Virus record (IMG/VR): IMGVR_UViG_3300032287_003622
Span: 1-64,000 of that record
Reading direction: 5' to 3' (one strand)
Origin: a virus
DNA: 64,000 nucleotides
Shown here: piece by piece, positions 1-64,000 of the stretch
Numbering within the stretch: the stretch's first letter is position 1
Layout of the letters: each line of letters begins with the position of its first letter
Notes under the pieces: generated by a model
What the model was told of the DNA's origin: nothing
Database searches by the model: none
The model's input: the letters and a program-made list of their open reading frames with translations, nothing else
Position numbers and translations under genes: made by a program

Positions 1-1428
1 AGTCGTAGTCCCGAGGGTGTGATCGACACATTCTATGCTCGCAACTACGATGATGCCTATCAGCAGTACACTAAAAAATACGTCAACGACCCTCGCTGGA
101 CACAGACTGATATACGCCTAAAACAACCTTGGTTTGATGTGTATGATGACACGGGCAAGGTAGTGAAAACCATGCGGGCACATGACGGCGATACGGCCCA
201 GGACCGGGCCCAATATGAATTTGGTCAGCAGTGGACCGATGCGTGGCGGGTGTATCGCAGACCCGACGAGTCACCCGAACCGGAAAAGAAACTGAGTCCA
301 CGTGCCCAAGTGGCCAAGCGTATCACAACCAAACCCAAAACTGCGACCCAATACAACTACGACATCGTGGATCAACGCACTGTAGAACTGCGGGTGGTTG
401 ACCAATTCCGTGCAGAAACACCACAAGAAGCAGAACGAGTTTACAGTGCCTGGTTGAAGAGAAAAGACCTGCCCGATGACACTGCTAACTATGGCTATCG
501 CAAAAATGAGCAGGCCGCAGACAATCAAAGAGATAGTGTGGACATACAACGCAGACTGGGTGTGCAGGATATAGACACGGATGTGGCACAGAACTTTACT
601 CCCGACTACAGTGCATATGAACGCAACAGTGATCGTATAGATGCCATCAGAGCACAACAAAGGCAAGCACCAGATGCCACACAAAGATCAGGTTCCTGGA
701 GCATATACGATGTTACCCTGGGGCGCGAAATCACAAGAATGGACAATGTTCCATGGCAACAGGCCAATGATCGTGCCAACGAACTGGAACAAAGCACCGG
801 ACACAATATGTCAGTCCGAGGGTTATCAGAATCCATAGATCCCATCAGTGGTGCTGGTGCTGTTCCTCCAAGACAAGATCCAAAAAGCATTGGCAAGAAA
901 AGCGTAACCCCAGCGGAAAAGGTTTTCAAGAATCCTGTAAAAGGCCAGCCTTACCGCAGTGCCATTGGACAAGCCATTATACAACGAGACCTGGAAAACA
1001 TGACCCAACAAATACAAGTGGCTCGTAAACTAGGCGACAGTGTCATGGAGATGGAAGATACTCCACCTGAAGTATTGCGAGCTCTGGATCAGGCCGCACA
1101 GAAAAATGGTTATCGTAACTGGGCCGATGTCAAGGCCAACCCACGCAGTAACAGTGCTGTAATGACCGTGGCCAAGCTGGCTAACACTATCATGAAGACC
1201 ACAGGTCCACATCATGAAAAATTGTTTTACAAGAATAAGACAGATGTAGATGAAAACTTTGCTGATGGTAAAGTCAAAGGCAAAAGCCGCCCTGGACGGG
1301 TGAAACGTGCAGGTGCCAGTTGCTCGGGTAGTGTAACTGATCTACGTCGACGTGCTAAAAACTCATCGGGCGAAAAGGCCAAAATGTATCACTGGTGTGC
1401 CAACATGAAATCAGGAAAGAAAAAATGA
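1..1428 (+). CDS. Putative virion-associated protein, 5' partial
   Basis: The frame is open from base 1, so the true start probably lies upstream; a GTG at 19 is the first start codon seen. The product is hydrophilic and rich in Gln, Arg and Asp. Its last ~45 residues are basic and Cys-containing (GRVKRAGASCSGSV, then AKMYHWCANMK), a C-terminal module I recall from many marine T4-like phage proteins of unknown function (DUF5872-like). It overlaps the next gene by ATGA. Position next to other putative head proteins suggests a structural or co-packaged protein. This is inference; no enzymatic motif is visible. Confidence 0.7.
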   Translation, partial: SRSPEGVIDTFYARNYDDAYQQYTKKYVNDPRWTQTDIRLKQPWFDVYDDTGKVVKTMRAHDGDTAQDRAQYEFGQQWTDAWRVYRRPDESPEPEKKLSPRAQVAKRITTKPKTATQYNYDIVDQRTVELRVVDQFRAETPQEAERVYSAWLKRKDLPDDTANYGYRKNEQAADNQRDSVDIQRRLGVQDIDTDVAQNFTPDYSAYERNSDRIDAIRAQQRQAPDATQRSGSWSIYDVTLGREITRMDNVPWQQANDRANELEQSTGHNMSVRGLSESIDPISGAGAVPPRQDPKSIGKKSVTPAEKVFKNPVKGQPYRSAIGQAIIQRDLENMTQQIQVARKLGDSVMEMEDTPPEVLRALDQAAQKNGYRNWADVKANPRSNSAVMTVAKLANTIMKTTGPHHEKLFYKNKTDVDENFADGKVKGKSRPGRVKRAGASCSGSVTDLRRRAKNSSGEKAKMYHWCANMKSGKKK

Positions 1429-2495
1429 AAAAATTATTTTTTGTATTAGCGTTACTGACCGTTAATGTTCAGGCACAAGATGCACCGACCACATTGTTAA
1501 GCTCTGGAACCATAAGCCCTTATGAAGCTCAACGAAATGGACTATTCATGGCTGCAGATTTTCTTGCGGCAGTTCCGGCCAACACACGATTTAAACTGAG
1601 CACACAGCCCTGGATGGATACCACAAACAACACCGTGGTCATCGCTAAGATGCCATTTGTGAGTGGCACCAAATATGCCAAAGACTATGCCAAGGAAGGC
1701 AGCGTGTTTGCTATAACCGAAGATGCCCGGTATCGTTATTTTGTGGGCAATGGATTACCAAACACTGCCATGGGCGACTTTCCGGTGCAACCTGGCACTC
1801 CTGCTTACAAATATTACCAGGCGGCTCCAGGCGGACACGATTTCAGAACAGGTTTTCCTGGCCACGACTATTCCAGTGCAGCGGCCATTGGTATCAGTCC
1901 TTATGAATTGAATATCCAACTGCCTAAATATCCCAAGCTAAGTGCCAAGCCAAATCCCATCGCCGCATTGCCAATTGGTGTCACACTCACAGGCACAGTA
2001 TGGCATGTTGAGATTGCCAATGCCAGCACCACAGCATGGTATCCACCAGCTTCAATCTTGCCTGTTGATCAGTGCTGGGGACATCCTTATGCTCAACAAT
2101 ATCATCTGCATGGTTACAGCTGGAAGTGTTTCCCCAACCAAGGAACCACAGGACACTCACCTTTGTTTGGCTATGCCCTGGATGGATTTGGTATCTATGG
2201 TCCCAGAGGCGATGATGGCAAAATGGTCACCAATGCCCAATTGGATGAATGTCATGGACATACTCATCCAGTGATGTGGGACGGCAAGATGCAGAATATC
2301 TATCACTATCACTTGAACCGTGAATTTCCATATGCCATTGGTTGTTTTAGAGGGGAAGTTAACTATGACCAAGCCCTAGGGTCGGCTGACATGAGAGCAC
2401 ACAACAAACCTCATGGAGTACCAGGCAAAGGACACAACCATAAGAGTCACGGAAAGCCAGGTATTATTGCAGTACCAATTGGAGCCTTCCAGTAA
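1425..2495 (+). CDS. Secreted YHYH-domain protein
   Basis: About 356 residues. The ATG at 1425 (ATGA overlap) is preferred over an upstream in-frame GTG because it opens directly on a signal peptide (MKKLFFVLALLTVNVQAQ, with AQA-type cleavage), so export is likely. The C-terminal half carries the His-rich YHYH domain: GHPYAQQYHLHGY, FGYALDGFGIYGP, DECHGHTHPV and the name-giving IYHYHLNREFPYAIGCF. A metal-binding role is plausible from the many His, but the family function is not established. The last residues are again His/Gly/Lys rich. A secreted protein inside a block of virion-like genes is odd; it may act on the host envelope. Confidence 0.8.
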   Translation: MKKLFFVLALLTVNVQAQDAPTTLLSSGTISPYEAQRNGLFMAADFLAAVPANTRFKLSTQPWMDTTNNTVVIAKMPFVSGTKYAKDYAKEGSVFAITEDARYRYFVGNGLPNTAMGDFPVQPGTPAYKYYQAAPGGHDFRTGFPGHDYSSAAAIGISPYELNIQLPKYPKLSAKPNPIAALPIGVTLTGTVWHVEIANASTTAWYPPASILPVDQCWGHPYAQQYHLHGYSWKCFPNQGTTGHSPLFGYALDGFGIYGPRGDDGKMVTNAQLDECHGHTHPVMWDGKMQNIYHYHLNREFPYAIGCFRGEVNYDQALGSADMRAHNKPHGVPGKGHNHKSHGKPGIIAVPIGAFQ

Positions 2496-3680
2496 ATGCG
2501 AGCACAAGAGCTGGGATCCGGCAAGCTGGTCATATTTGACATTGATGACACCTTAGTCAACACTGACACACGAGTCAACGTGGTGCAGGATGGCCGAGTC
2601 ATCAAGCAGTTGAACAGCCACGACTTTACTCACTACAAACTGGGTCCCGGTGAAACATTTGACTTTGGTGCGTTCAAAGATGCCAGAGAATTTTTTACCA
2701 AGGCTCGACCTATACCTGGCATGATCAAGCAGTTGAAACATGACATAGCCACAGGCAACAGAGTGATCATGCTCACAGCACGTAGTGACTTCAATGACCG
2801 TGATGTGTTCTTGGACACATTCCGACGCTTTGGCATAGACATGGATCAAGTTCACGTATATCGTGCAGGCAATCTTGCCATCAAAGCGGCCACTGAAGAA
2901 AAGAAAAAAATCATTCTCAAGCATTTGTTGGGTAAAGAACACTTTGACAAGCTGATCATGTACGATGACAGTGTACCCAACTTGAATGCCTTCTTGAGCT
3001 TGAAGCAGGATTATCCCTACAGCAAATTTTACGCCTGGCATGTAGATCCAAACGGTCAGGCCACGGAATATCATAGAACCGACGAAGGACAAGTCATGGA
3101 GATCGCACGAATCCCAGTGGGGGATTTTGGTGACAAAGACACCATCATACCCATGCGTGAGCCAAGAAATTCACGCCCCCTGCCTGGCGGCAGTGACTAT
3201 ACCTATGCTGTCAAAAGCACAGCCAACCGCCGAGAAATAACCTTGTTTGATCAGGGCAAGATCATAGCCGAACTGGATCTCATAGACAGCGTGTATCCTG
3301 CCAACACCTGGGAAGTGGCAGCCATTGTGGTGGATCCTGACTATCGTGGACAGGCCCTGGGCTTGGCCTTGTATGGCATAGCACTCAGTGAGTTGAAGCT
3401 GACTCTCCGAGCAGGACGCACACAGACCCGACACGGTCAGGCCATGTGGCTCAAATTGAATCAGATACCCGGAGTAGAAATACGCGGGGTCACCAAGGCA
3501 AGACGCAGTCAATACAAAGAAAAAGCTGGCAATGAAATCCTGGGACAAAACAAACAGTATGTGTGGTACACCTTCCCTGTTACCGCTGGCAGTCGTAGCA
3601 TGCGCAGCGGTCAGCGTGGAGTGGCCCTATACAGCTATGACACACCCAGCACCATGATAGCACAGTGGAGAGGCCAATGA
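2496..3680 (+). CDS. HAD-family phosphatase fused to GNAT-like acetyltransferase
   Basis: 394 residues, starting immediately after the preceding TAA. After a short MRAQEL leader comes a HAD phosphatase domain: motif I FDIDDTLVNT (residues ~14-23), motif II in MLTARSD, a Lys region, and motif IV MYDDSVPN. The C-terminal half (from about residue 250) looks like a GNAT fold: AAIVVDPDYRGQALGLALYG matches the acetyl-CoA pyrophosphate loop (R/Q-x-x-G-x-G/A). The tail ends in a YVWYTFPV segment. The HAD part resembles the swivelling phosphatases of phage nucleic-acid repair enzymes. Substrates cannot be told. The leader resembles a capsid-targeting peptide. Confidence 0.75.
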   Translation: MRAQELGSGKLVIFDIDDTLVNTDTRVNVVQDGRVIKQLNSHDFTHYKLGPGETFDFGAFKDAREFFTKARPIPGMIKQLKHDIATGNRVIMLTARSDFNDRDVFLDTFRRFGIDMDQVHVYRAGNLAIKAATEEKKKIILKHLLGKEHFDKLIMYDDSVPNLNAFLSLKQDYPYSKFYAWHVDPNGQATEYHRTDEGQVMEIARIPVGDFGDKDTIIPMREPRNSRPLPGGSDYTYAVKSTANRREITLFDQGKIIAELDLIDSVYPANTWEVAAIVVDPDYRGQALGLALYGIALSELKLTLRAGRTQTRHGQAMWLKLNQIPGVEIRGVTKARRSQYKEKAGNEILGQNKQYVWYTFPVTAGSRSMRSGQRGVALYSYDTPSTMIAQWRGQ

Positions 3681-3865
3681 AAGCCCGAGAAATATATCCC
3701 AAATACAAGTTATGGACCGCACCTGTGCGCATACAACAGCCCGACTATGTGGGCTACATTGACGTCACAGTCACGGCACCCAATCAGCAAGATGCCCGCA
3801 GACTCATGCGAGCCCAGTATGGTGTGCCCGACTGGCATGTGGGTTCGGTGCGTGAACTAAAATAA
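3677..3865 (+). CDS. Small conserved phage protein (62 aa)
   Basis: Start ATG at 3677 overlaps the previous TGA (ATGA); a GTG four codons upstream is less likely. The N-terminus MKAREIYPKYK resembles the MRAQE-type leaders of neighbouring genes. The rest contains alternating strands (YVGYIDVTVTAPNQQDARRLMRAQYG), like a small alpha/beta protein. The function is unknown. It is translated in line with the HAD-GNAT gene. Confidence 0.7.
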   Translation: MKAREIYPKYKLWTAPVRIQQPDYVGYIDVTVTAPNQQDARRLMRAQYGVPDWHVGSVRELK

Positions 3866-3872
3866 GCGGCTG

Positions 3873-3880
3873 CTAAATAC
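3873..3880 (+). promoter_or_regulatory. T4-like late promoter box CTAAATAC
   Basis: CTAAATAC sits 4 bases upstream of the ATG at 3884, in a short gap. The same C/T-TAAATA box recurs before several other genes in this window and resembles the T4 late promoter TATAAATA. The very short distance to the ATG argues for caution. Confidence 0.4.
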
Positions 3881-3883
3881 AGC

Positions 3884-4171
3884 ATGAGCAAAAAGTTCGT
3901 GCGTGTGTTGGCAGATGTGGACTGTGAATGGGAAGGATTAAATCCCATTTATCGTGTGTATGTCAACGACGAACTGTTTGCAGAACGCACCTGGCGCTGG
4001 ACTAAGGAATACCTGGAAGAAATGTTGCAGATTGAAGCCGAACCCGGTGACTACCGACTGCGTTGGGAGCTGGTTCCACCGCACTTGGCCCGACTTTTAG
4101 TAAACAATGTGCATGTGGATTTTGGCCCTGGACATATGGTAGACGATTCGACACTTAGGATAACTGGATGA
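3884..4171 (+). CDS. Conserved hypothetical phage protein (95 aa)
   Basis: Acidic, tryptophan-rich small protein with predicted beta-strands: VRVLADVDCEWEG, YRVYVNDELFAERTW, then a helix (TKEYLEEMLQIEAEPGDY) and LVNNVHVDFGPG. This looks like a beta-sandwich with a hairpin insertion, typical of small virion decoration or accessory proteins, but no family can be named. It overlaps the next gene by ATGA. Confidence 0.65.
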   Translation: MSKKFVRVLADVDCEWEGLNPIYRVYVNDELFAERTWRWTKEYLEEMLQIEAEPGDYRLRWELVPPHLARLLVNNVHVDFGPGHMVDDSTLRITG

Positions 4172-4371
4172 GAGCACAAGAATTTATCGCAGAAACAGCT
4201 TCAGCAGGAGCCACAGGCTCGGGTAGCATAGCCACTGTAGCACAGCCCTTGGGCGGTGTGATCACAAGAAATGCTGGATCTTTCTTTTCTGGTAAATACT
4301 CTAACAGTGCGGATCCGTATCCCAATACGCCTGCCTACATGAAAAAAGGAAAGAAGTCACGTGCTCGCTGA
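4168..4371 (+). CDS. Small protein with capsid-targeting-like leader (67 aa)
   Basis: Starts MRAQEFIAETASAGATGSG, which closely resembles the N-terminal capsid-targeting peptides of T4 internal head proteins (MKTYQEFIAEA type, from memory). Those are cut after Glu by the gp21 prohead protease. The remainder is Gly/Ser rich and ends in a basic tail (KKGKKSRAR) that could bind DNA. Inference: an internal head peptide. It overlaps the Dps gene by 11 bases. Confidence 0.65.
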   Translation: MRAQEFIAETASAGATGSGSIATVAQPLGGVITRNAGSFFSGKYSNSADPYPNTPAYMKKGKKSRAR

Positions 4372-4801
4372 TTTGTTAAAGGTTTATCTAGCTTCAACAT
4401 TTGCTTATTATTTGAAAGCACACTATTTCCACTGGAATGTGGAAGGCCCAGATTTTGGCGAATTGCACGAATTTTTCAGCAACATCTACGAAGATGCTTT
4501 TGGAGCTGTAGATCCCATTGCCGAATACATAAGAACCACAGAAGAATATGCACCCGGAAGTTTTCAACGCTTCCAAGAACTCACACAGATACAGGGACAG
4601 ACCAAGGTTCCCCGTGCCCGATTAATGTTAGAAGAATTACTCGCAGACACACAGACCATGAAGGACATGAGCAAGCAGTTGTTTGATGCTGCCACAGCCG
4701 AAGGTCGTGAAGATGTAGCCAATTTTGCTGCCGAGCGCCAAAGCGCACACGGCAAGTACATGTGGCAATTAAAGAGTTATTTGAAAGACGCAAGGGCATG
4801 A
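4361..4801 (+). CDS. dps: Dps-family ferritin-like protein
   Basis: 146 residues, GTG start inside the end of the preceding gene. The Dps ferroxidase signature is clear: HYFHWNVEGPDFGELHEFF (residues ~21-39) followed by AVDPIAEYIR, giving the His, Asp and Glu ligands of the intersubunit iron site. The four-helix length is right for a Dps monomer. Known family role: DNA binding and iron/peroxide detoxification as a dodecamer. There is no long basic tail. In a phage it could protect DNA from oxidation or be packaged with the genome, as its neighbours look virion-associated. Confidence 0.85.
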   Translation: MLADLLKVYLASTFAYYLKAHYFHWNVEGPDFGELHEFFSNIYEDAFGAVDPIAEYIRTTEEYAPGSFQRFQELTQIQGQTKVPRARLMLEELLADTQTMKDMSKQLFDAATAEGREDVANFAAERQSAHGKYMWQLKSYLKDARA

Positions 4802-4804
4802 ATC

Positions 4805-5524
4805 GTGGCACAAGACCATAACGACATCTACACCATCGTGGAAAAATTGGCCATCCTAGAAGGCCGTATCACTCCCACTGGTGTAAAAAAAGGTCTCAAC
4901 CCACAACAGCGATCAGTGCCACAGATGCCGGCCCTGTTCCGACCAAAAACACAAAAAATACTTGGCGGCAATCCCAATGCCAAGAATCCCATGAGTGGCT
5001 ACATGGTAGGCAGTGATGAAAGTGCCGAACGTGAAGACGCTGTGCTGGAAGCAGAAATGGCCGAAGATGTCCTGGAAAAAGTCAAAAAATCATTTACAGA
5101 TTTTATCAAACAAGCCGAAGAAGAAATCAAAGACAGCGACATCAAAGACAAAAAACAAGAAGACACAGATCTCAAAAACAAAGACGCCAAGGATCGGGGT
5201 CTCAAAGCCAAGGACCATCCAGTCACTAAAGACCCCGACGATGATCAAGAAGACTTGCCCAGCGACCTTGCATATCAGCGTGGAGAAAGTCCTTATGATG
5301 CTCCAGAGCGTCAGGTGGAATCTGCGCCAGTGAAAACCGTAACCAACGAATGTGGAGTTTATGAAATGCATGGCAACGAACTCGACGGCTTTGAAGTGCG
5401 TCGTGCAGGACGTAGTCTGCCCACCAGATTTGCTACCTTAGATGAAGCCGAAATGGCCATAGAAATGTTTGCACATCGTCGCAGAATGGCCGACGAGTCA
5501 CAAGATTACCTGGATGAAGAATAA
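4805..5524 (+). CDS. Highly charged hypothetical protein
   Basis: 239 residues from a GTG at 4805, three bases after the Dps stop. The middle (residues ~75-150) is a low-complexity Lys/Asp/Glu segment (DSDIKDKKQEDTDLKNKD). The C-terminal part (VTNECGVYEMHGNELDGFEV...FATLDEAEMAIEMF) looks like a small folded domain. The last A of its TAA is the first base of the next ATG. Such charged proteins in T4-like head clusters may be scaffold-like or internal proteins. The function is unknown. Confidence 0.65.
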   Translation: MAQDHNDIYTIVEKLAILEGRITPTGVKKGLNPQQRSVPQMPALFRPKTQKILGGNPNAKNPMSGYMVGSDESAEREDAVLEAEMAEDVLEKVKKSFTDFIKQAEEEIKDSDIKDKKQEDTDLKNKDAKDRGLKAKDHPVTKDPDDDQEDLPSDLAYQRGESPYDAPERQVESAPVKTVTNECGVYEMHGNELDGFEVRRAGRSLPTRFATLDEAEMAIEMFAHRRRMADESQDYLDEE

Positions 5525-8484
5525 TGCTTAGTATAGATTTGTTTGATTCAAAATTTGAAAAGAAATTGCACGAAGGTGCTGTAGATGATGCAGAATATGC
5601 TCGCCTTAAAAAACTTGGCGAAAAGATTGATTACCTAAAACAAGCACGGGCCAAGACCAAAGATGCCGAAATGCAACGTGCCATAGATGGGCGTATCAAA
5701 GAATACAACGACGAACGCATGGAGATTCTCAGTGTGCGTGGCATGAAAGAAGCCGAACAACCCACACAACGTCCCAGCAAACAAGATCCATTCGCTTATG
5801 TCAAGCCCGATCCCCGAGGAATTGGTGACATACAAGATCCTAAACAAAAGATGGCGCAGTTGACACAACGGGCCAAGAAAGGTCCCTTGGCCAATGTAGG
5901 TGCTGGCATCAAAGGATTCTTGACCGGCAAGGAAGAACCTCTGGATGAAGAACAAGAGCTGGGCCGCCGAGGCATTGGCATGGCCAACATGAAGGCATTG
6001 CAGGCCACTGTGGAAAAAGGATTTGCCAGGACCATATTCCAGTTCCCCACAGGCAAATATGTGGTCGGCGAAGATGACACTGACAAAATGGCCGACTACT
6101 ACAATGGCCAGGATGCAGCTGGTCGCACCAATTTTGTTTACAATGTGCTAGGCGACGGAATGAAGTTTATACAAATGTGCAAACAGTTAGGCATCCAGGT
6201 CGCACCAGTGGAGCCACAACAGCCAGAACTACCTGGTATGCCCCAGGTCAGTCCACAAGGTCAATTGCCTTTATCAGAAAAAAAAAAGTCTAACAGCGAC
6301 GACCTAAAGGCCGGTGATGTCAAGACTGCCAGAGAAATACAGAAAATAAGAGCGCAATATCCAGCAGCTCGCAGCGACATAGAAGCCTTGGCCCGTGCGG
6401 AAATCGACAGCACAGAACGCAGCCAACAACAGATAGGCAACCTGCGCTCGGCCAATAGCAAACAAGACGAACTGCTCAAACAGATCATGGACCTGGATCG
6501 CGAGCAAAGCAAGGAAATTGACACCCTTGACAATGAAAACGACAGCCTAGAACAGCAGTTGGCCCGAGTACAGGGTCTTAATGACAGATTGACACAGACC
6601 GTGGCTCAGATGTCCGGCACACCAAGACCCGTGGCAAAAACTGCACAAAGGCAAGCACAAAAAACCGCAACATCCACTATTGATCTCATGCCTGATGCTC
6701 CAGCCGATCAGCCAAAAGTTGTCCCCGTGCGCGAACCTGAGGTAAAACCAGATCAAAAGAATGCCGCACAAAAAGACGAACTACCAAATTTAAACCCAGC
6801 CAAAGTTGATGACACAAATGTCATAAAATTTACCCCTCCAGAAAAACTGGTCAAACTTCAAAAGGCCGCGGAATCACGAATCAAAGAACACGGTGGCGGT
6901 ATAGGCCCTAAGCAACACTGGCAAGATCTCATGCAGGAAGGTCAGCCACAAGAACTCATACATCGTTATCTGGCCATTGACGCCGAAAACGATGTAGACG
7001 CAGTGCGAGCAGCCATACAGGCCATTAGCCGAGACTCTGGCTTGAGTGTGACCAGCAAGAGCCGCCTGCTGGGACAGATTGGCATGATAATCCGACGACA
7101 TCGCTTGCCCATTGGCAGATCATACTATCAGTTCATGCAACAGTACATGGAAGACATCAACGAAACTGCACTAAATCCAAAAGATCTCAAAGGCGATTAT
7201 GAGGCCAAGCGTCGTGCATTACATGACTTGTCATTGAACAAGAATGTCGATCAGCAAGCTGTTTTACAACGCAGATTGGATTTGGACCGAGAAGCCAAGG
7301 CCAAGGGGTTAGCAGAAACTGTGACCAATGTAAAGGCCGGCATGGCTGAAATATATCGCAGATTGGCTCCCAAAATTGAACGCCACAGAGACAGTTTCCT
7401 TGCTGGACAACTGTATGATGAACTGGAAAACTATGCTGAACTGCACGGTGCCGAAGGCGAGTTCAAACGCATGATGGCCACGGCTAGGAATAGTGCCCAC
7501 ATGGAATACGACACCAACCCCGGCGGATTCCAAAACTGGTTCTGGTTCCTACCGTTTGAGGATCAAGATGTAGCAGAAGGCGCCGATGACGTCAAAAAGC
7601 GAATGTCCAAGTTGGAAGCACTGGCTCTGGCTGCAAATCGTGCAGGTGATGATGCAAAATGCAAAATGTATCAGCAAAAGATTCAATCACTCAAACAAAA
7701 ACTGTCGCAAAGCATGGCGGAAGGCTGGAGCGATCAAGGCAACCCTACCCCTTATTCAGTCTACATCGACGGTCGTGAATGGCGGGCCTATAAGAGTGAT
7801 GATCATGCCAGAGCCGTGGCAGAAAAAGTGCGTGCCAATTTAAAACGTCAAAGTCGTGACCAGACCGTGACCATAGCACCCAGCAAGGCCAAACGAGTGC
7901 AGGAAGATTTTGGCATGCCCGGCACTACCATTCCACGCAAGAGTCTCATACAAGGTTACACAGTGTTTTGGAATCCCAAGACACAAGTAGTCAGTGTAAC
8001 CCGTGGTGGCGACAGTGAAGAAGCCGCCATTGAACAGGCACGTGTGGGCACACCCAGCATGAAGAATTTCCGCCAAGCGGCTGACAGATTGATTGACAGG
8101 ATAGAAAGCGATTTAACAGAAAACTTAACCCGCGAACCGCGCACAGCTCGTGAACGTGATGACATGATAGACAAGATACGCAGAATGATGACCCAGGATC
8201 GAAACCCTGCCAATCTGCAGATCATGAAGAAAGACATAGAGATGTTGCAGACCAAGTATCGTGATCTCAAAGAAGACAGCGGCAGTGGCGAAGCCGTGGA
8301 AATGGCCATCATGCGCAGAATGTTGGTGGCACACACTGATCTCATTGTTGAGTTTGGTCTTGACAAGGTAGTCGATGCCATAGAAGAAGTGGCCTACAAC
8401 GTGGGCGACACCGACGAAATTGGAAGCAGTGATGTATCGGGTTGGGTGCGACAGGTCAAACAGATCCTGGGTGCTGAAGTATGA
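5524..8484 (+). CDS. Large putative virion/internal protein with coiled coil
   Basis: 986 residues; ATG overlaps the previous TAA. Leader MLSIDLFDSKFEKKLHEG ends in a Glu-Gly like a prohead protease site. Residues ~255-365 form a long coiled coil (IDTLDNENDSLEQQLARVQ). A helical domain around 560-680 contains ETALNPKDLKGDYEAKRR and NAHMEYDTNPGGFQNWFWF-like text. Further modules begin after VAEG and MAEG motifs, seen in many cyanophage proteins of unknown function. The modular build with repeated (A)EG junctions suggests a polyprotein-like virion component matured by the head protease. No catalytic motif was recognised. Confidence 0.65.
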   Translation: MLSIDLFDSKFEKKLHEGAVDDAEYARLKKLGEKIDYLKQARAKTKDAEMQRAIDGRIKEYNDERMEILSVRGMKEAEQPTQRPSKQDPFAYVKPDPRGIGDIQDPKQKMAQLTQRAKKGPLANVGAGIKGFLTGKEEPLDEEQELGRRGIGMANMKALQATVEKGFARTIFQFPTGKYVVGEDDTDKMADYYNGQDAAGRTNFVYNVLGDGMKFIQMCKQLGIQVAPVEPQQPELPGMPQVSPQGQLPLSEKKKSNSDDLKAGDVKTAREIQKIRAQYPAARSDIEALARAEIDSTERSQQQIGNLRSANSKQDELLKQIMDLDREQSKEIDTLDNENDSLEQQLARVQGLNDRLTQTVAQMSGTPRPVAKTAQRQAQKTATSTIDLMPDAPADQPKVVPVREPEVKPDQKNAAQKDELPNLNPAKVDDTNVIKFTPPEKLVKLQKAAESRIKEHGGGIGPKQHWQDLMQEGQPQELIHRYLAIDAENDVDAVRAAIQAISRDSGLSVTSKSRLLGQIGMIIRRHRLPIGRSYYQFMQQYMEDINETALNPKDLKGDYEAKRRALHDLSLNKNVDQQAVLQRRLDLDREAKAKGLAETVTNVKAGMAEIYRRLAPKIERHRDSFLAGQLYDELENYAELHGAEGEFKRMMATARNSAHMEYDTNPGGFQNWFWFLPFEDQDVAEGADDVKKRMSKLEALALAANRAGDDAKCKMYQQKIQSLKQKLSQSMAEGWSDQGNPTPYSVYIDGREWRAYKSDDHARAVAEKVRANLKRQSRDQTVTIAPSKAKRVQEDFGMPGTTIPRKSLIQGYTVFWNPKTQVVSVTRGGDSEEAAIEQARVGTPSMKNFRQAADRLIDRIESDLTENLTREPRTARERDDMIDKIRRMMTQDRNPANLQIMKKDIEMLQTKYRDLKEDSGSGEAVEMAIMRRMLVAHTDLIVEFGLDKVVDAIEEVAYNVGDTDEIGSSDVSGWVRQVKQILGAEV

Positions 8485-9785
8485 GATTCCAAGAAATCCA
8501 AGAAGCATGCTGGACAGGATACCAACAACAGGGCATGAAGAAGAAAGGTGACCGCCAGGTACCCAACTGTGTGCCCGTGGAAGAGGTCAAGATAGGTCCA
8601 GAAATCACTGGCCGGGATTTGCTATTCAAAGCAGCTGCCATGGCCATGCGAGATGCCAGCCATGAAGGCATCAGCTTGGACTATGAACAGGCTATCAAGC
8701 AAGCCAGCCGGATATATGGCATACCTTACCAACCCAGTGAGCTACCTAAGTTACTGGCACAACGAGCAGAAATAGACCGCCAGTTGGCCCTGCTGAAACA
8801 AGGTAAACAAGTGGCCAAAGCTCGTAGACAAGAAAAACGAGCACCCACACCGGCTGGCGCCGACGAATACTGGAAGACACATGCCTTGCCCACAGATCGT
8901 ATCAAGCCTGCTACCAAATCTCTAGAAGAAGCCATAGATCCATTCTTGGACAATGCGGCCAGAGAGCTACTGGGTCTAGTTATCATAGCCGGCGGCGCAT
9001 TTGCAGTAGGAACCTATTACACCATAGTCAACAAACTGAAAAAATATCAAGGAAGTCAAATCATAGATGCCCTGGAACACAAAGGCGTGACCATGAATCG
9101 CACTACCTATGAACAGGTCAAACCTTTACTGGATCAATTTCGTCAGGCACTCAAGGATGATGAAGGCGAGCAAGCCAAGATGTTGGCAAAACGTATTGAA
9201 CAAATGATAGTCATGGGCAAGTTAAGTGCCCCAGAGCCTCAAGCACAAGACACAACCCTAGTTGCCAAAGAAAAGGAACTGGCTGAGGATTTGAAAAAGT
9301 GGTTCAAAGAAAAGTGGGTGCGTTTTGGTCCCGACGGCAAGATCCGTGGCGACTGTGCCCGAGGATCCAGCAAAGAAGGCAAACCCAAGTGCTTGCCACA
9401 AAGCAAAGCACATGCACTAGGCAAAAAAGGCCGTGCGTCGGCCGCGGCCAAGAAGCGCAGAGAGGATCCCAATCCTGAACGCAGAGGCCCAGCCAAGAAT
9501 GTGGCAACAAAAGTAAAAGAAGCAAATGTAAAAAGACCTCAACCTTATCACGACAAGGATTGGCACAAAAAACTAAGTCCAGAAGATTTAAGAAAATTAA
9601 CTGGACCAGACTATAAGAAAATCAATCAACAAAGAAAAGAAAAAAAAGAACTAGATGAAAAACAAGACGCCTGCTACAACAAAGTAAAAAGCCGCTACAA
9701 GGTCTGGCCGTCGGCTTATGCGTCAGGTGCCTTGGTCCAATGCCGTAAGAAAGGTGCCGCTAACTGGGGCAATAAGAAAAAATGA
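8481..9785 (+). CDS. Putative virion protein with basic C-terminal modules
   Basis: 434 residues, ATGA overlap. Starts MRFQEIQEACWTGYQQQGMKK. One predicted membrane-like segment lies at about 153-172 (LLGLVIIAGGAFAVGTYYTI). A Lys/Arg/Cys module follows (WFKEKWVRFGPDGKIRGDCA, then GKPKCLPQSKA) and ends in DACYNKVKSRYKVWPSAYAS...CRKKGAANWGNKKK. Both are recurrent C-terminal modules of marine T4-like phages and probably bind nucleic acid. The run around 9520-9660 is more A-rich than its surroundings, which may mark a module boundary or a recent join. Confidence 0.65.
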   Translation: MRFQEIQEACWTGYQQQGMKKKGDRQVPNCVPVEEVKIGPEITGRDLLFKAAAMAMRDASHEGISLDYEQAIKQASRIYGIPYQPSELPKLLAQRAEIDRQLALLKQGKQVAKARRQEKRAPTPAGADEYWKTHALPTDRIKPATKSLEEAIDPFLDNAARELLGLVIIAGGAFAVGTYYTIVNKLKKYQGSQIIDALEHKGVTMNRTTYEQVKPLLDQFRQALKDDEGEQAKMLAKRIEQMIVMGKLSAPEPQAQDTTLVAKEKELAEDLKKWFKEKWVRFGPDGKIRGDCARGSSKEGKPKCLPQSKAHALGKKGRASAAAKKRREDPNPERRGPAKNVATKVKEANVKRPQPYHDKDWHKKLSPEDLRKLTGPDYKKINQQRKEKKELDEKQDACYNKVKSRYKVWPSAYASGALVQCRKKGAANWGNKKK

Positions 9786-10195
9786 GAAACTATATTAACT
9801 TGATTGAAGCCATAGAGTCAGGATGCCCGCCCGCAACACAGAGCATTGAGCTCAATCTCAAGAACAGACAGAAGGCCATAGATGAATATCATTATGGTCC
9901 GTTAAATCCCAACGAGCCCAATGAAGAATACTGGGCCGAAATTGCAGATCAATGGAACACTGATATAGAACAAGCCAAGAGTGCCCGTTGCGGTAACTGT
10001 GCCGCCTTTGATGTCACTGAAAAAATGCAGGCGTGTATAGCCAAAGGTATTGGTACAGAGCCCGGAAGTGATCCGCATGATACCATTGACGCAGGTACCT
10101 TGGGATATTGTAAATTCTTAAAATTTAAATGTGCATCTAAGAGAACGTGCTCGTCCTGGGTTGAAGGAGGCCCAATTCGAGATGAAGATCAGTGA
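9782..10195 (+). CDS. Cys-rich conserved phage protein
   Basis: 137 residues, ATGA overlap. Leader MRNYINLIEAIESGCPP. The core has ELNLKNRQKAIDEYHYGPLN and PNEEYWAEIADQWN, then a Cys cluster RCGNCAAFDV...ACIAKGIG...GYCKFLKFKCASKRTCSSW. The four-cysteine layout resembles a high-potential iron-sulfur or zinc-binding fold; I recall the same architecture in cyanophage structural clusters. Metal identity is not determinable. It overlaps the next gene by 14 bases. Confidence 0.7.
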   Translation: MRNYINLIEAIESGCPPATQSIELNLKNRQKAIDEYHYGPLNPNEPNEEYWAEIADQWNTDIEQAKSARCGNCAAFDVTEKMQACIAKGIGTEPGSDPHDTIDAGTLGYCKFLKFKCASKRTCSSWVEGGPIRDEDQ

Positions 10196-10820
10196 TTTCC
10201 GTATAGAGAATCATGACAAGTTAGATGGCATACTGGTCGAACTGTGCGAAATGGTTATCCGTGGTCAACAACAAGATCCTGATCAGTATGGCATGGTGGC
10301 CGCGGCCGTGCTGGATCCTAATCAACGACTGGTCATGGCACTGAATCACGCCCAAGGTGATAAAGATGTGCATGCCGAACGTGCGGCCATAGACAAGTAT
10401 AAAAAGCAGTATGGTGATTTACCAGAAGGTAGCATCATCATCACTACCTGTAGCCCTTGCACCGAACCCATGCCCGAGCGTGTGGGCGCAAGTTGTAGAG
10501 ATCTAATCAGTTCAACGCCGGTCCACAAAGTCTATGCCGGCTATCGGGATCCCAGCCAGCAAACAGGACCTGGCGACAAGACCTATCACTTACAAATTAC
10601 ACGCAATAAAAAGATACGAGAACTGTGTCGACAGTTTGCAGACACTTGGCTAAAACGGCAATTAGAAGAATTAAGTTTCTTAGGAAGTCCATGCACCCGA
10701 GACTGCTCGGGACATAGAGCTGGCTATGCATGGAGTCAAAGTCAAGGCGGACAAGTGGCACAAAGTCCATTCAGTCCCAGCTTCAATAAAGGTAGTCAAC
10801 TGCATGTGGACGGCAAATGA
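10182..10820 (+). CDS. Zinc-dependent nucleoside/pyrimidine deaminase-like protein
   Basis: About 212 residues from the ATG at 10182 (MKISDFRIENHDK); an upstream frame extension lies inside the preceding gene. Deaminase motifs: VHAERAAI (zinc His and catalytic Glu) and TTCSPCTEPMPERVGASC (PCxx-type zinc cysteines with a longer gap, as in RibD-like deaminases). A C-terminal module (FLGSPCTRDCSGHRAGYAWS) recurs in cyanophage virion proteins. Substrate unknown; CMP/dCMP-, riboflavin-type or nucleic-acid deamination are all possible. The location suggests a packaged enzyme. Confidence 0.7.
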   Translation: MKISDFRIENHDKLDGILVELCEMVIRGQQQDPDQYGMVAAAVLDPNQRLVMALNHAQGDKDVHAERAAIDKYKKQYGDLPEGSIIITTCSPCTEPMPERVGASCRDLISSTPVHKVYAGYRDPSQQTGPGDKTYHLQITRNKKIRELCRQFADTWLKRQLEELSFLGSPCTRDCSGHRAGYAWSQSQGGQVAQSPFSPSFNKGSQLHVDGK

Positions 10821-11143
10821 AAACATTTTTTTTATGGATGCAACGCGATGAAGGATGGAAAACTGTCATGGCCTCGGTGTATGCTGTGATCTGTCTGTTT
10901 GATTTTGTTGTGGCTCCAGCGTATTTTGCACACACACGAATCCGGGTGTTGAACGATTTTGAAAACATGCAGTTGGCCAAGCTCAGTCCTGCCATACAAG
11001 ATCAAGTGGCCAAGACCATAACACTGCGACATTCTCCATTTACACTGGAAGGTGGCGGCATGTTCCACATAGCCTTTGGCGCATTGCTCACAGGCAGTGC
11101 TATCAATAGGATCAAATCAGGAGCCAACAGTGACAAGGCCTGA
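10817..11143 (+). CDS. Small membrane protein, possible holin
   Basis: 108 residues, ATGA overlap. A first hydrophobic segment spans ~18-38 (MASVYAVICLFDFVVAP) and a second ~80-96 (GGGMFHIAFGALLTGSAI). The WKTVMASVYAVICLFDF signature resembles small holin-like proteins of marine T4-like phages. No lysozyme lies beside it here, so the holin call is tentative. Confidence 0.5.
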   Translation: MKTFFLWMQRDEGWKTVMASVYAVICLFDFVVAPAYFAHTRIRVLNDFENMQLAKLSPAIQDQVAKTITLRHSPFTLEGGGMFHIAFGALLTGSAINRIKSGANSDKA

Positions 11144-11175
11144 TCAATACCCAGTATATCCCGAGGACAACGGCA

Positions 11176-11766
11176 GTGATACTCCAAGACTTCCATACGC
11201 ACCAGTCTAGTCTTGATGAGTCAAGCGGCTACAGCCTAGCAGGCAGCTTCACCCGTGATCTCACGGCCAGTAAAGTCTGGTTGCTCACGGAGTTAGAACG
11301 CATACAACGAGATTTCAGCACTGTTTATGTGTTGGGATCTTGGTATGGAAATCTTGCACTATACATGACCTTGCAACCAAGAATTCACGCAGATCGAATC
11401 ATCAACGTTGAAAAGAATTTGGAAATGTTAGATGCCAGCCAAAGTTTGTTGGACTTGGCCGGAGCCAGCAACGTCAAATACATGTTGGCAGATGCCAACA
11501 AGTTAGACTACCGACAACTAGGAGACAGTGGCTGTGTGATCAATACCAGCCTTACCGACATGCCAGGACGAGCATGGTTCTTGAATATACCTGACGGTAC
11601 CTTGGTGGTGCTTCAAGGGCGCGACCATGATCCCAACAGAGATTTTTCGAGCACACAGGACATTGTAGACCGTTTTCCACTCAGCGAAGTATTGTATCAT
11701 GGACGTATGCAACTGCGTGATCCTGAAACTGAATATACTCGTTACATGGTAATTGGACGCAAATAG
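11176..11766 (+). CDS. SAM-dependent methyltransferase-like protein
   Basis: 196 residues from a GTG at 11176. The motif TVYVLGSWYGNLALYM resembles the SAM-binding loop (motif I) of class I methyltransferases, followed by an acidic strand end (INVEKNLEMLDAS) and MLADANKLDY. The short form is common in cyanophages. Substrate unknown. It is the last gene of the first block; about 85 noncoding bases follow. Confidence 0.55.
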   Translation: MILQDFHTHQSSLDESSGYSLAGSFTRDLTASKVWLLTELERIQRDFSTVYVLGSWYGNLALYMTLQPRIHADRIINVEKNLEMLDASQSLLDLAGASNVKYMLADANKLDYRQLGDSGCVINTSLTDMPGRAWFLNIPDGTLVVLQGRDHDPNRDFSSTQDIVDRFPLSEVLYHGRMQLRDPETEYTRYMVIGRK

Positions 11767-11851
11767 AATTTGGCCTTAGGACCGAATGGCCGGCTGCTGG
11801 CCTGGTGAAACGATTCGCTACCGTGACGCCTGAAGTGAGCTAACTACTAGC
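11767..11851 (+). other. Structured intergenic region
   Basis: Eighty-five noncoding bases with GC-rich self-complementary pieces (GGCC around a 7-base loop) and a 4-bp hairpin GCTA/TAGC (11839-11851) directly before the ATG at 11852. No clear Shine-Dalgarno or consensus promoter is visible. It may be a leader or processing region. Confidence 0.35.
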
Positions 11852-12460
11852 ATGATTATTGCCAACCACAAACCCATAAGAATTATTGGTTACGCAGGAT
11901 CCTCAATGACACAGGAATTCGTCAACGAAATTTCAAAAACGCACAAACCGGTGATTATTACACTCAAAGATTTTGAGCTAGATATCAATGATCAATATCA
12001 ATATATTGTTTCCAACACATTTGACATGGCAGAAAGAAAAAATGTCATTGATCAAATTGACAAATATCAATTAGATCTTGTAACGGTCATACATGATTCT
12101 GTTTTAATAGGCACTAATCCCGAAGCTCTAATAGGAGCTGGCAGTTTTATATTTCCTTTTACTTGTGTAAGTCTGGGTGCGCAAATCGGTCGTCATTGTG
12201 TGATTGGGCCATATAATTTAATTGGTCACTATAGTGTGTTAGGCAATAACTGCATAACCCGTCCAGGAGTTACCATAAGTGACAAAAGTCAAGTAGGTAA
12301 CAACTGTATTTTTAACATCAAAGCAACTGTGACCAACAAGGTCCACATCGTTGATGATGTTGAAGTTCAAGGATTAAGCAACGTGGTCAAAGACATAACG
12401 GTAGCTGGCCAGTATGTAGGTGCTTTGGCACGGCGTGTTAGCGATTTCCAAATACAGTAA
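11852..12460 (+). CDS. Hexapeptide-repeat acyltransferase (NeuD/PglD-like)
   Basis: 202 residues. The N-terminal ~90 residues resemble the NAD-like binding half of sialic-acid/bacillosamine O/N-acyltransferases (IRIIGYAGS). The C-terminal half is a left-handed beta-helix of hexapeptides (IGRHCV, IGPYNL, IGHYSV, LGNNCI, VGNNCI). Likely role: acetylation of a sugar in a surface glycan or nucleotide-sugar. The 3' end overlaps the convergent gene by 23 bases. A related acyltransferase occurs at 56890. Confidence 0.75.
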   Translation: MIIANHKPIRIIGYAGSSMTQEFVNEISKTHKPVIITLKDFELDINDQYQYIVSNTFDMAERKNVIDQIDKYQLDLVTVIHDSVLIGTNPEALIGAGSFIFPFTCVSLGAQIGRHCVIGPYNLIGHYSVLGNNCITRPGVTISDKSQVGNNCIFNIKATVTNKVHIVDDVEVQGLSNVVKDITVAGQYVGALARRVSDFQIQ

Positions 12461-13100
12461 ACTCAGTTAAAGGTTTATAGTCTTGCCAACTCCAGATTTT
12501 TTCTTGAGGCACATCATGCAGTTGATCAAACAAAAGAATACCACGGGCAGCGTCTTCTGGTGTCATATAGTAGTGATATCCGATCAGTTTGATGTCGTCG
12601 TTGATCCAGAGCAGTTCTCTGTTTCTTCCATCACGCACCATGCATTGTAATTTTTTATAAAGATCAATATCGTCGGTCAATATCATTCCGCCGCGACCAA
12701 TGGGAATATGTTTTTTAAACTGAAAACTCAGGCATGTCAAGGTTCCAGGTAGATAGCTGTTTTGTTGCCATACTCGAGCCGCATCAATGACTGGCAGTGG
12801 ATCCAAGGCATATTGATTTTGCCATTTTAAATTAACAAATTTGTAATTTTGCCGTATTTTTTCTGCCATCATAGCCACACTCATGTAGGTATGGTCGGGT
12901 ATGGCAATTTGTTGATCAAGCTGATCTAGGGCCAACAAACTCAATTCCATAGCGTGAGTGCAACAGTCCGTGGCCACTGCATATGGTGCTCCAAAAAACT
13001 CTGCTATCTTTTTTTCAAACAAATCAACTATCTGCCAGTTATGCTCGAATTCATAACCGTGTTGTCTGAGTTGATCTAGTTCAAAGCGATTTATAGACAT
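12438..13100 (-). CDS. Short DegT/DnrJ-type PLP aminotransferase-like protein
   Basis: 220 residues from the ATG at 13100 (MSINRFELDQL), chosen because it overlaps the upstream gene by only 10 bases. It has DegT-family features: FFGAPYAVATDCCTHAMELSLLA (PLP phosphate region), IPDHTYMSV, and the PLP-lysine region SFQFKKHIPIGRGGM. It ends near residue 220, whereas full enzymes are ~370-400, so the C-terminal domain is missing. A second short version is at 28130. Function as an amino-sugar transaminase is uncertain. Confidence 0.65.
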   Translation of the reverse strand: MSINRFELDQLRQHGYEFEHNWQIVDLFEKKIAEFFGAPYAVATDCCTHAMELSLLALDQLDQQIAIPDHTYMSVAMMAEKIRQNYKFVNLKWQNQYALDPLPVIDAARVWQQNSYLPGTLTCLSFQFKKHIPIGRGGMILTDDIDLYKKLQCMVRDGRNRELLWINDDIKLIGYHYYMTPEDAARGILLFDQLHDVPQEKIWSWQDYKPLTEFTVFGNR

Positions 13101-14011
13101 GCTGAAAGTTGTTGTATGATTTGTTGGCAAGTCTTTAATTCACTGACATGATCTATACCGTGACCTAGATACACATGACCATCTTGTCTACCACGCATGC
13201 CACGCAATAATCCCATGGTGCCATTGGCATCGTCGGGTCCACGATAGGGCTGGAATTGCAAGGCACTTTGTTTACGCTCTACACCACCCACTTCATGCAC
13301 AAATTTTGTCAAATCGGCACTTTGTTTTTGTATGGCTGCTAATTTGGTTTCTATGCTCAGCGGACTTTCTACGCTCAAGGCCAGCACTGTGCCCACAGCA
13401 ACCATTTCTGCCCCTAGATTAATGTAATCCTTGACCTGTTCAGCTGTGCCCACACCACCGTATGGTATCAACATGGCTCTTGGGGTCAACTCGAGTTGTT
13501 TTAAAAATAATTCTCGTATTGGGGTGTGTCCGGTGAATCCAGCACTTTCGGCACCTTTGATACAGAATCCGTCCAGCAGATGTAGATCCATGGTAGCTTG
13601 ATCCACCGGATCATACATGCGTTTGAAAACCTTGGTTCCTAGAGCCTTGATCGGTTCCAACAATGCAATTAAATCTGTGGTCAACTCTTGTTCGGTGGCC
13701 GTGGGTCTGAATGTATTTTTGTCACCGTAAATTATTTCCATGGTAGGAATATGATGAGATTTTACAATGTCTTGCACAGCTATTGATTCGTATTCATGCA
13801 ATTCAAAACTAAGATGTATGCGATTGGTGCCAGTGCTTTGAACAAATTTGTCCAGATCGCGTTGCATGAGTTCTGGCTTGCCGTTGTAGGTCCAAGAACA
13901 CAGGCTAGGATAACCTCCTGCCTTGTGGACTGCAATGGCCAGTTCCACAGTTGACCCTTTGTTCATGCAGGCTTCTAAAATAGGATATTGAGATTGGAAT
14001 ACCGCGGACAT
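13091..14011 (-). CDS. Nitronate monooxygenase-like FMN TIM-barrel enzyme
   Basis: 306 residues, second gene of the minus-strand operon. Recognisable features of the nitronate monooxygenase / 2-nitropropane dioxygenase / FabK superfamily: AVHKAGGYPSLCS near the start, CIKGAESAGFTGH (FMN-side Gly motif), IPYGGVGTAEQVKDYINLG and AEMVAVGTVLAL (phosphate-binding GG and GT). Family members oxidise nitronates or reduce enoyl-ACP using FMN. Pairing with an acyl-adenylate ligase hints at an acyl or amino-acid derived substrate. The exact reaction is unknown. Confidence 0.7.
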   Translation of the reverse strand: MSAVFQSQYPILEACMNKGSTVELAIAVHKAGGYPSLCSWTYNGKPELMQRDLDKFVQSTGTNRIHLSFELHEYESIAVQDIVKSHHIPTMEIIYGDKNTFRPTATEQELTTDLIALLEPIKALGTKVFKRMYDPVDQATMDLHLLDGFCIKGAESAGFTGHTPIRELFLKQLELTPRAMLIPYGGVGTAEQVKDYINLGAEMVAVGTVLALSVESPLSIETKLAAIQKQSADLTKFVHEVGGVERKQSALQFQPYRGPDDANGTMGLLRGMRGRQDGHVYLGHGIDHVSELKTCQQIIQQLSACL

Positions 14012-14014
14012 GAA

Positions 14015-15106
14015 CTATTTACAATCAAAATGTTTGATCAACCATTTTCTTGACAATTTTCCAGAATCAGATCGAGGTATGTTTTGCAATTGCTTGATCC
14101 ATGAAGGATAACAGGCAGAGTGTATGAGTTGTAGTTTTTGGATAACCTGTGACATATCTACCTCACCAACATAGGCACAATTTACTGCCGTGATTCCAAA
14201 AATCATGATTTCTTGCAGTTCCGGAATAGCCTGTAGCATTTGTTGCTCTACACTGACTGGGTCTATTTTGTAACCTCGCACATTGATACGATCGACACTG
14301 CGACCCAGTATTCGATAATAGCCATGATCATCCTGCTCGGCCAAGTCACCGGTGTCAAACCAATCCTGAGTGTATGCTTGTTTACTCTTGATCCACAAAT
14401 GACCGTTCCTTATGTCGGCCTCTACACCAGTGGTAGGGACACCTACTGTGCCTGATCGTTGGGGACCTTGCAAGGGATTGGACAACACATGACTCATGGC
14501 TTCGGTCATGCCAAAATATTCCACTACCGGCACCTGAAATTTGTTTTGAAGTTGTTGAAAAAGTTCCGGGCTCAGTGGAGCACTACCGCTGCGGATCAAT
14601 CTCAATGTAGACAATGGCAATTCATGCACCACGGACAATATGTCAGGTATAGCCGACACAAAGGTGGGTTGATATTTGATCATCTGTCGCGCTTGGCGAA
14701 CCGATAAAAAATGTGTTTCACAGCCTGCGTCTCGTGTGGCCCAATACAACGATTGTCCGTGAGCATGCCACAGACTCATCACTCCCACATATCTATCATT
14801 GGCTGTGATTTCCAAATCTTTCTGTATTGAGCTCACTAAATTGTTCAGTTGTTGTTGTGAAAAACTATAGAATTTGCTGTCGCCTACAGTGCCCGAAGTA
14901 TACCATAGCAGGCGTTCGTTGCTGTAGTCACCGCCGGATCTTTGTTGTTGGTAATTGGGTTCAATCAAAAGGCTCCAATCTACTTGATCCAAAAGGTATT
15001 TTTTCCTCGCAGGAGTATAATCCGGATTCACGATCATGATGCTATAATCATCCAATTGACCTATGTAGTCCTGTGGATTGGGGACACACAAAACTGCTCT
15101 TTTCAT
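14015..15106 (-). CDS. Acyl-/amino-acid-adenylate forming ligase (AMP-binding family)
   Basis: 363 residues, first gene of the minus-strand operon. ANL-superfamily motifs: LLWYTSGTVGDSKFYSF (ATP loop, ~70), VEYFGMTEAM, DWFDTGDLA, ILGRSVDRINVRGYKID, and a C-terminal catalytic Lys in PRSDSGKLSRKWL. It is shorter than usual (500+), with a compressed N-terminal half. It would activate a carboxylate as adenylate, possibly passing it to CoA or a carrier; no carrier protein is seen here. Probably secondary-metabolite or glycan-decoration chemistry. Confidence 0.8.
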   Translation of the reverse strand: MKRAVLCVPNPQDYIGQLDDYSIMIVNPDYTPARKKYLLDQVDWSLLIEPNYQQQRSGGDYSNERLLWYTSGTVGDSKFYSFSQQQLNNLVSSIQKDLEITANDRYVGVMSLWHAHGQSLYWATRDAGCETHFLSVRQARQMIKYQPTFVSAIPDILSVVHELPLSTLRLIRSGSAPLSPELFQQLQNKFQVPVVEYFGMTEAMSHVLSNPLQGPQRSGTVGVPTTGVEADIRNGHLWIKSKQAYTQDWFDTGDLAEQDDHGYYRILGRSVDRINVRGYKIDPVSVEQQMLQAIPELQEIMIFGITAVNCAYVGEVDMSQVIQKLQLIHSACYPSWIKQLQNIPRSDSGKLSRKWLIKHFDCK

Positions 15107-15135
15107 TGACCTACCTGGGAAATTTAATATATAAT
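15106..15135 (+). promoter_or_regulatory. Sigma70-like promoter for the Bug receptor
   Basis: TTGACC (15106-15111), an 18-base spacer and TATAAT (15130-15135), 26 bases upstream of the ATG at 15161. It lies in the AT-rich divergent intergenic region (15107-15160), which must also hold the start signals of the minus-strand operon. Confidence 0.6.
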
Positions 15136-15160
15136 AAGTTACTTATAAAGAGCATCCACA

Positions 15161-16078
15161 ATGAAAAAGATATTTTTGACCTTGAGCATGGTCTGGATTT
15201 CTGTTGTCCAGGCCCAGGAAATCATACGCATACAAACTCCCTACACGGCCAGCCACAGTGGCACTCCGGCCATGTTGCGTATCATCGAAACAGCCAATAA
15301 CATGCAAAAAGACTATACCTTTGTGTTGGAATTCCGGCCTGGTGGTAATCAAGTTATCGCAGTCAAACAAATGGATCAAGATCCACAGCGCAATTTGGCC
15401 ATCATAGCCGCCTCGTTCGTGGAAAATACCGAACAGAAAATTTTGTCAGCCGCAGACTATGTGCCTGTGTGGAGTCTAGGTGACGCTTGCTGGATGGTCA
15501 TGTCAACCGTGGCCCGTAGTTCATCTATTTTTGGACTACGAGATTCCAAGGAGCTCACAGTAGGCACTGTGGGATTTGGCAACGCCACACATCTCACCGC
15601 CTTGCAGATTGGAAAAAAATACAATTTGAAAGTGCGTTTGGTTCCATTCAAGTCCAACTATGATGCGGTAGTAAACATGATCGGTGACAATGGAGTGACT
15701 TTTGGTATCGACACTCCGGCATCATTTGAAAATCTACGTTCAAGGAATCCACGCCTTAAAAATTTGGCCGTAAGTTGTCCTAAACGTCTGCTTGACTATC
15801 CAGATGTGCCCACACTGCGCGAGCAAGGCATAGTGGCACCATCGGTTATCAACATTGTGGTAGCCAACCAGATCATGTCTGCAGACCGCAGGCAACAACT
15901 GGGCAAAATACTTGAACAGGCCACCAATATGATCGGTGAACCAGAAATAGTCAAGTCAAGCGGATTCGTGCCACCACAGTTTGATCAAATAACTGCACAA
16001 CAACATTTTACCAAAAGTATGGAGTTGATCAGCAAATTGCGCAGACAATTTGAAAAAGAAATTATGCAATCGCAGTAG
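15161..16078 (+). CDS. Periplasmic Bug/TctC-family solute receptor
   Basis: 305 residues with a signal peptide (MKKIFLTLSMVWISVVQAQ). The mature part has the Bug/TctC layout: RIQTPYTASHSGTPAMLRII, the two-lobe motif LTVGTVGFGNATHLTA, and YPDVPTLREQGI, which is nearly diagnostic of the family. These receptors feed tripartite tricarboxylate transporters or signal citrate-like ligands and abound in Burkholderiales and some alphaproteobacteria. No TctA/TctB membrane genes are nearby, so the phage copy would supply a host transporter or serve another binding role. Confidence 0.85.
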   Translation: MKKIFLTLSMVWISVVQAQEIIRIQTPYTASHSGTPAMLRIIETANNMQKDYTFVLEFRPGGNQVIAVKQMDQDPQRNLAIIAASFVENTEQKILSAADYVPVWSLGDACWMVMSTVARSSSIFGLRDSKELTVGTVGFGNATHLTALQIGKKYNLKVRLVPFKSNYDAVVNMIGDNGVTFGIDTPASFENLRSRNPRLKNLAVSCPKRLLDYPDVPTLREQGIVAPSVINIVVANQIMSADRRQQLGKILEQATNMIGEPEIVKSSGFVPPQFDQITAQQHFTKSMELISKLRRQFEKEIMQSQ

Positions 16079-16081
16079 TTA

Positions 16082-16110
16082 TTGACAGGCTGTCAAATAT
16101 TCTGTATAGT
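16082..16110 (+). promoter_or_regulatory. Sigma70 promoter of the dsbA-like gene
   Basis: TTGACA (16082-16087), 17-base spacer, TATAGT (16105-16110), with AGGAG just upstream of the ATG at 16132. Near-consensus; probably an early/middle promoter using the host sigma factor. Confidence 0.75.
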
Positions 16111-16131
16111 AAACAATTAAAGGAGAAATAA

Positions 16132-16392
16132 ATGGCAACAAAAAACTTTAACTCAGAACAAACTAAAAAGCTCAATCAAGTGATCAACGAAGGTATGCAG
16201 GTCATGCACGAAATCGAAACCTTGACCGGTGGACTCAATGACACTGTCAAGGCAATAGCAGAGGAACTAGAAATTAAACCCAACATCCTCAAAAAAGCCA
16301 TTAAACTAGCACACAAGAGTGAGTTTGGTCGTGAGCAACAGGATCATGAGTTGTTGGAACAGATCTTGACCACGGTAGGTAAAACTCTATAA
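16132..16392 (+). CDS. dsbA: DsbA-like dsDNA-binding protein
   Basis: 86 residues, mostly helical: KLNQVINEGMQVMHEIETL...GLNDTVKAIAEELEIKPNIL. The NDTVKAIAEELEIKP segment is the conserved core of the T4 DsbA-type proteins of marine myoviruses. In T4 DsbA binds dsDNA near late promoters and modulates late transcription. The gene sits directly before DNA polymerase, as in several cyanophages (from memory). It is preceded by a strong promoter and AGGAG. Confidence 0.75.
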   Translation: MATKNFNSEQTKKLNQVINEGMQVMHEIETLTGGLNDTVKAIAEELEIKPNILKKAIKLAHKSEFGREQQDHELLEQILTTVGKTL

Positions 16393-16395
16393 ATA
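16388..16395 (+). promoter_or_regulatory. T4 late promoter box TATAAATA
   Basis: Exact TATAAATA, overlapping the stop codon of the dsbA-like gene and about 75 bases before the polymerase start. It would put polymerase, or the structured leader RNA, under late control. Confidence 0.55.
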
Positions 16396-16453
16396 TCTCT
16401 AGCAAGAGACGAGTCGTTGCCGTAAGCAACATGAATCATGGCCAGCCAGCCAT
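16396..16453 (+). promoter_or_regulatory. Three consecutive hairpins upstream of DNA polymerase
   Basis: TCTCT/AGAGA (16396-16409), GTTGC/GCAAC (16416-16430, loop CGTAA) and ATGGC/GCCAT (16438-16453) occur in a row before a GGAG and the TTG start at 16468. In T4 the polymerase represses its own translation by binding a hairpin just upstream of gene 43. The arrangement here is similar in position, so a translational operator is a reasonable inference. Confidence 0.45.
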
Positions 16454-16467
16454 AACTGGAGAATAGT

Positions 16468-19125
16468 TTGAGTTACGTAGACGCACTTTTTGATCGTGAA
16501 CACGATCGCATACATGTAGTTGAACGCAGAGATAGCGAACGTCGCTATCAGGAATACCCGGCCAACTATGTGTTCTATTACGATGATCCCCGTGGCAAGT
16601 TTGTCAGTATCTATGGCAACCCAGTCAGCCGCTTTAGCACTAGAAACAACAAAGAATTCCGTAAAGAGATCCGCATACAGTCGGGCAAACAACTGTATGA
16701 ATCAGACATCAATCCCATATTCCGTTGCCTAGAGGAAAACTACAAAGGACAAGATGCACCACGCCTGAACGTGGCGTTTTTCGACATTGAAGTAGACTTT
16801 GATTCCGATCGTGGATTCAGTCCACCAGAAGATCCATTTAATCCTATTACTGCTATTTCTGTTTACCTAGGCTGGGTCAACAGATTGATTACCTTGGTAG
16901 TTCCACCCAAGCACATGACCTGGGAGACTGCACAGGAGATTGTGGCCGAGTTTGACGACACCCTGTTATTTGAGCGTGAGGAAGACATGCTCAACACGTT
17001 CCTGGATCTCATTGAGGATGCCGATGCACTTTCGGGTTGGAATTCAGAGGGCTATGATATCCCTTATACTATTAATCGCGTGACCCGTGTGCTCAGCAAA
17101 GATGATACACGCAGATTCTGCTTGTGGAATCAGTATCCCAAAGGCCGAACCTTTGAACGCTTTGGCAATGAAAGTCAGACCTATGACTTGATCGGTCGTG
17201 TGCATATGGACTATATGCAACTGTATAGGAAATACACCTATGAAGAGCGTCATAGTTATAGTCTGGATGCCATCTTGGAGTATGAAGGCCTAGAAGGCAA
17301 GACCAAGTTTGAAGGCACACTAGATGCGTTGTATAATCAAAACTTCAAGAGGTTCATTGAATATAACCGACAGGACGTCAACGGCCTGGCCCAGTTAGAC
17401 AAGAAGCTGAAATTCTTGGACTTGGCCAATACCTTGGCACATGAGAACACAGTGTTGCTACAGACCACCATGGGTGCCGTGGCCGTGACAGAACAGGCCA
17501 TTATCAATGAAGCGCACGAGCGTGGACTTGTAGTGCCTAATCGCAAAGAACGTTACAGTGACGAGGACACACAGGCCGCGGGTGCTTATGTGGCTTATCC
17601 ACGCAAAGGCATACACGAATTTGTGGGCAGCATAGACATCAACAGTCTATATCCTTCGGCAATTCGAGCACTCAATATGGGACCCGAGACCATTGTAGGA
17701 CAACTGCGCCCTGTAATGACTGAACGCTACATTGCTGACAAGATGCGTAGTGGATCGAGTTTTGCTGCGGCCTGGGAAGGCCTGTTTGGCAGTCTTGAAT
17801 ACACTGCTGTCATGGAACAAAAACCGGGCACAGAAATCACTGTAGACTGGCAAGACGGTGAAGAAAGTATTCACAGCGCCGCAGATGTTTGGCGCATGAT
17901 CTTTGACAGCAACCAACCTTGGATGGTCACAGCCAACGGCACTATCTTTACCTATGAACGCGAAGCAGTGATTCCTGGCTTGTTGAAACGTTGGTATGCA
18001 GAACGCAAAGAAATGCAGGCTCGACTCAAAGAATGCAAGAATCTCGAAGATGAAGAATATTGGGACAAGCGTCAGTTGGTCAAAAAGATTAATTTGAATA
18101 GTTTGTATGGCGCTATCTTGAACCCAGGTTGCCGTTTTTTTGACAAACGCATTGGACAAAGCACCACACTCACAGGTCGTGCCATTGCCCGTCACATGGA
18201 TGCCTATGTCAACGAGTGTATCACGGGTGAGTATGATCATGTGGGTGAGGCCATCATTTATGGCGACACAGATTCATGTTACTTCTCAGCCTATCCGGTA
18301 TTAAAACCCGAGATCGAAGCTGGAAACATGATCTGGTCGAAAGAAATGGCTGTGCAGTTATACAACAGCATCGCAGATCAAGTCAATGAAAGTTTTCCTG
18401 GATTTATGGAACAGGCATTCCACGTTCCTCGAGCCATGGGCGAAGTCATACGTGGTGGTAGAGAGATTGTGGCCAGCAAAGGCTTGTTCATTACCAAAAA
18501 GCGTTATGCTGTGCTATACTATGACAAAGAGAACAAACGTGTGGACACACATGGTGAGCCCGGACGGGTCAAGGCCATGGGTCTAGATTTAAAGAGATCT
18601 GACACACCCAAGGTCATCCAAGACTTCCTCAGCGAGATCCTCAACGATGTGCTCACAGGTAAAACACGTGAGCAGGTCATTGAAAAGATCCGTGAGTTTA
18701 AATATGCTTTCAAAGAGAGACCGGGTTGGGAAAAGGGCAGTCCCAAGCGTGTGAACAACTTGACCAAGTATGCCAAGGAAGAAGAACGCTTGGGCAAAGC
18801 CAACATGCCCGGCCATGTGCGTGCCGCAATCAACTGGAACAACTTGCGTAAAATGAACTCGGACAAGTATAGCATGCAGATCGTGGATGGCATGAAGACC
18901 ATTGTGTGCAAGCTGAAATCAAATCCGTTGGGGTGGACCAGCATAGGTTATCCCACAGACGAAACCAACTTGCCCGCATGGTTCCGGGAACTGCCGTTTG
19001 ACGATGCAGACATGGAGCAGACTGTGGTAGATCAAAAACTAGACAACTTGCTGGGTGTGTTGGATTGGGATCTCAAATCAGCCACCAACACAGAAAACAC
19101 TTTTCAAGCACTGTTTGATTGGTAA
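16468..19125 (+). CDS. 43: Family B DNA polymerase (T4 gp43-like)
   Basis: 885 residues. TTG start at 16468 with TGGAG upstream; the MSYVDALFDREHDRI beginning is what I expect for marine gp43. Exonuclease motifs: FFDIEVDFDSD (ExoI), SGWNSEGYDIPY (ExoII), YNRQDVNG (ExoIII). Polymerase motifs: IDINSLYPSAIRAL (A), KKINLNSLYGAILNPG (B), IYGDTDSCYF (C). All catalytic acids are present, so both replication and proofreading should be active. It is the replicative polymerase, working with the clamp encoded at 20139. Its 3' end is followed almost directly by the next ATG. Confidence 0.97.
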   Translation: MSYVDALFDREHDRIHVVERRDSERRYQEYPANYVFYYDDPRGKFVSIYGNPVSRFSTRNNKEFRKEIRIQSGKQLYESDINPIFRCLEENYKGQDAPRLNVAFFDIEVDFDSDRGFSPPEDPFNPITAISVYLGWVNRLITLVVPPKHMTWETAQEIVAEFDDTLLFEREEDMLNTFLDLIEDADALSGWNSEGYDIPYTINRVTRVLSKDDTRRFCLWNQYPKGRTFERFGNESQTYDLIGRVHMDYMQLYRKYTYEERHSYSLDAILEYEGLEGKTKFEGTLDALYNQNFKRFIEYNRQDVNGLAQLDKKLKFLDLANTLAHENTVLLQTTMGAVAVTEQAIINEAHERGLVVPNRKERYSDEDTQAAGAYVAYPRKGIHEFVGSIDINSLYPSAIRALNMGPETIVGQLRPVMTERYIADKMRSGSSFAAAWEGLFGSLEYTAVMEQKPGTEITVDWQDGEESIHSAADVWRMIFDSNQPWMVTANGTIFTYEREAVIPGLLKRWYAERKEMQARLKECKNLEDEEYWDKRQLVKKINLNSLYGAILNPGCRFFDKRIGQSTTLTGRAIARHMDAYVNECITGEYDHVGEAIIYGDTDSCYFSAYPVLKPEIEAGNMIWSKEMAVQLYNSIADQVNESFPGFMEQAFHVPRAMGEVIRGGREIVASKGLFITKKRYAVLYYDKENKRVDTHGEPGRVKAMGLDLKRSDTPKVIQDFLSEILNDVLTGKTREQVIEKIREFKYAFKERPGWEKGSPKRVNNLTKYAKEEERLGKANMPGHVRAAINWNNLRKMNSDKYSMQIVDGMKTIVCKLKSNPLGWTSIGYPTDETNLPAWFRELPFDDADMEQTVVDQKLDNLLGVLDWDLKSATNTENTFQALFDW

Positions 19126-19126
19126 T

Positions 19127-20107
19127 ATGAAACTTAGTGAATTAGTTGCCTACAAAAATCAATTAGAATCTATCAGCGTCATGCCGATAGCTCGCACAAC
19201 TTTGGATGATTTAGAAAAAATCAATCATGTTGTGAAAAACAACAAATTGCAAATGAATTTTCACGTTCAGCAATTGCAAAATCAAAAAGAAGTAATACAT
19301 CAGGCTTTTGATTGTTTTGAATCAAATTTACAAATACTGAAACAAGAAGTGCAAGAGTTGATTACTCACAATGAAAAGGCATTGTTTCAAAAAAGTTATA
19401 GTCAGTATGAAAAAGTCAAACAAGAACTCAATTGCGAGCAACTGATAAACGCTCACAATGAGCAGATACTCAATAGAACTATATCTACTGGGCTAGATCC
19501 CGAGCAAATTCAACTTTCAAGGATAGCACGCTACAGCGATTGGCGTCAAGCTGCGGTGATCATACGCCCGGCAAGAGAAATTTTTATTGAACACATGGTA
19601 GCCAATGATCCTCTTTATATCTTAGACGAAAGTCATGATCTTTTGAAACCGGCCATGTCAAAGTTCAACGAACTTTATCAAAATAGACTACGACCATACG
19701 TGGTTGATGAAGATGCCAACACGCCCTTGTTGATAAAAATTCCTGATGCTCAAATTGGCACATTTTTAGTATATAATTTTTTCAACTACAAACCTTTTGA
19801 AGTTATCAAAAACTATTTGGAACAAATTTATCAAAAACTCAGACCTGGCGGGATATTACTAATGACCTTCAATGATTGCGATCGTTACAAAGCAGTGATT
19901 TTGGCCGAAAGTGGTTATGCCTGTTACACTCCTGGCGGCATGGTAAGGAGTTGGGCCAAGAAAGTTGGTTTTGAAGAAATATTTTGCTATCACGACGACA
20001 GTCCTAGCACATGGATTGAATTTAGGAAACCAGGTGAATTTGTTTCATTGCGTGGCGGGCAGGCGCTGGCAAAAATATTACCTAAAACCATTGAAAAATC
20101 TAAATGA
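19127..20107 (+). CDS. Coiled-coil protein with C-terminal methyltransferase-like domain
   Basis: 326 residues from the ATG at 19127, one base after the polymerase stop. The N-terminal ~130 residues are predicted coiled coil (VQQLQNQKEVIHQAFDCFES). The C-terminal part resembles a SAM methyltransferase core end (IYQKLRPGGILLMTFNDCD) without an obvious GxGxG loop. It is more AT-rich than its neighbours. Function unknown; position between polymerase and clamp suggests a replication-linked or late acquired gene. Confidence 0.55.
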   Translation: MKLSELVAYKNQLESISVMPIARTTLDDLEKINHVVKNNKLQMNFHVQQLQNQKEVIHQAFDCFESNLQILKQEVQELITHNEKALFQKSYSQYEKVKQELNCEQLINAHNEQILNRTISTGLDPEQIQLSRIARYSDWRQAAVIIRPAREIFIEHMVANDPLYILDESHDLLKPAMSKFNELYQNRLRPYVVDEDANTPLLIKIPDAQIGTFLVYNFFNYKPFEVIKNYLEQIYQKLRPGGILLMTFNDCDRYKAVILAESGYACYTPGGMVRSWAKKVGFEEIFCYHDDSPSTWIEFRKPGEFVSLRGGQALAKILPKTIEKSK

Positions 20108-20119
20108 TCCCCGTATAAT
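20091..20119 (+). promoter_or_regulatory. Sigma70 promoter of the sliding clamp
   Basis: TTGAAA (20091-20096), 17-base spacer, TATAAT (20114-20119), then AAGGAG before the ATG at 20139. The -35 box lies inside the end of the preceding gene. Confidence 0.7.
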
Positions 20120-20138
20120 CAAACACAAGGAGAAATTC

Positions 20139-20861
20139 ATGAAAGATCATTTGTTAGACTTAGTAGAACACACACAAAAATTAGGCTGTATTGACTTGAT
20201 TAAAATCACCGGTGACGACAAAAACACGTCGATCAGTGCAGTTGCTGAAGATCGGTCAGTGGTGATAGAAGGTGTTTTTGCTGCGCCTGTGGCCGAATTC
20301 ATTGGCAATTTTGGTATGCCTAACTTGCCCAAACTGCGTATCCTACTGGGCTTGCCAGAGTATCAAGAAAAGGCCAAGCTGAGTATCACACGCAAGGACA
20401 CTGGTGCGCCCGACGGCATCAATTTTGAAAATGCTGCCGGCGACTTCAAAAACAACTACAGATTCATGGCGTCAGAGATTATCAACGAAAAACTCAAGCC
20501 AGTCAAGTTCAAAGGAGTGAACTGGCACATTGAGTTTACTCCCACAGTGGCGGCTATTCAACGACTCAAGATGCAGGCACAGGCCAATGCCGAAGAAATA
20601 AACTTCCAGGCTCGCACAGTTAGCAAAGATTTACAATTTGTGTTTGGTGATCACTCAACGCACTCGGGCAATTTTGTGTTCCAGCACGATGTAACTGGCA
20701 CACTCAAACGTGCATGGTCTTGGCCCATTGGCCTGGTTACTTCTATCTTGGACCTGACCGGTGACAAAACATTCCGCATCAGTGATGATGGCGCCGCCCA
20801 GATCACCGTGGATTCGGGTCTGGCTGTTTACAACTACATACTTCCAGCACAAAGCAAGTGA
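20139..20861 (+). CDS. 45: Sliding clamp (T4 gp45-like)
   Basis: About 240 residues; ATG at 20139 has a good AAGGAG. It carries the clamp pattern: SVVIEGVFAAPVAEFIGNF (domain I strand-helix), NLPKLRILLGLPEY, and a C-terminal repeat with ISDDGAAQITVDSGLAVYNY. The length matches T4 gp45 (~228). It tethers the polymerase to DNA and in T4 also couples late transcription to replication. Sequence similarity by eye is modest; promoter and location after gp43 support the call. Confidence 0.75.
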   Translation: MKDHLLDLVEHTQKLGCIDLIKITGDDKNTSISAVAEDRSVVIEGVFAAPVAEFIGNFGMPNLPKLRILLGLPEYQEKAKLSITRKDTGAPDGINFENAAGDFKNNYRFMASEIINEKLKPVKFKGVNWHIEFTPTVAAIQRLKMQAQANAEEINFQARTVSKDLQFVFGDHSTHSGNFVFQHDVTGTLKRAWSWPIGLVTSILDLTGDKTFRISDDGAAQITVDSGLAVYNYILPAQSK

Positions 20862-22432
20862 CCCAAGACAACCTGACTGCCAAACAGTCAGACTACGCCA
20901 TCTTTCTCCCAGCCATTTCGGGATTCTATGCCACATTCATAGGCAAGCAACGTGATCCGGTGAACGGTCCTTATGTGGATCCGGCCAGGATGCCTGTGGG
21001 TATCCAGGACATGGAGCAGATGAACTGGCTGAATCCGCAAAAAGCCTTGTTTCCATATCGGTGGAGCCTGTATTCGGGTGGTCATGCCAACTTGGATCTC
21101 AACAAACAGGACTGGAGTGAAGACATGGTTCGCAACCGTGATCCCAACACTCTCATGCTAGGCGACTCGGGCGGATTCCAAATTGCCAAGGGTCTGTGGG
21201 AAGGTGACTGGCGTGCCGGATCTGGTTGTGCCAAAGCACAGAAGAAAAGAGAAGCTGTGCTGAAATGGTTGGACACAATCAGTGACTATTGCATGACGCT
21301 CGACATTCCAACCTGGGTCATACACGACAAGAAAGCTGCTGCGGCTTGTAAAATCAGCACCTTGCAAGAAGCTGTGGATGCCACCAAGTTCAACAACGAA
21401 TACTTCATGCGGCATCGTCGAGGCAAGGCCAATGGCGGAACCCGGATCTTAAACGTGCTACAGGGTGCCAATCATGCCGACGCAGATCGCTGGTATGACA
21501 TCATGAAACACTACTGTGACCCTGTGAAATATCCTGACACCCATTTTGATGGCTGGGCCATGGGTGGTCAGAACATGTGCGATGTGCATCTGGTACTACG
21601 ACGTCTTGTGGCCTTGCGTCACGATGGCTTGTTACGAGAAGGCGTGCATGATTGGATGCACTTCCTGGGCACAAGTAAATTGGAGTGGGCAGTCCTGCTC
21701 ACCGACATCCAGCGTGCTGTGCGTCGGTATGTGAATCCGGCCTTTACTATCAGCTTTGACTGTGCGTCGCCGTTCTTGGCCACAGCCAATGGACAAGTAT
21801 ATCATCACATTGACTTGCCAGATCGTGAAAAGTGGTGCTATCGCATGAGCCCCATCGTGGATGACAAAAAGTATGCCACAGACACACGTCAATTTGGACC
21901 AGCTGTGTTGGCCGATGGCTTGATCAATCACTTTGATGAAAGCCCGATCAGTCGTCGACTACAGATGAAGGACATCTGTATCTACAAGCCCGGTGACCTG
22001 AACAAGATCGGCAAGGAAGGCAAGACGTCGTGGGATAGTTTCAGCTATGCTCTGCTTATGGGTCACAATGTTTGGATGCACATAGAAGCCGTGCAACGTG
22101 CCAACCGCGAGTATGATTCGGGCAAGTGGCCGGCCATGATGTGGAATCAAAATGGTGATCATGCCCGATTCCGTGACATCGTAGATGCCATATTCGTCAC
22201 TGACAATCGTGAAGAATCTGAAGCCATAATCGAACACTATGACCGTTACTGGATGGACATCGTAGGCACACGTGGATTCAAAGGCAAGAAAGCCAAAAAC
22301 GCACACAGCCAGTTCAACGCCTTGTTCGAAACTGTTGACGACGAAGCAGATGATAGTGTAAACTTAGATGTAGACTTTAGCCCGGACCAACAGGCCCGAT
22401 TAGATCAACTCGAACATGAACAAATCCGATGA
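20858..22432 (+). CDS. dpdA: DpdA-like tRNA-guanine transglycosylase paralogue (DNA 7-deazaguanine insertion)
   Basis: 524 residues; GTG start overlaps the clamp stop. TGT-fold signatures: MLGDSGGFQIAKG (catalytic Asp ~103), FDGWAMGGQN (base-recognition Gly motif ~231), HFLGTSKLEWAVL, and SFDCASPF with the nucleophile Asp ~301. The usual C-terminal CxCxxC zinc site of bacterial Tgt is not seen, and the protein is longer than Tgt (~375), which fits phage DpdA enzymes that exchange guanine in DNA for a 7-deazaguanine. FolE, QueD and QueE in this window could supply the precursor. QueC is not seen here. Confidence 0.8.
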   Translation: MTQDNLTAKQSDYAIFLPAISGFYATFIGKQRDPVNGPYVDPARMPVGIQDMEQMNWLNPQKALFPYRWSLYSGGHANLDLNKQDWSEDMVRNRDPNTLMLGDSGGFQIAKGLWEGDWRAGSGCAKAQKKREAVLKWLDTISDYCMTLDIPTWVIHDKKAAAACKISTLQEAVDATKFNNEYFMRHRRGKANGGTRILNVLQGANHADADRWYDIMKHYCDPVKYPDTHFDGWAMGGQNMCDVHLVLRRLVALRHDGLLREGVHDWMHFLGTSKLEWAVLLTDIQRAVRRYVNPAFTISFDCASPFLATANGQVYHHIDLPDREKWCYRMSPIVDDKKYATDTRQFGPAVLADGLINHFDESPISRRLQMKDICIYKPGDLNKIGKEGKTSWDSFSYALLMGHNVWMHIEAVQRANREYDSGKWPAMMWNQNGDHARFRDIVDAIFVTDNREESEAIIEHYDRYWMDIVGTRGFKGKKAKNAHSQFNALFETVDDEADDSVNLDVDFSPDQQARLDQLEHEQIR

Positions 22433-22944
22433 ACCGAGAAGGACACGAAGACATAAGTTTCTTTGTAGGCACTGAAGTAGAACACACGCCGGCATTTGGT
22501 CTAAAGACCCTGTTTGTGATTGGAATACAACCAGTGGAAGACATACGGCACTGGTACAAACATCACGGTTGTGAACACATTTACTTTGGTGCCAATCAAA
22601 GTTTTCCTAACCTAGAAATCTATGATGCGGACGGATGGCGTCCATGGGAAAGGATGATCCAGGACTGTCTTGACACCAGATTACTATGCACACTTGATCT
22701 GGATGTGACTTGTGCCGAGGGACTGTTGGAAAGCAGTCTGGTTGAGTATAACAACTTTATACCCATGTTGTCGGTCAAACTACCTTACATCAGACAGTTA
22801 GGCTACAATGCCACACTCAAGATCGACGACCGAGATTTTGAAGCAACCAATGCCGGAGTTTGGTGTCACAGTCTACATGATTTACAAAAACGTCGGATGT
22901 TTACACCTTGGTCTAAATATACCCAAGATGAGGTCATAAAATGA
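22429..22944 (+). CDS. Conserved protein coupled to DpdA
   Basis: 171 residues, ATGA overlap with dpdA. Notable segments: FFVGTEVEHTPAFGLKTLFV, HHGCEHIYFGANQSFP, LCTLDLDVTCAEGLLES, GVWCHSLHDL. The alternating strand/helix pattern suggests an alpha/beta fold. I recall a similar protein beside transglycosylase genes in other marine phages. Tight translational coupling suggests a role in the same DNA modification. Function not known. Confidence 0.6.
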   Translation: MNREGHEDISFFVGTEVEHTPAFGLKTLFVIGIQPVEDIRHWYKHHGCEHIYFGANQSFPNLEIYDADGWRPWERMIQDCLDTRLLCTLDLDVTCAEGLLESSLVEYNNFIPMLSVKLPYIRQLGYNATLKIDDRDFEATNAGVWCHSLHDLQKRRMFTPWSKYTQDEVIK

Positions 22945-23165
22945 ATGTCAAAGAGCAAGCAGAAAACGCAATTTATCGTGCCATGAACTTGCAGGAGTTC
23001 ACGGTGTTGCGAGATGAAAACGACATGATTCTCAACGGAACCATACGCTATGACATCTGGCATAAGCCAGGAACCGCATACCGCATCACAGTGCCGGCCA
23101 TGAGCCAGGCCGAAGCCGAAGCCCGTGTGGATGAATGGATCCGTGAAATGAGGAACGCAGGATGA
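22941..23165 (+). CDS. Small conserved hypothetical protein (74 aa)
   Basis: ATGA overlap with the preceding gene. Strand-rich centre (YDIWHKPGTAYRITVPAMSQ) and a C-terminal amphipathic helix (EAEARVDEWIREMRNAG). No motif recognised; it belongs to the dpdA operon by overlap. Confidence 0.6.
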   Translation: MNVKEQAENAIYRAMNLQEFTVLRDENDMILNGTIRYDIWHKPGTAYRITVPAMSQAEAEARVDEWIREMRNAG

Positions 23166-23500
23166 TACGCTGGTTATGGAGCCGCATGTTGAAGTGGGGG
23201 TGGGATTTCAGTCGCGAACTGGATCGGTTAAATGACGATGATCCTGTAGCACGCTTTCGAAGTAGAGTGGCAAAGATCAGAGGTGAAGTCGTAAGCATAG
23301 ATGATAGTGATTCGGGAGTGGAACTACACGATCCTATCACATTCCGTGTGCAGGCCGTGAGTGGTGGTACCTTGGTCGAAACACGTTGGTATGACTCTAA
23401 AACTGACAATCAAATTCGCAAACTGCACATCGTAACCGGCGAAGAAAACTTAGGTGAAGCTGTTGGTAAAATTGTAACCATGGAGTTGTTAAAACGATGA
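23162..23500 (+). CDS. Conserved hypothetical protein (112 aa)
   Basis: ATGA overlap. Trp-rich N-terminus (MIRWLWSRMLKWGWDFSREL) may be amphipathic and membrane-facing. The rest is mixed alpha/beta with FRVQAVSGGTLVETRWYDSK. Last gene of the dpdA operon before the homing endonuclease. Confidence 0.6.
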   Translation: MIRWLWSRMLKWGWDFSRELDRLNDDDPVARFRSRVAKIRGEVVSIDDSDSGVELHDPITFRVQAVSGGTLVETRWYDSKTDNQIRKLHIVTGEENLGEAVGKIVTMELLKR

Positions 23501-23519
23501 TATAATATGGGTCAGTTTC

Positions 23520-23527
23520 CATAAATA
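23520..23527 (+). promoter_or_regulatory. Late promoter-like box CATAAATA
   Basis: CATAAATA 19 bases before the ATG at 23546, followed by AAGGAG. A TATAAT (23501-23506) lies just upstream without a good -35. Likely drives the GIY-YIG gene independently of the dpdA operon. Confidence 0.45.
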
Positions 23528-23545
23528 AACATAAGGAGAAAACTT

Positions 23546-24169
23546 ATGTATTACATATATGGATTATTTGACCCACTTAAAAACGAGCTGTTCTATATAG
23601 GAAAAGGTAAAACATCTAATAATAGACACAAAGATCATCTGACAGAAAGACGAGGGAAAGAAAATAAACTGCGTTGGCAAAGAATATGTCATTTAAGAAA
23701 GGCTGGAACTGAACCTGTTGTTCAAATATTACAGGACAATATAGAATGTGAAGAAACTGCTTACAATGAGGAAACAAAACTTATTAAACATTATGGCAAA
23801 ATCATTGACAACACCGGTATCCTTACAAACATATTAGATGATGCTAGACCACCTAGTTGGAAAGGTAGGATCAAAAGTGCCGAACATAGAAAAAACTTAT
23901 CGTTAGCACATATTGGAAAAAAACTTTCAGAAGAAACAAAACAAAAAATATTAGAAACCAAAAGAAAGAACGGAACATTTAAATCTGGTATGGAAGGTAA
24001 AAAACATAGTTCAGAAACCAAACAAAAAATCAGTGATAAAAAGAGAAATGTTTCAATGAGCATTGACAGCAGTATGAAAAAAAGTGTAAAATTAAAAGGA
24101 AAGCCTTGGTCAGAAGCAAGACGATTGGCATCTCTAACTCAACGCAAAACAGGACCCAAACCAAAATGA
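23546..24169 (+). CDS. GIY-YIG homing endonuclease
   Basis: 207 residues. N-terminal GIY-YIG nuclease domain: MYYIYGLFDP (YIY) and LFYIGKGKTSNNRHKDHL with the conserved Gly and Arg/His. The C-terminal half has repeated DNA-binding NUMOD3-type motifs (IKSAEHRKNLSLAHIGKKLS, KHSSETKQKISDKKR, PWSEARRLASLT). It resembles freestanding T4 Seg/Mob endonucleases. A/T-rich, lysine-rich codon use differs from its neighbours, indicating separate acquisition. Its stop overlaps the next ATG (ATGA), so it is a clean insertion between genes. Confidence 0.9.
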   Translation: MYYIYGLFDPLKNELFYIGKGKTSNNRHKDHLTERRGKENKLRWQRICHLRKAGTEPVVQILQDNIECEETAYNEETKLIKHYGKIIDNTGILTNILDDARPPSWKGRIKSAEHRKNLSLAHIGKKLSEETKQKILETKRKNGTFKSGMEGKKHSSETKQKISDKKRNVSMSIDSSMKKSVKLKGKPWSEARRLASLTQRKTGPKPK

Positions 24170-24630
24170 TTCAAGAACAAAGAGAAACGATTGAAAGAAT
24201 CAAAGAACACGCAGAAAGAAAAATATATGTGCAGTTTCAAAAGGAAGGCATTCATTGCTATCCAGCGGCCGCCACAGACCCCAAGTTAAATACCGCAGGA
24301 GAGTATGATGTATCGTTTCTTGCTAATGCTCATAGGCACATTTTTCATTTCCGGGTGTGGATCGATGTATTCCACAATGACCGAGACATTGAATTCATCC
24401 AGTTCAAACGCTGGCTCGAAAACCTTTACAGTGGGACCGGTCCCTATAATGAAAATCGAGTTTTAGAATTAGATTTCAAATCGTGTGAGATGATCGCCGA
24501 TGACCTGTACACTCAGATAGCCGGTCGCTACCCTGAGCGTGCTGTATGGATTGAGGTAGCCGAAGATGGCGAGAACGGTTGCCTTATCAAGTATGAACTT
24601 TCTCGTCCTAACTTATCAATCAAAATTTAA
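24166..24630 (+). CDS. Conserved phage protein, possible T-fold (QueD-like) domain
   Basis: 154 residues from the ATG at 24166. The order NAHRHIFHFRVWIDVF (His cluster followed by a strand), IEFIQFKRWLENLY, LDFKSCEMIADDLY and WIEVAEDGENGCLIKYEL resembles the strand-helix-strand scheme of tunnelling-fold enzymes such as QueD/6-PTPS, including the late V-E-x-x-E/G-A/C motif. The zinc ligands are not clear, and a canonical QueD exists at 34002. Function unknown. Confidence 0.5.
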   Translation: MIQEQRETIERIKEHAERKIYVQFQKEGIHCYPAAATDPKLNTAGEYDVSFLANAHRHIFHFRVWIDVFHNDRDIEFIQFKRWLENLYSGTGPYNENRVLELDFKSCEMIADDLYTQIAGRYPERAVWIEVAEDGENGCLIKYELSRPNLSIKI

Positions 24631-24641
24631 GAGGAAACACT

Positions 24642-24863
24642 ATGGGCAAGCGTGAATATCGTCCCAATCCCAGAGCCATCCAGGTCATGGAAGAACTAGA
24701 TCGCTTTTTGGATTTTTGTAAAGACTTTGGTTACAGATTCCGTGAAGAAGATCTTTACAACTTCAAAGCCTATGCCTGGCAACAATACAACAAGTTCAGC
24801 CAAGGAAAAAACGCCAAAAACATGTGGGTGGAAGATGCCCGCAGACTGGGACGCAACATATGA
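24642..24863 (+). CDS. Small helical hypothetical protein (73 aa)
   Basis: Basic helical protein (MEELDRFLDFCKDFGYRFRE...YAWQQYNKFSQGKNAKNMW) with GAGGAAA as ribosome binding site. Overlaps the glycosyltransferase start by ATGA. No recognisable family. Confidence 0.6.
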   Translation: MGKREYRPNPRAIQVMEELDRFLDFCKDFGYRFREEDLYNFKAYAWQQYNKFSQGKNAKNMWVEDARRLGRNI

Positions 24864-26065
24864 GAAAGCTGTTCTACATGGGTCTGGAGAGTTACGAAGC
24901 CCGCTATACCTTGCAACTCACAGAATGGAATCGGCGGGTATTTGATCGCCGCGGTCTTGACGTTGTTTATGTTCCTGGTAGCACCATTGACAACACACAG
25001 AGCATCAGTGTAGGACAGGTCTTGGACGCACACGGTCGCAGTTACTTTAGCATGAGCCAGATGATGAATCTGGTTCAAATGATGCGTAATGGAGAAGTAA
25101 TCAATGAAGATGTTATCTATTTTGAAGACATGTTTCAGCCCGGTATCGAGAGCTTACCTTATATTCTGGATCAAGTGCCTGAGTCTCAGCGTCCTAGGAT
25201 TTTTGTTCGTTGTCTTGCTCAAGCCATTGATCCGGATGATTTCGTCCATGTGTGGGGCATGGCAGAGTGGATGTCGACATATGAAAAAATGGTTAACCAA
25301 TTTGTAACAGGTATATTAGCCACCAACGAAGAAATGGTTGCCCACATGCGCATCGCAGGCTGGTCAGCACCAATCTACAATATCAGTGGCTTGGCCTTTG
25401 GCAAACAGGAAGTGCTGGAACGCATCGGTGGGGCCGATAATATCCGATCATTCGCGGACAGGAAGATGCGTGTGGGCTTTGCCGCAAGATTTGATCAAGA
25501 AAAACAACCAGACTTTTATATGGATTTGATTGAAATGTATCATGCCCAAGGTAGGCACAAAGACATCGAATTCGCAGTGTTCCAAGGTGGTCCATTGCGA
25601 TCGAACAATGTGCGTTATATCTTGCGAGCCAGAGAACTAGAGAATCAAGGCAAATTAAAAATATACGAAAACTTGAAGAAAAATGATTATTACGCTCTGC
25701 TCAATGACACTCGTGTGCTGTTTAATTGTGCTCTACAGGATTGGGTATCCAACACGGTCTCAGAAGCAGACACTCTGGGAGCCAATGTGCTGTATCCTGC
25801 TTATCGCAGTTTCCCTGAAACTTTTGCTGATGATCCTAACAGGTTATACGTTCCTTGGTCAATAGACGACGCTTTCCACAAGTTGGAAAACCTGTTACAG
25901 GCTCCACATCACAACCAGGGCTTGATCTCAGATTGGACCGATGGCACTGTGGATCGTATTGTAGACATACTTGAAGGCAAAGGTGAGCAGTGGAATCGCG
26001 CAGGTAATCGCTATCGTGATCATGTGAGCAAGGCCAAGTATCATGTAAGAAAGATTGAGTCGTGA
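24860..26065 (+). CDS. Glycosyltransferase (GT-B/GT4-like)
   Basis: 401 residues from the ATG at 24860. The C-terminal half has the GT-B donor domain: MRVGFAARFDQEKQPDFYMD (first strand after the linker), IEFAVFQGG, LKIYENLKKNDYYALL and CALQDWVSNTVSEADTLGAN, where the ExxxxG-type acidic residue falls. The N-terminal part holds an acceptor domain. Likely adds a sugar to a surface glycan, or to modified DNA; the next gene is a sugar epimerase, which fits glycan building. Confidence 0.7.
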   Translation: MRKLFYMGLESYEARYTLQLTEWNRRVFDRRGLDVVYVPGSTIDNTQSISVGQVLDAHGRSYFSMSQMMNLVQMMRNGEVINEDVIYFEDMFQPGIESLPYILDQVPESQRPRIFVRCLAQAIDPDDFVHVWGMAEWMSTYEKMVNQFVTGILATNEEMVAHMRIAGWSAPIYNISGLAFGKQEVLERIGGADNIRSFADRKMRVGFAARFDQEKQPDFYMDLIEMYHAQGRHKDIEFAVFQGGPLRSNNVRYILRARELENQGKLKIYENLKKNDYYALLNDTRVLFNCALQDWVSNTVSEADTLGANVLYPAYRSFPETFADDPNRLYVPWSIDDAFHKLENLLQAPHHNQGLISDWTDGTVDRIVDILEGKGEQWNRAGNRYRDHVSKAKYHVRKIES

Positions 26066-27009
26066 GAGTCATAGTCACCGGCGGTGCCGGCTACATAGGC
26101 GGTCAAACAGTTTTACAACTACTGGATGCTGGGCACAGCGTATTGGCCATTGATCGCAGTTTAGAACGTAATCCCCTGATTGATTACGGAGCCAAGTGGT
26201 TGACAGCAGACTTTGCCGGAGAAGTGGCCTTGCAGGCTATAGAAACATTCCAACCTGATGCAATCATACACTGTGCTGGTACCAGTCTTGTGGGTCCCAG
26301 TATCGCCAACCCTGAAGAATACTACAATAACAACTTTGTAAAAACCAAACGCTTGTGTGACTTTTTGGTAAAGGAAAAAATCAAGACCAGATTGATTTTT
26401 TCAAGTTCGGCTGCCACATACGGTAATCCTGTAATGACCCCGGTTCAGGAAATTGATCCTGCCGAACCGATCAGTCCATATGGTCAAAGCAAGCTCATGA
26501 TAGACTGGATGTTGCAGAGTTATCATCGTGCCTATAACTTGGATTATGTCAGCTTTCGTTATTTTAACGCCTGCGGAGCAGACAGCCAGGCACGTCATGG
26601 CCAGGCCTCAGGTGCCACTCATATTATTTCTCGTGTGTTAGAATCAGTTAAAAACAAACAAGATTTTATACTATATGGCACTGATTATACCACCGAGGAT
26701 GGCACCTGCGTTCGAGACTATATACATGTAGAAGACTTGGCCCAAGCACACATTCTGGCCTTAAATCAAAATATTCCAAGCGACATTTATAATCTTGGCA
26801 CCAATACCGGTAATAGTAATCTTGCTGTGGTGCAGTTAGTTGCACTAATAACCAACACTAACATTTCTGTTCTACATGGCCCTAAACGCGAAGGAGACCC
26901 TGCTACCCTTACCGCTGACGCTGGCAAGTTCATGAGTGTAAGTAACTGGAAACCGCAGTTTACTCTTGAAGATATTATACGTCACGCCTGGGCTTGGTAT
27001 AATCGATGA
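26062..27009 (+). CDS. galE: UDP-glucose 4-epimerase-like (extended SDR)
   Basis: 315 residues, GTG start overlapping the GT stop. NAD loop VTGGAGYIGGQTVLQLLDAG, IIHCAGTSLV, FSSSAATYGNP and SPYGQSKLM with the catalytic Tyr-xxx-Lys. NACGADSQARHG and DGTCVRDYIHVEDLA are characteristic of GalE. It would interconvert UDP-Glc/UDP-Gal or a related pair and supply the adjacent glycosyltransferase. Confidence 0.88.
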   Translation: MRVIVTGGAGYIGGQTVLQLLDAGHSVLAIDRSLERNPLIDYGAKWLTADFAGEVALQAIETFQPDAIIHCAGTSLVGPSIANPEEYYNNNFVKTKRLCDFLVKEKIKTRLIFSSSAATYGNPVMTPVQEIDPAEPISPYGQSKLMIDWMLQSYHRAYNLDYVSFRYFNACGADSQARHGQASGATHIISRVLESVKNKQDFILYGTDYTTEDGTCVRDYIHVEDLAQAHILALNQNIPSDIYNLGTNTGNSNLAVVQLVALITNTNISVLHGPKREGDPATLTADAGKFMSVSNWKPQFTLEDIIRHAWAWYNR

Positions 27010-28133
27010 CATGGTCGGTATACCAACACTGGGATCCTCTCAAAGTTTGTATAGTAGGGCGCGGTTATCCTCCTGAATTTTATTCTTGGATCGAAAAGTC
27101 TGACATCCGAAATCTGTTTGAACGGATGGCTTTGGAAATGGAGGAAGACTTTGCCAAACTCATAGCCCTGCTTGAGTCATTTGGGATAGAAATACTAAGA
27201 CCAGATCTGCCAGATCCTAGTTTTGTGGACGGCAGATACCCGATGCCTCCTGTGTCCCCAAGAGATTACATGGTCATGATTGGTCAAATATTTTATCATG
27301 GTCTGCAATCAAGATTTGACTTTCTTGAGTTCTACAACAATGTTAAAGACCATTCTTGGCCCAAATGCGGTGATCTACAACAGTTCAAACAATTGCCTGA
27401 AATCATAAAAGATGAGTGCATACATCACCATAGGATGTATGACCACATGAATCTCAATCACTGTTATTCAAAAATTTTTGATCTGATAAATCTTCAAGGA
27501 AACATTCTCAAATACAATGACCAATTAAGAGTGATCAATGGAGCCATGGTTACCAGATTAGGACAGGACTTGTTTTTTGGAACTCCATCTCTTGACAGCG
27601 ATCAATCGCAACAAAAAAATTTTTTAGATGCTGAATTTCCAAACAACAAAAATCACATTGTCAACACCGGTGGACACATAGATGGAACTCTTTGCCCGGT
27701 ATGCCCTGGATTGATATTTGCTATCGAAGATGTCAAAGATGTTGAAAAACATTTCCCGGGTTGGGAAATTGTTAGATTACCAGGAAAAAGCTGGGCCAAT
27801 ATCGAACCTTTGCTAAACCTCAAACAAAAAAACAAAGGTCGATGGTGGATCCCTGGATTTGAAACATCCAATGACATGATTGATACCGTCGAAACTTGGC
27901 TAAGTCATTGGACCGGACATGTAGAAGAAACTATTTTTGACGTAAATATGTTGATCATTGATACAAAAAATGTTATAGTAAGCAATTATAACAAACAAGT
28001 ATTTGATGCTTTATATCGTCATGGCGTAACTCCGCACATTGTTCCTTTTAGATCTAAATATTTTTGGGATAGCGGAATACACTGTGTAACTACGGATTTA
28101 CATAGAGACGGAAAGGATCATCTCAGCACATGA
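27006..28133 (+). CDS. Glycine/inosamine-type amidinotransferase
   Basis: 375 residues, ATGA overlap. Catalytic signatures of the GATM/StrB family: the Asp/His region NTGGHIDGTLCPVCPG and the Cys segment FWDSGIHCVTTDLHRDG, which matches the human GATM active-site loop closely. VYQHWDPLKVCIVGRGYPPE at the start is also typical. It transfers the amidino group of arginine to an amine. In this sugar cluster the acceptor may be an amino-sugar, or the product may be guanidinoacetate. Central part is AT-rich. Confidence 0.85.
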   Translation: MTWSVYQHWDPLKVCIVGRGYPPEFYSWIEKSDIRNLFERMALEMEEDFAKLIALLESFGIEILRPDLPDPSFVDGRYPMPPVSPRDYMVMIGQIFYHGLQSRFDFLEFYNNVKDHSWPKCGDLQQFKQLPEIIKDECIHHHRMYDHMNLNHCYSKIFDLINLQGNILKYNDQLRVINGAMVTRLGQDLFFGTPSLDSDQSQQKNFLDAEFPNNKNHIVNTGGHIDGTLCPVCPGLIFAIEDVKDVEKHFPGWEIVRLPGKSWANIEPLLNLKQKNKGRWWIPGFETSNDMIDTVETWLSHWTGHVEETIFDVNMLIIDTKNVIVSNYNKQVFDALYRHGVTPHIVPFRSKYFWDSGIHCVTTDLHRDGKDHLST

Positions 28134-28717
28134 GTTTCAAAGCACTTTTTGATTTCGAGGCCGCCCTGGCTGACTACACTGGAGCACCTTATGTGGTGGT
28201 CACTGACGGTTGCACTCATGCTCTTGAACTGTGTTTCAGATATGAGCGTGTGCGTGAATGTAGATTCACGGCCTATACCTATCTCAGTGTGCCCATGATG
28301 TTGAAACATCTGGATGTGGATTACGAGTTGATCGACCAAACCTGGCACGGTGAATACAAGTTTCTTAATACTCGTATATGGGACAGTGCCAGAAGACTAG
28401 AACCCGGCATGTACAGATCTGGGGCCATGCAGTGCCTGAGCTTTGGATGGAGCAAGCCATTACAGTTGGGCCGAGCAGGTGCTATATTACTAGATGATCC
28501 AGAAGCTTATCGATTGCTCAGTCGCCAACGCAGCGATGGAAGAGATTTGAACATTCCTTGGGAAAACGAAACTGATCTGATCCTGGGCTGGCATTACTGT
28601 CCGACCTTGGAAAATTGTGAGCGTGGACTGGAGTTGTTGCCGTCGCTGATACCAAAATCACAACCAGGACGATATCCTGACTTGAGGAAAATTCCATTTA
28701 ATCTTGCAAAAATCTAA
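28130..28717 (+). CDS. Short DegT/DnrJ-type aminotransferase-like protein
   Basis: 195 residues, ATGA overlap. YTGAPYVVVTDGCTHALELCF is the cofactor-binding region, FTAYTYLSVPMML follows, and SFGWSKPLQLGRAGAILLDD carries the PLP lysine. Like the protein at 12438 it lacks the C-terminal domain of full DegT enzymes. It ends with TAA followed at once by the folE promoter, so no lost downstream half is visible. It may make or modify the amine used by the adjacent amidinotransferase. Confidence 0.65.
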   Translation: MSFKALFDFEAALADYTGAPYVVVTDGCTHALELCFRYERVRECRFTAYTYLSVPMMLKHLDVDYELIDQTWHGEYKFLNTRIWDSARRLEPGMYRSGAMQCLSFGWSKPLQLGRAGAILLDDPEAYRLLSRQRSDGRDLNIPWENETDLILGWHYCPTLENCERGLELLPSLIPKSQPGRYPDLRKIPFNLAKI

Positions 28718-28731
28718 ATAAGCTGTATAAT
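28704..28731 (+). promoter_or_regulatory. Sigma70-like promoter of folE with late box
   Basis: TTGCAA (28704-28709), 16-base spacer, TATAAT (28726-28731), then GAGGAAG before the ATG at 28743. CTAAATAA (28714-28721) lies within the spacer, so an early and a late signal overlap. Confidence 0.55.
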
Positions 28732-28742
28732 AAGAGGAAGCA

Positions 28743-29576
28743 ATGACAACATTTACCACAGAAGATCTTAAAAACGCAATGAAAAATATAATCCCAGCCA
28801 CCGAAGTAGCCGATCATGCACAACTGGTACGAGAAGCGCCATATCATCCCGGCTATGAGGATGCTGTAGTAGATCCGGAGTGGGGTCGACCGCTAAGTTC
28901 AGTCATCCGTGACAGCATGCGGGCGTCGGGCAAACGCTTCTGGGCCGGTGACAACATCAGCGAGTTCATCGAAGGCGAACAAGAGCAACAACAGTTGATA
29001 GATGAAGCCACCCAAGCATTTGAACAGGTGCTGGATGCCTTGTTGATTGACAGAGAAACAGATCCCAACAGCCAGGGCACAGCACGACGCCTGGCAAAAA
29101 TGTATTTCAATGAAATCATGGCCGGACGCTATGAACCACGTCCAGATGCCACGGCTTTCCCTAACGATAGTGAGGATAGATATGAAGGCATGTTGGTCGT
29201 CAGAAGCGAGCTTCGTAGTATGTGTAGTCACCATCATCAGCCTGTGTCTGGTGTCGCTTACATTGGTATCATTGCTGCCCAAAAACTTATTGGTCTATCT
29301 AAGTATACTAGGATTGCTCAGTGGTGTGCTAGACGTGGAACTCTACAAGAAGAACTGGCCAACGACATCGCGCGAGAAATAGCCCGAGCCACAGGCAGTG
29401 AAAACATCGGTGTGTATATCCAAGCCACTCACGGTTGTTGCGAGAATCGCGGCATCATGGCGCACTCGAGCTTGACTCAGACCACAGTGCTCAAAGGTGC
29501 ATTTAAGACCGACTCTGGCACCAAGAAAGAGTTCATGGACAATATCAAACTGCAACAGGAATTCGCACCGAGGTAA
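28743..29576 (+). CDS. folE: GTP cyclohydrolase I (FolE)
   Basis: 277 residues; ~75-residue N-terminal extension over the usual ~220. Zinc and catalytic motifs are intact: RSMCSHHHQPVSGVAYIGII (zinc Cys and His), KLIGLSKYTRIAQWCARRGT, and GVYIQATHGCCENRGIM with the second zinc Cys. It converts GTP to dihydroneopterin triphosphate, the first step towards folate and 7-deazaguanines. With QueD and QueE here the likely purpose is precursor supply for DpdA. Confidence 0.92.
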   Translation: MTTFTTEDLKNAMKNIIPATEVADHAQLVREAPYHPGYEDAVVDPEWGRPLSSVIRDSMRASGKRFWAGDNISEFIEGEQEQQQLIDEATQAFEQVLDALLIDRETDPNSQGTARRLAKMYFNEIMAGRYEPRPDATAFPNDSEDRYEGMLVVRSELRSMCSHHHQPVSGVAYIGIIAAQKLIGLSKYTRIAQWCARRGTLQEELANDIAREIARATGSENIGVYIQATHGCCENRGIMAHSSLTQTTVLKGAFKTDSGTKKEFMDNIKLQQEFAPR

Positions 29577-29578
29577 TC

Positions 29579-29797
29579 ATGGAAGTCTTATTAACCGCCG
29601 TATTAGTAGTTCTCACAGGATACACATTCGTCCATCCCAGCGTGGACAATGGTGCTTTCACTCCCATAGTGCTCAACGGACAGATGTATAGGATGAACAG
29701 CCGAGATGGTTCATGGGAGATTTGTGAACCTCCTGCCATGAAGTGTGTGCCCACCGAACTACAAGTCAAACAAGAATTCAAATCCGACGCCAAATGA
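29579..29797 (+). CDS. Small membrane-anchored protein (72 aa)
   Basis: N-terminal hydrophobic stretch MEVLLTAVLVVLTGYTFVHP (signal anchor or signal peptide) followed by a small domain with two Cys (EICEPPAMKCVPTE). Begins two bases after folE and overlaps the next gene by ATGA. Function unknown; exported or inner-membrane. Confidence 0.6.
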   Translation: MEVLLTAVLVVLTGYTFVHPSVDNGAFTPIVLNGQMYRMNSRDGSWEICEPPAMKCVPTELQVKQEFKSDAK

Positions 29798-30150
29798 TCC
29801 AGGATCTACATCGAGCGCATGATTGGTATCGACAGTTGCCCAAATGGCAACAGTGGCTGACCTTGGCTACCCTGGCGGTGTGGATCGTGGCCATGGCATT
29901 GTGGGTAACACACGAGCCCAGAGAGCGCACAAATCGACCACCTTATATCTTGAAAAACTGCGACACCTGTGGAGTGGATCCGGCTAGACAGATCAGTGCT
30001 CAAGAATACAACGCCACAAAGAAACAGGCCTGGCGTAGCAGTTATGAACAAGAACGACAACGACTGCGGCAAGAGGAATGGGACCGTAGAGGTCGTGAAC
30101 GCTGGTGTCGCAATCATCCTCGAGACCCCAACTGCAAAAACGTCAAATGA
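29794..30150 (+). CDS. Single-pass membrane protein (118 aa)
   Basis: ATG at 29794 (ATGA overlap). One transmembrane helix at ~22-40 (LTLATLAVWIVAMALWV), then CDTCG and a long Arg/Glu helical tail (YEQERQRLRQEEWDRRGRER) ending in WCRNHPRDPNCKNVK. Possibly an accessory lysis or envelope protein. No family recognised. Confidence 0.6.
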   Translation: MIQDLHRAHDWYRQLPKWQQWLTLATLAVWIVAMALWVTHEPRERTNRPPYILKNCDTCGVDPARQISAQEYNATKKQAWRSSYEQERQRLRQEEWDRRGRERWCRNHPRDPNCKNVK

Positions 30151-30572
30151 TCCAACCTTTACGTGATGATCTTATGGTGCAACAGCAGTTGCCTGCAGGA
30201 TTAGAAGGCCTGGTAGCTGCCTGGCAACACATGGTGGCAGTGATCATGCTGAATCAGACTGGTCGCAGGCCTGTGAAAACTGTATTTCCCATCTTCATGC
30301 ACTATTGGCCTACGCCAAGCAAGTTTGTGCAAGCGTCCGAACAACAAGTAAAGGATGTGATCTGGAGCCTGGGCATGGTCAATGTGCGAACCAAAAGATT
30401 GCAGAAGATGACTTGGGATTTTGCCATTTGGGATCTCGATGATGCCACCCAGTTATACGGCATTGGCAAATACGGTTCGGATTCGTATGAGATCTTCTTC
30501 AAGCAGAATTACACCGTAGAACCCACAGACAAAGAGCTGATACGCTATTTAGAACATGAAGTTGGTGTGTAA
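30147..30572 (+). CDS. HhH-GPD DNA glycosylase (MBD4-like)
   Basis: 141 residues from the ATG at 30147. Layout of the small MBD4/endonuclease-III-like family: VAVIMLNQTGRRPVKTVFP, PTPSKFVQASEQQVKDVIWS, and the helix-hairpin-helix plus catalytic Asp region LYGIGKYGSDSYEIFF. Removes damaged or mismatched bases such as U or T opposite G. Could act in phage DNA repair or tolerate the phage's modified bases. Confidence 0.7.
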   Translation: MIQPLRDDLMVQQQLPAGLEGLVAAWQHMVAVIMLNQTGRRPVKTVFPIFMHYWPTPSKFVQASEQQVKDVIWSLGMVNVRTKRLQKMTWDFAIWDLDDATQLYGIGKYGSDSYEIFFKQNYTVEPTDKELIRYLEHEVGV

Positions 30573-30581
30573 TAACCAAAG

Positions 30582-30610
30582 TTGACACAAAATACCTGCG
30601 GTGCTATAAT
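30582..30610 (+). promoter_or_regulatory. Consensus sigma70 promoter
   Basis: TTGACA (30582-30587), 17-base spacer, TATAAT (30605-30610), in the 68-base gap before the lipoprotein gene at 30641. Perfect consensus boxes. Confidence 0.8.
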
Positions 30611-30640
30611 AGCAGTATTGTAACTTTTTCTAGGTCTGGC

Positions 30641-33127
30641 ATGCAACGTAAACTACTTTGGGTGGCACTTTTTGGCACAGTTGTAGTCATCACTGGTTGT
30701 GGAGGTGGCGGTGGAGGTGGTGCAGGAAATCCAGGAACTGCATACATGGCGCCCGGAGTACCTGTACCTGGTCCGGTGTCACCCAATCCTATACCTCCTA
30801 CCTATCGAGATGTACCATATGCTACACCTGTCAGAGTTGGTTCAGTCACCCCCATAAACAGCACTGCACGAGAATATGACTCCAGTGCCATGTATTCGGC
30901 CAATCTCAGTGGTACCGGTGAAGAATTAATCACAGCCGGTAGATCTGGTACTAGCAATCAAGGGTCCTATCCCACATATAATCTCAATGTGTTTGGTTGG
31001 AGCAACGGTACTTTAGTCAATCGAACCAGTCAATGGTTTTCCGGCACAGACAATGTGATCCTGGGCACAGAACCCAGTGTCAAATTTGCAGACTTCGACG
31101 GTGATGGTCGCAAAGACATGTATGTGGCGCCCAATACTGATGCCAACTCCACCGGAAGTGGATGGGTGTTTTTCAACAACGGCACACAGTTTACACGAAC
31201 CAACTTGAATCTCGGCATCCATGGACATGACAGCGCAGTTTATGACATCAACGGTGATGGTCGCAGTGATATATTCACCACTGGCAGTAGAGTTAGCTTT
31301 GGCCAGGCGGATCGAACTTTTACCACGCACACAGTTTCGGGCGCAAATTATGGCGGCACCGCAGCATCAGTGGCCATAGCGGACTTCATGGGCACTGGCG
31401 GTAGCAGCGTCATACTCACTGATCAAAATGCCTGGCAGACAGGAAATAATCGACTGTATAGTTGGAGCATGGTTGACGGTGGCAGACCCACACTGGATTT
31501 CCAGTTGAACATGATCAGCACCCTGCCTGATTCAAGATTCCTCCTGCCCAAGTGGAGCGGGTATGGATTTGTTGGCAGCCATGATTACAGAAGCCTGGCA
31601 TTTGACTTTGACAACTCGGGCCGGACCAGTGCTGTCATATTCAGTCGTCCGGTCAAGTCCAATGGTGCCGGAGGTCATACTTGGCCTGCGTACAGTGAAA
31701 TACAGTTTTTGAAAAATCGTGGCGGTGGAACCTTTACAGATGTAACAGATACCACCTTGGTTGGCTACAACACCGCCAGCTCACCCAGTTATAATCCCAC
31801 GCTTATAGACGTGAACAACGATGGTCTCATTGACATTGTGTTAGGCGGAACCAGTTGGACCAGTGCTACTGGGGCGCAGGTCTTGATACATACCTCAGAA
31901 CACAAATATGTGGCCAGTTATGGCACAGTGATTGACGCATTCTTGGGGCAGTCCTTGGCCTTGGAAAAAGCCATCAATGCCAGTGCGGAAACAGGAGCCA
32001 ATGGCATAGTATTTGTCAAGGGACCTGATGGCAACATGTACCTGGCCACTGCGGTCAGTTATGTCAGTGGCGGTGTGCAACAAAAAGCCATTTATCTCAG
32101 CAAACTGGGTGCTACTGTTGCTTCAGCACCGGCTACGGCCACGCTAATCAAACAGACCTGGCCTTGGATGAGCGACGGACAGATCAACACTGTGTTGGCA
32201 CAAAGTTCGACCACATGGTTTGGCATGAATGTGTTGGATCCAGAACGTGCATTCCAGCCCATTGGCAACTTAGGCTTGCCCTTGGCCACTGGCGGGCTGG
32301 CGCCCATACGTGGTTATATCACCGGCTTGGACATCGGTGACGGAGCAGCCGTGGTCACCGACAGCCTTGGACGTGCATTCGCTATCAATATCAAGCCCAT
32401 GAACATTAACACCATGAATGCGTTTGGATACAATACCGAACACAATGATCAATATGAACTGACCAGTCATGCCGAATACCTGGTCAACGGCGGTTTGACC
32501 ACCGTGGGCAATCTGCGCATTGGCAGTGATTTTGCCGGACGTGACAACACAGGCATGGGTCTAAACCGGCCCCGACAATACACCGTAGGCGTGCCAAGAT
32601 GGTATTCAAAAGGCAACTGGAGTTTAGGCACACAATACACCTATCTCAACAGCAATCCTTGGATGGCCTTTGGTGGAGCCTGGGGCGAGATAAATGGATC
32701 GGGCATCATGGACAATGTTGTGACCTATCGCAATCGCGGATTCAGCACACAGGCCAGTCTCATGCACGTGACCACCAACATACAACCGGGGTTAATTACC
32801 CGAGTCAACAACATGTGGGGAGCCTGGGCTGAAACCGGATACAGATTTGGTCACGCTCGACGAGAGGGCGATTTTGGTTTATACGCTGGTCTAAAACCGG
32901 TGGTGTTGTCAGGGTCAGTTGAAGCCAAAATGCCCACAGCCGTTGACACCACTGGCAATATAGTTTACACTAGCAAGACATTGGCCATACAGAATCAGAC
33001 CACCGGATACATTCGCGCACTATACACCAATCAGCTGGATCGTAGGACACAGTTGAGATTGAGTGCTGTCAGCACTAGTTCTGGTCAGTATCGAGCCATG
33101 ACCGAACTCAAATTTTGGATAGACTAA
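30641..33127 (+). CDS. Large FG-GAP/VCBS-repeat lipoprotein
   Basis: 828 residues. Lipobox VITGC at ~16-20 preceded by a hydrophobic signal, then a poly-Gly stretch and Pro-rich linker. FG-GAP/VCBS calcium-binding repeats follow: FADFDGDGRKDMY, YDINGDGRSDIF, FDFDNSGRTSAV, LIDVNNDGLIDIV. The last ~200 residues consist of alternating strands with aromatic ends (WSLGTQYTYLNSNPW), like an outer-membrane or autotransporter barrel. Expected to be lipidated and exported, perhaps to the cell surface. It may block receptors (superinfection exclusion). It has its own strong promoter. Confidence 0.8.
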   Translation: MQRKLLWVALFGTVVVITGCGGGGGGGAGNPGTAYMAPGVPVPGPVSPNPIPPTYRDVPYATPVRVGSVTPINSTAREYDSSAMYSANLSGTGEELITAGRSGTSNQGSYPTYNLNVFGWSNGTLVNRTSQWFSGTDNVILGTEPSVKFADFDGDGRKDMYVAPNTDANSTGSGWVFFNNGTQFTRTNLNLGIHGHDSAVYDINGDGRSDIFTTGSRVSFGQADRTFTTHTVSGANYGGTAASVAIADFMGTGGSSVILTDQNAWQTGNNRLYSWSMVDGGRPTLDFQLNMISTLPDSRFLLPKWSGYGFVGSHDYRSLAFDFDNSGRTSAVIFSRPVKSNGAGGHTWPAYSEIQFLKNRGGGTFTDVTDTTLVGYNTASSPSYNPTLIDVNNDGLIDIVLGGTSWTSATGAQVLIHTSEHKYVASYGTVIDAFLGQSLALEKAINASAETGANGIVFVKGPDGNMYLATAVSYVSGGVQQKAIYLSKLGATVASAPATATLIKQTWPWMSDGQINTVLAQSSTTWFGMNVLDPERAFQPIGNLGLPLATGGLAPIRGYITGLDIGDGAAVVTDSLGRAFAINIKPMNINTMNAFGYNTEHNDQYELTSHAEYLVNGGLTTVGNLRIGSDFAGRDNTGMGLNRPRQYTVGVPRWYSKGNWSLGTQYTYLNSNPWMAFGGAWGEINGSGIMDNVVTYRNRGFSTQASLMHVTTNIQPGLITRVNNMWGAWAETGYRFGHARREGDFGLYAGLKPVVLSGSVEAKMPTAVDTTGNIVYTSKTLAIQNQTTGYIRALYTNQLDRRTQLRLSAVSTSSGQYRAMTELKFWID

Positions 33128-33128
33128 T

Positions 33129-33500
33129 ATGACACTAACTGAAGCACAACAAGCAGGGATAGCACCCTGGGACAACGAAATAGACAATAGAAGCCGGGTC
33201 GTAGTCTATTTGGACAAATATCCATGCACTCCTGGACATAGGCTATATGTGCCCAAGGACAACGACAATGCCAACTGGACAGTGCGTGCCTTTGAAGAAG
33301 CCCTGGTAGATGGTATACACATGGTCAATCAAGGAGAATGTGATGGGTTCAATATTGGTTTCAACTATGGCCAGGATGCTGGTCAAACTGTGATGTATCC
33401 GCATGTGCATCTCATACCACGTAGAAAGGGAGATGTGGAGGATCCTGTGGGAGGTGTTCGCAATACTATTCCAGGCAAAGGCAATTATCGAAAGTGCTAA
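33129..33500 (+). CDS. HIT-family hydrolase
   Basis: 123 residues, starting two bases after the lipoprotein stop. Histidine-triad motif MYPHVHLIPRR (HxHxxP variant) with an upstream LDKYPCTPGHRLYVP segment typical of HIT proteins. Members hydrolyse AMP- or nucleotidyl-linked substrates. The third triad His is replaced by Pro-Arg, seen in some families. Confidence 0.8.
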   Translation: MTLTEAQQAGIAPWDNEIDNRSRVVVYLDKYPCTPGHRLYVPKDNDNANWTVRAFEEALVDGIHMVNQGECDGFNIGFNYGQDAGQTVMYPHVHLIPRRKGDVEDPVGGVRNTIPGKGNYRKC

Positions 33501-33527
33501 CACAAAACGCAGATGCAATGAAAATAA

Positions 33528-33658
33528 ATGGAAGAAGCCTGGCAACAATATCGTTCATTGAGTGAAATGATTGTCAGATTGTCAGATTGCCCGATCAACA
33601 ATTGAGCGCACTGAAGCAACACCATAGAAATTGGTTAGCCATAAAAAATCCACTGTAA
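33528..33658 (+). pseudogene. 40-codon ORF broken by an 8-bp tandem duplication
   Basis: GTCAGATT occurs twice in tandem (33573-33580, 33581-33588). As written, the ATG at 33528 gives only 25 residues. Removing one copy restores a continuous 41-codon frame ending at TAA 33656-33658 (starts MEEAWQQYRSLSEMIVRL, ends HHRNWLAIKNPL). This is direct sequence arithmetic: 131 bases minus 8 equals 123. Either a small gene was recently inactivated, or the read contains an assembly slip. Confidence 0.65.
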
Positions 33659-33668
33659 ATATCATCAA

Positions 33669-33676
33669 CTAAATAT
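33669..33676 (+). promoter_or_regulatory. Late promoter-like box CTAAATAT
   Basis: CTAAATAT 26 bases before the ATG at 33702, in a gap otherwise holding the broken ORF and an AT-rich leader with a GAGAG ribosome-binding-like run. Confidence 0.45.
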
Positions 33677-33701
33677 TTTTTTCAAGAGAGACCAAAAAAA
33701 A

Positions 33702-33923
33702 ATGAACCAGGAAAGAACCATTGAACTCACATTAAAAAATGATCAAGTAGTGACTTTGCAATTCACGTCCATTGGACCCACTGGTCATCAGTTGTGGCAA
33801 ATGTTTGCTACCTCTGAATCATTGGACACAGTGCAACAGCTCATGAACATGCCTTTAGAATCAAACGACAATTCTAAAAAAACTGGGTTGATTACCAAAA
33901 TGATCACCCGCAAGAAAAAATAA
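33702..33923 (+). CDS. Small hypothetical protein (73 aa)
   Basis: Starts MNQERTIELTLKNDQVVTLQ with beta character, then a helix and a basic tail (TKMITRKKK). The tail may bind nucleic acid. No family recognised. Confidence 0.55.
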   Translation: MNQERTIELTLKNDQVVTLQFTSIGPTGHQLWQMFATSESLDTVQQLMNMPLESNDNSKKTGLITKMITRKKK

Positions 33924-33953
33924 ATCCAGCGGTCTTCTTCGGCGTCATCCCGC

Positions 33954-33982
33954 TTTACAAACTCTGCCGCCTATGCTATAAT
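33954..33982 (+). promoter_or_regulatory. Sigma70 promoter of queD
   Basis: TTTACA (33954-33959), 17-base spacer, TATAAT (33977-33982), followed by AGGAG and the ATG at 34002. Confidence 0.7.
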
Positions 33983-34001
33983 CTAACATAGGAGATTCAA
34001 C

Positions 34002-34526
34002 ATGGCAACTTACGTATCGACAAAAACATATGGCACGGACCGCGGCCTGAGCTGTTGCTTTCGGCAATGGCGCAGCACTCACAGTCATTGCAGTTTGCTA
34101 CACGGCTACTCAATCGGCATCAAATTAATCTTTGAAAGTGAGACCTTGGATGATCGCAATTGGGTCATGGACTTTGGTGGGCTCAAGGCCTTCAAAGAGT
34201 GGGCCGAATGGCAGTTTGATCACACCACTTGCGTGGCCGAAGATGATCCACATCTGGACCTGTTTTTGGAAATGGCCAGACTGGGCCCTTATGACAAAGG
34301 TGGCGTGATTGATCTACGCATCGTTGAAGCAGTGGGTTGTGAAAAGTTCGCCGAACTGGTTTACCGAACCATGGATCATATACTAAAGGCCTATCAGGCA
34401 GGTGGTGAATGGACACATCCAGATGGACGCACATTTTCGGCACGTTATCCAGTGGGTCAAGGTGTGCGCCTACGCAGTGCAGAAGTGTTTGAGCACGCAG
34501 GCAATTCGGCCATCTACGAAGGCTAG
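34002..34526 (+). CDS. queD: 6-carboxy-tetrahydropterin synthase-like (QueD)
   Basis: 174 residues. T-fold signatures: RSTHSHCSLLHGYSIGIKLI (zinc His cluster and catalytic Cys area), VMDFGGLKAFKEWAEWQFDH (catalytic Asp-His pair) and VFEHAGNSAIYEG near the end. Second step of the 7-deazaguanine pathway: dihydroneopterin triphosphate to 6-carboxy-tetrahydropterin. Longer than E. coli QueD (~121) because of an insertion around 85-125. Own promoter, separate from folE and queE. Confidence 0.88.
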   Translation: MATYVSTKTYGTDRGLSCCFRQWRSTHSHCSLLHGYSIGIKLIFESETLDDRNWVMDFGGLKAFKEWAEWQFDHTTCVAEDDPHLDLFLEMARLGPYDKGGVIDLRIVEAVGCEKFAELVYRTMDHILKAYQAGGEWTHPDGRTFSARYPVGQGVRLRSAEVFEHAGNSAIYEG

Positions 34527-34552
34527 TATTTGTTGACTGGATAAACGGCATA

Positions 34553-34560
34553 TATAAATA
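34553..34560 (+). promoter_or_regulatory. T4 late promoter box TATAAATA
   Basis: Exact TATAAATA 9 bases before the ATG at 34569, in a 42-base gap. It precedes the long overlapping glycan operon (34569-39350). The short distance implies a very short leader. Confidence 0.55.
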
Positions 34561-34568
34561 TTCGTTCA

Positions 34569-35438
34569 ATGACAAATGAATATTCCATAGCGGTATTGTT
34601 GCCTACACGTAGTAGGACCACCGCGCTCACTGACAGTGTGACCAGTATAATTAATTTGGCCGCGGATGTGGCACATTTACAACTGCTTTTTGGTTTTGAT
34701 AACGACGACTCCGTGGGCCTAGACCATTTTGAAAAAGTCATACAGCCGTTCCTGGACGAACATGATGTAAGTTACGAAGCCCAAGCCTTTGACAGTTTGG
34801 GATATGCCGGACTAAATCTTTATTACAATCATCTCGGAAAAAGTGCGTCGACGGATTGGTTATTTGTTTGGAATGACGATGCGATCATGCAAACGCAGGA
34901 TTGGGATAAGGTTATAGAATCTTACACCGGACAGTTTAAACTACTGAAAGTTCACACCCACAACGAACACCCATACAGTATTTTTCCCATAGTTCCGCGA
35001 GCTTGGTATGATCTGTTTGGTCACTTTAGTCGGCACCAGATGATCGATGCTGAAATGAGTCAAATGGCCTTTATGTTAGACCTCATGCAAATTGTAGACA
35101 TTGACGTGGTTCACAATCAGGTAGAATTGACCAAAGATGCATCTGATCCTCTCAAACCTAAGATGAGATTTGAAGGCAATCCCAACAATCCTTATGACTT
35201 TCATAATCCTTCTGTTACTCAAAGAAGGATCCAGGACTGTGACATTATCGCAAATTACATGAAATCTAATAACCTGGATACCACATGGTGGGACAATGTC
35301 AAGGCTGGAACTCAATATCCCTGGACACGCATGGAGGCACTTGATATAAACAATCAGATGAGACAGTTCGAACTCAAAGCCGATTCGGCTGGCCGTGTGG
35401 TAGAAATCAATCCTAGCAAACGTCACGATGCCAAATAA
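34569..35438 (+). CDS. GT-A type glycosyltransferase (family 2-like)
   Basis: 289 residues. IAVLLPTRSRTTALTDSVTSI is the N-terminal nucleotide-binding strand, LLFGFDNDDS an acidic loop and TDWLFVWNDDAIM the DxD-type metal site (NDD). The later part is less clear. A similar short GT2-like protein is frequent in cyanophages. First gene of an operon of sugar-modifying enzymes; acceptor unknown. Confidence 0.7.
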   Translation: MTNEYSIAVLLPTRSRTTALTDSVTSIINLAADVAHLQLLFGFDNDDSVGLDHFEKVIQPFLDEHDVSYEAQAFDSLGYAGLNLYYNHLGKSASTDWLFVWNDDAIMQTQDWDKVIESYTGQFKLLKVHTHNEHPYSIFPIVPRAWYDLFGHFSRHQMIDAEMSQMAFMLDLMQIVDIDVVHNQVELTKDASDPLKPKMRFEGNPNNPYDFHNPSVTQRRIQDCDIIANYMKSNNLDTTWWDNVKAGTQYPWTRMEALDINNQMRQFELKADSAGRVVEINPSKRHDAK

Positions 35439-36666
35439 TCAAATAAACCACAGCCAACTGATTGATCATTGCAAGATCACCAAGCAACCAGTGACAAAAA
35501 TTCTTGACTTTGGTCAGCATGCTTATGCTGACACATTTATCAAATCTGATCAACTGAATCTCAGTGAACCTATTTTTCCATTACAGGTATATTTGAATCC
35601 CAAAAGTGGTAGTATTCAATTAGGTTATGTGAGTCAGGCAGAAGATCGTTATAATCTTTACAGTTATAGTTATACTTCAAGCAACAGCGCCACGGCACGA
35701 GCACACTGGGACGAATACAGCCGCACCGTTCAAACCCCTCCGTGGCAACGTCCTGCCATGGCCGTGGAAATTGGCAGCAACGATGGATACTTGATTGAAC
35801 AATTTGGCCGACTTGGTCGTAGAATCTTGGGCATTGACAGCTCCAAGTCCATGTGCGACCTGGCGCGATCTCGTGGCGTGCCAACTATTAATGCCTTGTT
35901 CGATAAGGAAGTGGCCCAGCGTGTGATCAACGAACATGGTCATGCAGACATAATCATGGCCAACAATGTATTCAACCACGCCAATGATCCAGTCACATTT
36001 GCTAGAGCTGTGGCCACCTTGCTGGCCGACGATGGTGTATTTGTGTTTGAAGTGCCTTATTGGCTCAGCATGATCGAAAGCGGTCGTTTCACTGACATGG
36101 TGTATCACGAACATCCTACTTACTTCACAGTCAAAATGGCATGGAACGTGCTAAAGGCAGCTGGATTAGAAATTGTTGACTTTGATGTGGTAGATTATCA
36201 TGGCGGAAGCCTGCGAGTATTTGCGAGGCGCGACACTGGAGGTGCAGTGCCTGTCAAAGTAGAAGATGCTGTTACACGTGAAACACAGATAGGTTTATTT
36301 GATCCACGTTTCTACGAAGTGGTGCAACGCAGATTTGAACAACAGCGAGACGCTTGGTTGCAAGAATTTTATCGGTTACGCCTGGCCGAGCCCGATGCTG
36401 TGTTTATAGGAGTGGGTGCTGCTGCCAAGGCCAATACTTGGCTGACCTGGCATGGACTCAACAAAACGCATCTCAAGTATATCACAGATGCCAGTGAGTT
36501 TAAACAAGGCAAATACACACCACTGAGTCGTATTCCCATAGCCAGCGACAACATATTTGCTCAGTATGATCGGCCCTATGCCTTGATACTGAGTTGGAAC
36601 ATTGGCGACGGCCTGCGCCGAGCCATTTTAGACATTAATCCCAACACAAGGTTCTTATCGCAATGA
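35428..36666 (+). CDS. NDP-sugar C-methyltransferase (TylC3/EvaC type)
   Basis: 412 residues. Three-part build of sugar C-methyltransferases: N-terminal region HCKITKQPVTKILDFGQHAYADTF, central SAM domain MAVEIGSNDGYLIEQFGRLG with MANNVFNHANDP and VFEVPYWLSMI...YHEHPTYFT (catalytic His-Glu-His pattern), then a C-terminal Rossmann-like domain FIGVGAAAKANTWLTW. The N-terminal Cys set of the zinc site seems reduced. Methylates a 3- or 4-keto sugar; cupin and SDR partners follow at once. Confidence 0.82.
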   Translation: MPNNQINHSQLIDHCKITKQPVTKILDFGQHAYADTFIKSDQLNLSEPIFPLQVYLNPKSGSIQLGYVSQAEDRYNLYSYSYTSSNSATARAHWDEYSRTVQTPPWQRPAMAVEIGSNDGYLIEQFGRLGRRILGIDSSKSMCDLARSRGVPTINALFDKEVAQRVINEHGHADIIMANNVFNHANDPVTFARAVATLLADDGVFVFEVPYWLSMIESGRFTDMVYHEHPTYFTVKMAWNVLKAAGLEIVDFDVVDYHGGSLRVFARRDTGGAVPVKVEDAVTRETQIGLFDPRFYEVVQRRFEQQRDAWLQEFYRLRLAEPDAVFIGVGAAAKANTWLTWHGLNKTHLKYITDASEFKQGKYTPLSRIPIASDNIFAQYDRPYALILSWNIGDGLRRAILDINPNTRFLSQ

Positions 36667-37067
36667 AATACTACAACATCAACAAAAACATCGAAAAAGG
36701 TCTAGGTCAGTTCACTGATGAGCGTGGCTCTATCACCGACATTTTTTATGGCAAAGTCATGAATCATGGATGTATCATCACCAATGCGCCTGGTGCTGTG
36801 CGTGGCAATCACTATCACAAGCTGACCACACAATACACCTTGGTATTGAATGGCACGCTGAACTATTATAGCAAACCTGTGGACAGCACTGAACCAGCAC
36901 ACTTGTTTGTGGCCGGACATGGCGACATGATCATCAGCGAACCCATGGAAATACATGCCATGAAAACTGGCGAACATGGTTGCACATTCCTGGCATTTGC
37001 CGAAGGTCCTCGTGGCGGCGAAGATTATGAGTCTGATACCTATCGAGTAGACAGCATAGTCAAGTAA
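36663..37067 (+). CDS. RmlC/FdtA-like cupin (sugar isomerase/epimerase)
   Basis: 134 residues, ATGA overlap. DERGSITDIFYG opens the cupin; GAVRGNHYHKLTTQYTLVLNG gives the metal- or substrate-binding His pair, followed by GHGDMIISEPMEIHAM. Most like dTDP-keto-sugar 3,4-isomerase or 3,5-epimerase families. Acts on the same nucleotide-sugar as the neighbouring methyltransferase and SDR. Confidence 0.75.
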   Translation: MKYYNINKNIEKGLGQFTDERGSITDIFYGKVMNHGCIITNAPGAVRGNHYHKLTTQYTLVLNGTLNYYSKPVDSTEPAHLFVAGHGDMIISEPMEIHAMKTGEHGCTFLAFAEGPRGGEDYESDTYRVDSIVK

Positions 37068-37678
37068 TGAGAAAACCACGTGCCGTAATTTTTGGAGCCA
37101 AAGGCGGAATAGGTGCTGCTGCTAGGCAGATGTTTTTGGATCAGGGTTGGCAGACGATTCCCATTGACAGCGGCCAACTTGACTTTGATCGACCCGACAG
37201 CTATCAAAAACTACAAGAGCTTTTGGACAATGCCGAAGCAGATGTCATTGTCAATTCCGTCGGAGTGTTCCAAAATGGCTACAGCAATGATCATCAAACT
37301 ACGATGAACGTAAATTTTGGTAGCAATTGGCATATCATTAGATATTTGGAAACACATAGAGCTATGTCTGTGACAGTGATAATGTTAGGAAGCAGCAGCT
37401 ACACCAGGGGTAGAAAACTGTATCCACTCTACAGTGCCAGCAAAGCAGCCCTGTTTAACCTGTGGCAGAGCGCCCGAGATCAATTCGTAGATACCAATAT
37501 ACGCATTCACTTATTGAATCCGGTGCGCACACTGACCCCTATGGCTACCGCTGGTAAACCAGCTGATCCAGATTTGGACTATCTTGAACCTCGACAGGTC
37601 GCTGTAGAGATTTTTAGGCTATCGGATCCAAGTTGCGTAAGTAGTTGCGTAGATATGACTTTTGAGGACACTAAATGA
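37067..37678 (+). CDS. Short-chain dehydrogenase/reductase
   Basis: 203 residues; ATG overlaps the cupin stop. AVIFGAKGGIGAAARQMF is the NAD(P) loop, DVIVNSVGVFQNG the NNAG-like strand, and YPLYSASKAALFNLW the Tyr-xxx-Lys active site with an upstream Ser (LGSSSYTRG). Slightly short for the family. Probably reduces a keto-sugar made in this operon. Confidence 0.8.
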   Translation: MRKPRAVIFGAKGGIGAAARQMFLDQGWQTIPIDSGQLDFDRPDSYQKLQELLDNAEADVIVNSVGVFQNGYSNDHQTTMNVNFGSNWHIIRYLETHRAMSVTVIMLGSSSYTRGRKLYPLYSASKAALFNLWQSARDQFVDTNIRIHLLNPVRTLTPMATAGKPADPDLDYLEPRQVAVEIFRLSDPSCVSSCVDMTFEDTK

Positions 37679-38451
37679 AAATAGGAATAATTGGAAAAGG
37701 CACTGTTGGATCTGCTGTGTTTGAAGGTTTGGAATATCTTGGTCATACCATGAGTTTCTTTGATCCCAAGCATGAAGGATCTAAAATGGATCATGTGTTG
37801 GACACCGACGTGGTGTTTATCAGTGTGCCCACAGACCAAGCACCCAATGGTGACTGTGACACCAGCATTGTAGACAATGTAGTGGCCGAATTGGCAGTCA
37901 ACAATTATAAAGGACTGGTATCGATCAAAAGTACCGTGATTCCAGGAACCACTGATAGACTACAAAAACAGTATCCGACTCTACGTATGAGCATGGTGCC
38001 AGAATTCCTGCGTGCCAAGAGTGCCTTGGCCGACTTTGTTTACAATCATGACCTACTGGTGGTAGGTTGCTACAACAAGAAAGATGCCGACATCATAGTA
38101 GAACTACACGGCAGTTTCCCACAACATGTGAGTCGTGTGACTCCAGTCGAAGCTGAAGTAATAAAATATTTCAACAATGTGCATCATGCCATGAGCGTGA
38201 CCTTTGCCAACATTGCCTATGATGTGTGTGGCAAGCTGGGTGCTAACTATATGAATGTTTACAAGGCCATTGTCAAACGTGAATGTTTCAATCCTGCCTA
38301 TTTGATGGCCAACAAAAACATGCGTGGTTACGGCGGACACTGCCTGCCCAAGGACACCGCGGCCTGGAATAATTTGATTAAAAAATTGGATCTACCATAC
38401 AACATGATCCAAAGTGTAATAGACGACAACGAAAAGGTTCTCAAACAATGA
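37675..38451 (+). CDS. UDP-glucose/GDP-mannose dehydrogenase-family protein (short)
   Basis: 258 residues, ATGA overlap. GIIGKGTVGSAVFEGLEYLG (NAD loop), VVFISVPTDQ, ISIKSTVIPGTT, and the catalytic Cys in NMRGYGGHCLPKDTAAW. It stops after the central domain, lacking the UDP-binding C-terminal domain of typical ~430-residue enzymes. It might oxidise another sugar or act as a reductase. A longer paralogue is at 40974. Confidence 0.75.
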   Translation: MKIGIIGKGTVGSAVFEGLEYLGHTMSFFDPKHEGSKMDHVLDTDVVFISVPTDQAPNGDCDTSIVDNVVAELAVNNYKGLVSIKSTVIPGTTDRLQKQYPTLRMSMVPEFLRAKSALADFVYNHDLLVVGCYNKKDADIIVELHGSFPQHVSRVTPVEAEVIKYFNNVHHAMSVTFANIAYDVCGKLGANYMNVYKAIVKRECFNPAYLMANKNMRGYGGHCLPKDTAAWNNLIKKLDLPYNMIQSVIDDNEKVLKQ

Positions 38452-39350
38452 AGATACTAGTGACCGGTGCCAGCGGCTTGTTGGGCACAGAAATTTGCCG
38501 ACAACTCAAGCAAGAGGAAGGCATAGAAGTATGGGCCGTGGACAATCACAGCCGTAGTTCCACAGTGCCCGACTGTGACAAGTTCTTGGAATTAGATTTG
38601 ACCAACGGTGCTAATTTTGCACAGTTGCCCACGGACTTTGATTATATCTATCATTATGCAGCCATCAACGGCACCAAGAATTTTTATGACCGTCCCAATC
38701 AAGTCATGTGGACCAATATGTGTGCTGATTTTAACATGTTTGAATTTGCTATGTTATGCGGAAAAAATTTACAAAAGTTTGTGTATGCATCTAGCAGTGA
38801 AGTGGTTTCAGATGACCCACAGACACCGGTCAAAGAAAACACAGACATTGTTATAAAAAATATACACAATGCTCGTTGGAGTTACCGATTGCCAAAAATT
38901 TGTAGTGAAAATTTCTTGGTCAACAGCAAGATACCTTATGTGATGTTTCGTTACTTCAACGTATATGGTGACAACTCAAAGGCCGGGCACTTTCTGGCCG
39001 ATCAAATCGCCAAGATTAAATCTGGAGTATTTGACGTTGTTGGACCCGAGGAAACACGCAGTTTTTGCCATGTGGAAGATGCTGTGCGAGCCAGCATACA
39101 TGTTAGTCGTGCGGTGAAAAATGAATTGGTGAACATCGGCAACGATAGAGAAATCACTGTCATGGAGGCTGCACAAACCATTGCCCGTGCCATGGGACAT
39201 ACCGATGCGGTCTGGATCACCACGCCCGGCAAGGCCGGAAGCACTGCTACACGCAGGCCCGATATCTCCAAACTAAAAAGTGTTTTAAAAGACTATCGTC
39301 CCAGGACTTTTGAGCAAGGTGTCCAAGAAATCATTGACAAAATGAAGTGA
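38448..39350 (+). CDS. NAD-dependent nucleotide-sugar epimerase/dehydratase
   Basis: 300 residues, ATGA overlap. ILVTGASGLLGTEICRQL (NAD loop), YIYHYAAINGTKNFYDRP, VYASSSEVVSD and a downstream active-site region ARWSYRLPKICSENF with the Tyr-xxx-Lys arrangement. FRYFNVYGDNSKAGHF and ETRSFCHVEDAV are family-typical. Works with the preceding enzymes in making a modified sugar. Confidence 0.82.
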   Translation: MKILVTGASGLLGTEICRQLKQEEGIEVWAVDNHSRSSTVPDCDKFLELDLTNGANFAQLPTDFDYIYHYAAINGTKNFYDRPNQVMWTNMCADFNMFEFAMLCGKNLQKFVYASSSEVVSDDPQTPVKENTDIVIKNIHNARWSYRLPKICSENFLVNSKIPYVMFRYFNVYGDNSKAGHFLADQIAKIKSGVFDVVGPEETRSFCHVEDAVRASIHVSRAVKNELVNIGNDREITVMEAAQTIARAMGHTDAVWITTPGKAGSTATRRPDISKLKSVLKDYRPRTFEQGVQEIIDKMK

Positions 39351-39362
39351 TTGCCGTATAAT
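39334..39362 (+). promoter_or_regulatory. Consensus sigma70 promoter
   Basis: TTGACA (39334-39339), 17-base spacer, TATAAT (39357-39362), immediately before the ATG at 39368, so the transcript would be nearly leaderless or use an internal start. Confidence 0.65.
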
Positions 39363-39367
39363 AAAGT

Positions 39368-39904
39368 ATGAAAAAAATCTATCATACTTGGCAAGACGTA
39401 GAAAGCCAGACACAAGAAATTCTACGACAGATGCATTTAGATGCCTGGCGCCCGGACTATGTGGTTGGACTCACCCGCGGTGGCCTGGTTCCGGCCAATT
39501 TGATCAGCCAATATCTTGGTTGTAGGATGGAAACACTCAAAGTCAGCCTGCGTGACGGTAGCCAACAAGAAACCAACTGTTGGATGGCCGAGGATGCGTT
39601 TGGTTATGGCGGTGACGACGGTTATCCAACCGACTCCCTGAAAAAAAATATCCTGATCGTGGATGACATCAACGATTCGGGTGCTACGTTAAACTGGATC
39701 AGGCAAGATTGGATGGGCAGTTGTTTCAGCACCAGTCCAGTGTGGGATCACATCTGGGGTCACAATGTGCGTGTGGCAGTGCTGGTTGATAACGAATCAA
39801 GCAAGAATGAAATTCCTGTCAGTTACAGTGCAGTTGATCTAAATAAAGCTGAAGAAGATTGTTGGATTGTTTTTCCTTGGGAATCATGGTGGCAATCTAA
39901 ATAA
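39368..39904 (+). CDS. Phosphoribosyltransferase (type I)
   Basis: 178 residues. The PRPP-binding motif KKNILIVDDINDSGATLNW is canonical, and YVVGLTRGGLVPANLIS forms the diphosphate loop. It resembles xanthine/hypoxanthine PRTases of phages. Likely salvages a purine base for nucleotide supply. Own strong promoter. Confidence 0.85.
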   Translation: MKKIYHTWQDVESQTQEILRQMHLDAWRPDYVVGLTRGGLVPANLISQYLGCRMETLKVSLRDGSQQETNCWMAEDAFGYGGDDGYPTDSLKKNILIVDDINDSGATLNWIRQDWMGSCFSTSPVWDHIWGHNVRVAVLVDNESSKNEIPVSYSAVDLNKAEEDCWIVFPWESWWQSK

Positions 39905-39908
39905 ACAT

Positions 39909-40106
39909 ATGAAAATAAAATATCGTAAACCCACATTAGTTGAACAGATGAACGAGGCCATAGACACGGCTAAACAACCCATAGATTATTTTGAACTCTC
40001 GCAAGCCGAATTTCAATCAGTGTTTAATAACTTAGATAAAACCAATTCAAAAAATACAGTTGCATATTCATACAAGGGTATTACCATAAAGGTCTCCAAT
40101 GAGTAA
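39909..40106 (+). CDS. Small hypothetical protein (65 aa)
   Basis: ATG at 39909; the box CTAAATAA at 39897-39904 lies just upstream. Starts MKIKYRKPTLVEQMNEAI. The tail SYKGITIKVSNE is beta-like. Overlaps queE by 8 bases. No family. Confidence 0.55.
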   Translation: MKIKYRKPTLVEQMNEAIDTAKQPIDYFELSQAEFQSVFNNLDKTNSKNTVAYSYKGITIKVSNE

Positions 40107-40977
40107 AATAAAAGTTTCGGAAGTTTTTTATAGTTTACAAGGCGAAGGTCGGTTTGTAGGTGTGCCAAGTGTGTTCTTGAGAACATATGGTTGCAACTTT
40201 ACCTGTGCAGGGTTTGGCTGTAAACCCGGCGAAAAAAGCACAGGTGCCGACGAAGTAGCCAAGATTGTTGAGCAGTTTGACAGCTTTGAACGCTTGCCCT
40301 TGGTAGAAACCGGTTGCGATAGTTATGCATCGTGGCATCCGGCATTCAAACATCTCAGTCCCAATTACACCACTGAAGAATTAGTGGACAAGATGTTGGC
40401 ACTCACACCCAACAACGCTTGGGTGCAGAACAATGGCAACGACGTGCATCTCGTGATCACCGGCGGCGAACCTTTGTTGGGCTGGCAACGTGCCTATGGA
40501 GAATTGCTGGGCCACGAACGCATGCAAGATCTGCGTAACATCACTTTTGAAACCAATGGCACACAAGAACTACACAAGGACTTCCGTCACTTTTTACTAG
40601 ACTGGACCTTGAATCCAAAATTTGGAAAACGTGGTAAAGCAACACTTACATTCAGTGTCAGTGCCAAGTTGAGTGCGTCGGGCGAAAAGTGGGAAGATGC
40701 CATATGTCCCGACATCGTGATAAGCTATGCAGAGATTGGACATACATATTTGAAGTTTGTTGTAGAGACTGACGCTCACATCGAGGAGGCCATACGTGCA
40801 ACAGATGAATATCGGCGAGCAGGATTTAAAGGTGTAATTTATTTGATGCCACAAGGTGGTGTAGTCCAGCCTTACGATAGAAACAAACTGAGAATCGCAG
40901 ACATCTGTGTGGAGCAAGGTTGGAACTACAGTCCTAGATTGCATGTAGATTTATGGGGTAACGGATGGGGCAAATGA
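40099..40977 (+). CDS. queE: 7-carboxy-7-deazaguanine synthase (QueE), radical SAM
   Basis: 292 residues. FYSLQGEGRFVGVPSVFLRT is diagnostic for QueE. The cluster cysteines read GCNFTCAGFGC, i.e. C-x3-C-x4-C rather than the usual C-x3-C-x2-C; another Cys lies in VETGCDSYASW. ITGGEPLLGW is the SAM GGE motif and FETNGTQE follows. Converts carboxy-tetrahydropterin to CDG, the step before QueC. Longer than E. coli QueE because of an insertion after the cluster loop. Confidence 0.88.
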   Translation: MSKIKVSEVFYSLQGEGRFVGVPSVFLRTYGCNFTCAGFGCKPGEKSTGADEVAKIVEQFDSFERLPLVETGCDSYASWHPAFKHLSPNYTTEELVDKMLALTPNNAWVQNNGNDVHLVITGGEPLLGWQRAYGELLGHERMQDLRNITFETNGTQELHKDFRHFLLDWTLNPKFGKRGKATLTFSVSAKLSASGEKWEDAICPDIVISYAEIGHTYLKFVVETDAHIEEAIRATDEYRRAGFKGVIYLMPQGGVVQPYDRNKLRIADICVEQGWNYSPRLHVDLWGNGWGK

Positions 40978-42212
40978 CAAACATTGGATTTATTGGGTTG
41001 GGCAAACTGGGCATGGACGCAGCAGAAGTGTTCGCCCAACATTACAAAGTTCGCGGCTACGATATCTTGCCAAGAACATCAGACACAGTTGAGGTGTGTG
41101 ATATTCGAGAAGTAGTGCAGGCCAGCGATTGGATTTTTGTTGCTGTGCCTACTCCGCATGCTGAGGGCTACGATGGTTCAGTTCCGTCAAGTCATATGAC
41201 TCCCCGAGACTTTGGACACGACGCTGTGCAAGACAGTTTGATCAAGATAAATCACTTTGCGACCACACCCAAAAAAGTAGTGTTAATCAGCACTGTGTTG
41301 CCAGGCACCACCAGACAACGTTTTGTAGGACTGTTAAACAAACAACATCAATTCTTGTATAATCCTTACTTGATTGCCATGGGATCAGTCAAATGGGACA
41401 TGGTCAATCCAGAAATGATCATGATTGGCACCGAACATGGAGATCGCACTGAACTGGCCGAAGAACTGGTAGAACTTTACCGCCCTATGGTTCAAAACAA
41501 TCCCAGATTTGAAATCGGGACCTGGGAAGAGTGCGAAGCCATCAAGATATTTTACAACACGTTTATCAGCGCCAAGGTTGGATTGGTCAACATGATACAA
41601 GATTTTGCCCAACGCATAGGAAACATCAATGTAGATGTGGTGACCTCGGCCTTAGCACGTAGCACCATGCGTATCATGGGACCCAAGTATATGACCGCAG
41701 GCATGGGCGATGCCGGTGCTTGCCATCCCCGAGACAACATAGCCCTGCGCTGGTTGGCCGAAGAATATGATATTGGTTATGACTTGTTTGATACCATCAT
41801 GTTGGCACGAGAACAACAGGCTCGCAATCTTGCCCGATTCTTGATCGAGCTAGCCAACAAGCACAATTTGCCCGTGGTCATCCACGGCAAAGCCTACAAA
41901 CCCGATGTGCCTTACTGCATCGGCAGTTATTCGACCTTGATCGGGCACTATGTTCAAGAGCTGGGTCAGCAAATATTTTACGTCGACCCTTTAGCCGATG
42001 ATCAGACATCAGTGGTCTCAGATGTAGACCGTGCCGTGGTGCTCATGGCACACAATCGATCTGTGACCTACAACTATGTAGACGGAGATCATACCGATCA
42101 TTTTTATTATGATATCAAGCCCGGTAGCGTGATAGTCGACCCTTGGCGCCAACTGCCTCTGGACCTGTTGGGTATGACCGTGATACATTACGGAAATACT
42201 CGTCGAAAATGA
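40974..42212 (+). CDS. UDP-glucose/GDP-mannose dehydrogenase-family protein
   Basis: 412 residues from the ATG at 40974 (ATGA overlap). IGFIGLGKLGMDAAEVFAQ (NAD loop), WIFVAVPTPHAEGYDG, LISTVLPGTTRQ, active-site Cys region AGMGDAGACHPRDNIALRWL, and a C-terminal UDP-binding-like domain (VVIHGKAYKPDVPYCIGSYS). Full three-domain length. Oxidises a nucleotide hexose to a uronic acid or similar. Confidence 0.85.
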   Translation: MTNIGFIGLGKLGMDAAEVFAQHYKVRGYDILPRTSDTVEVCDIREVVQASDWIFVAVPTPHAEGYDGSVPSSHMTPRDFGHDAVQDSLIKINHFATTPKKVVLISTVLPGTTRQRFVGLLNKQHQFLYNPYLIAMGSVKWDMVNPEMIMIGTEHGDRTELAEELVELYRPMVQNNPRFEIGTWEECEAIKIFYNTFISAKVGLVNMIQDFAQRIGNINVDVVTSALARSTMRIMGPKYMTAGMGDAGACHPRDNIALRWLAEEYDIGYDLFDTIMLAREQQARNLARFLIELANKHNLPVVIHGKAYKPDVPYCIGSYSTLIGHYVQELGQQIFYVDPLADDQTSVVSDVDRAVVLMAHNRSVTYNYVDGDHTDHFYYDIKPGSVIVDPWRQLPLDLLGMTVIHYGNTRRK

Positions 42213-42442
42213 GCCCTATACCAGAACACATTGGTCGTTTAGATGGAGGTTTTTACATTCGAGCTGAATGGCGATTGTGTAGAGTGCTATGGCCACATCG
42301 TTGTGAACTCACAGGACGTAGGTTGTGGCCAGGAACCTTGGCCTATCGTGGTCGTGCTGAGTGGCATGGTCCAGGAACTCCAGTGGTAGAAGAACATTGG
42401 CACAACAAAGTAGAACATTTAATATGGCAACTAAAGGAGTAA
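42209..42442 (+). CDS. Small hypothetical protein (77 aa)
   Basis: ATG at 42209 overlaps the dehydrogenase stop. Basic and Trp-rich (EWRLCRVLWPHRCELTGRRL, EEHWHNKVEHLIWQL). The two Cys and several His could bind a metal. Function unknown. Confidence 0.6.
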   Translation: MSPIPEHIGRLDGGFYIRAEWRLCRVLWPHRCELTGRRLWPGTLAYRGRAEWHGPGTPVVEEHWHNKVEHLIWQLKE

Positions 42443-42444
42443 TC

Positions 42445-43407
42445 ATGAATAAAATGACAATTTGGCCCCTTTGGGCCTCGGCAGTATTGATCACTTGGTT
42501 ATACTTGATCTTGACTGGGCCAGGATTCGCTCTCTATGACACACACTGGCTTTATGCCTTGATGATGGTATTTGGAAGTGCTGTAGCTGGATTCACTCCC
42601 GAAGGTGGTGGGGCTGTGGCATTTCCTATTTTGAGTTTGTATTTTAATATTACTGCTCCAGCAGCCAGAGATTTTAGTTTAGCCATACAAAGTATTGGCA
42701 TGGTATCAGCAGCCATATGGATTCTCACACGCAAAGGACACAGTCTACACACCTTTAGACACATACCATTTTATGCGGCTGTGAACATGCTGGGATTTGT
42801 GATAATGACTGCGGTGGCTGGTGCCTTTGCTTTCAAGACCATACAGATGTTGTTTGTTAGTTTGGCCTTGGCCTTTATTGTGGCCTACTTGATCAGCCGT
42901 GGTCGCAGCACTGTGGATGATGTTGAGCTCAAAGGATCTCGATTTGTCAGTTTCATGATATTTTCATTCGTTGGCGGCTGTGCGTCCGCCATGTTTGGTA
43001 CCGGAAGTGATATGTTGATCTATATTGCTTTGACCTGTTACTATGGCATGAAAGAAAAGATCAGCACCGACATCAGCATTGTTCTCATGGCCGTAATCAC
43101 GGTATTTGGTATTGCTTATAGAGGTCTATTCCTGGATGCTGTGCATCCAGACGTTTATTTGATGTGGCTGGCAGCTGCACCGGTGGTTTTGTTTTTCGCA
43201 CCATTTGGCAATATCCTGTTGGGATGGGTAAAAAAAGAAACCATGCTGTATACTGTGCTTGCCATGAATGCTGTGAATTATTTTTACTTTATAAGCAAGA
43301 ATATAAATTTAATTGTGCCTACAACTATTGCACTTGTGTCATTTGTTGCACTATTTGTTGCCAGCTTTTATGTCAAAAGACTAAGGAAAAAAAATGAAAC
43401 TGTTTGA
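42445..43407 (+). CDS. TauE/SafE-family membrane permease
   Basis: 320 residues from ATG 42445 (AAAGGAG upstream). About eight hydrophobic helices in two halves: LYALMMVFGSAVAGFTPEGG and VGGCASAMFGTGSDMLIYIA carry the duplicated Gly-rich TauE motif. Family members export sulfite, sulfoacetate and related anions. A phage copy could adjust host sulfur or organosulfonate flux, or sit beside the Bug-type receptor at 15161 in function. Inference only. Confidence 0.8.
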   Translation: MNKMTIWPLWASAVLITWLYLILTGPGFALYDTHWLYALMMVFGSAVAGFTPEGGGAVAFPILSLYFNITAPAARDFSLAIQSIGMVSAAIWILTRKGHSLHTFRHIPFYAAVNMLGFVIMTAVAGAFAFKTIQMLFVSLALAFIVAYLISRGRSTVDDVELKGSRFVSFMIFSFVGGCASAMFGTGSDMLIYIALTCYYGMKEKISTDISIVLMAVITVFGIAYRGLFLDAVHPDVYLMWLAAAPVVLFFAPFGNILLGWVKKETMLYTVLAMNAVNYFYFISKNINLIVPTTIALVSFVALFVASFYVKRLRKKNETV

Positions 43408-43780
43408 TCGTTTTTTGAAAAAGAAACCCGAAACAAAAAAAGAAACACCACCTCCCAAACCCAAAAAGTCCGAAAAAGAATTGGCCACCGAACGTGGCGA
43501 ACCTTATGTGTCTATACTCAGCATGGAAATTGATCCAGAAAACATGCAGAGTGGTGCATTTGAGCTAGACTGGAACGAAAAATTTGTAGCTAATCTGATA
43601 CGTGCTGGCTATCAAATGGATGCCAAAGATACCGACTCTGACATAGTGGATCGTTGGTTTACAGCAGTGTGTCGTAACATCGTTCTTGAAACCTACGAGC
43701 AATACGAAGCTATGAATCCCGAGCGAGACAGATTGATCAAGACCCGTGATTTAGGTGATGGCAGATCGGAAGTATCATGA
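43394..43780 (+). CDS. Conserved phage protein (128 aa)
   Basis: Overlaps the permease end by 14 bases. Lys/Pro/Glu-rich N-terminus (FLKKKPETKKETPPPKPKK), then a conserved part (GEPYVSILSMEIDPENMQSG, FELDWNEKFVANLIRAGYQ). I recall the same protein in cyanophages; role unknown. Confidence 0.7.
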   Translation: MKLFDRFLKKKPETKKETPPPKPKKSEKELATERGEPYVSILSMEIDPENMQSGAFELDWNEKFVANLIRAGYQMDAKDTDSDIVDRWFTAVCRNIVLETYEQYEAMNPERDRLIKTRDLGDGRSEVS

Positions 43781-44310
43781 TATTCAATCACATCAAACAA
43801 CTACATGCCGAAGGTAAAAAGATCGGCATCACATTTTCAACATTTGACATGTTGCATGCTGGACACATAGCCATGCTATCAGAAGCCAAAAATCATTGCG
43901 ATTATCTAATTTGTGGTTTACAAACTGATCCAACTATAGATCGTCCTGATACCAAGAATCGTCCGGTGCAGAGCATAGTGGAACGTCAGATACAGTTGGC
44001 CGCTTGCCGTTATGTTGACGAAGTGGTGGTCTACCAAACCGAACAGGACTTGGTGGACTTGTTGCTGATCCTGCCCGTGGATGTGCGTATCCTGGGCGTG
44101 GAATACGAAGATAAAGCATTCACAGGCAAACAAGAATGCTGGCAACGCGGCATTGAAATTGTTTACAACGGGCGTGATCACTCGTTCAGCTCCAGCAGTC
44201 TGCGCAAACGGGTGGCACAGGCCGAAAGCGAAAGATTGCTCAAAAACGGCCCGGTTGAGAAGGATCTAGAGATTCCTATCAATCCACAAGACTATATCCA
44301 ACTGAGATGA
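43777..44310 (+). CDS. Cytidylyltransferase-like nucleotidyltransferase (TagD/RfaE type)
   Basis: 177 residues. HxGH motif in GITFSTFDMLHAGHIAMLSE, and FSSSSLRKRV as the ISSTxxR counterpart. IVERQIQLAACRYVDEVVVY is typical of glycerol-phosphate cytidylyl- or heptose adenylyltransferases. Would activate a polyol- or sugar-phosphate with CTP or ATP for the surface-glycan genes. Confidence 0.82.
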   Translation: MIFNHIKQLHAEGKKIGITFSTFDMLHAGHIAMLSEAKNHCDYLICGLQTDPTIDRPDTKNRPVQSIVERQIQLAACRYVDEVVVYQTEQDLVDLLLILPVDVRILGVEYEDKAFTGKQECWQRGIEIVYNGRDHSFSSSSLRKRVAQAESERLLKNGPVEKDLEIPINPQDYIQLR

Positions 44311-44933
44311 TTTTATACGTCAATGGTGACAGTCACAGTTTGGGCATCAACCTCGAAACCAAAGATACCTATGCGGCACGTGTGTCACACGCACTGGAAC
44401 TGGAGCTGATAAATCATGCCACTATTGGTGCCAGCAATCAACGCATATTGAGAACCACTCATGAATATCTAGAAAACAACACTTCGGATTTGATCATAAT
44501 AGGATGGAGCACCTGGGAGCGTGAAGAATGGCAAGACGCTGACAGATACTATGATGTCAACAGTTCTGGTTCAGATCATTTGCCTAAATATTTGCAAGAG
44601 AAATATAAAATCTGGGTTACTCAACAAGATGCTGATACCATGGACGCCAAATCAAGAATGTGGCATGAAAAAATTTATCAATTACACACCGATCTATGTT
44701 TGAGACAAATACCGCATGTGTTTTTCAATTGCATGTATAATTTTTTCTCTATCAAACAGCCGCTAGATTGGAAAAATTGCTACATAGGTCCTTATGAAAA
44801 TGAACGTAGTTTTTATTGGTATCTATGCAATCAGGGTTACAAAACAGATACCTGGTATCATCATGGAGCACAGGCACATGGTGCCTGGGCAGACTTGTTG
44901 TTAGATCACCTAGACCGTTACGAAATCCTATGA
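44307..44933 (+). CDS. SGNH-type hydrolase-like protein (copy 1)
   Basis: 208 residues, ATGA overlap. LYVNGDSHSLGIN is the block I GDS-like motif; NHATIGASNQRILRTTHEYL is block II (Gly) with an Asn nearby; WSTWEREEWQDADRYYDVNS is conserved with the next protein; the C-terminal GAQAHGAWADLL offers the His. Possibly an esterase acting on acylated glycans. Tandem duplicate of the following gene. Confidence 0.7.
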   Translation: MILYVNGDSHSLGINLETKDTYAARVSHALELELINHATIGASNQRILRTTHEYLENNTSDLIIIGWSTWEREEWQDADRYYDVNSSGSDHLPKYLQEKYKIWVTQQDADTMDAKSRMWHEKIYQLHTDLCLRQIPHVFFNCMYNFFSIKQPLDWKNCYIGPYENERSFYWYLCNQGYKTDTWYHHGAQAHGAWADLLLDHLDRYEIL

Positions 44934-45634
44934 TACTTTACACCAACGGAGATAGTCATACCGCAGCTGCCGAAGCTGTAAATCCGCATGCCTTTGCCGA
45001 AGATGATTCACAGTATTTCTATATGGGACGAGCTCCACATCCTGACAACCTGGCCGCGAGTTGGAGCAAGCTATTGGCCAATACACTGAATGCCGGACTC
45101 AAATGTGAAGCAGAAAGTGGAAGTTCCAATGCCCGGATAATGAGATCCACACGCGATTGGTTGCAACAACATGGCAAAGATTTTGATCATCTGCTGGTGA
45201 TTATTCAATGGAGCACCTGGGAGCGTGAAGAATGGTTGAACCAAGGGCAATATCTGCAGGTAGGAGCCAGTGGCACCGATCATGTTCCTCAAGAACTGCA
45301 AGAACGATACAAAAATTATGTGATTGGCACAGACTGGAATCAAAAAACTCAGCAAGCACACGACGACGTTTGGGCCTTCCATCTCGAACTCAGTGAAAAA
45401 CGGATACCACATATATTTTTCAATGGCAACAATGATTTCAGCAAAATCAACTATAAAAAGGACTGGGGAGTCAGCTACATAGGACCTTACGATCCCAAAA
45501 TGACCTATGATGCCATAATCCGAGCACAAGGCATAGACACAGTTGCACCCAATTCCTGGCATTTTGGACGCGATGGCCATAGCTATTTTCACCGTTTTGT
45601 GTTACAATATATTATTTCTAACAAATTCATCTAA
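44930..45634 (+). CDS. SGNH-type hydrolase-like protein (copy 2)
   Basis: 234 residues from ATG 44930 (ATGA overlap). Same order as copy 1: LYTNGDSHTAAAEAVN, EAESGSSNARIMRSTRDWL, IQWSTWEREEWLNQGQYLQV, YIGPYDPKMTYDA and a final HFGRDGHSYFHRF with the His. Shares the WSTWEREEW string exactly with copy 1. Divergence elsewhere is high, so the duplication is old. Confidence 0.7.
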   Translation: MILYTNGDSHTAAAEAVNPHAFAEDDSQYFYMGRAPHPDNLAASWSKLLANTLNAGLKCEAESGSSNARIMRSTRDWLQQHGKDFDHLLVIIQWSTWEREEWLNQGQYLQVGASGTDHVPQELQERYKNYVIGTDWNQKTQQAHDDVWAFHLELSEKRIPHIFFNGNNDFSKINYKKDWGVSYIGPYDPKMTYDAIIRAQGIDTVAPNSWHFGRDGHSYFHRFVLQYIISNKFI

Positions 45635-45643
45635 GGCGGTTGT

Positions 45644-46654
45644 ATGAAGTATGTGCTGATTGACACAGCAAACATGTTCTTTCGTGCAAGACACGGTGCT
45701 TTTCGCGCCAGTGACACCTGGGAAAAATTAGGCTTTGCTCTGCATGTCACGTTAATGGCCGCCAACAAGGTGGCCCGACGCTTTGAGGCGGATCACGTGG
45801 TTTTTGCATTAGAGGGTCGTAGCTGGCGCAAGGACTTGTATAAACCCTACAAAAACAACCGTGCCGTGGCCCGTGCTGCACTCACAGAAAACGAGCTAGA
45901 AGAAGATAAAATGTTTTGGGAAACCTATGACGCTTTGACTAAATACTTGAGCGACAGGACCAATTGCAGCGTTATACGGTGTCCGACCGCAGAAGGCGAC
46001 GATATCATAGCTCGCTGGATTGCACTACATCCCCAAGATGAACATGTTATAATTAGCAGTGACACTGATTTTGTTCAGCTAGTTGCCGCGAACGTCAAGC
46101 AGTATAACGGAATCACCGACGAATTGATCACTCTAGAAGGAATCTTTGATGCCAAAGGAAAATCGGTCATCGACAAGAAAACAAAAGAAGCCAAGCAAAT
46201 CCCAGATCCGCAGTGGTTACTTTTCGAAAAGTGCATGCGAGGCGATAGCAGCGACAATGTGTTCTCTGCTTTTCCAGGCGTCCGTACTCGGGGAACTAAA
46301 AACAAGGTCGGCCTCCAAGAAGCCTTTGAGGACAAAAACAAAAAAGGCTATGCCTGGAACAACTTGATGTTGCAACGCTGGACCGACCCCGACGGTGTAG
46401 AACATCGTGTGTTGGATGATTATGAAAGGAATCGCACTTTGATTGATCTCACTGAACAACCCGAAAAGGTCAAGGCTGTAGTAGACAGTGCCATACGTGA
46501 ACAGATCAGTCACAAGGACGTGGGCCAGGTGGGAGTCAGGTTCATGCAGTTTTGTGGAAAATATGAACTTAACAAATGCAGTGAATCCGCAGAAAGTTTT
46601 GGTCGTTGGATGAATCAAACATACAAAGGAGTTCTCAATGAAATTGATAGCTAA
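45644..46654 (+). CDS. rnh: T4-type RNase H / 5'-3' exonuclease (FEN family)
   Basis: 336 residues. Metal-site acids in VLIDTANMFFRARHG, ALEGRSWRKDLYKPYKNNR, CPTAEGDDIIARWI and ISSDTDFVQLVA, then an H3TH-like segment MRGDSSDNVFSAFPGVRTRG. This is the T4 RNase H pattern. Removes RNA primers from lagging-strand fragments during phage replication. Confidence 0.9.
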   Translation: MKYVLIDTANMFFRARHGAFRASDTWEKLGFALHVTLMAANKVARRFEADHVVFALEGRSWRKDLYKPYKNNRAVARAALTENELEEDKMFWETYDALTKYLSDRTNCSVIRCPTAEGDDIIARWIALHPQDEHVIISSDTDFVQLVAANVKQYNGITDELITLEGIFDAKGKSVIDKKTKEAKQIPDPQWLLFEKCMRGDSSDNVFSAFPGVRTRGTKNKVGLQEAFEDKNKKGYAWNNLMLQRWTDPDGVEHRVLDDYERNRTLIDLTEQPEKVKAVVDSAIREQISHKDVGQVGVRFMQFCGKYELNKCSESAESFGRWMNQTYKGVLNEIDS

Positions 46655-47096
46655 ACCAGTAATAGACAAACAATTTTGGATCTTGCAAGACGGCAATCAA
46701 AAAATTGGTAACATAGAAGCCTGTGCCGGGGGCTACCAAGTTAAAATCCGCAATCAAGTGGCACAGTTCAAGACCATCAAGATGGCGGCCAGAACTGTGA
46801 ATATAGAATTTGAACCGGCTGTGAAAAAATCACAATCAAAACCTAGCACAGATTCGGTACATGGATATCCAGTTGCAGGACGTGTTCATAATCCCATGTG
46901 GGACGTTCCACAACAATTGCCCGTCTACACCAAGACAGCCAAAAGTAAATCGTGGTTCGCAGCCGGTTGGTACAACGTCAAGCGAGGAAGACAGTGGCGG
47001 ACCATACATGCTCCCAAACTGATCATGTTGCAACGCTATCCCTACCAAGGACCTTTCCAATCCGAGCAAGAGGCCAATGACCATACATCTCAATAA
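46638..47096 (+). CDS. Conserved hypothetical protein (152 aa)
   Basis: Overlaps the RNase H end by 17 bases. N-terminal beta-rich part (FWILQDGNQKIGNIEACAGG) and a basic Trp-containing C-terminal half (SWFAAGWYNVKRGRQWRTIH). A similar protein follows RNase H-type genes in cyanophages, from memory. May bind nucleic acid. Confidence 0.65.
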   Translation: MKLIAKPVIDKQFWILQDGNQKIGNIEACAGGYQVKIRNQVAQFKTIKMAARTVNIEFEPAVKKSQSKPSTDSVHGYPVAGRVHNPMWDVPQQLPVYTKTAKSKSWFAAGWYNVKRGRQWRTIHAPKLIMLQRYPYQGPFQSEQEANDHTSQ

Positions 47097-47286
47097 ATTT
47101 GTTGATCGTGTGCGGGGTCATGAGTCGCGTGGTGCACGAGACTTTGTGATGAGCATGGCCGATGCCAAGGATCTACATGCGGACATCACACGACTGTTGG
47201 CAGAACTGGTTTCCTTGCGATCACAGCTGGAACAACAACAAGATACGCAGGTCATTACCGTAAAAATGAACGGGGGCAGTTTCTAA
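47077..47286 (+). CDS. Small conserved phage protein (69 aa)
   Basis: Overlaps the preceding gene by 20 bases. DRVRGHESRGARDFVMSMAD is a segment often seen in T4-like phages; LHADITRLLAELVSLRSQLE is a coiled coil. Role unknown. Confidence 0.65.
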   Translation: MTIHLNKFVDRVRGHESRGARDFVMSMADAKDLHADITRLLAELVSLRSQLEQQQDTQVITVKMNGGSF

Positions 47287-47303
47287 ATCTACATATATTT
47301 TGG

Positions 47304-47311
47304 CATAAATA
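47304..47311 (+). promoter_or_regulatory. Late promoter-like box CATAAATA
   Basis: CATAAATA 21 bases before the ATG at 47332, followed by TAGGAG. Confidence 0.5.
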
Positions 47312-47331
47312 ACATGTAGGAGTTTAATGCC

Positions 47332-47619
47332 ATGAGCCGACCCAAACCCAGTGTCATAATCGAACACGCCAACAAAAGCACATACAAAACCGAGCAGGTC
47401 CTGGCCAGCGAAGGTGTATGGGCGGTTTTCTATGATTCACGTCCCATCAATCTAAAAACTTCAAATCTCTTGGTGCAATATCCTGGGCCCAAATACAAAA
47501 AAGTAAGTTTCAGCAATCCCGGGCATGCCCGTAACTTGGCCCGCAGACTCAACACACAATTCAAGACCGACAAGTTCACAGTGGTTCTGCTTAAATCGGG
47601 CGATCAGGTCTATCCTTGA
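47332..47619 (+). CDS. Hypothetical protein (95 aa)
   Basis: Ribosome site TAGGAG. Beta-rich centre (EGVWAVFYDSRPINLKTSN) and a C-terminal helix-strand (HARNLARRLNTQFKTDKFTV). No family recognised. Confidence 0.6.
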   Translation: MSRPKPSVIIEHANKSTYKTEQVLASEGVWAVFYDSRPINLKTSNLLVQYPGPKYKKVSFSNPGHARNLARRLNTQFKTDKFTVVLLKSGDQVYP

Positions 47620-47620
47620 T

Positions 47621-47992
47621 GTGCGAGACAAAAGAAAACTGACCGAACAATTGGTGCGCCAACTGGACCCAGATCTGGGCATAACAGCCAAATTGGCCAT
47701 GCACACCTGGTGGTTCAATATAAGAAAAACTGGAGGCATGCGACTGACCGGCCCAGGTTATCGTGTGTTTACCGAAGAGTTGGATCTGTCCCGTTACGAA
47801 TTTGCCATACCTGACCCACATCAATTCAATCAACACGTGATCCTGGATTTAGATAGGAAAATGCAAATGCCTTACTATATTTCGGCCACCAAAGGCATAC
47901 CCAAAAAAATTGTGTTTTTTGGAAGCAAAGAAGCGGTCATGGTAAACTTATATGGTAATCTCAAACAATTTCTTGACAACTACCGGCCTTGA
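47621..47992 (+). CDS. Conserved hypothetical protein (123 aa)
   Basis: GTG start at 47621, one base after the previous TGA, chosen because upstream in-frame sequence overlaps that gene. LDPDLGITAKLAMHTWWFNI and GGMRLTGPGYRVFTEEL are familiar from cyanophage genomes. The C-terminus (PYYISATKGIPKKIVFFGSK) looks like an alpha/beta end. Unknown role. Confidence 0.6.
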   Translation: MRDKRKLTEQLVRQLDPDLGITAKLAMHTWWFNIRKTGGMRLTGPGYRVFTEELDLSRYEFAIPDPHQFNQHVILDLDRKMQMPYYISATKGIPKKIVFFGSKEAVMVNLYGNLKQFLDNYRP

Positions 47993-48001
47993 TGCTATAC
48001 T
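47973..48001 (+). promoter_or_regulatory. Sigma70 promoter of the class II tRNA
   Basis: TTGACA (47973-47978), 17-base spacer, TATACT (47996-48001), about 9 bases before the tRNA starting at 48010. Confidence 0.7.
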
Positions 48002-48009
48002 GTAAATCA

Positions 48010-48097
48010 GGGCCGAACGCCGTATGGTTTGCAGGCACCGGCCTCATAAGCCGGCTCAGAAATGACACTGTGGGTTCAAATCCCTCTCGGCCCACCA
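48010..48097 (+). tRNA. tRNA with long variable arm and CAU anticodon
   Basis: Acceptor 7 bp (GGGCCGA/TCGGCCC), A73 and encoded CCA. D stem 3 bp (GCC/GGC) with GG in the loop. Anticodon stem CCGGC/GCCGG with loop CTCATAA: anticodon CAT at 48045-48047. Variable region 15 nt holding a hairpin TCA-GAAA-TGA. T arm has the TTCAAAT loop and one U-U mismatch. Long variable arms are normal only for Leu, Ser and Tyr, and A73 favours a Leu-like body, yet the anticodon reads AUG (or AUA if C34 became lysidine). Amino acid uncertain. Confidence 0.8.
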
Positions 48098-48110
48098 AAA
48101 CAAGGTAAAT

Positions 48111-48293
48111 ATGATGACCGTGGAACAGCAAAAGAAGCAGCCAGTAGAAAGTTATTACTACTCCGAAGACGAGTGGAACAGGCTGGGTTGTGGCCCATTG
48201 CCACCCGAACGTGATCGTGCTCGCCAACTTGAAAATGTGGCCGCACGAGGCAATCCTGTCATTGACGGCAAAAACATCAAAGGGTATAATTAA
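48111..48293 (+). CDS. Small hydrophilic protein (60 aa)
   Basis: Begins MMTVEQQKKQPVESYYYSE; the ATG at 48111 or 48114 may be used (AAGGTAAAT upstream). Acidic/basic mix with GNPVIDGKNIKGYN at the end. First of four small genes between the tRNA and the tmRNA. Confidence 0.55.
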   Translation: MMTVEQQKKQPVESYYYSEDEWNRLGCGPLPPERDRARQLENVAARGNPVIDGKNIKGYN

Positions 48294-48294
48294 C

Positions 48295-48378
48295 ATGTGG
48301 TTGATATTTTTTGCATTCATGGCCATAGTGATTTGCTATGGTATTATGTGGTTGAATGAACATCAGGACGAACAATGA
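48295..48378 (+). CDS. Membrane microprotein 1 (27 aa)
   Basis: MWLIFFAFMAIVICYGIMWL followed by NEHQDEQ: a single transmembrane helix with a short polar tail. Starts two bases after the previous stop and overlaps the next microprotein by ATGA, which supports real translation. Confidence 0.5.
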   Translation: MWLIFFAFMAIVICYGIMWLNEHQDEQ

Positions 48379-48467
48379 ACATATCTAAAAACATTCCCTG
48401 GGCGGCCATTGCGGCCCTGGCAGTATTTGTGGCCATGGGGGTTGTGGCTCACTTGTTTGGTAAATGA
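48375..48467 (+). CDS. Membrane microprotein 2 (30 aa)
   Basis: MNISKNIPWAAIAALAVFVA then MGVVAHLFGK: one transmembrane helix. ATGA coupling to microprotein 1 and an ATG one base after its own stop for microprotein 3. Confidence 0.5.
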   Translation: MNISKNIPWAAIAALAVFVAMGVVAHLFGK

Positions 48468-48468
48468 A

Positions 48469-48537
48469 ATGAATCAAGATCTCAGTTTTGCCATTGGTGT
48501 AGTTGTGGTAGCTATTGTGTTTTTATTGATTTTATAG
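48469..48537 (+). CDS. Membrane microprotein 3 (22 aa)
   Basis: MNQDLSFAIGVVVVAIVFLL then IL: almost entirely a transmembrane helix. Third in the coupled series; no recognised family. Confidence 0.45.
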   Translation: MNQDLSFAIGVVVVAIVFLLIL

Positions 48538-48540
48538 TTT

Positions 48541-48560
48541 CCACGTTTGACCAAACGTGG
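48541..48560 (+). other. Perfect 8-bp hairpin
   Basis: CCACGTTT-GACC-AAACGTGG directly after the microprotein genes. It has no following U tract, so it is more likely an mRNA 3'-end stabiliser or processing signal than an intrinsic terminator. Confidence 0.5.
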
Positions 48561-48577
48561 TGGTAGGACGGGCCCGA

Positions 48578-48606
48578 TTGACAAATAAATAGGTGTGTCG
48601 TATAAT
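48578..48606 (+). promoter_or_regulatory. Consensus sigma70 promoter of the tmRNA gene
   Basis: TTGACA (48578-48583), 17-base spacer, TATAAT (48601-48606). Transcription should start near 48613, just before the acceptor piece. Confidence 0.8.
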
Positions 48607-48612
48607 ATTAAA

Positions 48613-48680
48613 GAATTGTAGTTTAATGCCTTGACAGAAAGGTGTTGCGGACTCGGGGGCAGTGCCCGACGGGTCCACCA
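48613..48680 (+). ncRNA. ssrA: Permuted tmRNA, acceptor piece
   Basis: Ends with CGGGTCC + A + CCA (48670-48680). Its 7 nt pair with the 5' end of the coding piece at 48706. T stem TCGGG/CCCGA encloses a 7-nt loop GGCAGTG (48658-48664). That loop fits the GGCRGUD consensus I recall for alphaproteobacterial two-piece tmRNAs, in place of the usual TTCRANY. The 5' boundary is approximate. Confidence 0.8.
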
Positions 48681-48705
48681 TAAGAGCATACTGTGTTTTT
48701 ATGAT

Positions 48706-48866
48706 GGGCCCGACACAGTTTCGACGTGGCAACAAGTATGAACAGGATCTACACAGTAGGCGATGACTGTAAATCAAGCAAACCTAAATAACCGCTAATG
48801 ATGAGTTATTTCTAGCAGCCGCTTGATCGGTATGCGTGAGCAACTATGCTTAGAAACAGAAAATAG
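48706..48866 (+). ncRNA. ssrA: Permuted tmRNA, coding piece with proteolysis tag
   Basis: The 5' GGGCCCG (48706-48712) pairs 7 bp with the acceptor piece (one G-U). It is followed by the tmRNA signature TTTCGACGTGG. The tag frame starts at GCT 48794 and reads ANDELFLAAA-stop (TGA 48824-48826), like bacterial tags of the ANDE...LAA type. The order acceptor-then-coding, separated by 25 bases (48681-48705), is the circularly permuted arrangement that is processed into two pieces. The 3' boundary is approximate. Confidence 0.85.
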
Positions 48867-48867
48867 C

Positions 48868-48891
48868 AATAGGGCCTTCGGGCCCTATTTT
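48868..48891 (+). terminator. Intrinsic terminator of tmRNA
   Basis: AATAGGGCC-TTCG-GGCCCTATT (a 9-bp stem capped by a UUCG tetraloop) followed by a T-rich end. Confidence 0.85.
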
Positions 48892-48917
48892 GTTGACCAT
48901 AATAGACTCAGTTTACT

Positions 48918-49000
48918 CTAAATACCCGCAAAACCCCTGTAATTTTTGTTGGCCGTCAGTGAAAACCACTAAATAACTTGTTGGGTGTTCACCCAGCATT
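48918..49000 (+). promoter_or_regulatory. Two CTAAATA late boxes and a leader hairpin
   Basis: CTAAATAC (48918-48925) and CTAAATAA (48969-48976) precede the porin gene at 49024. GGGTG/CACCC (48983-48994) forms a tight hairpin in the leader. AAAAGGAAAA lies upstream of the ATG. Confidence 0.5.
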
Positions 49001-49023
49001 CTTTTAAAAGGAAAATCTCAAGC

Positions 49024-49764
49024 ATGAAAAAATTATTATTAGCATTGGCCTTGTCCGCTGGCTTTGTTGCCTCGGCTCAAGCTCAACTCACCGGCAATTT
49101 AGGTTTGACCAGCGACTACCGTTTCCGCGGTGTTAGCCAAACCCAAAATGCTCCTGCAGTTCAGGGCGGCATCGACTATGCACACAAGAGTGGCTTCTAC
49201 GTTGGTAACTGGAACAGCTCGGTCTCTAGCCAAGTCTACACCGCAGGTGCAGGTTTAGAAAGTGACTTGTATGCTGGTTACAAGAAAGAAATCTTCAAGG
49301 GCATCAGCATTGACGTTGGTAGCTACAACTATTTCTATCCACGTGCAACCACTTCAGCACGGACTGGTTCAAACTTTGACACCTATGAAGCCTATGTTGG
49401 TTTATCACATGGCGACCATATCAGTGCCAAGTATAGCAGAGTCCTAGGCGATGGCTATTTTGGTACAGCCAATGCTCAAGGCACAACCTACATGCAAGCC
49501 GATGGCAAGTTGCCAGTTCCTGTAATCAAGAACCTAGCAGTTGTAGCTCATTATGGTCGTACCAATGTGGCCAACAGTTCAACCTTGGATTACAATGACA
49601 TCAATGCTGGTATTGTTTACAGTCTACCCAAAGATTTTGATTTAAGTGTCAAGTATTTTACCAATACTGGCACCACAAGAACTTTTGAAACTGCAAACAC
49701 TGTGAGCGGTCAAAAACTCTACAAGAATGCAGTGGTAGTGGGCTTGACAAAAACTTTTAATTAA
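49024..49764 (+). CDS. TorF-family putative outer-membrane porin (Gcw_chp)
   Basis: 246 residues from ATG 49024, chosen because it opens on a signal peptide (MKKLLLALALSAGFVASAQA). The mature part is a repeated beta-strand pattern: LTGNLGLTSDYRFRGVSQTQ, VQGGIDYAHKSGFYVGNW, the family hallmark of the TIGR02001/Gcw_chp proteins of Proteobacteria, and it ends with a strand plus terminal Phe-Asn. Expected in the outer membrane. Preceded by late boxes and closed by a strong terminator, so it is a single-gene unit. Confidence 0.85.
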   Translation: MKKLLLALALSAGFVASAQAQLTGNLGLTSDYRFRGVSQTQNAPAVQGGIDYAHKSGFYVGNWNSSVSSQVYTAGAGLESDLYAGYKKEIFKGISIDVGSYNYFYPRATTSARTGSNFDTYEAYVGLSHGDHISAKYSRVLGDGYFGTANAQGTTYMQADGKLPVPVIKNLAVVAHYGRTNVANSSTLDYNDINAGIVYSLPKDFDLSVKYFTNTGTTRTFETANTVSGQKLYKNAVVVGLTKTFN

Positions 49765-49780
49765 TTTTAAAAGTAATCCA

Positions 49781-49812
49781 AAAAAAAAAGCTCCTCCGGG
49801 AGCTTTTTTTTT
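49781..49812 (+). terminator. Strong intrinsic terminator after the porin
   Basis: AAAAGCTCC-TCC-GGGAGCTTTT stem with a long poly-T (and poly-A on the other side, so it may work in both directions). Confidence 0.92.
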
Positions 49813-49824
49813 GGTAAGTAATCC

Positions 49825-51303
49825 ATGTGCGGCATATTACTGGTCAAAAGTCGATCGAACATTCCCTTAGAAAAACATCTGTCAACTTTTGTGAAATTAC
49901 AAAGCCGTGGCCCAGATTTCTGCAGATATCAATACCAAAACAACACGTTCATTGGACATGCTGTGTTACACATAACTGGCTCCGCTGATTATTATCACAC
50001 CCAACACCAAAACTTCTTGGCCTACAACGGTGAGATATACAATTACAAGGAATTTGGTCCCTGGGAGACCGACACCGCTTTTGTTCATCATGCAGTGGAA
50101 CACGACCTTGATCTGCTAAAAGAAGCCTGGGGTCCCTGGGCCTGGGCATGGACAGATGGTGACGTTGTGCGGTATGCCACAGACCCGCAGGGCGAGCGTG
50201 CCCTGTATCAATATCAAGACGATGACATCTTGATAGTGTGTAGCGAAATAGCACCCATACTTGAATATATCAATTCAGCCAAGGCAGATGTTCCATATGT
50301 CAACAAGACTTGGACCATGCTGGACCGCACACCCTGGCAAGGTATCACCAAAATCACTCCTGGCCTATTGTATCTGGACGGACAAGCCACCTACCAGATC
50401 GACAGCATATGGTCTTGGGTGGCCGAACCATTACATCATACACTGGACGAAGCCTATGAAGATTTCGAGTCACGTTGGCGGCAGGTCATCAAGCAGATGA
50501 CTCCAAACTGCCCAGCGGCTTTGACCTATTCTGGTGGCTTGGACAGCTCGGTTATCCTGAGTCACCTGCCCGGACTTGATCTCTATTCGATCAACTGCGT
50601 GGGCAAGGATCCCATAGTAGATCAAATAAATGAATTTTTACATCCCGAAGAACAGGCAAGGTTACACGTGACTGCGCTGTCAGAATCGCAATGGGCTGAT
50701 GAAATGTCGCAAATGATGGCACGGACCTGCATGCCACCCTTGAGCTGGAGTTGGGTAGGGCAGTGGACGGTCACACGTCACTGCCAACAGCGAGTATTGT
50801 TTACCGGAGCTGGAGCCGACGAACTGTTTGGAGGGTATGACGTGTACAGGAATATTGACTACAGCACAACCAGTTGTTCCAGTCCCTACAGCCGGTATAC
50901 AGATCCTGAAACCTGGCAACGGTGTCTGTCAGTGTATGACAATGACCCTGTGCAGGCCACCTTGCTCATGGACTACTGGCATCAGATCGTGGGCTGTGAT
51001 GCACGGGCTGTAGATCTAATCGCGGGTGCATGGGGTATTGAACCCAGGAATCCATTTTTGGCCAAGCCCATCATGCAGTTGGCTTTGAACTTGCCCAGCC
51101 GTTTCAAGGTGACTTCCGAATCCAAACCTTTGATACGCAGGTTATTTTTGCAACGCTGGACCCTTGATCACATATTACCAAAAAAAGGATTCACTGGGCA
51201 TGCCAATGATTCAGCAACTTGGCTGGCAACAGACATCAAGCCATCTGGCGATCGCATGGTTGATTGGCAAAAAATCGTGAGACAATGTTTTTATGCAAGC
51301 TAA
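49825..51303 (+). CDS. asnB: Glutamine-dependent asparagine synthetase-like (AsnB)
   Basis: 492 residues. N-terminal class II amidotransferase with Cys2 (MCGILLVKS), LQSRGPDF and YNGEIYNYKEF. C-terminal ATP-PPase with CPAALTYSGGLDSSVILSHL, FTGAGADELFGGYDVYRN and a final LIRRLFLQRW. Shorter than E. coli AsnB (554). Amidates Asp to Asn or, in sugar and peptide clusters, another carboxylate such as a uronic acid. QueC-type cysteines are absent. Confidence 0.85.
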   Translation: MCGILLVKSRSNIPLEKHLSTFVKLQSRGPDFCRYQYQNNTFIGHAVLHITGSADYYHTQHQNFLAYNGEIYNYKEFGPWETDTAFVHHAVEHDLDLLKEAWGPWAWAWTDGDVVRYATDPQGERALYQYQDDDILIVCSEIAPILEYINSAKADVPYVNKTWTMLDRTPWQGITKITPGLLYLDGQATYQIDSIWSWVAEPLHHTLDEAYEDFESRWRQVIKQMTPNCPAALTYSGGLDSSVILSHLPGLDLYSINCVGKDPIVDQINEFLHPEEQARLHVTALSESQWADEMSQMMARTCMPPLSWSWVGQWTVTRHCQQRVLFTGAGADELFGGYDVYRNIDYSTTSCSSPYSRYTDPETWQRCLSVYDNDPVQATLLMDYWHQIVGCDARAVDLIAGAWGIEPRNPFLAKPIMQLALNLPSRFKVTSESKPLIRRLFLQRWTLDHILPKKGFTGHANDSATWLATDIKPSGDRMVDWQKIVRQCFYAS

Positions 51304-51862
51304 CAAGATTGACCAACCTTGGACACACTGGATAGCCGATGACTTCCTGACTCCATCCTGTTTGGCTGAAGTCAAAGGCATACAGCATACAGTGACTCAG
51401 ACCATTCCCGGCAAGCGCCGTGACAGCCAACGATTGTTTGTGGACCATGATGTGGCTGATCAGTATCCAGAGTTGTATGCCCTGTATCTGAGTTTGCATT
51501 CGGGCACCTATAGAGATTTTTTTGAAAGACACACAGGGATCAGCTATCAAGGCCTGCATCCCAGAATAGAAGTCATCAGTGATTGGGGAGATTTTTATCT
51601 AGAACCACACTATGACCTACCAGAAAAACGACTCACGGCTTTGGTCTACACCGACCATGAGATTCTGTATCCAGGCACTGGTCTGGGCGACGGCACACGG
51701 ATTGAAAGCCGAGACAATCGCTGTTTCTTTTTTGTGCCAGGGCCACACAGTCTTCATGATTATCCACTGACTCATTTTGATCGTGTGCGCAGATGTCTAC
51801 AGATCAACTATTGGACTTATAATCTGCCCAAGGACGCAAAATATCAAACCACTCTGGTGTAA
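51293..51862 (+). CDS. 2-oxoglutarate/Fe(II) oxygenase-like protein
   Basis: 189 residues, overlapping asnB by 11 bases. Double-stranded beta-helix motifs: EPHYDLPEKRLTALVYTD (HxD metal ligands), and VPGPHSLHDYPLTHFDRVRR with the distal His and 2OG-binding Arg. Likely hydroxylates a small molecule, glycan or peptide; I recall such oxygenases are common in cyanophages. Ends inside the convergent gene. Confidence 0.75.
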   Translation: MQANKIDQPWTHWIADDFLTPSCLAEVKGIQHTVTQTIPGKRRDSQRLFVDHDVADQYPELYALYLSLHSGTYRDFFERHTGISYQGLHPRIEVISDWGDFYLEPHYDLPEKRLTALVYTDHEILYPGTGLGDGTRIESRDNRCFFFVPGPHSLHDYPLTHFDRVRRCLQINYWTYNLPKDAKYQTTLV

Positions 51863-52508
51863 AAACACAAGCTGGATGTTGTTGTAGCCAACCCTGCATG
51901 GCGTCAACACACCAAGGCTCGCCGGGAGTCACTGCAGAAGTCTTGGCACTGTTGTATTCATACCAAAATATGCCATAGGGTGCAGAAGGATCTGTCAGAG
52001 TGAACAAGAACTGTTGGCCAACCACGGCACCACACAAGGTAGCAAACTGATCAAACGAAGTTACTGGCACTAGATGATCAAATCTATTCTTGTGCTGACA
52101 GCCAGTGCTGACAAAGGCTCGCACTGTTTGTATGGCAGGTATGCGTTCAAGAGCACGCAGGCGACTTTCACCATTGTTGATTCCATACTGATCCTGGCCA
52201 TCATAGAACAACATCATAGGTTTGACAATTCCTTGTGTTTGTATGTCAGCGATCCACATGTTGAGTTTGACTATGTTGGCAATGTCATAATGATTGGCGG
52301 TGTTTGCTATGAAACCTTGATGTCCATGAGTCTTTATTTGTCGATTGGCCCAGTCGCAGATGTCCTGCAAGGTCTGTTGATATCGTATCTGATCAACTGG
52401 CACCTCTGGATCGTAATATAGACAGTGGGCTCCATCGTGCAAGCTCTGCACTATGGGATCCTGATCCGTGGGCCAAAGGCATTCTATCCTGGGATTATTC
52501 CAATACAT
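51804..52508 (-). CDS. Conserved hypothetical protein, ParB/Srx-like core
   Basis: 234 residues, minus strand; its 3' end overlaps the oxygenase by 59 bases. NMWIADIQTQGIVKPMMLFY followed by INNGESRLRALERIPAIQTV resembles the ParB-like nuclease/kinase fold (GxxRxxA motif). The C-terminal part has YGIFWYEYNSAKTS. Could bind ATP/CTP or DNA. The call is by pattern only. Confidence 0.55.
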   Translation of the reverse strand: MYWNNPRIECLWPTDQDPIVQSLHDGAHCLYYDPEVPVDQIRYQQTLQDICDWANRQIKTHGHQGFIANTANHYDIANIVKLNMWIADIQTQGIVKPMMLFYDGQDQYGINNGESRLRALERIPAIQTVRAFVSTGCQHKNRFDHLVPVTSFDQFATLCGAVVGQQFLFTLTDPSAPYGIFWYEYNSAKTSAVTPGEPWCVDAMQGWLQQHPACVFTPEWFDILRPWADYKSNS

Positions 52509-52524
52509 ATAAGTAGTTATTCAC

Positions 52525-53502
52525 ATGACAGCTTCCAAAGAAAAAACACACACCGATGGCATTTGGATTTCTGAGCAAAGAGAGATTGCTATAATCGATC
52601 AATTCTGTAAAGTTATTTTGGCCAAGGGTTTTGTTCCTATACGTCAAAATGCCAATAATTTTGGACGTCCTTATCTGTATTCACAAGGCAAGACCTTCCT
52701 GCATTGTAGATTTGTAGACAGTGTGTTCCTGGAAGATCCAGAGGCCTGGCACCGTCCCAGACCCAGTATTATTATCACCGACAATATTCCTACAAAACCT
52801 ATGTCATCTGACTTGATTTTGGCATTGCCAGAATTTTGGCACATTTGGCATTTTGATCCGGTGTTTGAAGATCGTCCAGCCACCTGGAGCTATAATTGTT
52901 TTATGAATCGTTGCCGTGGTGATCGTTCACGCACATTTTATGAACTGATCCGCAGAGATATCCTGCAACATGGACTGGTCAGTTACAATGTAGACAATGA
53001 ATTATATCAACAACAACACATTTCAGCGGATCTACACAACTACGAAAAAGAATATCAAATAGGTCAAACTCTGATACCTTACAACAACCTAAAGGGATCA
53101 CTGGAACAGTGTGTGATTGATTCGGCGGTGAGCTTGATTTTAGAAACTTATACCAGCGACGATCACATAGTGTTCAGTGAAAAATTGTTCAGATGTCTGC
53201 AATTGCCAAGACCCTGGTTGTTGTATTGCGGTCCCGGTGCCGTTGAACAACTCAGAGTTTATGGATTTGATGTGTTGGACAATTATGTAGATCACAGTTA
53301 TGATCGTGTTAAACCTCACGGACATAGACTAAATGCAATAATCAATCACTTAGAAACTTTTATAAACAAAAAATATACCGAGAGTGATTATGATAGGTTT
53401 CGTAGGGCCGCTCAGCATAATCGATCTCAATTAAAAAAATTTGCATCAGCATGGCCAGCGAAATTTCAAAACATTTTAGATAAATTAAATCAATATGCTT
53501 GA
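52525..53502 (+). CDS. GT-like protein, paralogue 1
   Basis: 325 residues, divergent from the preceding minus-strand gene with only a 16-base gap. The C-terminal part IVFSEKLFRCLQLPRPWLLY, GPGAVEQLRVYGFDVLDNYV, DHSYD is the conserved ending shared with the next gene and resembles fucosyltransferase-like (GT10-type) donor domains. The N-terminal half is not recognised. Possibly glycosylates a surface glycan or a phage protein. Confidence 0.6.
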   Translation: MTASKEKTHTDGIWISEQREIAIIDQFCKVILAKGFVPIRQNANNFGRPYLYSQGKTFLHCRFVDSVFLEDPEAWHRPRPSIIITDNIPTKPMSSDLILALPEFWHIWHFDPVFEDRPATWSYNCFMNRCRGDRSRTFYELIRRDILQHGLVSYNVDNELYQQQHISADLHNYEKEYQIGQTLIPYNNLKGSLEQCVIDSAVSLILETYTSDDHIVFSEKLFRCLQLPRPWLLYCGPGAVEQLRVYGFDVLDNYVDHSYDRVKPHGHRLNAIINHLETFINKKYTESDYDRFRRAAQHNRSQLKKFASAWPAKFQNILDKLNQYA

Positions 53503-54526
53503 AATATTTGGACCTACCTACAAATACCAGGGCGAAATCCTGTCTGAGCCAGAAATCATTTTCATCGAAGATCATCACTATGACGAACAAAATCATTGTT
53601 TCCAGGTGCAACAACTTTTGGAAAACAGTGCTTGTGATCCGCGCCTGCATTTGATAATCGTGGGAGGTCTTGGACACGATGATGTGCTTGATCAATATCG
53701 TTGTGTTAGTTTGCCTTATTTCACAGCCGGAACTTGCGAACAGTTCAATCGCGGAAACATCATACCTGATTGGACACAAAAAACACATTGTTTCAATTTC
53801 ATGATCAACAAACCGCGTCTGCACCGAAGGTTTTTGCTAATGTTGCTACAGCATTTTGAACTAGACAACTATACCTATTGTTTGCCCTGGAAAAATTTAG
53901 ATCTCAATCCCAGGGAACTGATGGGCCGAACATCAAATGCAGAATATCAGTCTATCATTACACAAAATCCAAAATTCAACCGATCTGGGACCAATTATGC
54001 TTTTGGCAATGAGGCCACCTTAGACCAAGGAATAAAAAATGGCAGCTGGAAGAACGCCCAAACCTACAATCAATTTTTGAAATCACAGGTGTTTGAGCCC
54101 AGTTGTGTGAGCCTGATCACTGGCAGTTTGTTTTATGAACGTGAAACCAGGATTTCCGAGACCACACTCATGGCCATGTATGCTGGCACCATACCAATCT
54201 GGGTGGGTGGATGGCGGGCGGCACAAAGGTTGAAAGATCTGGGATTTGATGTGTTTGATGACCTTGTTGATCACAGTTACCAAGACATGCCAGACCCAAT
54301 GGATAGATGTTACTTTGCCATAAAAAACAATTTGAAAATCTTGCAGGATTTCGAAGGCACCAAAAAATTTGTGGATCAAAATCATGCAAGACTACAAAAG
54401 AATTTGGATTTGTGCAAGAACAACGTTTTTTTAAAACACATAGGAGATCAAGTATCAAAATTGCCTGGCAATCTACAACCCATTGTAAAAACCTTTGTAA
54501 ATCAACAAGTAATGGGGTTGACCTAG
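53495..54526 (+). CDS. GT-like protein, paralogue 2
   Basis: 343 residues, overlapping paralogue 1 by 8 bases. Shares the motif order SETTLMAMYAGTIPIWVGGW, AAQRLKDLGFDVFDDLVDHS with paralogue 1, with a longer tail. Same probable glycosyltransferase-like fold. The pair arose by tandem duplication. AT-rich relative to the flanks. Confidence 0.6.
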   Translation: MLEIFGPTYKYQGEILSEPEIIFIEDHHYDEQNHCFQVQQLLENSACDPRLHLIIVGGLGHDDVLDQYRCVSLPYFTAGTCEQFNRGNIIPDWTQKTHCFNFMINKPRLHRRFLLMLLQHFELDNYTYCLPWKNLDLNPRELMGRTSNAEYQSIITQNPKFNRSGTNYAFGNEATLDQGIKNGSWKNAQTYNQFLKSQVFEPSCVSLITGSLFYERETRISETTLMAMYAGTIPIWVGGWRAAQRLKDLGFDVFDDLVDHSYQDMPDPMDRCYFAIKNNLKILQDFEGTKKFVDQNHARLQKNLDLCKNNVFLKHIGDQVSKLPGNLQPIVKTFVNQQVMGLT

Positions 54527-54546
54527 TATAAATAATTGTATATAAT
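54518..54546 (+). promoter_or_regulatory. Dual promoter: sigma70 with embedded late box
   Basis: TTGACC (54518-54523), 17-base spacer, TATAAT (54541-54546). An exact TATAAATA (54527-54534) lies inside the spacer. One element could serve early and late phases. Confidence 0.65.
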
Positions 54547-54552
54547 AACACT

Positions 54553-54716
54553 ATTATGTTGAATCACAAATTATCCTATCTTGTGCCACAACCCAATTTT
54601 GAAGGGAGTGCCGTGCTATGGGCGATTTGTGAAGATGGGATTCGAGGTAACGAATAGTATAACACACTATACAAAAATATTCGAAACCTCGGAACTATAA
54701 ACTCCGAGGTTTTTTA
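54553..54716 (+). ncRNA. Candidate structured RNA
   Basis: About 164 bases between the dual promoter and a strong terminator. Internal hairpins include ATTCG-AGGTAA-CGAAT and GTATA-ACACAC-TATAC. A 33-codon frame from ATG 54556 exists but has no ribosome site and would be leaderless, so an RNA product is favoured. No known family recognised. Confidence 0.5.
54684..54716 (+). terminator. Strong intrinsic terminator
   Basis: AAACCTCGGA / TCCGAGGTTT 10-bp stem with a 9-base loop, followed by a T run. Confidence 0.92.
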
Positions 54717-54735
54717 TTTTAGAGAAAGGAATGTG

Positions 54736-54909
54736 ATGTCGATTGATTATACAAAATTAAACGATCAAGTTGTTAAACAGGCCTATGATGCCAGCAGTGC
54801 TTTTTTGACTGAAGCACAACGGCAGAGACTGTTTCAGAACAAGATCGATCGTGCGGCCGCAATGATACGGGCGCAGGAACAGTTTCGTCAGTTAGAGCAA
54901 GAACAGTGA
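54736..54909 (+). CDS. Small helical protein (57 aa)
   Basis: ATG at 54736 after AGAAAGGA. MSIDYTKLNDQVVKQAYDAS followed by a long helix (AMIRAQEQFRQLEQEQ). No family. It lies just upstream of three tRNA genes. Confidence 0.6.
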   Translation: MSIDYTKLNDQVVKQAYDASSAFLTEAQRQRLFQNKIDRAAAMIRAQEQFRQLEQEQ

Positions 54910-54915
54910 AACAAT

Positions 54916-54989
54916 CGCGGGTTGTGATAGTCATACTCTGGTCTCATAAGCCAAGATGGAATAGGGAGCGTTACCCTAGCCCGCAACCA
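54916..54989 (+). tRNA. Degenerate initiator-like tRNA, CAU anticodon
   Basis: Starts CGCGGGT and ends GCCCGCA-A-CCA, so the first pair is C1-A72, the initiator hallmark, with six further pairs (one G-U). Anticodon loop CTCATAA gives CAT (54945-54947). T stem TAGGG/CCCTA is perfect but its loop is AGCGTTA, lacking TTC. The D arm is only TGA-TAG-TCA, with a 3-nt loop lacking GG. Normally these two loops dock on each other; both are lost together. It may be a non-decoding tRNA-like RNA or an unusual initiator. Confidence 0.6.
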
Positions 54990-54995
54990 TGTCAC

Positions 54996-55073
54996 AGTGA
55001 GGTGGCCGAGTGGTCCAAGGCAAGTGCCTGCAAAGCATTCAAGTCGTGAGTTCGAATCTCACCCTCACTTCCA
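54996..55073 (+). tRNA. tRNA-Cys (GCA)
   Basis: Acceptor AGTGAGG/CCTCACT, T73 and encoded CCA; anticodon loop CTGCAAA on stem AGTGC/GCATT; T arm GTGAG-TTCGAAT-CTCAC. U73 agrees with cysteine identity. Confidence 0.88.
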
Positions 55074-55075
55074 AG

Positions 55076-55152
55076 TCCGGAGTAGTTCCAATTGGCAGAA
55101 CAGCGGTCTCCAAATCCGCGTGTTGGCGGTTCGAATCCGTCCTCCGGTGCCA
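55076..55152 (+). tRNA. tRNA-Trp (CCA)
   Basis: Anticodon loop CTCCAAA, T-arm loop TTCGAAT, G73 and encoded CCA. Overall similar to bacterial tRNA-Trp. The first acceptor pair is T-T and one anticodon-stem pair is mismatched. Confidence 0.82.
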
Positions 55153-55180
55153 ATTTATTTAGAAAAGAAAGGAGGCACGT

Positions 55181-55771
55181 ATGCCAGCAGTATTTTTAGT
55201 CAGCGACACACACTTTGGCCACGCAGGTGTATGTCGCTTTAAGCGCAACGATGGTGTTACAAAATTGCGGCCTTGGGACACAGCCGAGGAAATGGATGAG
55301 TTCATGGTTGCAGCATGGAACGAGCGTGTAAGGCCAAACGACAAAGTTTATCACTTGGGTGATGTTGTTATGAGCCGTAAAAGTCTTGCTATCATGCGCA
55401 GGCTCAACGGTGACAAGGTTCTTATCCGTGGCAATCATGATATCTTCAAGGACACTGACTATCGTGAACACTTCCGTGAACTGCGTGCTTATCATGTGAT
55501 GAATGGCATGATACTCAGTCATATCCCTATCCACTCAGAAAGTCTGGGTCGGTTTGGCACGAATATTCATGGTCACTTGCACGCCAACCGGGTGATGTTG
55601 CCCGGATTCAATGGCAAGGTCACTGACATTGTTGATGTTCGTTACCACTGTGTTTGTGTGGAACAAACCGACTTTGCTCCTATCCTGTTTGAAGATGTGA
55701 TCAAGAGGATTGAAGCAGAAGGTGGCCAAATCGGTTTTCAAAACGGCAATGGCACTACGCAAGCCATGTAA
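55181..55771 (+). CDS. Calcineurin-like metallophosphoesterase
   Basis: 196 residues; AAGGAGG upstream. Motifs in order: SDTHFGHAGVC (D-x-H), HLGDVVMS (GD), RGNHDIF (GNHD), and IHGHLHAN (GHxH). All metal ligands are present, so it should hydrolyse phosphoesters such as cyclic nucleotides, phosphorylated RNA ends or nucleotides. It lies between tRNA-Trp and the AAG tRNA. Confidence 0.9.
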   Translation: MPAVFLVSDTHFGHAGVCRFKRNDGVTKLRPWDTAEEMDEFMVAAWNERVRPNDKVYHLGDVVMSRKSLAIMRRLNGDKVLIRGNHDIFKDTDYREHFRELRAYHVMNGMILSHIPIHSESLGRFGTNIHGHLHANRVMLPGFNGKVTDIVDVRYHCVCVEQTDFAPILFEDVIKRIEAEGGQIGFQNGNGTTQAM

Positions 55772-55776
55772 GGACG

Positions 55777-55854
55777 ACCCCTGTAGACAAATTGGTAAAG
55801 TCACCTGTTTAAGGAACAGGAGCATTGTAGGTTCAAATCCTACCAGGGGCACCA
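55777..55854 (+). tRNA. tRNA with AAG (Leu) anticodon on a short-arm body
   Basis: Anticodon stem CCTGT/ACAGG, loop TTAAGGA, anticodon AAG (55811-55813). T arm GTAGG-TTCAAAT-CCTAC, D arm GAC/GTC with GG, A73 and encoded CCA. The acceptor pairs except for a first A-C. The variable loop is only 6 nt, although bacterial tRNA-Leu normally has a long arm; an unmodified A34 would also be unusual. Charging identity is unclear. Confidence 0.75.
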
Positions 55855-55883
55855 TTGACATCCAGTGAGTTTTATAGTATAAT
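55855..55883 (+). promoter_or_regulatory. Perfect-consensus sigma70 promoter
   Basis: TTGACA (55855-55860), exactly 17 bases, TATAAT (55878-55883). It begins immediately after the tRNA CCA. AAGGAGAGG precedes the ATG at 55906. Confidence 0.85.
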
Positions 55884-55905
55884 TAACATTTTACAAGGAG
55901 AGGTT

Positions 55906-56127
55906 ATGAGTGTTAGAATTGAAAGTCGTAGCACCGAAATTGACACCGAACGCTGTGTGCGCAATGCCGGCGGTCGCTATGATCTAGTTGTGGCAGCAGC
56001 TCAACGCCTGAGAGAAATGAAACGTCGTGCCCGTGAAACCAACACTCATGTGACCACCATTGATGCACTCAAAGAAGTTGAATCTGGCACTTTTAATATG
56101 ACAGACTATTTGATAAAGATAAAATAA
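55906..56127 (+). CDS. rpoZ: RpoZ-like RNA polymerase omega subunit
   Basis: 73 residues from ATG 55906. CVRNAGGRYDLVVAAAQRLR matches the omega core (N/G-R-F/Y-x-L-V-x-x-A-A-Q-R), and TTIDALKEVESGTF matches the V-x-A-L-x-E-I-x-x-G segment. The host omega stabilises the beta-prime subunit; a phage version could replace it or adapt RNA polymerase. Strong own promoter suggests early expression. Confidence 0.75.
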   Translation: MSVRIESRSTEIDTERCVRNAGGRYDLVVAAAQRLREMKRRARETNTHVTTIDALKEVESGTFNMTDYLIKIK

Positions 56128-56283
56128 ATGAAAAAGCAATCAGCAGGTGAACTCAGTAGAACCATTGCAGGACAATGGTCAAAAAGTGAAAAGCGGTCGG
56201 CTGCATCTCGCAGTATCACAGCTGCCAACAAGCGAATACATCAGATTCTCAAAACATTTGCTCAAAAACAAAGAATGCAGTAA
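56128..56283 (+). CDS. Small basic protein (51 aa)
   Basis: Begins right after the rpoZ-like stop: MKKQSAGELSRTIAGQWSKS, then ASRSITAANKRIHQILKTFA. Basic, helical and possibly nucleic-acid binding. No family. Confidence 0.5.
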   Translation: MKKQSAGELSRTIAGQWSKSEKRSAASRSITAANKRIHQILKTFAQKQRMQ

Positions 56284-56292
56284 CAGTGGTAT

Positions 56293-56367
56293 GCACCGTT
56301 CGTCTATCGGTTAGGACACCCGCCTTTCACGCAGGTAAGAGCGGTTCGATTCCGCTACGGTGTACCA
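56293..56367 (+). tRNA. tRNA-Glu (TTC)
   Basis: Acceptor GCACCGT/ACGGTGT, A73 and CCA; anticodon loop CTTTCAC gives TTC; T arm AGCGG-TTCGATT-CCGCT. Resembles bacterial tRNA-Glu. Confidence 0.85.
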
Positions 56368-56424
56368 AATATTTTGTAGAGCAGTCACGCAAAATAAGTA
56401 AACATATCAATTAGGATCACAAAC

Positions 56425-56640
56425 ATGGCAAAAAAACTACAGCGCAAAAAACCTGGCTACACCCGTGCCGGCGAAGTCAAGATCATCAGTCTCAGCGTGC
56501 GACAGCTCACTGAGTTAAAAGCAAAAACACAGGCCACAAAAAAACAGGTCAAGATACAGCGCAGGATTGACTTGCTGAAACGTCGTCCCGGATATCGCGA
56601 GCCAGTGGTTGAGGCAACACCCGACGCCCTCGTCGCATAG
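56425..56640 (+). CDS. Small basic protein overlapping a tRNA gene (71 aa)
   Basis: MAKKLQRKKPGYTRAGEVKI then a helical Lys-rich part (QATKKQVKIQRRIDLLKRR). The stop codon lies 15 bases into the tRNA that begins at 56626, so transcript processing would cut the gene's 3' end. Confidence 0.6.
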   Translation: MAKKLQRKKPGYTRAGEVKIISLSVRQLTELKAKTQATKKQVKIQRRIDLLKRRPGYREPVVEATPDALVA

Positions 56641-56709
56641 TGGGATTGCAACGGATTTGTAATCCGTCGAGGAAACTCAAAGGGTGTTCGATTCACCCCG
56701 GGGGCACCA
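56626..56709 (+). tRNA. tRNA with long variable arm and UGU (Thr) anticodon
   Basis: Acceptor GCCCTCG/CGGGGGC, A73 and CCA. D stem GCA/TGC. Anticodon stem ACGGA/TCCGT with loop TTTGTAA, anticodon TGT (56658-56660). T arm GGGTG-TTCGATT-CACCC. The 14-nt variable region contains a hairpin GAG-GAAA-CTC. Threonine tRNAs normally have a short variable loop. The layout matches the tRNA at 48010. Confidence 0.8.
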
Positions 56710-56725
56710 CACAAAGGAGAATTTA

Positions 56726-56890
56726 ATGAGTAAAATGAGCGATCTACTTAAGAAGGCCTTGGACAAGAAGCGAGGTATCCATCACATTGAAAATGAAGAT
56801 GCACCAGTGGTGGAAAAGAAAACCGCCAAACAGCGAGCACCCGTGATAGGCAAAAAACCACCTACCAGATCGGCCGGTCGAGGCCGATAA
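56726..56890 (+). CDS. Small basic protein (54 aa)
   Basis: ATG at 56726 after AAGGAGA. MSKMSDLLKKALDKKRGIHH then a Lys/Pro/Arg tail (KKTAKQRAPVIGKKPP). Disordered and basic, possibly DNA or RNA binding. Confidence 0.55.
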   Translation: MSKMSDLLKKALDKKRGIHHIENEDAPVVEKKTAKQRAPVIGKKPPTRSAGRGR

Positions 56891-57594
56891 TGCGTTCAAT
56901 CAAGGAAATAAAAAAAGACAGTAAACCAATCGTATTTTTAGGTAGCTGTCACAATATCCAAAATTTGGTAGAACTGTGTAATTCAAGTGGTAGAGAAGTG
57001 ATTGGGTTGATAGATCCTGATTATGATTCTCAAAAAGAATTTTATGGACTGCCTGTCCTGCAAAAAAAACCCTACATCAACGAGCCCGAAAAATATGAAT
57101 TTTTCGTGGCCACATGGTGGACACCTTTTCAAAATAACGTTCATCGGCGCAATCTCAAAAAACGCAGATTGTTTTTGGCCTGGATGGAATCATACAAATT
57201 TACAGGTGCCACAGTAATTCACGATACTGCTGTGATCAGTCCCAAGGCCATGATTGACTCGCATGTCAGTGTGGGTGCGTTGTCAATACTCGTGCAAAAT
57301 TGCCAAATACACAAACATACCAATATAAGAGAACAATGTTATGTGAGTCATGATGTTGTTGTTGACTCTAACTGTGTGCTACAGATGAAGTCCACTGTGA
57401 CCGGAAGTATCACTGTTGGTTCCAACACCTACATAGGCCCTGGAGCAACTGTGGTCAATGGCAGTCCATTAAATCCCATGCACATAGGCAACAACGTTAT
57501 AATACATCCAAATCAGCTGGTTTTAGAATCAGTCGCAGATAACACCATTGTAAGCTACAAAAAAGCTCCGTTCGTGGTGACGGTTGACCAATAA
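56890..57594 (+). CDS. Hexapeptide-repeat acyltransferase (PglD-like), copy 2
   Basis: 234 residues; ATG shares a base with the previous stop. N-terminal PIVFLGSCHNIQNLVELCNS (nucleotide-binding half), then LDP-type linker and hexapeptide turns (VISPKAMIDSHVSVGA, VVVDSNCVLQMKSTV, VGSNTYIGPGATVV). Probable sugar O/N-acyltransferase. Ends in VTVDQ, whose codons overlap the promoter of the MoxR gene. Confidence 0.75.
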   Translation: MRSIKEIKKDSKPIVFLGSCHNIQNLVELCNSSGREVIGLIDPDYDSQKEFYGLPVLQKKPYINEPEKYEFFVATWWTPFQNNVHRRNLKKRRLFLAWMESYKFTGATVIHDTAVISPKAMIDSHVSVGALSILVQNCQIHKHTNIREQCYVSHDVVVDSNCVLQMKSTVTGSITVGSNTYIGPGATVVNGSPLNPMHIGNNVIIHPNQLVLESVADNTIVSYKKAPFVVTVDQ

Positions 57595-57612
57595 TCCAAT
57601 TTGTTGTATAAT
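57584..57612 (+). promoter_or_regulatory. Sigma70 promoter of the MoxR gene
   Basis: TTGACC (57584-57589), 17-base spacer, TATAAT (57607-57612). It shares ACGGTTGACCAATAA with the promoter of the VWA gene at 62580. A late box CTAAATAA lies at 57641-57648. Confidence 0.75.
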
Positions 57613-57666
57613 AGTCCTATAGTAGTAAATTGTTATCAACCTAAATAACTTACAAAGGACACAGCC

Positions 57667-58752
57667 ATGTCAGACACAAGAACAGTAACCTCAGTGCAGG
57701 CCCGCAAGAGCTTGCTCAAAGCATTTTCGAAAAAACGCCCACTCTTTTTGTGGGGTCCTCCTGGTATCGGTAAAAGTGAATTGGTAGCCGATATTGCCCA
57801 AGAACTTGGTGGCCACATGATCGACCTCCGACTTGGTCAGATGGAGCCCACTGATATCCGTGGTATTCCGTTTTACAACAAAGATTCAGGCAAAATGGAC
57901 TGGGCTGAACCGGTAGACTTGCCAACTGCGGAATTTGCCAGCCAGTATCCTATCGTGGTGCTATTCTTGGACGAGATGAATTCAGCGGCTCCGTCGGTAC
58001 AGGCCGCGGCCTATCAGTTGATCCTTAATCGTCGCTGTGGCAAATACTTTTTGCCCGACAATGTGGTGTTAGTTGCTGCCGGTAATCGCGAAAGCGACAA
58101 AGGTGTTACATATAGAATGCCCACGCCCTTGGCCAATCGTTTCATACACCAAGAAATGCGTGTGGACTTTGCCAGTTACCAGGAATGGGCAGTCAACAAC
58201 AACATCCATAAAGACGTGGTGGGTTATTTGAGTTTTGCCAAGCAAGATCTCTATGACTTTGATCCCAAATCAGCTTCGCGTGCCTTTGCTACACCAAGGT
58301 CATGGACATTCGTCAGCCAGATTCTTGAAGACGAAGACGGCGATGATGACACTATCATGAACCTGATTGCTGGCACTGTGGGTGAAGGACTTGCTGTGAA
58401 GTTCATGGCACATCGCAAGATTGCTGGCAAGATGCCCAAACCTGAAGATATCTTGAGTGGCAAGGAAAAAGATCTCAATGTCAAAGAAGTATCGGCTATG
58501 TATTCTCTGGTCATTGGCATGTGCTACGAGCTCAAGGGTGCCATTGAAAAGAAGGTGCCAGACAAGCAGTTTCATGAAATGGCCGACCATTTCTTCAAGT
58601 ACATGATGCAGAACTTTGAGACTGAGCTTGTGGTCATGGGTGCCCGTATTGCACTAACCACCTACAACTTACCGTTCCAGCCTACCAAGCTCAAGAACTT
58701 TGATGAGTTCCACAACCGCTACGGCAAGTATATCCTGCAAGCTTCGGCCTAG
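57667..58752 (+). CDS. MoxR-family AAA+ ATPase
   Basis: 361 residues. Walker A PLFLWGPPGIGKSELVADIA, Walker B VVLFLDEMNSA, sensor 1 VVLVAAGNRESDKG and an arginine-finger region TPLANRFIHQEM. LRLGQMEPTDIRGIPFY is the MoxR helix-2 region. MoxR ATPases remodel proteins with a VWA-domain partner; the partner is most likely the protein at 62580, which shares its promoter sequence. The target is unknown. AAAGGA precedes the ATG. Confidence 0.9.
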   Translation: MSDTRTVTSVQARKSLLKAFSKKRPLFLWGPPGIGKSELVADIAQELGGHMIDLRLGQMEPTDIRGIPFYNKDSGKMDWAEPVDLPTAEFASQYPIVVLFLDEMNSAAPSVQAAAYQLILNRRCGKYFLPDNVVLVAAGNRESDKGVTYRMPTPLANRFIHQEMRVDFASYQEWAVNNNIHKDVVGYLSFAKQDLYDFDPKSASRAFATPRSWTFVSQILEDEDGDDDTIMNLIAGTVGEGLAVKFMAHRKIAGKMPKPEDILSGKEKDLNVKEVSAMYSLVIGMCYELKGAIEKKVPDKQFHEMADHFFKYMMQNFETELVVMGARIALTTYNLPFQPTKLKNFDEFHNRYGKYILQASA

Positions 58753-58762
58753 AAATAGGCCC

Positions 58763-58812
58763 GGAAGGCTGTGGTCATCACAGGCTGTGTCCATCACAGC
58801 CTTCCATCTTTA
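58763..58812 (+). terminator. Hairpin terminator after the MoxR gene
   Basis: GGAAGGCTGTG / CACAGCCTTCC, an 11-bp perfect stem with a 21-base loop, then ATCTTTATT. U tract weak, so termination may be partial. Confidence 0.65.
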
Positions 58813-58822
58813 TTGAGTGCAT

Positions 58823-59167
58823 ATGAAATATACTGTTACCCGATTAGATCGTAGATACGCATACTGGGAAGAATTCAACTACATGATTGAGTTCCATAAA
58901 AATCGTGAGTGGGGTATGGGCACAGGTGTCTTGGACTTTGACCGTGCTAGAAAGTGGTTCAACGAGACCTATGGGTGGAGCCAGGAAGTGGACACCCGCA
59001 GAGAAATGGTTGCCAGCAAGGTACGCATGAACATAGACATACACGACTTCAGTTACCTCAATACTGACTGGGCCTGGAGTTGCAGATATCAAGAATACAG
59101 GATCTATGTCAGCGATCCAGCCCTGACCATGTTTGAACTTCGGTGGAGACAGCATGCGCCTGCCTGA
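58823..59167 (+). CDS. Small paralogue family, member 1
   Basis: 114 residues from ATG 58823. Ends YVSDPALTMFELRWRQ, the shared C-terminal motif of the seven small proteins around the halogenase (D-x-A-x-x-x-F-x-L-R/K-W/F/Y). N-terminal part is acidic and aromatic (YMIEFHKNREWGMG). First of a coupled series; function unknown. Confidence 0.65.
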   Translation: MKYTVTRLDRRYAYWEEFNYMIEFHKNREWGMGTGVLDFDRARKWFNETYGWSQEVDTRREMVASKVRMNIDIHDFSYLNTDWAWSCRYQEYRIYVSDPALTMFELRWRQHAPA

Positions 59168-59372
59168 TCCAGACTGGCCTTACATTTGCTATACCAGCCA
59201 CCCTTGGCCAGAAGTGTGTGATTGGTGCAAGGCAAACATTGGTGAGTTTGATCAGGAGTGGTACAAGCTGGGCGAAGACATTGCAGCCCAAAGCATATAT
59301 AGTGACTACAAGAGCACCTACATGTTCCGAGACGAGCAGCATGCTGTGCTGTTCCGGTTGAGGTGGGCGTGA
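59154..59372 (+). CDS. Small paralogue family, member 2
   Basis: 72 residues from ATG 59154, overlapping member 1 by 14 bases. YICYTSHPWPEVCDWCKANI near the start, ending MFRDEQHAVLFRLRWA. Short form of the family. Confidence 0.65.
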   Translation: MRLPDPDWPYICYTSHPWPEVCDWCKANIGEFDQEWYKLGEDIAAQSIYSDYKSTYMFRDEQHAVLFRLRWA

Positions 59373-59581
59373 TACGAGTTCTTGTGCAAAACGCACAGCA
59401 AGCCCTGGACCTCAAACAGCAAGTGCTAGATGCCGGCTTGGTCTTGCATGAAGATTTTTCTTGGGAATACATTCCCGATCACTACGATGGCTACGATGAC
59501 AGCAGTCACAGCCATCCAGAAGCTAGATTCATATTCCGTGATCCTGCACAGGAAACATTTTTCCGCATGCGGTTTGAATGA
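59369..59581 (+). CDS. Small paralogue family, member 3
   Basis: 70 residues from GTG 59369 (GTGA overlap; a GTG two codons earlier is also possible). VLVQNAQQALDLKQQVLDAG, then IFRDPAQETFFRMRFE at the end, matching the shared motif. Confidence 0.65.
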   Translation: MIRVLVQNAQQALDLKQQVLDAGLVLHEDFSWEYIPDHYDGYDDSSHSHPEARFIFRDPAQETFFRMRFE

Positions 59582-59805
59582 ATCAGTTAGAAACATGGCC
59601 GCCGCCCAACTGGACCGAGGTTGTGATTTCCTGGGATACCATGTTAAATAATGCTGACCGTAGCCCCAATGCCATAACCAATTGGTGCGCTTGTTATCCT
59701 GGTCACGGCCGTTGGCACTTGCATGGTTGGAAGAAAACTGAAGGATTTGCATTTAGATTTGAGGATGCCAGAGATGCAACAGCTTTTGGATTGAGGTGGG
59801 GATGA
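59578..59805 (+). CDS. Small paralogue family, member 4
   Basis: 75 residues, ATGA overlap. WPPPNWTEVVISWDTM, NWCACYPGHGRWHLHGW, ending FRFEDARDATAFGLRWG: the shared motif. Confidence 0.65.
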   Translation: MNQLETWPPPNWTEVVISWDTMLNNADRSPNAITNWCACYPGHGRWHLHGWKKTEGFAFRFEDARDATAFGLRWG

Positions 59806-60092
59806 ACTATTATTACGAACTAGATGAACGCACACAAAAGGCCAACTTGGAACAGTGGCACCTTTGGTGCATGCCCAACTGTTCGCCGGCTGACGGAGGA
59901 CGCATGTGTTTCAAAACACACGACGCCTTCATGGCCAACAGCCGCAGGGTCTGGTTGGAAAATCGCAACGGTGTTTACTTGGTCAAACCCACCTGGGGTA
60001 TATACAGAGGACAGGTAGATGATCGTGAGTTTACCATGATCAAACTCAGAGCAAAAACTATCAAATGGTGGGAAGATGAATATCAAAGTTAA
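59802..60092 (+). CDS. Small protein preceding the halogenase
   Basis: 96 residues from ATG 59802 (overlaps member 4). LEQWHLWCMPNCSPADGGRM and FTMIKLRAKTIKWWEDEYQS at the end; the family motif is weaker (DREFTMIKLRAK), so membership is uncertain. Overlaps the halogenase by 17 bases, so the two are translated together. Confidence 0.6.
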   Translation: MNYYYELDERTQKANLEQWHLWCMPNCSPADGGRMCFKTHDAFMANSRRVWLENRNGVYLVKPTWGIYRGQVDDREFTMIKLRAKTIKWWEDEYQS

Positions 60093-61659
60093 ACGAATAA
60101 TCGTGCTTGGCGGCGGAACTGCCGGCTGGTTGAGTGCTGGCTTTTTGAGCAGTCAGTTAGAGGATGTAGAAATCACGGTAATACACAGCCGGGAAGTGCC
60201 TATCATTGGTGTAGGCGAAACCACGGTGCCACAGTTCCGTAACCATTTGGAAAAGATGGGTCTCAGCGAAGATGTATGGATGCGTGAGTCAGGTAGCACA
60301 TTCAAATATGGAGTGACCTTTGATGGTTGGCGCACAGGGTCAGATACTCGTTGGCACGGCTTTGGCGATTTTGTCACAGAAAAAGGTCTTAATCGTAGCC
60401 CAGATGAGTTTGGCAAACGTCAAAGCGTGGCCAAGGATGACCAAGTGTTATTAGCGGACTACTGGATCGAACTTCTTAAACGCGGTTGGATTGCCGAACA
60501 GGATCTTTATCAGTATGCGTCAGATACCTATCATCTAGTGCAAAATCGTCGAGCACACAGAAATCTCGACGGACATCAATATATGAGTCGTGTGCCCGGA
60601 TATGCTTACAACATAAATGCTTTCAAGGTCGGACAAACCATAAAGAATCATGTGGCATTGCCGAAAGGCGTGCGAGCTTTGGAAAGACACATAGTTGAAG
60701 TGCGCCGTGGAGAAAATGAAGAAATCACAGGTCTTGTGGATGACACTGGAGAAACGCACACCGCTGATCTCTACATAGACTGCTCAGGATTCAAGCGCCT
60801 GCTGATAGGTACAGTGGCCAAATGGATTTCGTTTGAAAAGAGATTGCCTTGTAAGAATGCCATCGGTGGTCGTGTGTATTATCAAGACGACCAAGAAGAA
60901 TTTTGTGTGCCTAATCTACATGCAACTGCTCTTAAACACGGTTGGTCATGGCGTGTGCCGTTGCGTGATGACTTGGGTTCGGGCTATGTATATGATACTA
61001 GATTTACCACCACAGACCAGGCCATTGCTGAATTACAAGATTATTGGCATAGCCAAGGAAAACAATGGGATCACAAGGTCACGTTGAGTTTTGAAAATGG
61101 TATCTTAGAAAAATCTGCCCACCGTAACGTGATTGCATGTGGACTCAGCTCCAACTTCCTAGAGCCTTTGGAAGCCACGTCAATAAGTTTTACTACCTTG
61201 GTCAACGAACTGTTGGTAGCAGTGCTGAAAAAACACGACAACCATTGGTCATGGAAAGAAGCTGAAGTCATCAGCAGACTCATGCATAGAGAGATCAAGA
61301 TCACCGGCGACTTCTTGTGGTGCCATTATGCACTCACCGAAAGAACAGATACCGAGTTCTGGCGTGAAGTCGCAAAACAACGTGAGGAAGCCATAGAAAC
61401 TTGTCATAACTGGTTTGGACGTCATTTCAGCGATATCTATCGTAGAGAAAAAGACTTTGATCACACACGCTACAACAAATATGACTGGGCACAGATGATC
61501 ACTACCATGCGTATCTGGCAGGATTGTCCTACACGTGAAATCACAGAGGCCTTGTTGCCTAGAGCACGACTATGGTATCAGCATAGAGACGAAATGGCCC
61601 AAGGTGTGCTGGATCTTGTGCCCACACACTGGCAACTGATACAACATATCAATCAATGA
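60076..61659 (+). CDS. Flavin-dependent (tryptophan-type) halogenase
   Basis: 527 residues. FAD loop IIVLGGGTAGWLSAGFLSSQ; GVGETTVPQFRNHL; the catalytic Lys in STFKYGVTFDGW; the diagnostic GW-x-W-x-x-P motif as KHGWSWRVPLRDDL; later GLSSNFLEPLEATSI. Full length for the family (~500-540). Uses FADH2, O2 and halide to halogenate an aromatic substrate. It resembles the viral halogenase VirX1 of cyanophage Syn10 in kind. No flavin reductase lies in this window, so a host one is needed. Confidence 0.92.
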   Translation: MNIKVKRIIVLGGGTAGWLSAGFLSSQLEDVEITVIHSREVPIIGVGETTVPQFRNHLEKMGLSEDVWMRESGSTFKYGVTFDGWRTGSDTRWHGFGDFVTEKGLNRSPDEFGKRQSVAKDDQVLLADYWIELLKRGWIAEQDLYQYASDTYHLVQNRRAHRNLDGHQYMSRVPGYAYNINAFKVGQTIKNHVALPKGVRALERHIVEVRRGENEEITGLVDDTGETHTADLYIDCSGFKRLLIGTVAKWISFEKRLPCKNAIGGRVYYQDDQEEFCVPNLHATALKHGWSWRVPLRDDLGSGYVYDTRFTTTDQAIAELQDYWHSQGKQWDHKVTLSFENGILEKSAHRNVIACGLSSNFLEPLEATSISFTTLVNELLVAVLKKHDNHWSWKEAEVISRLMHREIKITGDFLWCHYALTERTDTEFWREVAKQREEAIETCHNWFGRHFSDIYRREKDFDHTRYNKYDWAQMITTMRIWQDCPTREITEALLPRARLWYQHRDEMAQGVLDLVPTHWQLIQHINQ

Positions 61660-61973
61660 AAAATAACTCTATACGAGCACGTCTCACTGCATTGTCTCAA
61701 AAAATTGACTCACCCAGCCGAGATGAATACTATGATACTCCTGAAGCCAGGATCGATACCATAGTGGGTCGAGACCGTGTATATTATCTTCGTCTGCGTG
61801 CAGTCAAACAGGAATGGGACAAAAGTGACAACCCTGTCAGGCAAGAGTTCCAGGAATATCTCAGGGAAACATATGGCATAGAAATGACCATACAACCCGA
61901 GGGAATAGATTTACAATATCGAATCTTGGACGAAAAAAAGCACACCTTGTTCTTGCTCAAGTTTGGCGGATAA
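61656..61973 (+). CDS. Small paralogue family, member 5
   Basis: 105 residues, ATGA overlap with the halogenase. MKNNSIRARLTALSQKIDSP, EFQEYLRETYGIEMTIQPEG, ending RILDEKKHTLFLLKFGG: shared motif with Lys/Phe in place of Arg/Trp. Confidence 0.65.
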   Translation: MKNNSIRARLTALSQKIDSPSRDEYYDTPEARIDTIVGRDRVYYLRLRAVKQEWDKSDNPVRQEFQEYLRETYGIEMTIQPEGIDLQYRILDEKKHTLFLLKFGG

Positions 61974-62221
61974 TGCACTTAAACAACTACACCATTCCTA
62001 GGCCTGCCGACAAGGTTCTTGATCAATGTCATGCAGTTTACATCCGTGATCCAGCATTTCGTATGCGGCAGATGAAACAGTATTGTCGAGAACAGAATTT
62101 AAGTTTGGTATGGTCAGAGCTGGTTGATACCACAGATGTCAGTGCATACTTTGATGAATCTGCAGCATTCTATTTTATTGACCCAGCAGATGCTACTTTA
62201 TTCAGTTTGAAATACAAATGA
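61973..62221 (+). CDS. Small paralogue family, member 6
   Basis: 82 residues; ATG overlaps the previous stop. RMRQMKQYCREQNLSLVWSE, ending FYFIDPADATLFSLKYK: the clearest form of the motif. Confidence 0.65.
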   Translation: MHLNNYTIPRPADKVLDQCHAVYIRDPAFRMRQMKQYCREQNLSLVWSELVDTTDVSAYFDESAAFYFIDPADATLFSLKYK

Positions 62222-62532
62222 AAATAACTGTTAAAAAAAATCTAATCATATTCCACCGGGTGGATGAGTGGAGTGCGTTGTTCCAACGGTTGCTGAAGGA
62301 ACATGGTGCCAAGATCGCTATCAGCACAGTATGCCGTCGTGAGTTGGGATTTACTATACGCAGACACAAGGGACTTGAACCGCACGATGAAAACACCTGG
62401 GAAGTTATGAAAAGCGAAGGGTGGCATCATCGTTATTACTACCAAGATCAGATACATCTTGATTGGTATGATGAAGCAAAAATGACCTGGTTTGTGCTAA
62501 AATACCTAAATAACTGCACGGTTGACCAATAA
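62218..62532 (+). CDS. Small paralogue family, member 7
   Basis: 104 residues, ATGA overlap. LFQRLLKEHGAKIAISTVCR, HDENTWEVMKSEGWHHRYYY, then LDWYDEAKMTWFVLKYLN near the end and a final NCTVDQ whose codons form the -35 region of the next promoter. Confidence 0.65.
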   Translation: MKITVKKNLIIFHRVDEWSALFQRLLKEHGAKIAISTVCRRELGFTIRRHKGLEPHDENTWEVMKSEGWHHRYYYQDQIHLDWYDEAKMTWFVLKYLNNCTVDQ

Positions 62533-62550
62533 ATCCGTTTTTGCTATAAT
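62522..62550 (+). promoter_or_regulatory. Sigma70 promoter of the VWA gene
   Basis: TTGACC (62522-62527), 17-base spacer, TATAAT (62545-62550); TAGGAG precedes the ATG at 62580. Shares ACGGTTGACCAATAA with the MoxR promoter at 57584. A late box CTAAATAA (62506-62513) lies just upstream. Confidence 0.75.
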
Positions 62551-62579
62551 ATTATATACAGTCAGATAATAGGAGCAGT

Positions 62580-63875
62580 ATGAGCACAGCCGCTACAAGC
62601 CAGAACAAGAAAGAAGCCGACAAGTTCAAGGACTTGATTGGACCCATGGATCCCAAACTGGATCGTGAGGTTCGTGAAAAGCTGATCACAGCTCGTGTGG
62701 GTCTATTGCTTCGTGCCAGCTTCTTTGGTAACTTGGCCACCCGCCTAAAGTTAGTAAACGCTGACGAATGGTGTGGCACAGCCGCAACTGACGGACGTCA
62801 TTTCTATTACAATAGCAGATTCATTGACATGCTCCGTCCCAAAGAGATCGAGTTCTTGTTTGGGCATGAGGTCTTGCATTGTGTGTATGATCACTTTGGT
62901 CGCAGAGGCGATCGTGATCCCATGCTGTTCAATGTGGCCAATGACTATGCTGTCAACAGTGACTTGAAAAAACACAGGGTAGGCGAGTTTATCACATCAG
63001 TGCCCTGCTTGTATGACAGCAAGTTTGAAGGCAAGAGCAGTGAAGAGATCTATGATATCTTGTACGAGAATGCTGAAAAGATCAATCTTTCTGATCTTGT
63101 AGACAAGCTCTTGGACGATCACTTGGATGGCGAAGGTGATGGTGAAGGTGACGACGATGGCGATGACAAAGACGGCAAAGGCAAAGGTCGTCCCAAACTC
63201 AGTCAAGAAGAACGTCAAAAGATCAAGGACGAGATCAAAGAAGCGGTCCTATCAGCAGCCGCGGCATCGGATGGCGCCGGTAACTTGCCTGCAGGTGTCA
63301 AGCGTCTTATCCAAGACATGACTGCGCCCAAGATGAACTGGCGTGAACTGCTTCGGATGCAGTTGGAATCAACCATCAAGAGTGACTTTACCTGGATGCG
63401 GGCCAGCCGACGTGGTTGGCACATGGACGCTGTCATGCCCGGTATGAAGAATGACGAAATGATTGATATTGCCATAGGCATTGATGCATCAGGTAGTATT
63501 GACGAGCGCATGCTTCGGGACTTCTTGGCAGAAACCCAGGGTATCATGGACCAGTTCCAGAGCTACAAAATCCATATCTTTACCTTTGATACCAAGACAT
63601 ACAATCCTGAAACCTATAACTCAGACAACTTAGACAGCATCTGCGATTATGAAGTCAAGGGTGGTGGTGGCACAGACTTTGATGCCATCTACAACTACTT
63701 GAAAGAAGAACAGATCGAGCCCAAACGCTTGGTCGTGTTCACAGATGGTTACCCATTCGGATCCTGGGGTGATGAAAACTATGCCGACACGGTGTGGATT
63801 ATTCATGGTAATCAAACTGTAGTTCCACCATGGGGTCAATATGCTTACTATGAAAAGGAAACAGCACATGCTTGA
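62580..63875 (+). CDS. VWA-domain protein with metallopeptidase-like N-terminus (DUF2201 type)
   Basis: 431 residues. N-terminal domain with the zinc-protease motif LFGHEVLHCVYDHFGRR (HExxH). A low-complexity Gly/Asp linker (EGDGEGDDDGDDKDGKGKG, ~182-200). C-terminal VWA-like domain with MIDIAIGIDASGSIDERML (MIDAS-like D-x-S-x-S), EVKGGGGTDFDAIYNYL and RLVVFTDGYPFG. This is the usual partner of MoxR ATPases. The pair could be a proteolytic or metal-insertion machine, or a virion/host-takeover factor. Its own promoter matches that of the MoxR gene. Confidence 0.9.
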   Translation: MSTAATSQNKKEADKFKDLIGPMDPKLDREVREKLITARVGLLLRASFFGNLATRLKLVNADEWCGTAATDGRHFYYNSRFIDMLRPKEIEFLFGHEVLHCVYDHFGRRGDRDPMLFNVANDYAVNSDLKKHRVGEFITSVPCLYDSKFEGKSSEEIYDILYENAEKINLSDLVDKLLDDHLDGEGDGEGDDDGDDKDGKGKGRPKLSQEERQKIKDEIKEAVLSAAAASDGAGNLPAGVKRLIQDMTAPKMNWRELLRMQLESTIKSDFTWMRASRRGWHMDAVMPGMKNDEMIDIAIGIDASGSIDERMLRDFLAETQGIMDQFQSYKIHIFTFDTKTYNPETYNSDNLDSICDYEVKGGGGTDFDAIYNYLKEEQIEPKRLVVFTDGYPFGSWGDENYADTVWIIHGNQTVVPPWGQYAYYEKETAHA

Positions 63876-64000
63876 ACGTTTTAGACATTGGTATTTGGCC
63901 AACGCAACCCAAATCACTTGGTTTATCATTGGTGCCATGATCATGAGTGGACTAATCTACTTTGGTCAAGGACAGTGGTTGAATGCTCTAGTTTGTTTTG
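63868..64000 (+). CDS. Small membrane protein, 3' partial
   Basis: ATG at 63868 overlaps the VWA gene by 8 bases; runs to the window end (44 codons). MLERFRHWYLANATQITWFI followed by a transmembrane helix (IGAMIMSGLIYFG). Similar small proteins occur in cyanophages from memory. Confidence 0.6.
   Translation, partial: MLERFRHWYLANATQITWFIIGAMIMSGLIYFGQGQWLNALVCF

Follow-up and report, generated by a model that had tools for sequence, protein, structure and literature searches.

A phage-borne permuted tmRNA of probable mosaic descent, with an alphaproteobacterial-type elbow on a beta- and phage-like body

The gene described here lies on the plus strand of a 64,000-nucleotide stretch of viral DNA (the window), which is part of a virus record of 134,932 bases that is itself a fragment. 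At its upstream edge stands a sigma-70 consensus promoter, TTGACA-17 bp-TATAAT (48578–48606), which matches the consensus at 12 of 12 positions and recurs in three relatives (L026, L028, and L029); the precursor of a permuted tmRNA then runs from the likely transcription start to the terminator (48613–48891), a span supported by ARAGORN, Rfam, and the predicted fold. The acceptor piece (48617–48680) comes first and consists of a 5′ helix strand, a T-arm (UCGGG-GGCAGUG-CCCGA), the acceptor 3′ strand CGGGUCC, and an encoded ACCA; its T-loop, GGCAGUG (48658–48664, within one or two bases), sits on a 5-bp stem and is of the alphaproteobacterial type (GGCRGUD). A hairpin-forming intervening segment of 25 nt (48681–48705), presumably removed by tRNA-processing enzymes, leads to the coding piece, which opens with GGGCCCG (48706–48712), the partner of CGGGUCC in a stem that carries the G3-U70 alanine identity pair. 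Within the coding piece follow the D-loop segment AGUUUCGAC (48717–48725), the stretch CACAGUAGGCGAUGACUGUAAAUCAAGCAAA with its 4-bp hairpin (48754–48784), and the tag frame GCT...TGA (48794–48826), which encodes ANDELFLAAA. A UUCG hairpin and U-rich sequence (48868–48889) close the gene in terminator-like fashion; our terminator scan returned this hairpin on the minus strand only, because the plus-strand T-run falls just below its threshold. These features agree with an earlier note on this DNA, which had read from it the flanking promoter and UUCG hairpin, the T-loop, the tag, and an acceptor piece lying 5′ of the coding piece and pairing with it over 7 bp; of the limits it gave, 48578–48892, the end is right to within a base, and the start is the −35 box rather than RNA. 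The tmRNA adjoins a gene for a Gcw_chp protein (49024–49764), and the window also holds a set of sugar-nucleotide and surface-polysaccharide genes (34002–42212) and a tryptophan halogenase family protein (60076–61659).

ARAGORN and the Rfam tmRNA_permuted and beta_tmRNA models all call a permuted tmRNA at 48613–48891 (+), and the tag is that of the ARAGORN call. RF04321 (tmRNA_permuted) matches in permuted order at 48617–48826 with 127.4 bits (E 1.5e-24; gathering score 47), and RF01850 (beta_tmRNA) at 48564–48891 with 125.5 bits (E 7.9e-38; gathering score 84). The alpha_tmRNA model, RF01849, which the earlier note had proposed as a check, passes its cut-off of 50 with 74.8 bits, 51 bits below the beta model. 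The precursor folds better than 200 of 200 shuffled sequences (z −3.4), the split acceptor stem carries G3-U70 and an encoded CCA, and the tag frame ends in a hydrophobic, Ala-rich sequence followed by a stop (ANDELFLAAA*). The gene is thus a genuine phage-borne, two-piece tmRNA of the permuted kind, as the note had claimed; the kind itself is already known, since phage-borne permuted tmRNAs have been published before.

Nine viral contigs (L018, L021, L023, L026, L028, L029, L285, L286, and L287) carry a nearly identical tRNA-like core, several of them at the same locus, upstream of a Gcw_chp gene. ARAGORN missed all nine, the window being the one family member it called; a tag-region pattern search of viral contigs gave zero matches, and blastn of the gene among isolates returned just three short matches and no close relative. 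The alignment of these relatives provides evidence for the 7-bp acceptor stem, in which the U-G pair of G3-U70 falls at columns 127–161. Two other pairs are altered on both sides (C-G to A-U and G-C to U-A) in five distinct sequences, and every cell of the acceptor alignment pairs; sliding the partner by 1–3 columns lowers pairing to ~34–41% and leaves zero pairs with changes on both sides. A shuffle control equals the observed pairing value in 22 of 500 shuffles, and with so few sequences the compensatory changes taken alone amount to moderate evidence. They nevertheless argue, together with a core that is nearly fixed in the nine relatives and with the intact G3-U70, CCA, T-arm, tag frame, promoter, and terminator-like hairpin, against the gene being a decayed, non-functional relic or an inhibitor of the host tmRNA, a reading that we regard as very improbable.

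In contrast to the core, the tag half of the gene appears replaceable. Tags in the window family take three forms, the 10-residue ANDELFLAAA of the window and, among the relatives, ANASNDEVFALAA-like tags of 13 residues and AKTSTGEVTVSGKNVKFSARSAQRQSLAV-like tags of 28–29 residues. Between the window and L285, the core agrees at 66 of 68 positions (97%) and the downstream Gcw_chp gene at 237 of 251 (94%), compared with 59 of 84 in the tag part and 4 of 24 in the terminator. This comparison indicates that the tag half has been replaced between near-identical flanks, the tRNA-like domain (TLD) on one side and Gcw_chp on the other. Tags of at least 20 residues make up 20 of the 71 distinct tags in the viral set versus 3 of 30 in the alpha set. 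Long tags, of 22–33 residues, are common in phage permuted tmRNAs (L021, L023, L286, L287, L163, L184, L192, L177, and others), and some fall into recognisable sequence families (AKTST... and ANADTF...GNTV...). Other parts vary as well: L285, L286, and L287 have spacers of 74–98 nt instead of 25 nt on otherwise near-identical cores, and in L286 and L287 the hairpin that follows the D-loop is not the same. As judged by eye, L021 and L023 lack the window's promoter, and a reading frame upstream of the tmRNA seems to stop within its 5′ end (GAATTGTAG).

To characterize the elbow, we scanned 84,980 prokaryote genomes, one per species, with a T-arm pattern. The 99 loci recovered carry titles of alphaproteobacteria or "uncultured proteobacterium" with two exceptions, an Ignavibacteria MAG and an uncultured bacterium without a name; this supports the assignment of GGCAGUG to an alphaproteobacterial T-loop type made in the earlier note. 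The Ignavibacteria MAG contig (L107) carries an alpha-elbow permuted tmRNA, and may be misbinned or belong to a phage. The ordinary T-loop (TTCRAYT, or UUCRAYU in RNA) is present in each of the seven beta references. Across ~230 permuted tmRNAs, collected with search patterns that left the D-loop base free, all 96 distinct sequences with the ordinary T-loop have G before GUUUCGAC, and of the 137 with the alpha T-loop, 134 have A there, as does the window; two of the three exceptions have AG one base further upstream. The elbow is therefore a coupled unit, in which T-loop and D-loop base co-vary with almost no exceptions.

We then placed elbow type on a maximum-likelihood tree of 107 rows and ~156 columns, from which the T-loop was omitted and in which the D-loop base was masked. 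Elbow type changes 8 times (7–9 across bootstrap trees, at least 5 being forced by starred branches), on a bootstrap that had not settled, and constraining all alpha-elbow rows together, as a single origin would require, was rejected (p-AU 0.0003). Two pairs of sisters illustrate the switch: L008 (GGCAGTA, tag ANKRALGFADLTLLLPSKTELRLAA) and L142 (TTCGATT, tag ANKKALGFADVTFMLPGKTELRLAA), and L012 (GGCAGTA, tag AACTAGTTTCGAC) and L229 (TTCGATT, tag AACTGGTTTCGAC), the latter two being ~80% identical overall, otherwise close genes that differ in the T-loop and a single D-loop base. These results show that elbow type switches among phage lineages, whether by recombination or in place. Since the alpha elbow occurs in several separate phage lineages, it is an unsafe marker of descent.

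A possible reason for such switching is the host. SmpB binds the elbow of the TLD, and the contact between D- and T-loop is required for this binding (PMC3968760); selection for the SmpB of the host is therefore a plausible cause of elbow type, and the elbow of the window could have changed in place to fit an alphaproteobacterial SmpB, so that it reports host class and not ancestry. The close pair L012/L229 fits such a change, as does the distribution among phage isolates: permuted tmRNAs of Ruegeria, Rhodobacter, Phaeobacter, and Sinorhizobium phages and of DSS3_MAL1 (whose record names no host) have the alpha elbow, and those of phages of Pseudomonas (PA_L9), Xanthomonas (XacN1), and Synechococcus (BUCT-ZZ01) the ordinary one. 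However, this comparison comprises only about six independent isolate lineages, and one isolate is an exception: Melnitz, a phage of OM43, which is not an alphaproteobacterium, has the alpha elbow, though the paper describing it makes the case that it moved to this host from SAR11 only recently (PMC9004378). In addition, homologues of the Gcw_chp gene next to the tmRNA occur mostly in genomes that do not register as alphaproteobacterial. We give selection by host SmpB somewhat less than an even chance as the explanation of the elbow; it is compatible with the mosaic descent proposed below and may be its cause.

The isolate searches yielded several additional observations. The permuted tmRNAs of XacN1 and of PA_L9 and its relatives (L297 and L298), with ordinary T-loops, lack a tmRNA annotation in their records; their Xanthomonas and Pseudomonas hosts are expected to have one-piece tmRNA. 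Sinorhizobium phage Phosso carries an unannotated permuted tmRNA (L300, 349596–350198) with an unusually long intervening segment of 410 nt, which ARAGORN missed. In Atu_ph07 a permuted tmRNA could not be detected; the blastn match there is a tRNA-Gly. The phage of the window is T4-like and probably a jumbo phage; its DNA polymerase has its nearest counterparts in jumbo phages that infect Sinorhizobium and Agrobacterium, and an exonuclease points to Pseudomonas jumbo phages. An smpB gene was found neither in the 134,932-base record, where its absence is not final because the record is a fragment, nor among phage genes in the 21 records searched.

Outside the elbow, several sequence comparisons show the gene to be most like the permuted tmRNAs of other phages that have the ordinary T-loop, and like those of betaproteobacteria as well. 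With the beta model, alpha-type genomes reach at most 73 bits (66 among 398 Pseudomonadota) and true betas, represented by seven bacterial genes, 161–331 bits; the window, at 125.5, lies between them, and its body is closer to this model than to the alpha model (74.8). All 7 permuted beta genes, and several phage genes, likewise have a tag starting with ANDE; among 30 distinct alpha tags, the ANDN motif is found in most and an ANDE start in one. Six near relatives have the same 25-nt spacer, as do two further viral genes, L245 and L210, whose T-loop is ordinary and whose T-arms and acceptors are unlike those of the window. The 31-nt hairpin stretch, CACAGTAGGCGATGACTGTAAATCAAGCAAA, recurs unchanged in eight viral genes, each with the ordinary T-loop.

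These comparisons bear on the origin of the gene, which the earlier note had ascribed to capture from an alphaproteobacterium, probably of the host lineage. If the whole gene had been taken from such a host and had later diverged to a beta-like appearance, one could account for the alpha-type T-loop with its coupled D-loop A, the passing alpha_tmRNA score, the affinity of the DNA polymerase, and the presence of the same elbow in five phage isolates that have alphaproteobacterial hosts or are named after one; furthermore, a tree constrained to unite the window family with alpha bacteria could not be rejected (p-AU 0.25, on ~156 columns and an unsettled bootstrap). On the other hand, the beta model fits better by 51 bits, the tag begins with ANDE, the spacer and the 31-nt stretch are identical to those of ordinary-T-loop phage genes, and in the best tree the window family is nested among such genes. 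We therefore do not uphold the ascription, and consider direct capture of the whole gene unlikely; given the result of the constraint, the core that bears the elbow may nevertheless be of alpha origin.

We propose that the gene is likely a functional permuted phage tmRNA that arose as a mosaic within the phage tmRNA pool, and is not simply an alphaproteobacterial ssrA gene acquired in the recent past. Three parts would meet in it: a beta- and phage-like body, an alpha-type elbow made up of the T-loop and the D-loop base coupled to it, and a tag half open to replacement. Host RNA polymerase would transcribe one precursor from the strong promoter, and host tRNA-processing enzymes would cut out the 25-nt spacer, leaving two pieces held together by the 7-bp acceptor stem, a pairing backed by the compensatory changes. 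By analogy with the family, host alanyl-tRNA synthetase would charge the molecule via G3-U70 and host SmpB would bind its elbow; ribosomes stalled during infection would then be rescued by addition of ANDELFLAAA, and the tagged fragments sent to host proteases. We also suggest, more tentatively and as a view that we hold to be less probable than its contrary, that two-piece tmRNAs of phages in general form a recombining pool in which elbow (T-loop and D-loop partner) and tag half are modules swapped separately between lineages, the elbow tracking the SmpB of whichever host class the phage currently infects. If so, the host class of an uncultured phage could be predicted from its elbow type, and a change of tag would send rescued proteins to a different fate. 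The switching described above makes the alpha T-loop, a lineage marker, a trait that can change over in phages, and calls for caution in inferring host or origin from it. The natural pairs of nearly identical tmRNAs, which differ in little but the elbow or in the tag half, could serve to test how specific SmpB is and what the tags do.

Two-piece tmRNAs are known from phages, 53 having been counted among 18,146 phage genomes, with proposed roles in keeping hijacked translation going or in recycling host proteins (PMC9004378), and 79 unique bacteriophage tmRNAs have been listed (PMC11915505). The literature searched, with subscription journals mostly outside its reach, contained no report of elbow switching or of tag-half replacement. 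A close published parallel is the ssrA of the Methylophilales phage Melnitz, for which alphaproteobacterial ancestry and a host shift were inferred from an ssrA tree (PMC9004378). Like the gene of the window, it is phage-borne and two-piece with an alpha-type elbow; unlike it, it has a 142-nt spacer, the tag ANDNYVPVDYALAA, a reported glutamine riboswitch, and a separate place on our tree. The differences seen among the nine relatives of the window's gene are other tags (13 and 28–29 residues), two compensated acceptor pairs, and, in L285, L286, and L287, longer spacers. Compared with the RF04321 and RF01850 families, it has the same layout, acceptor, T-arm, spacer, and tag position, but its T-loop is GGCAGUG instead of UUCGAUU, and A instead of G precedes GUUUCGAC. 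With alpha_tmRNA (RF01849) it shares precisely these two features, the GGCRGUD T-loop and the coupled D-loop A, whereas its hairpin stretch and tag are not alpha-like and its match is the weaker one by 51 bits.
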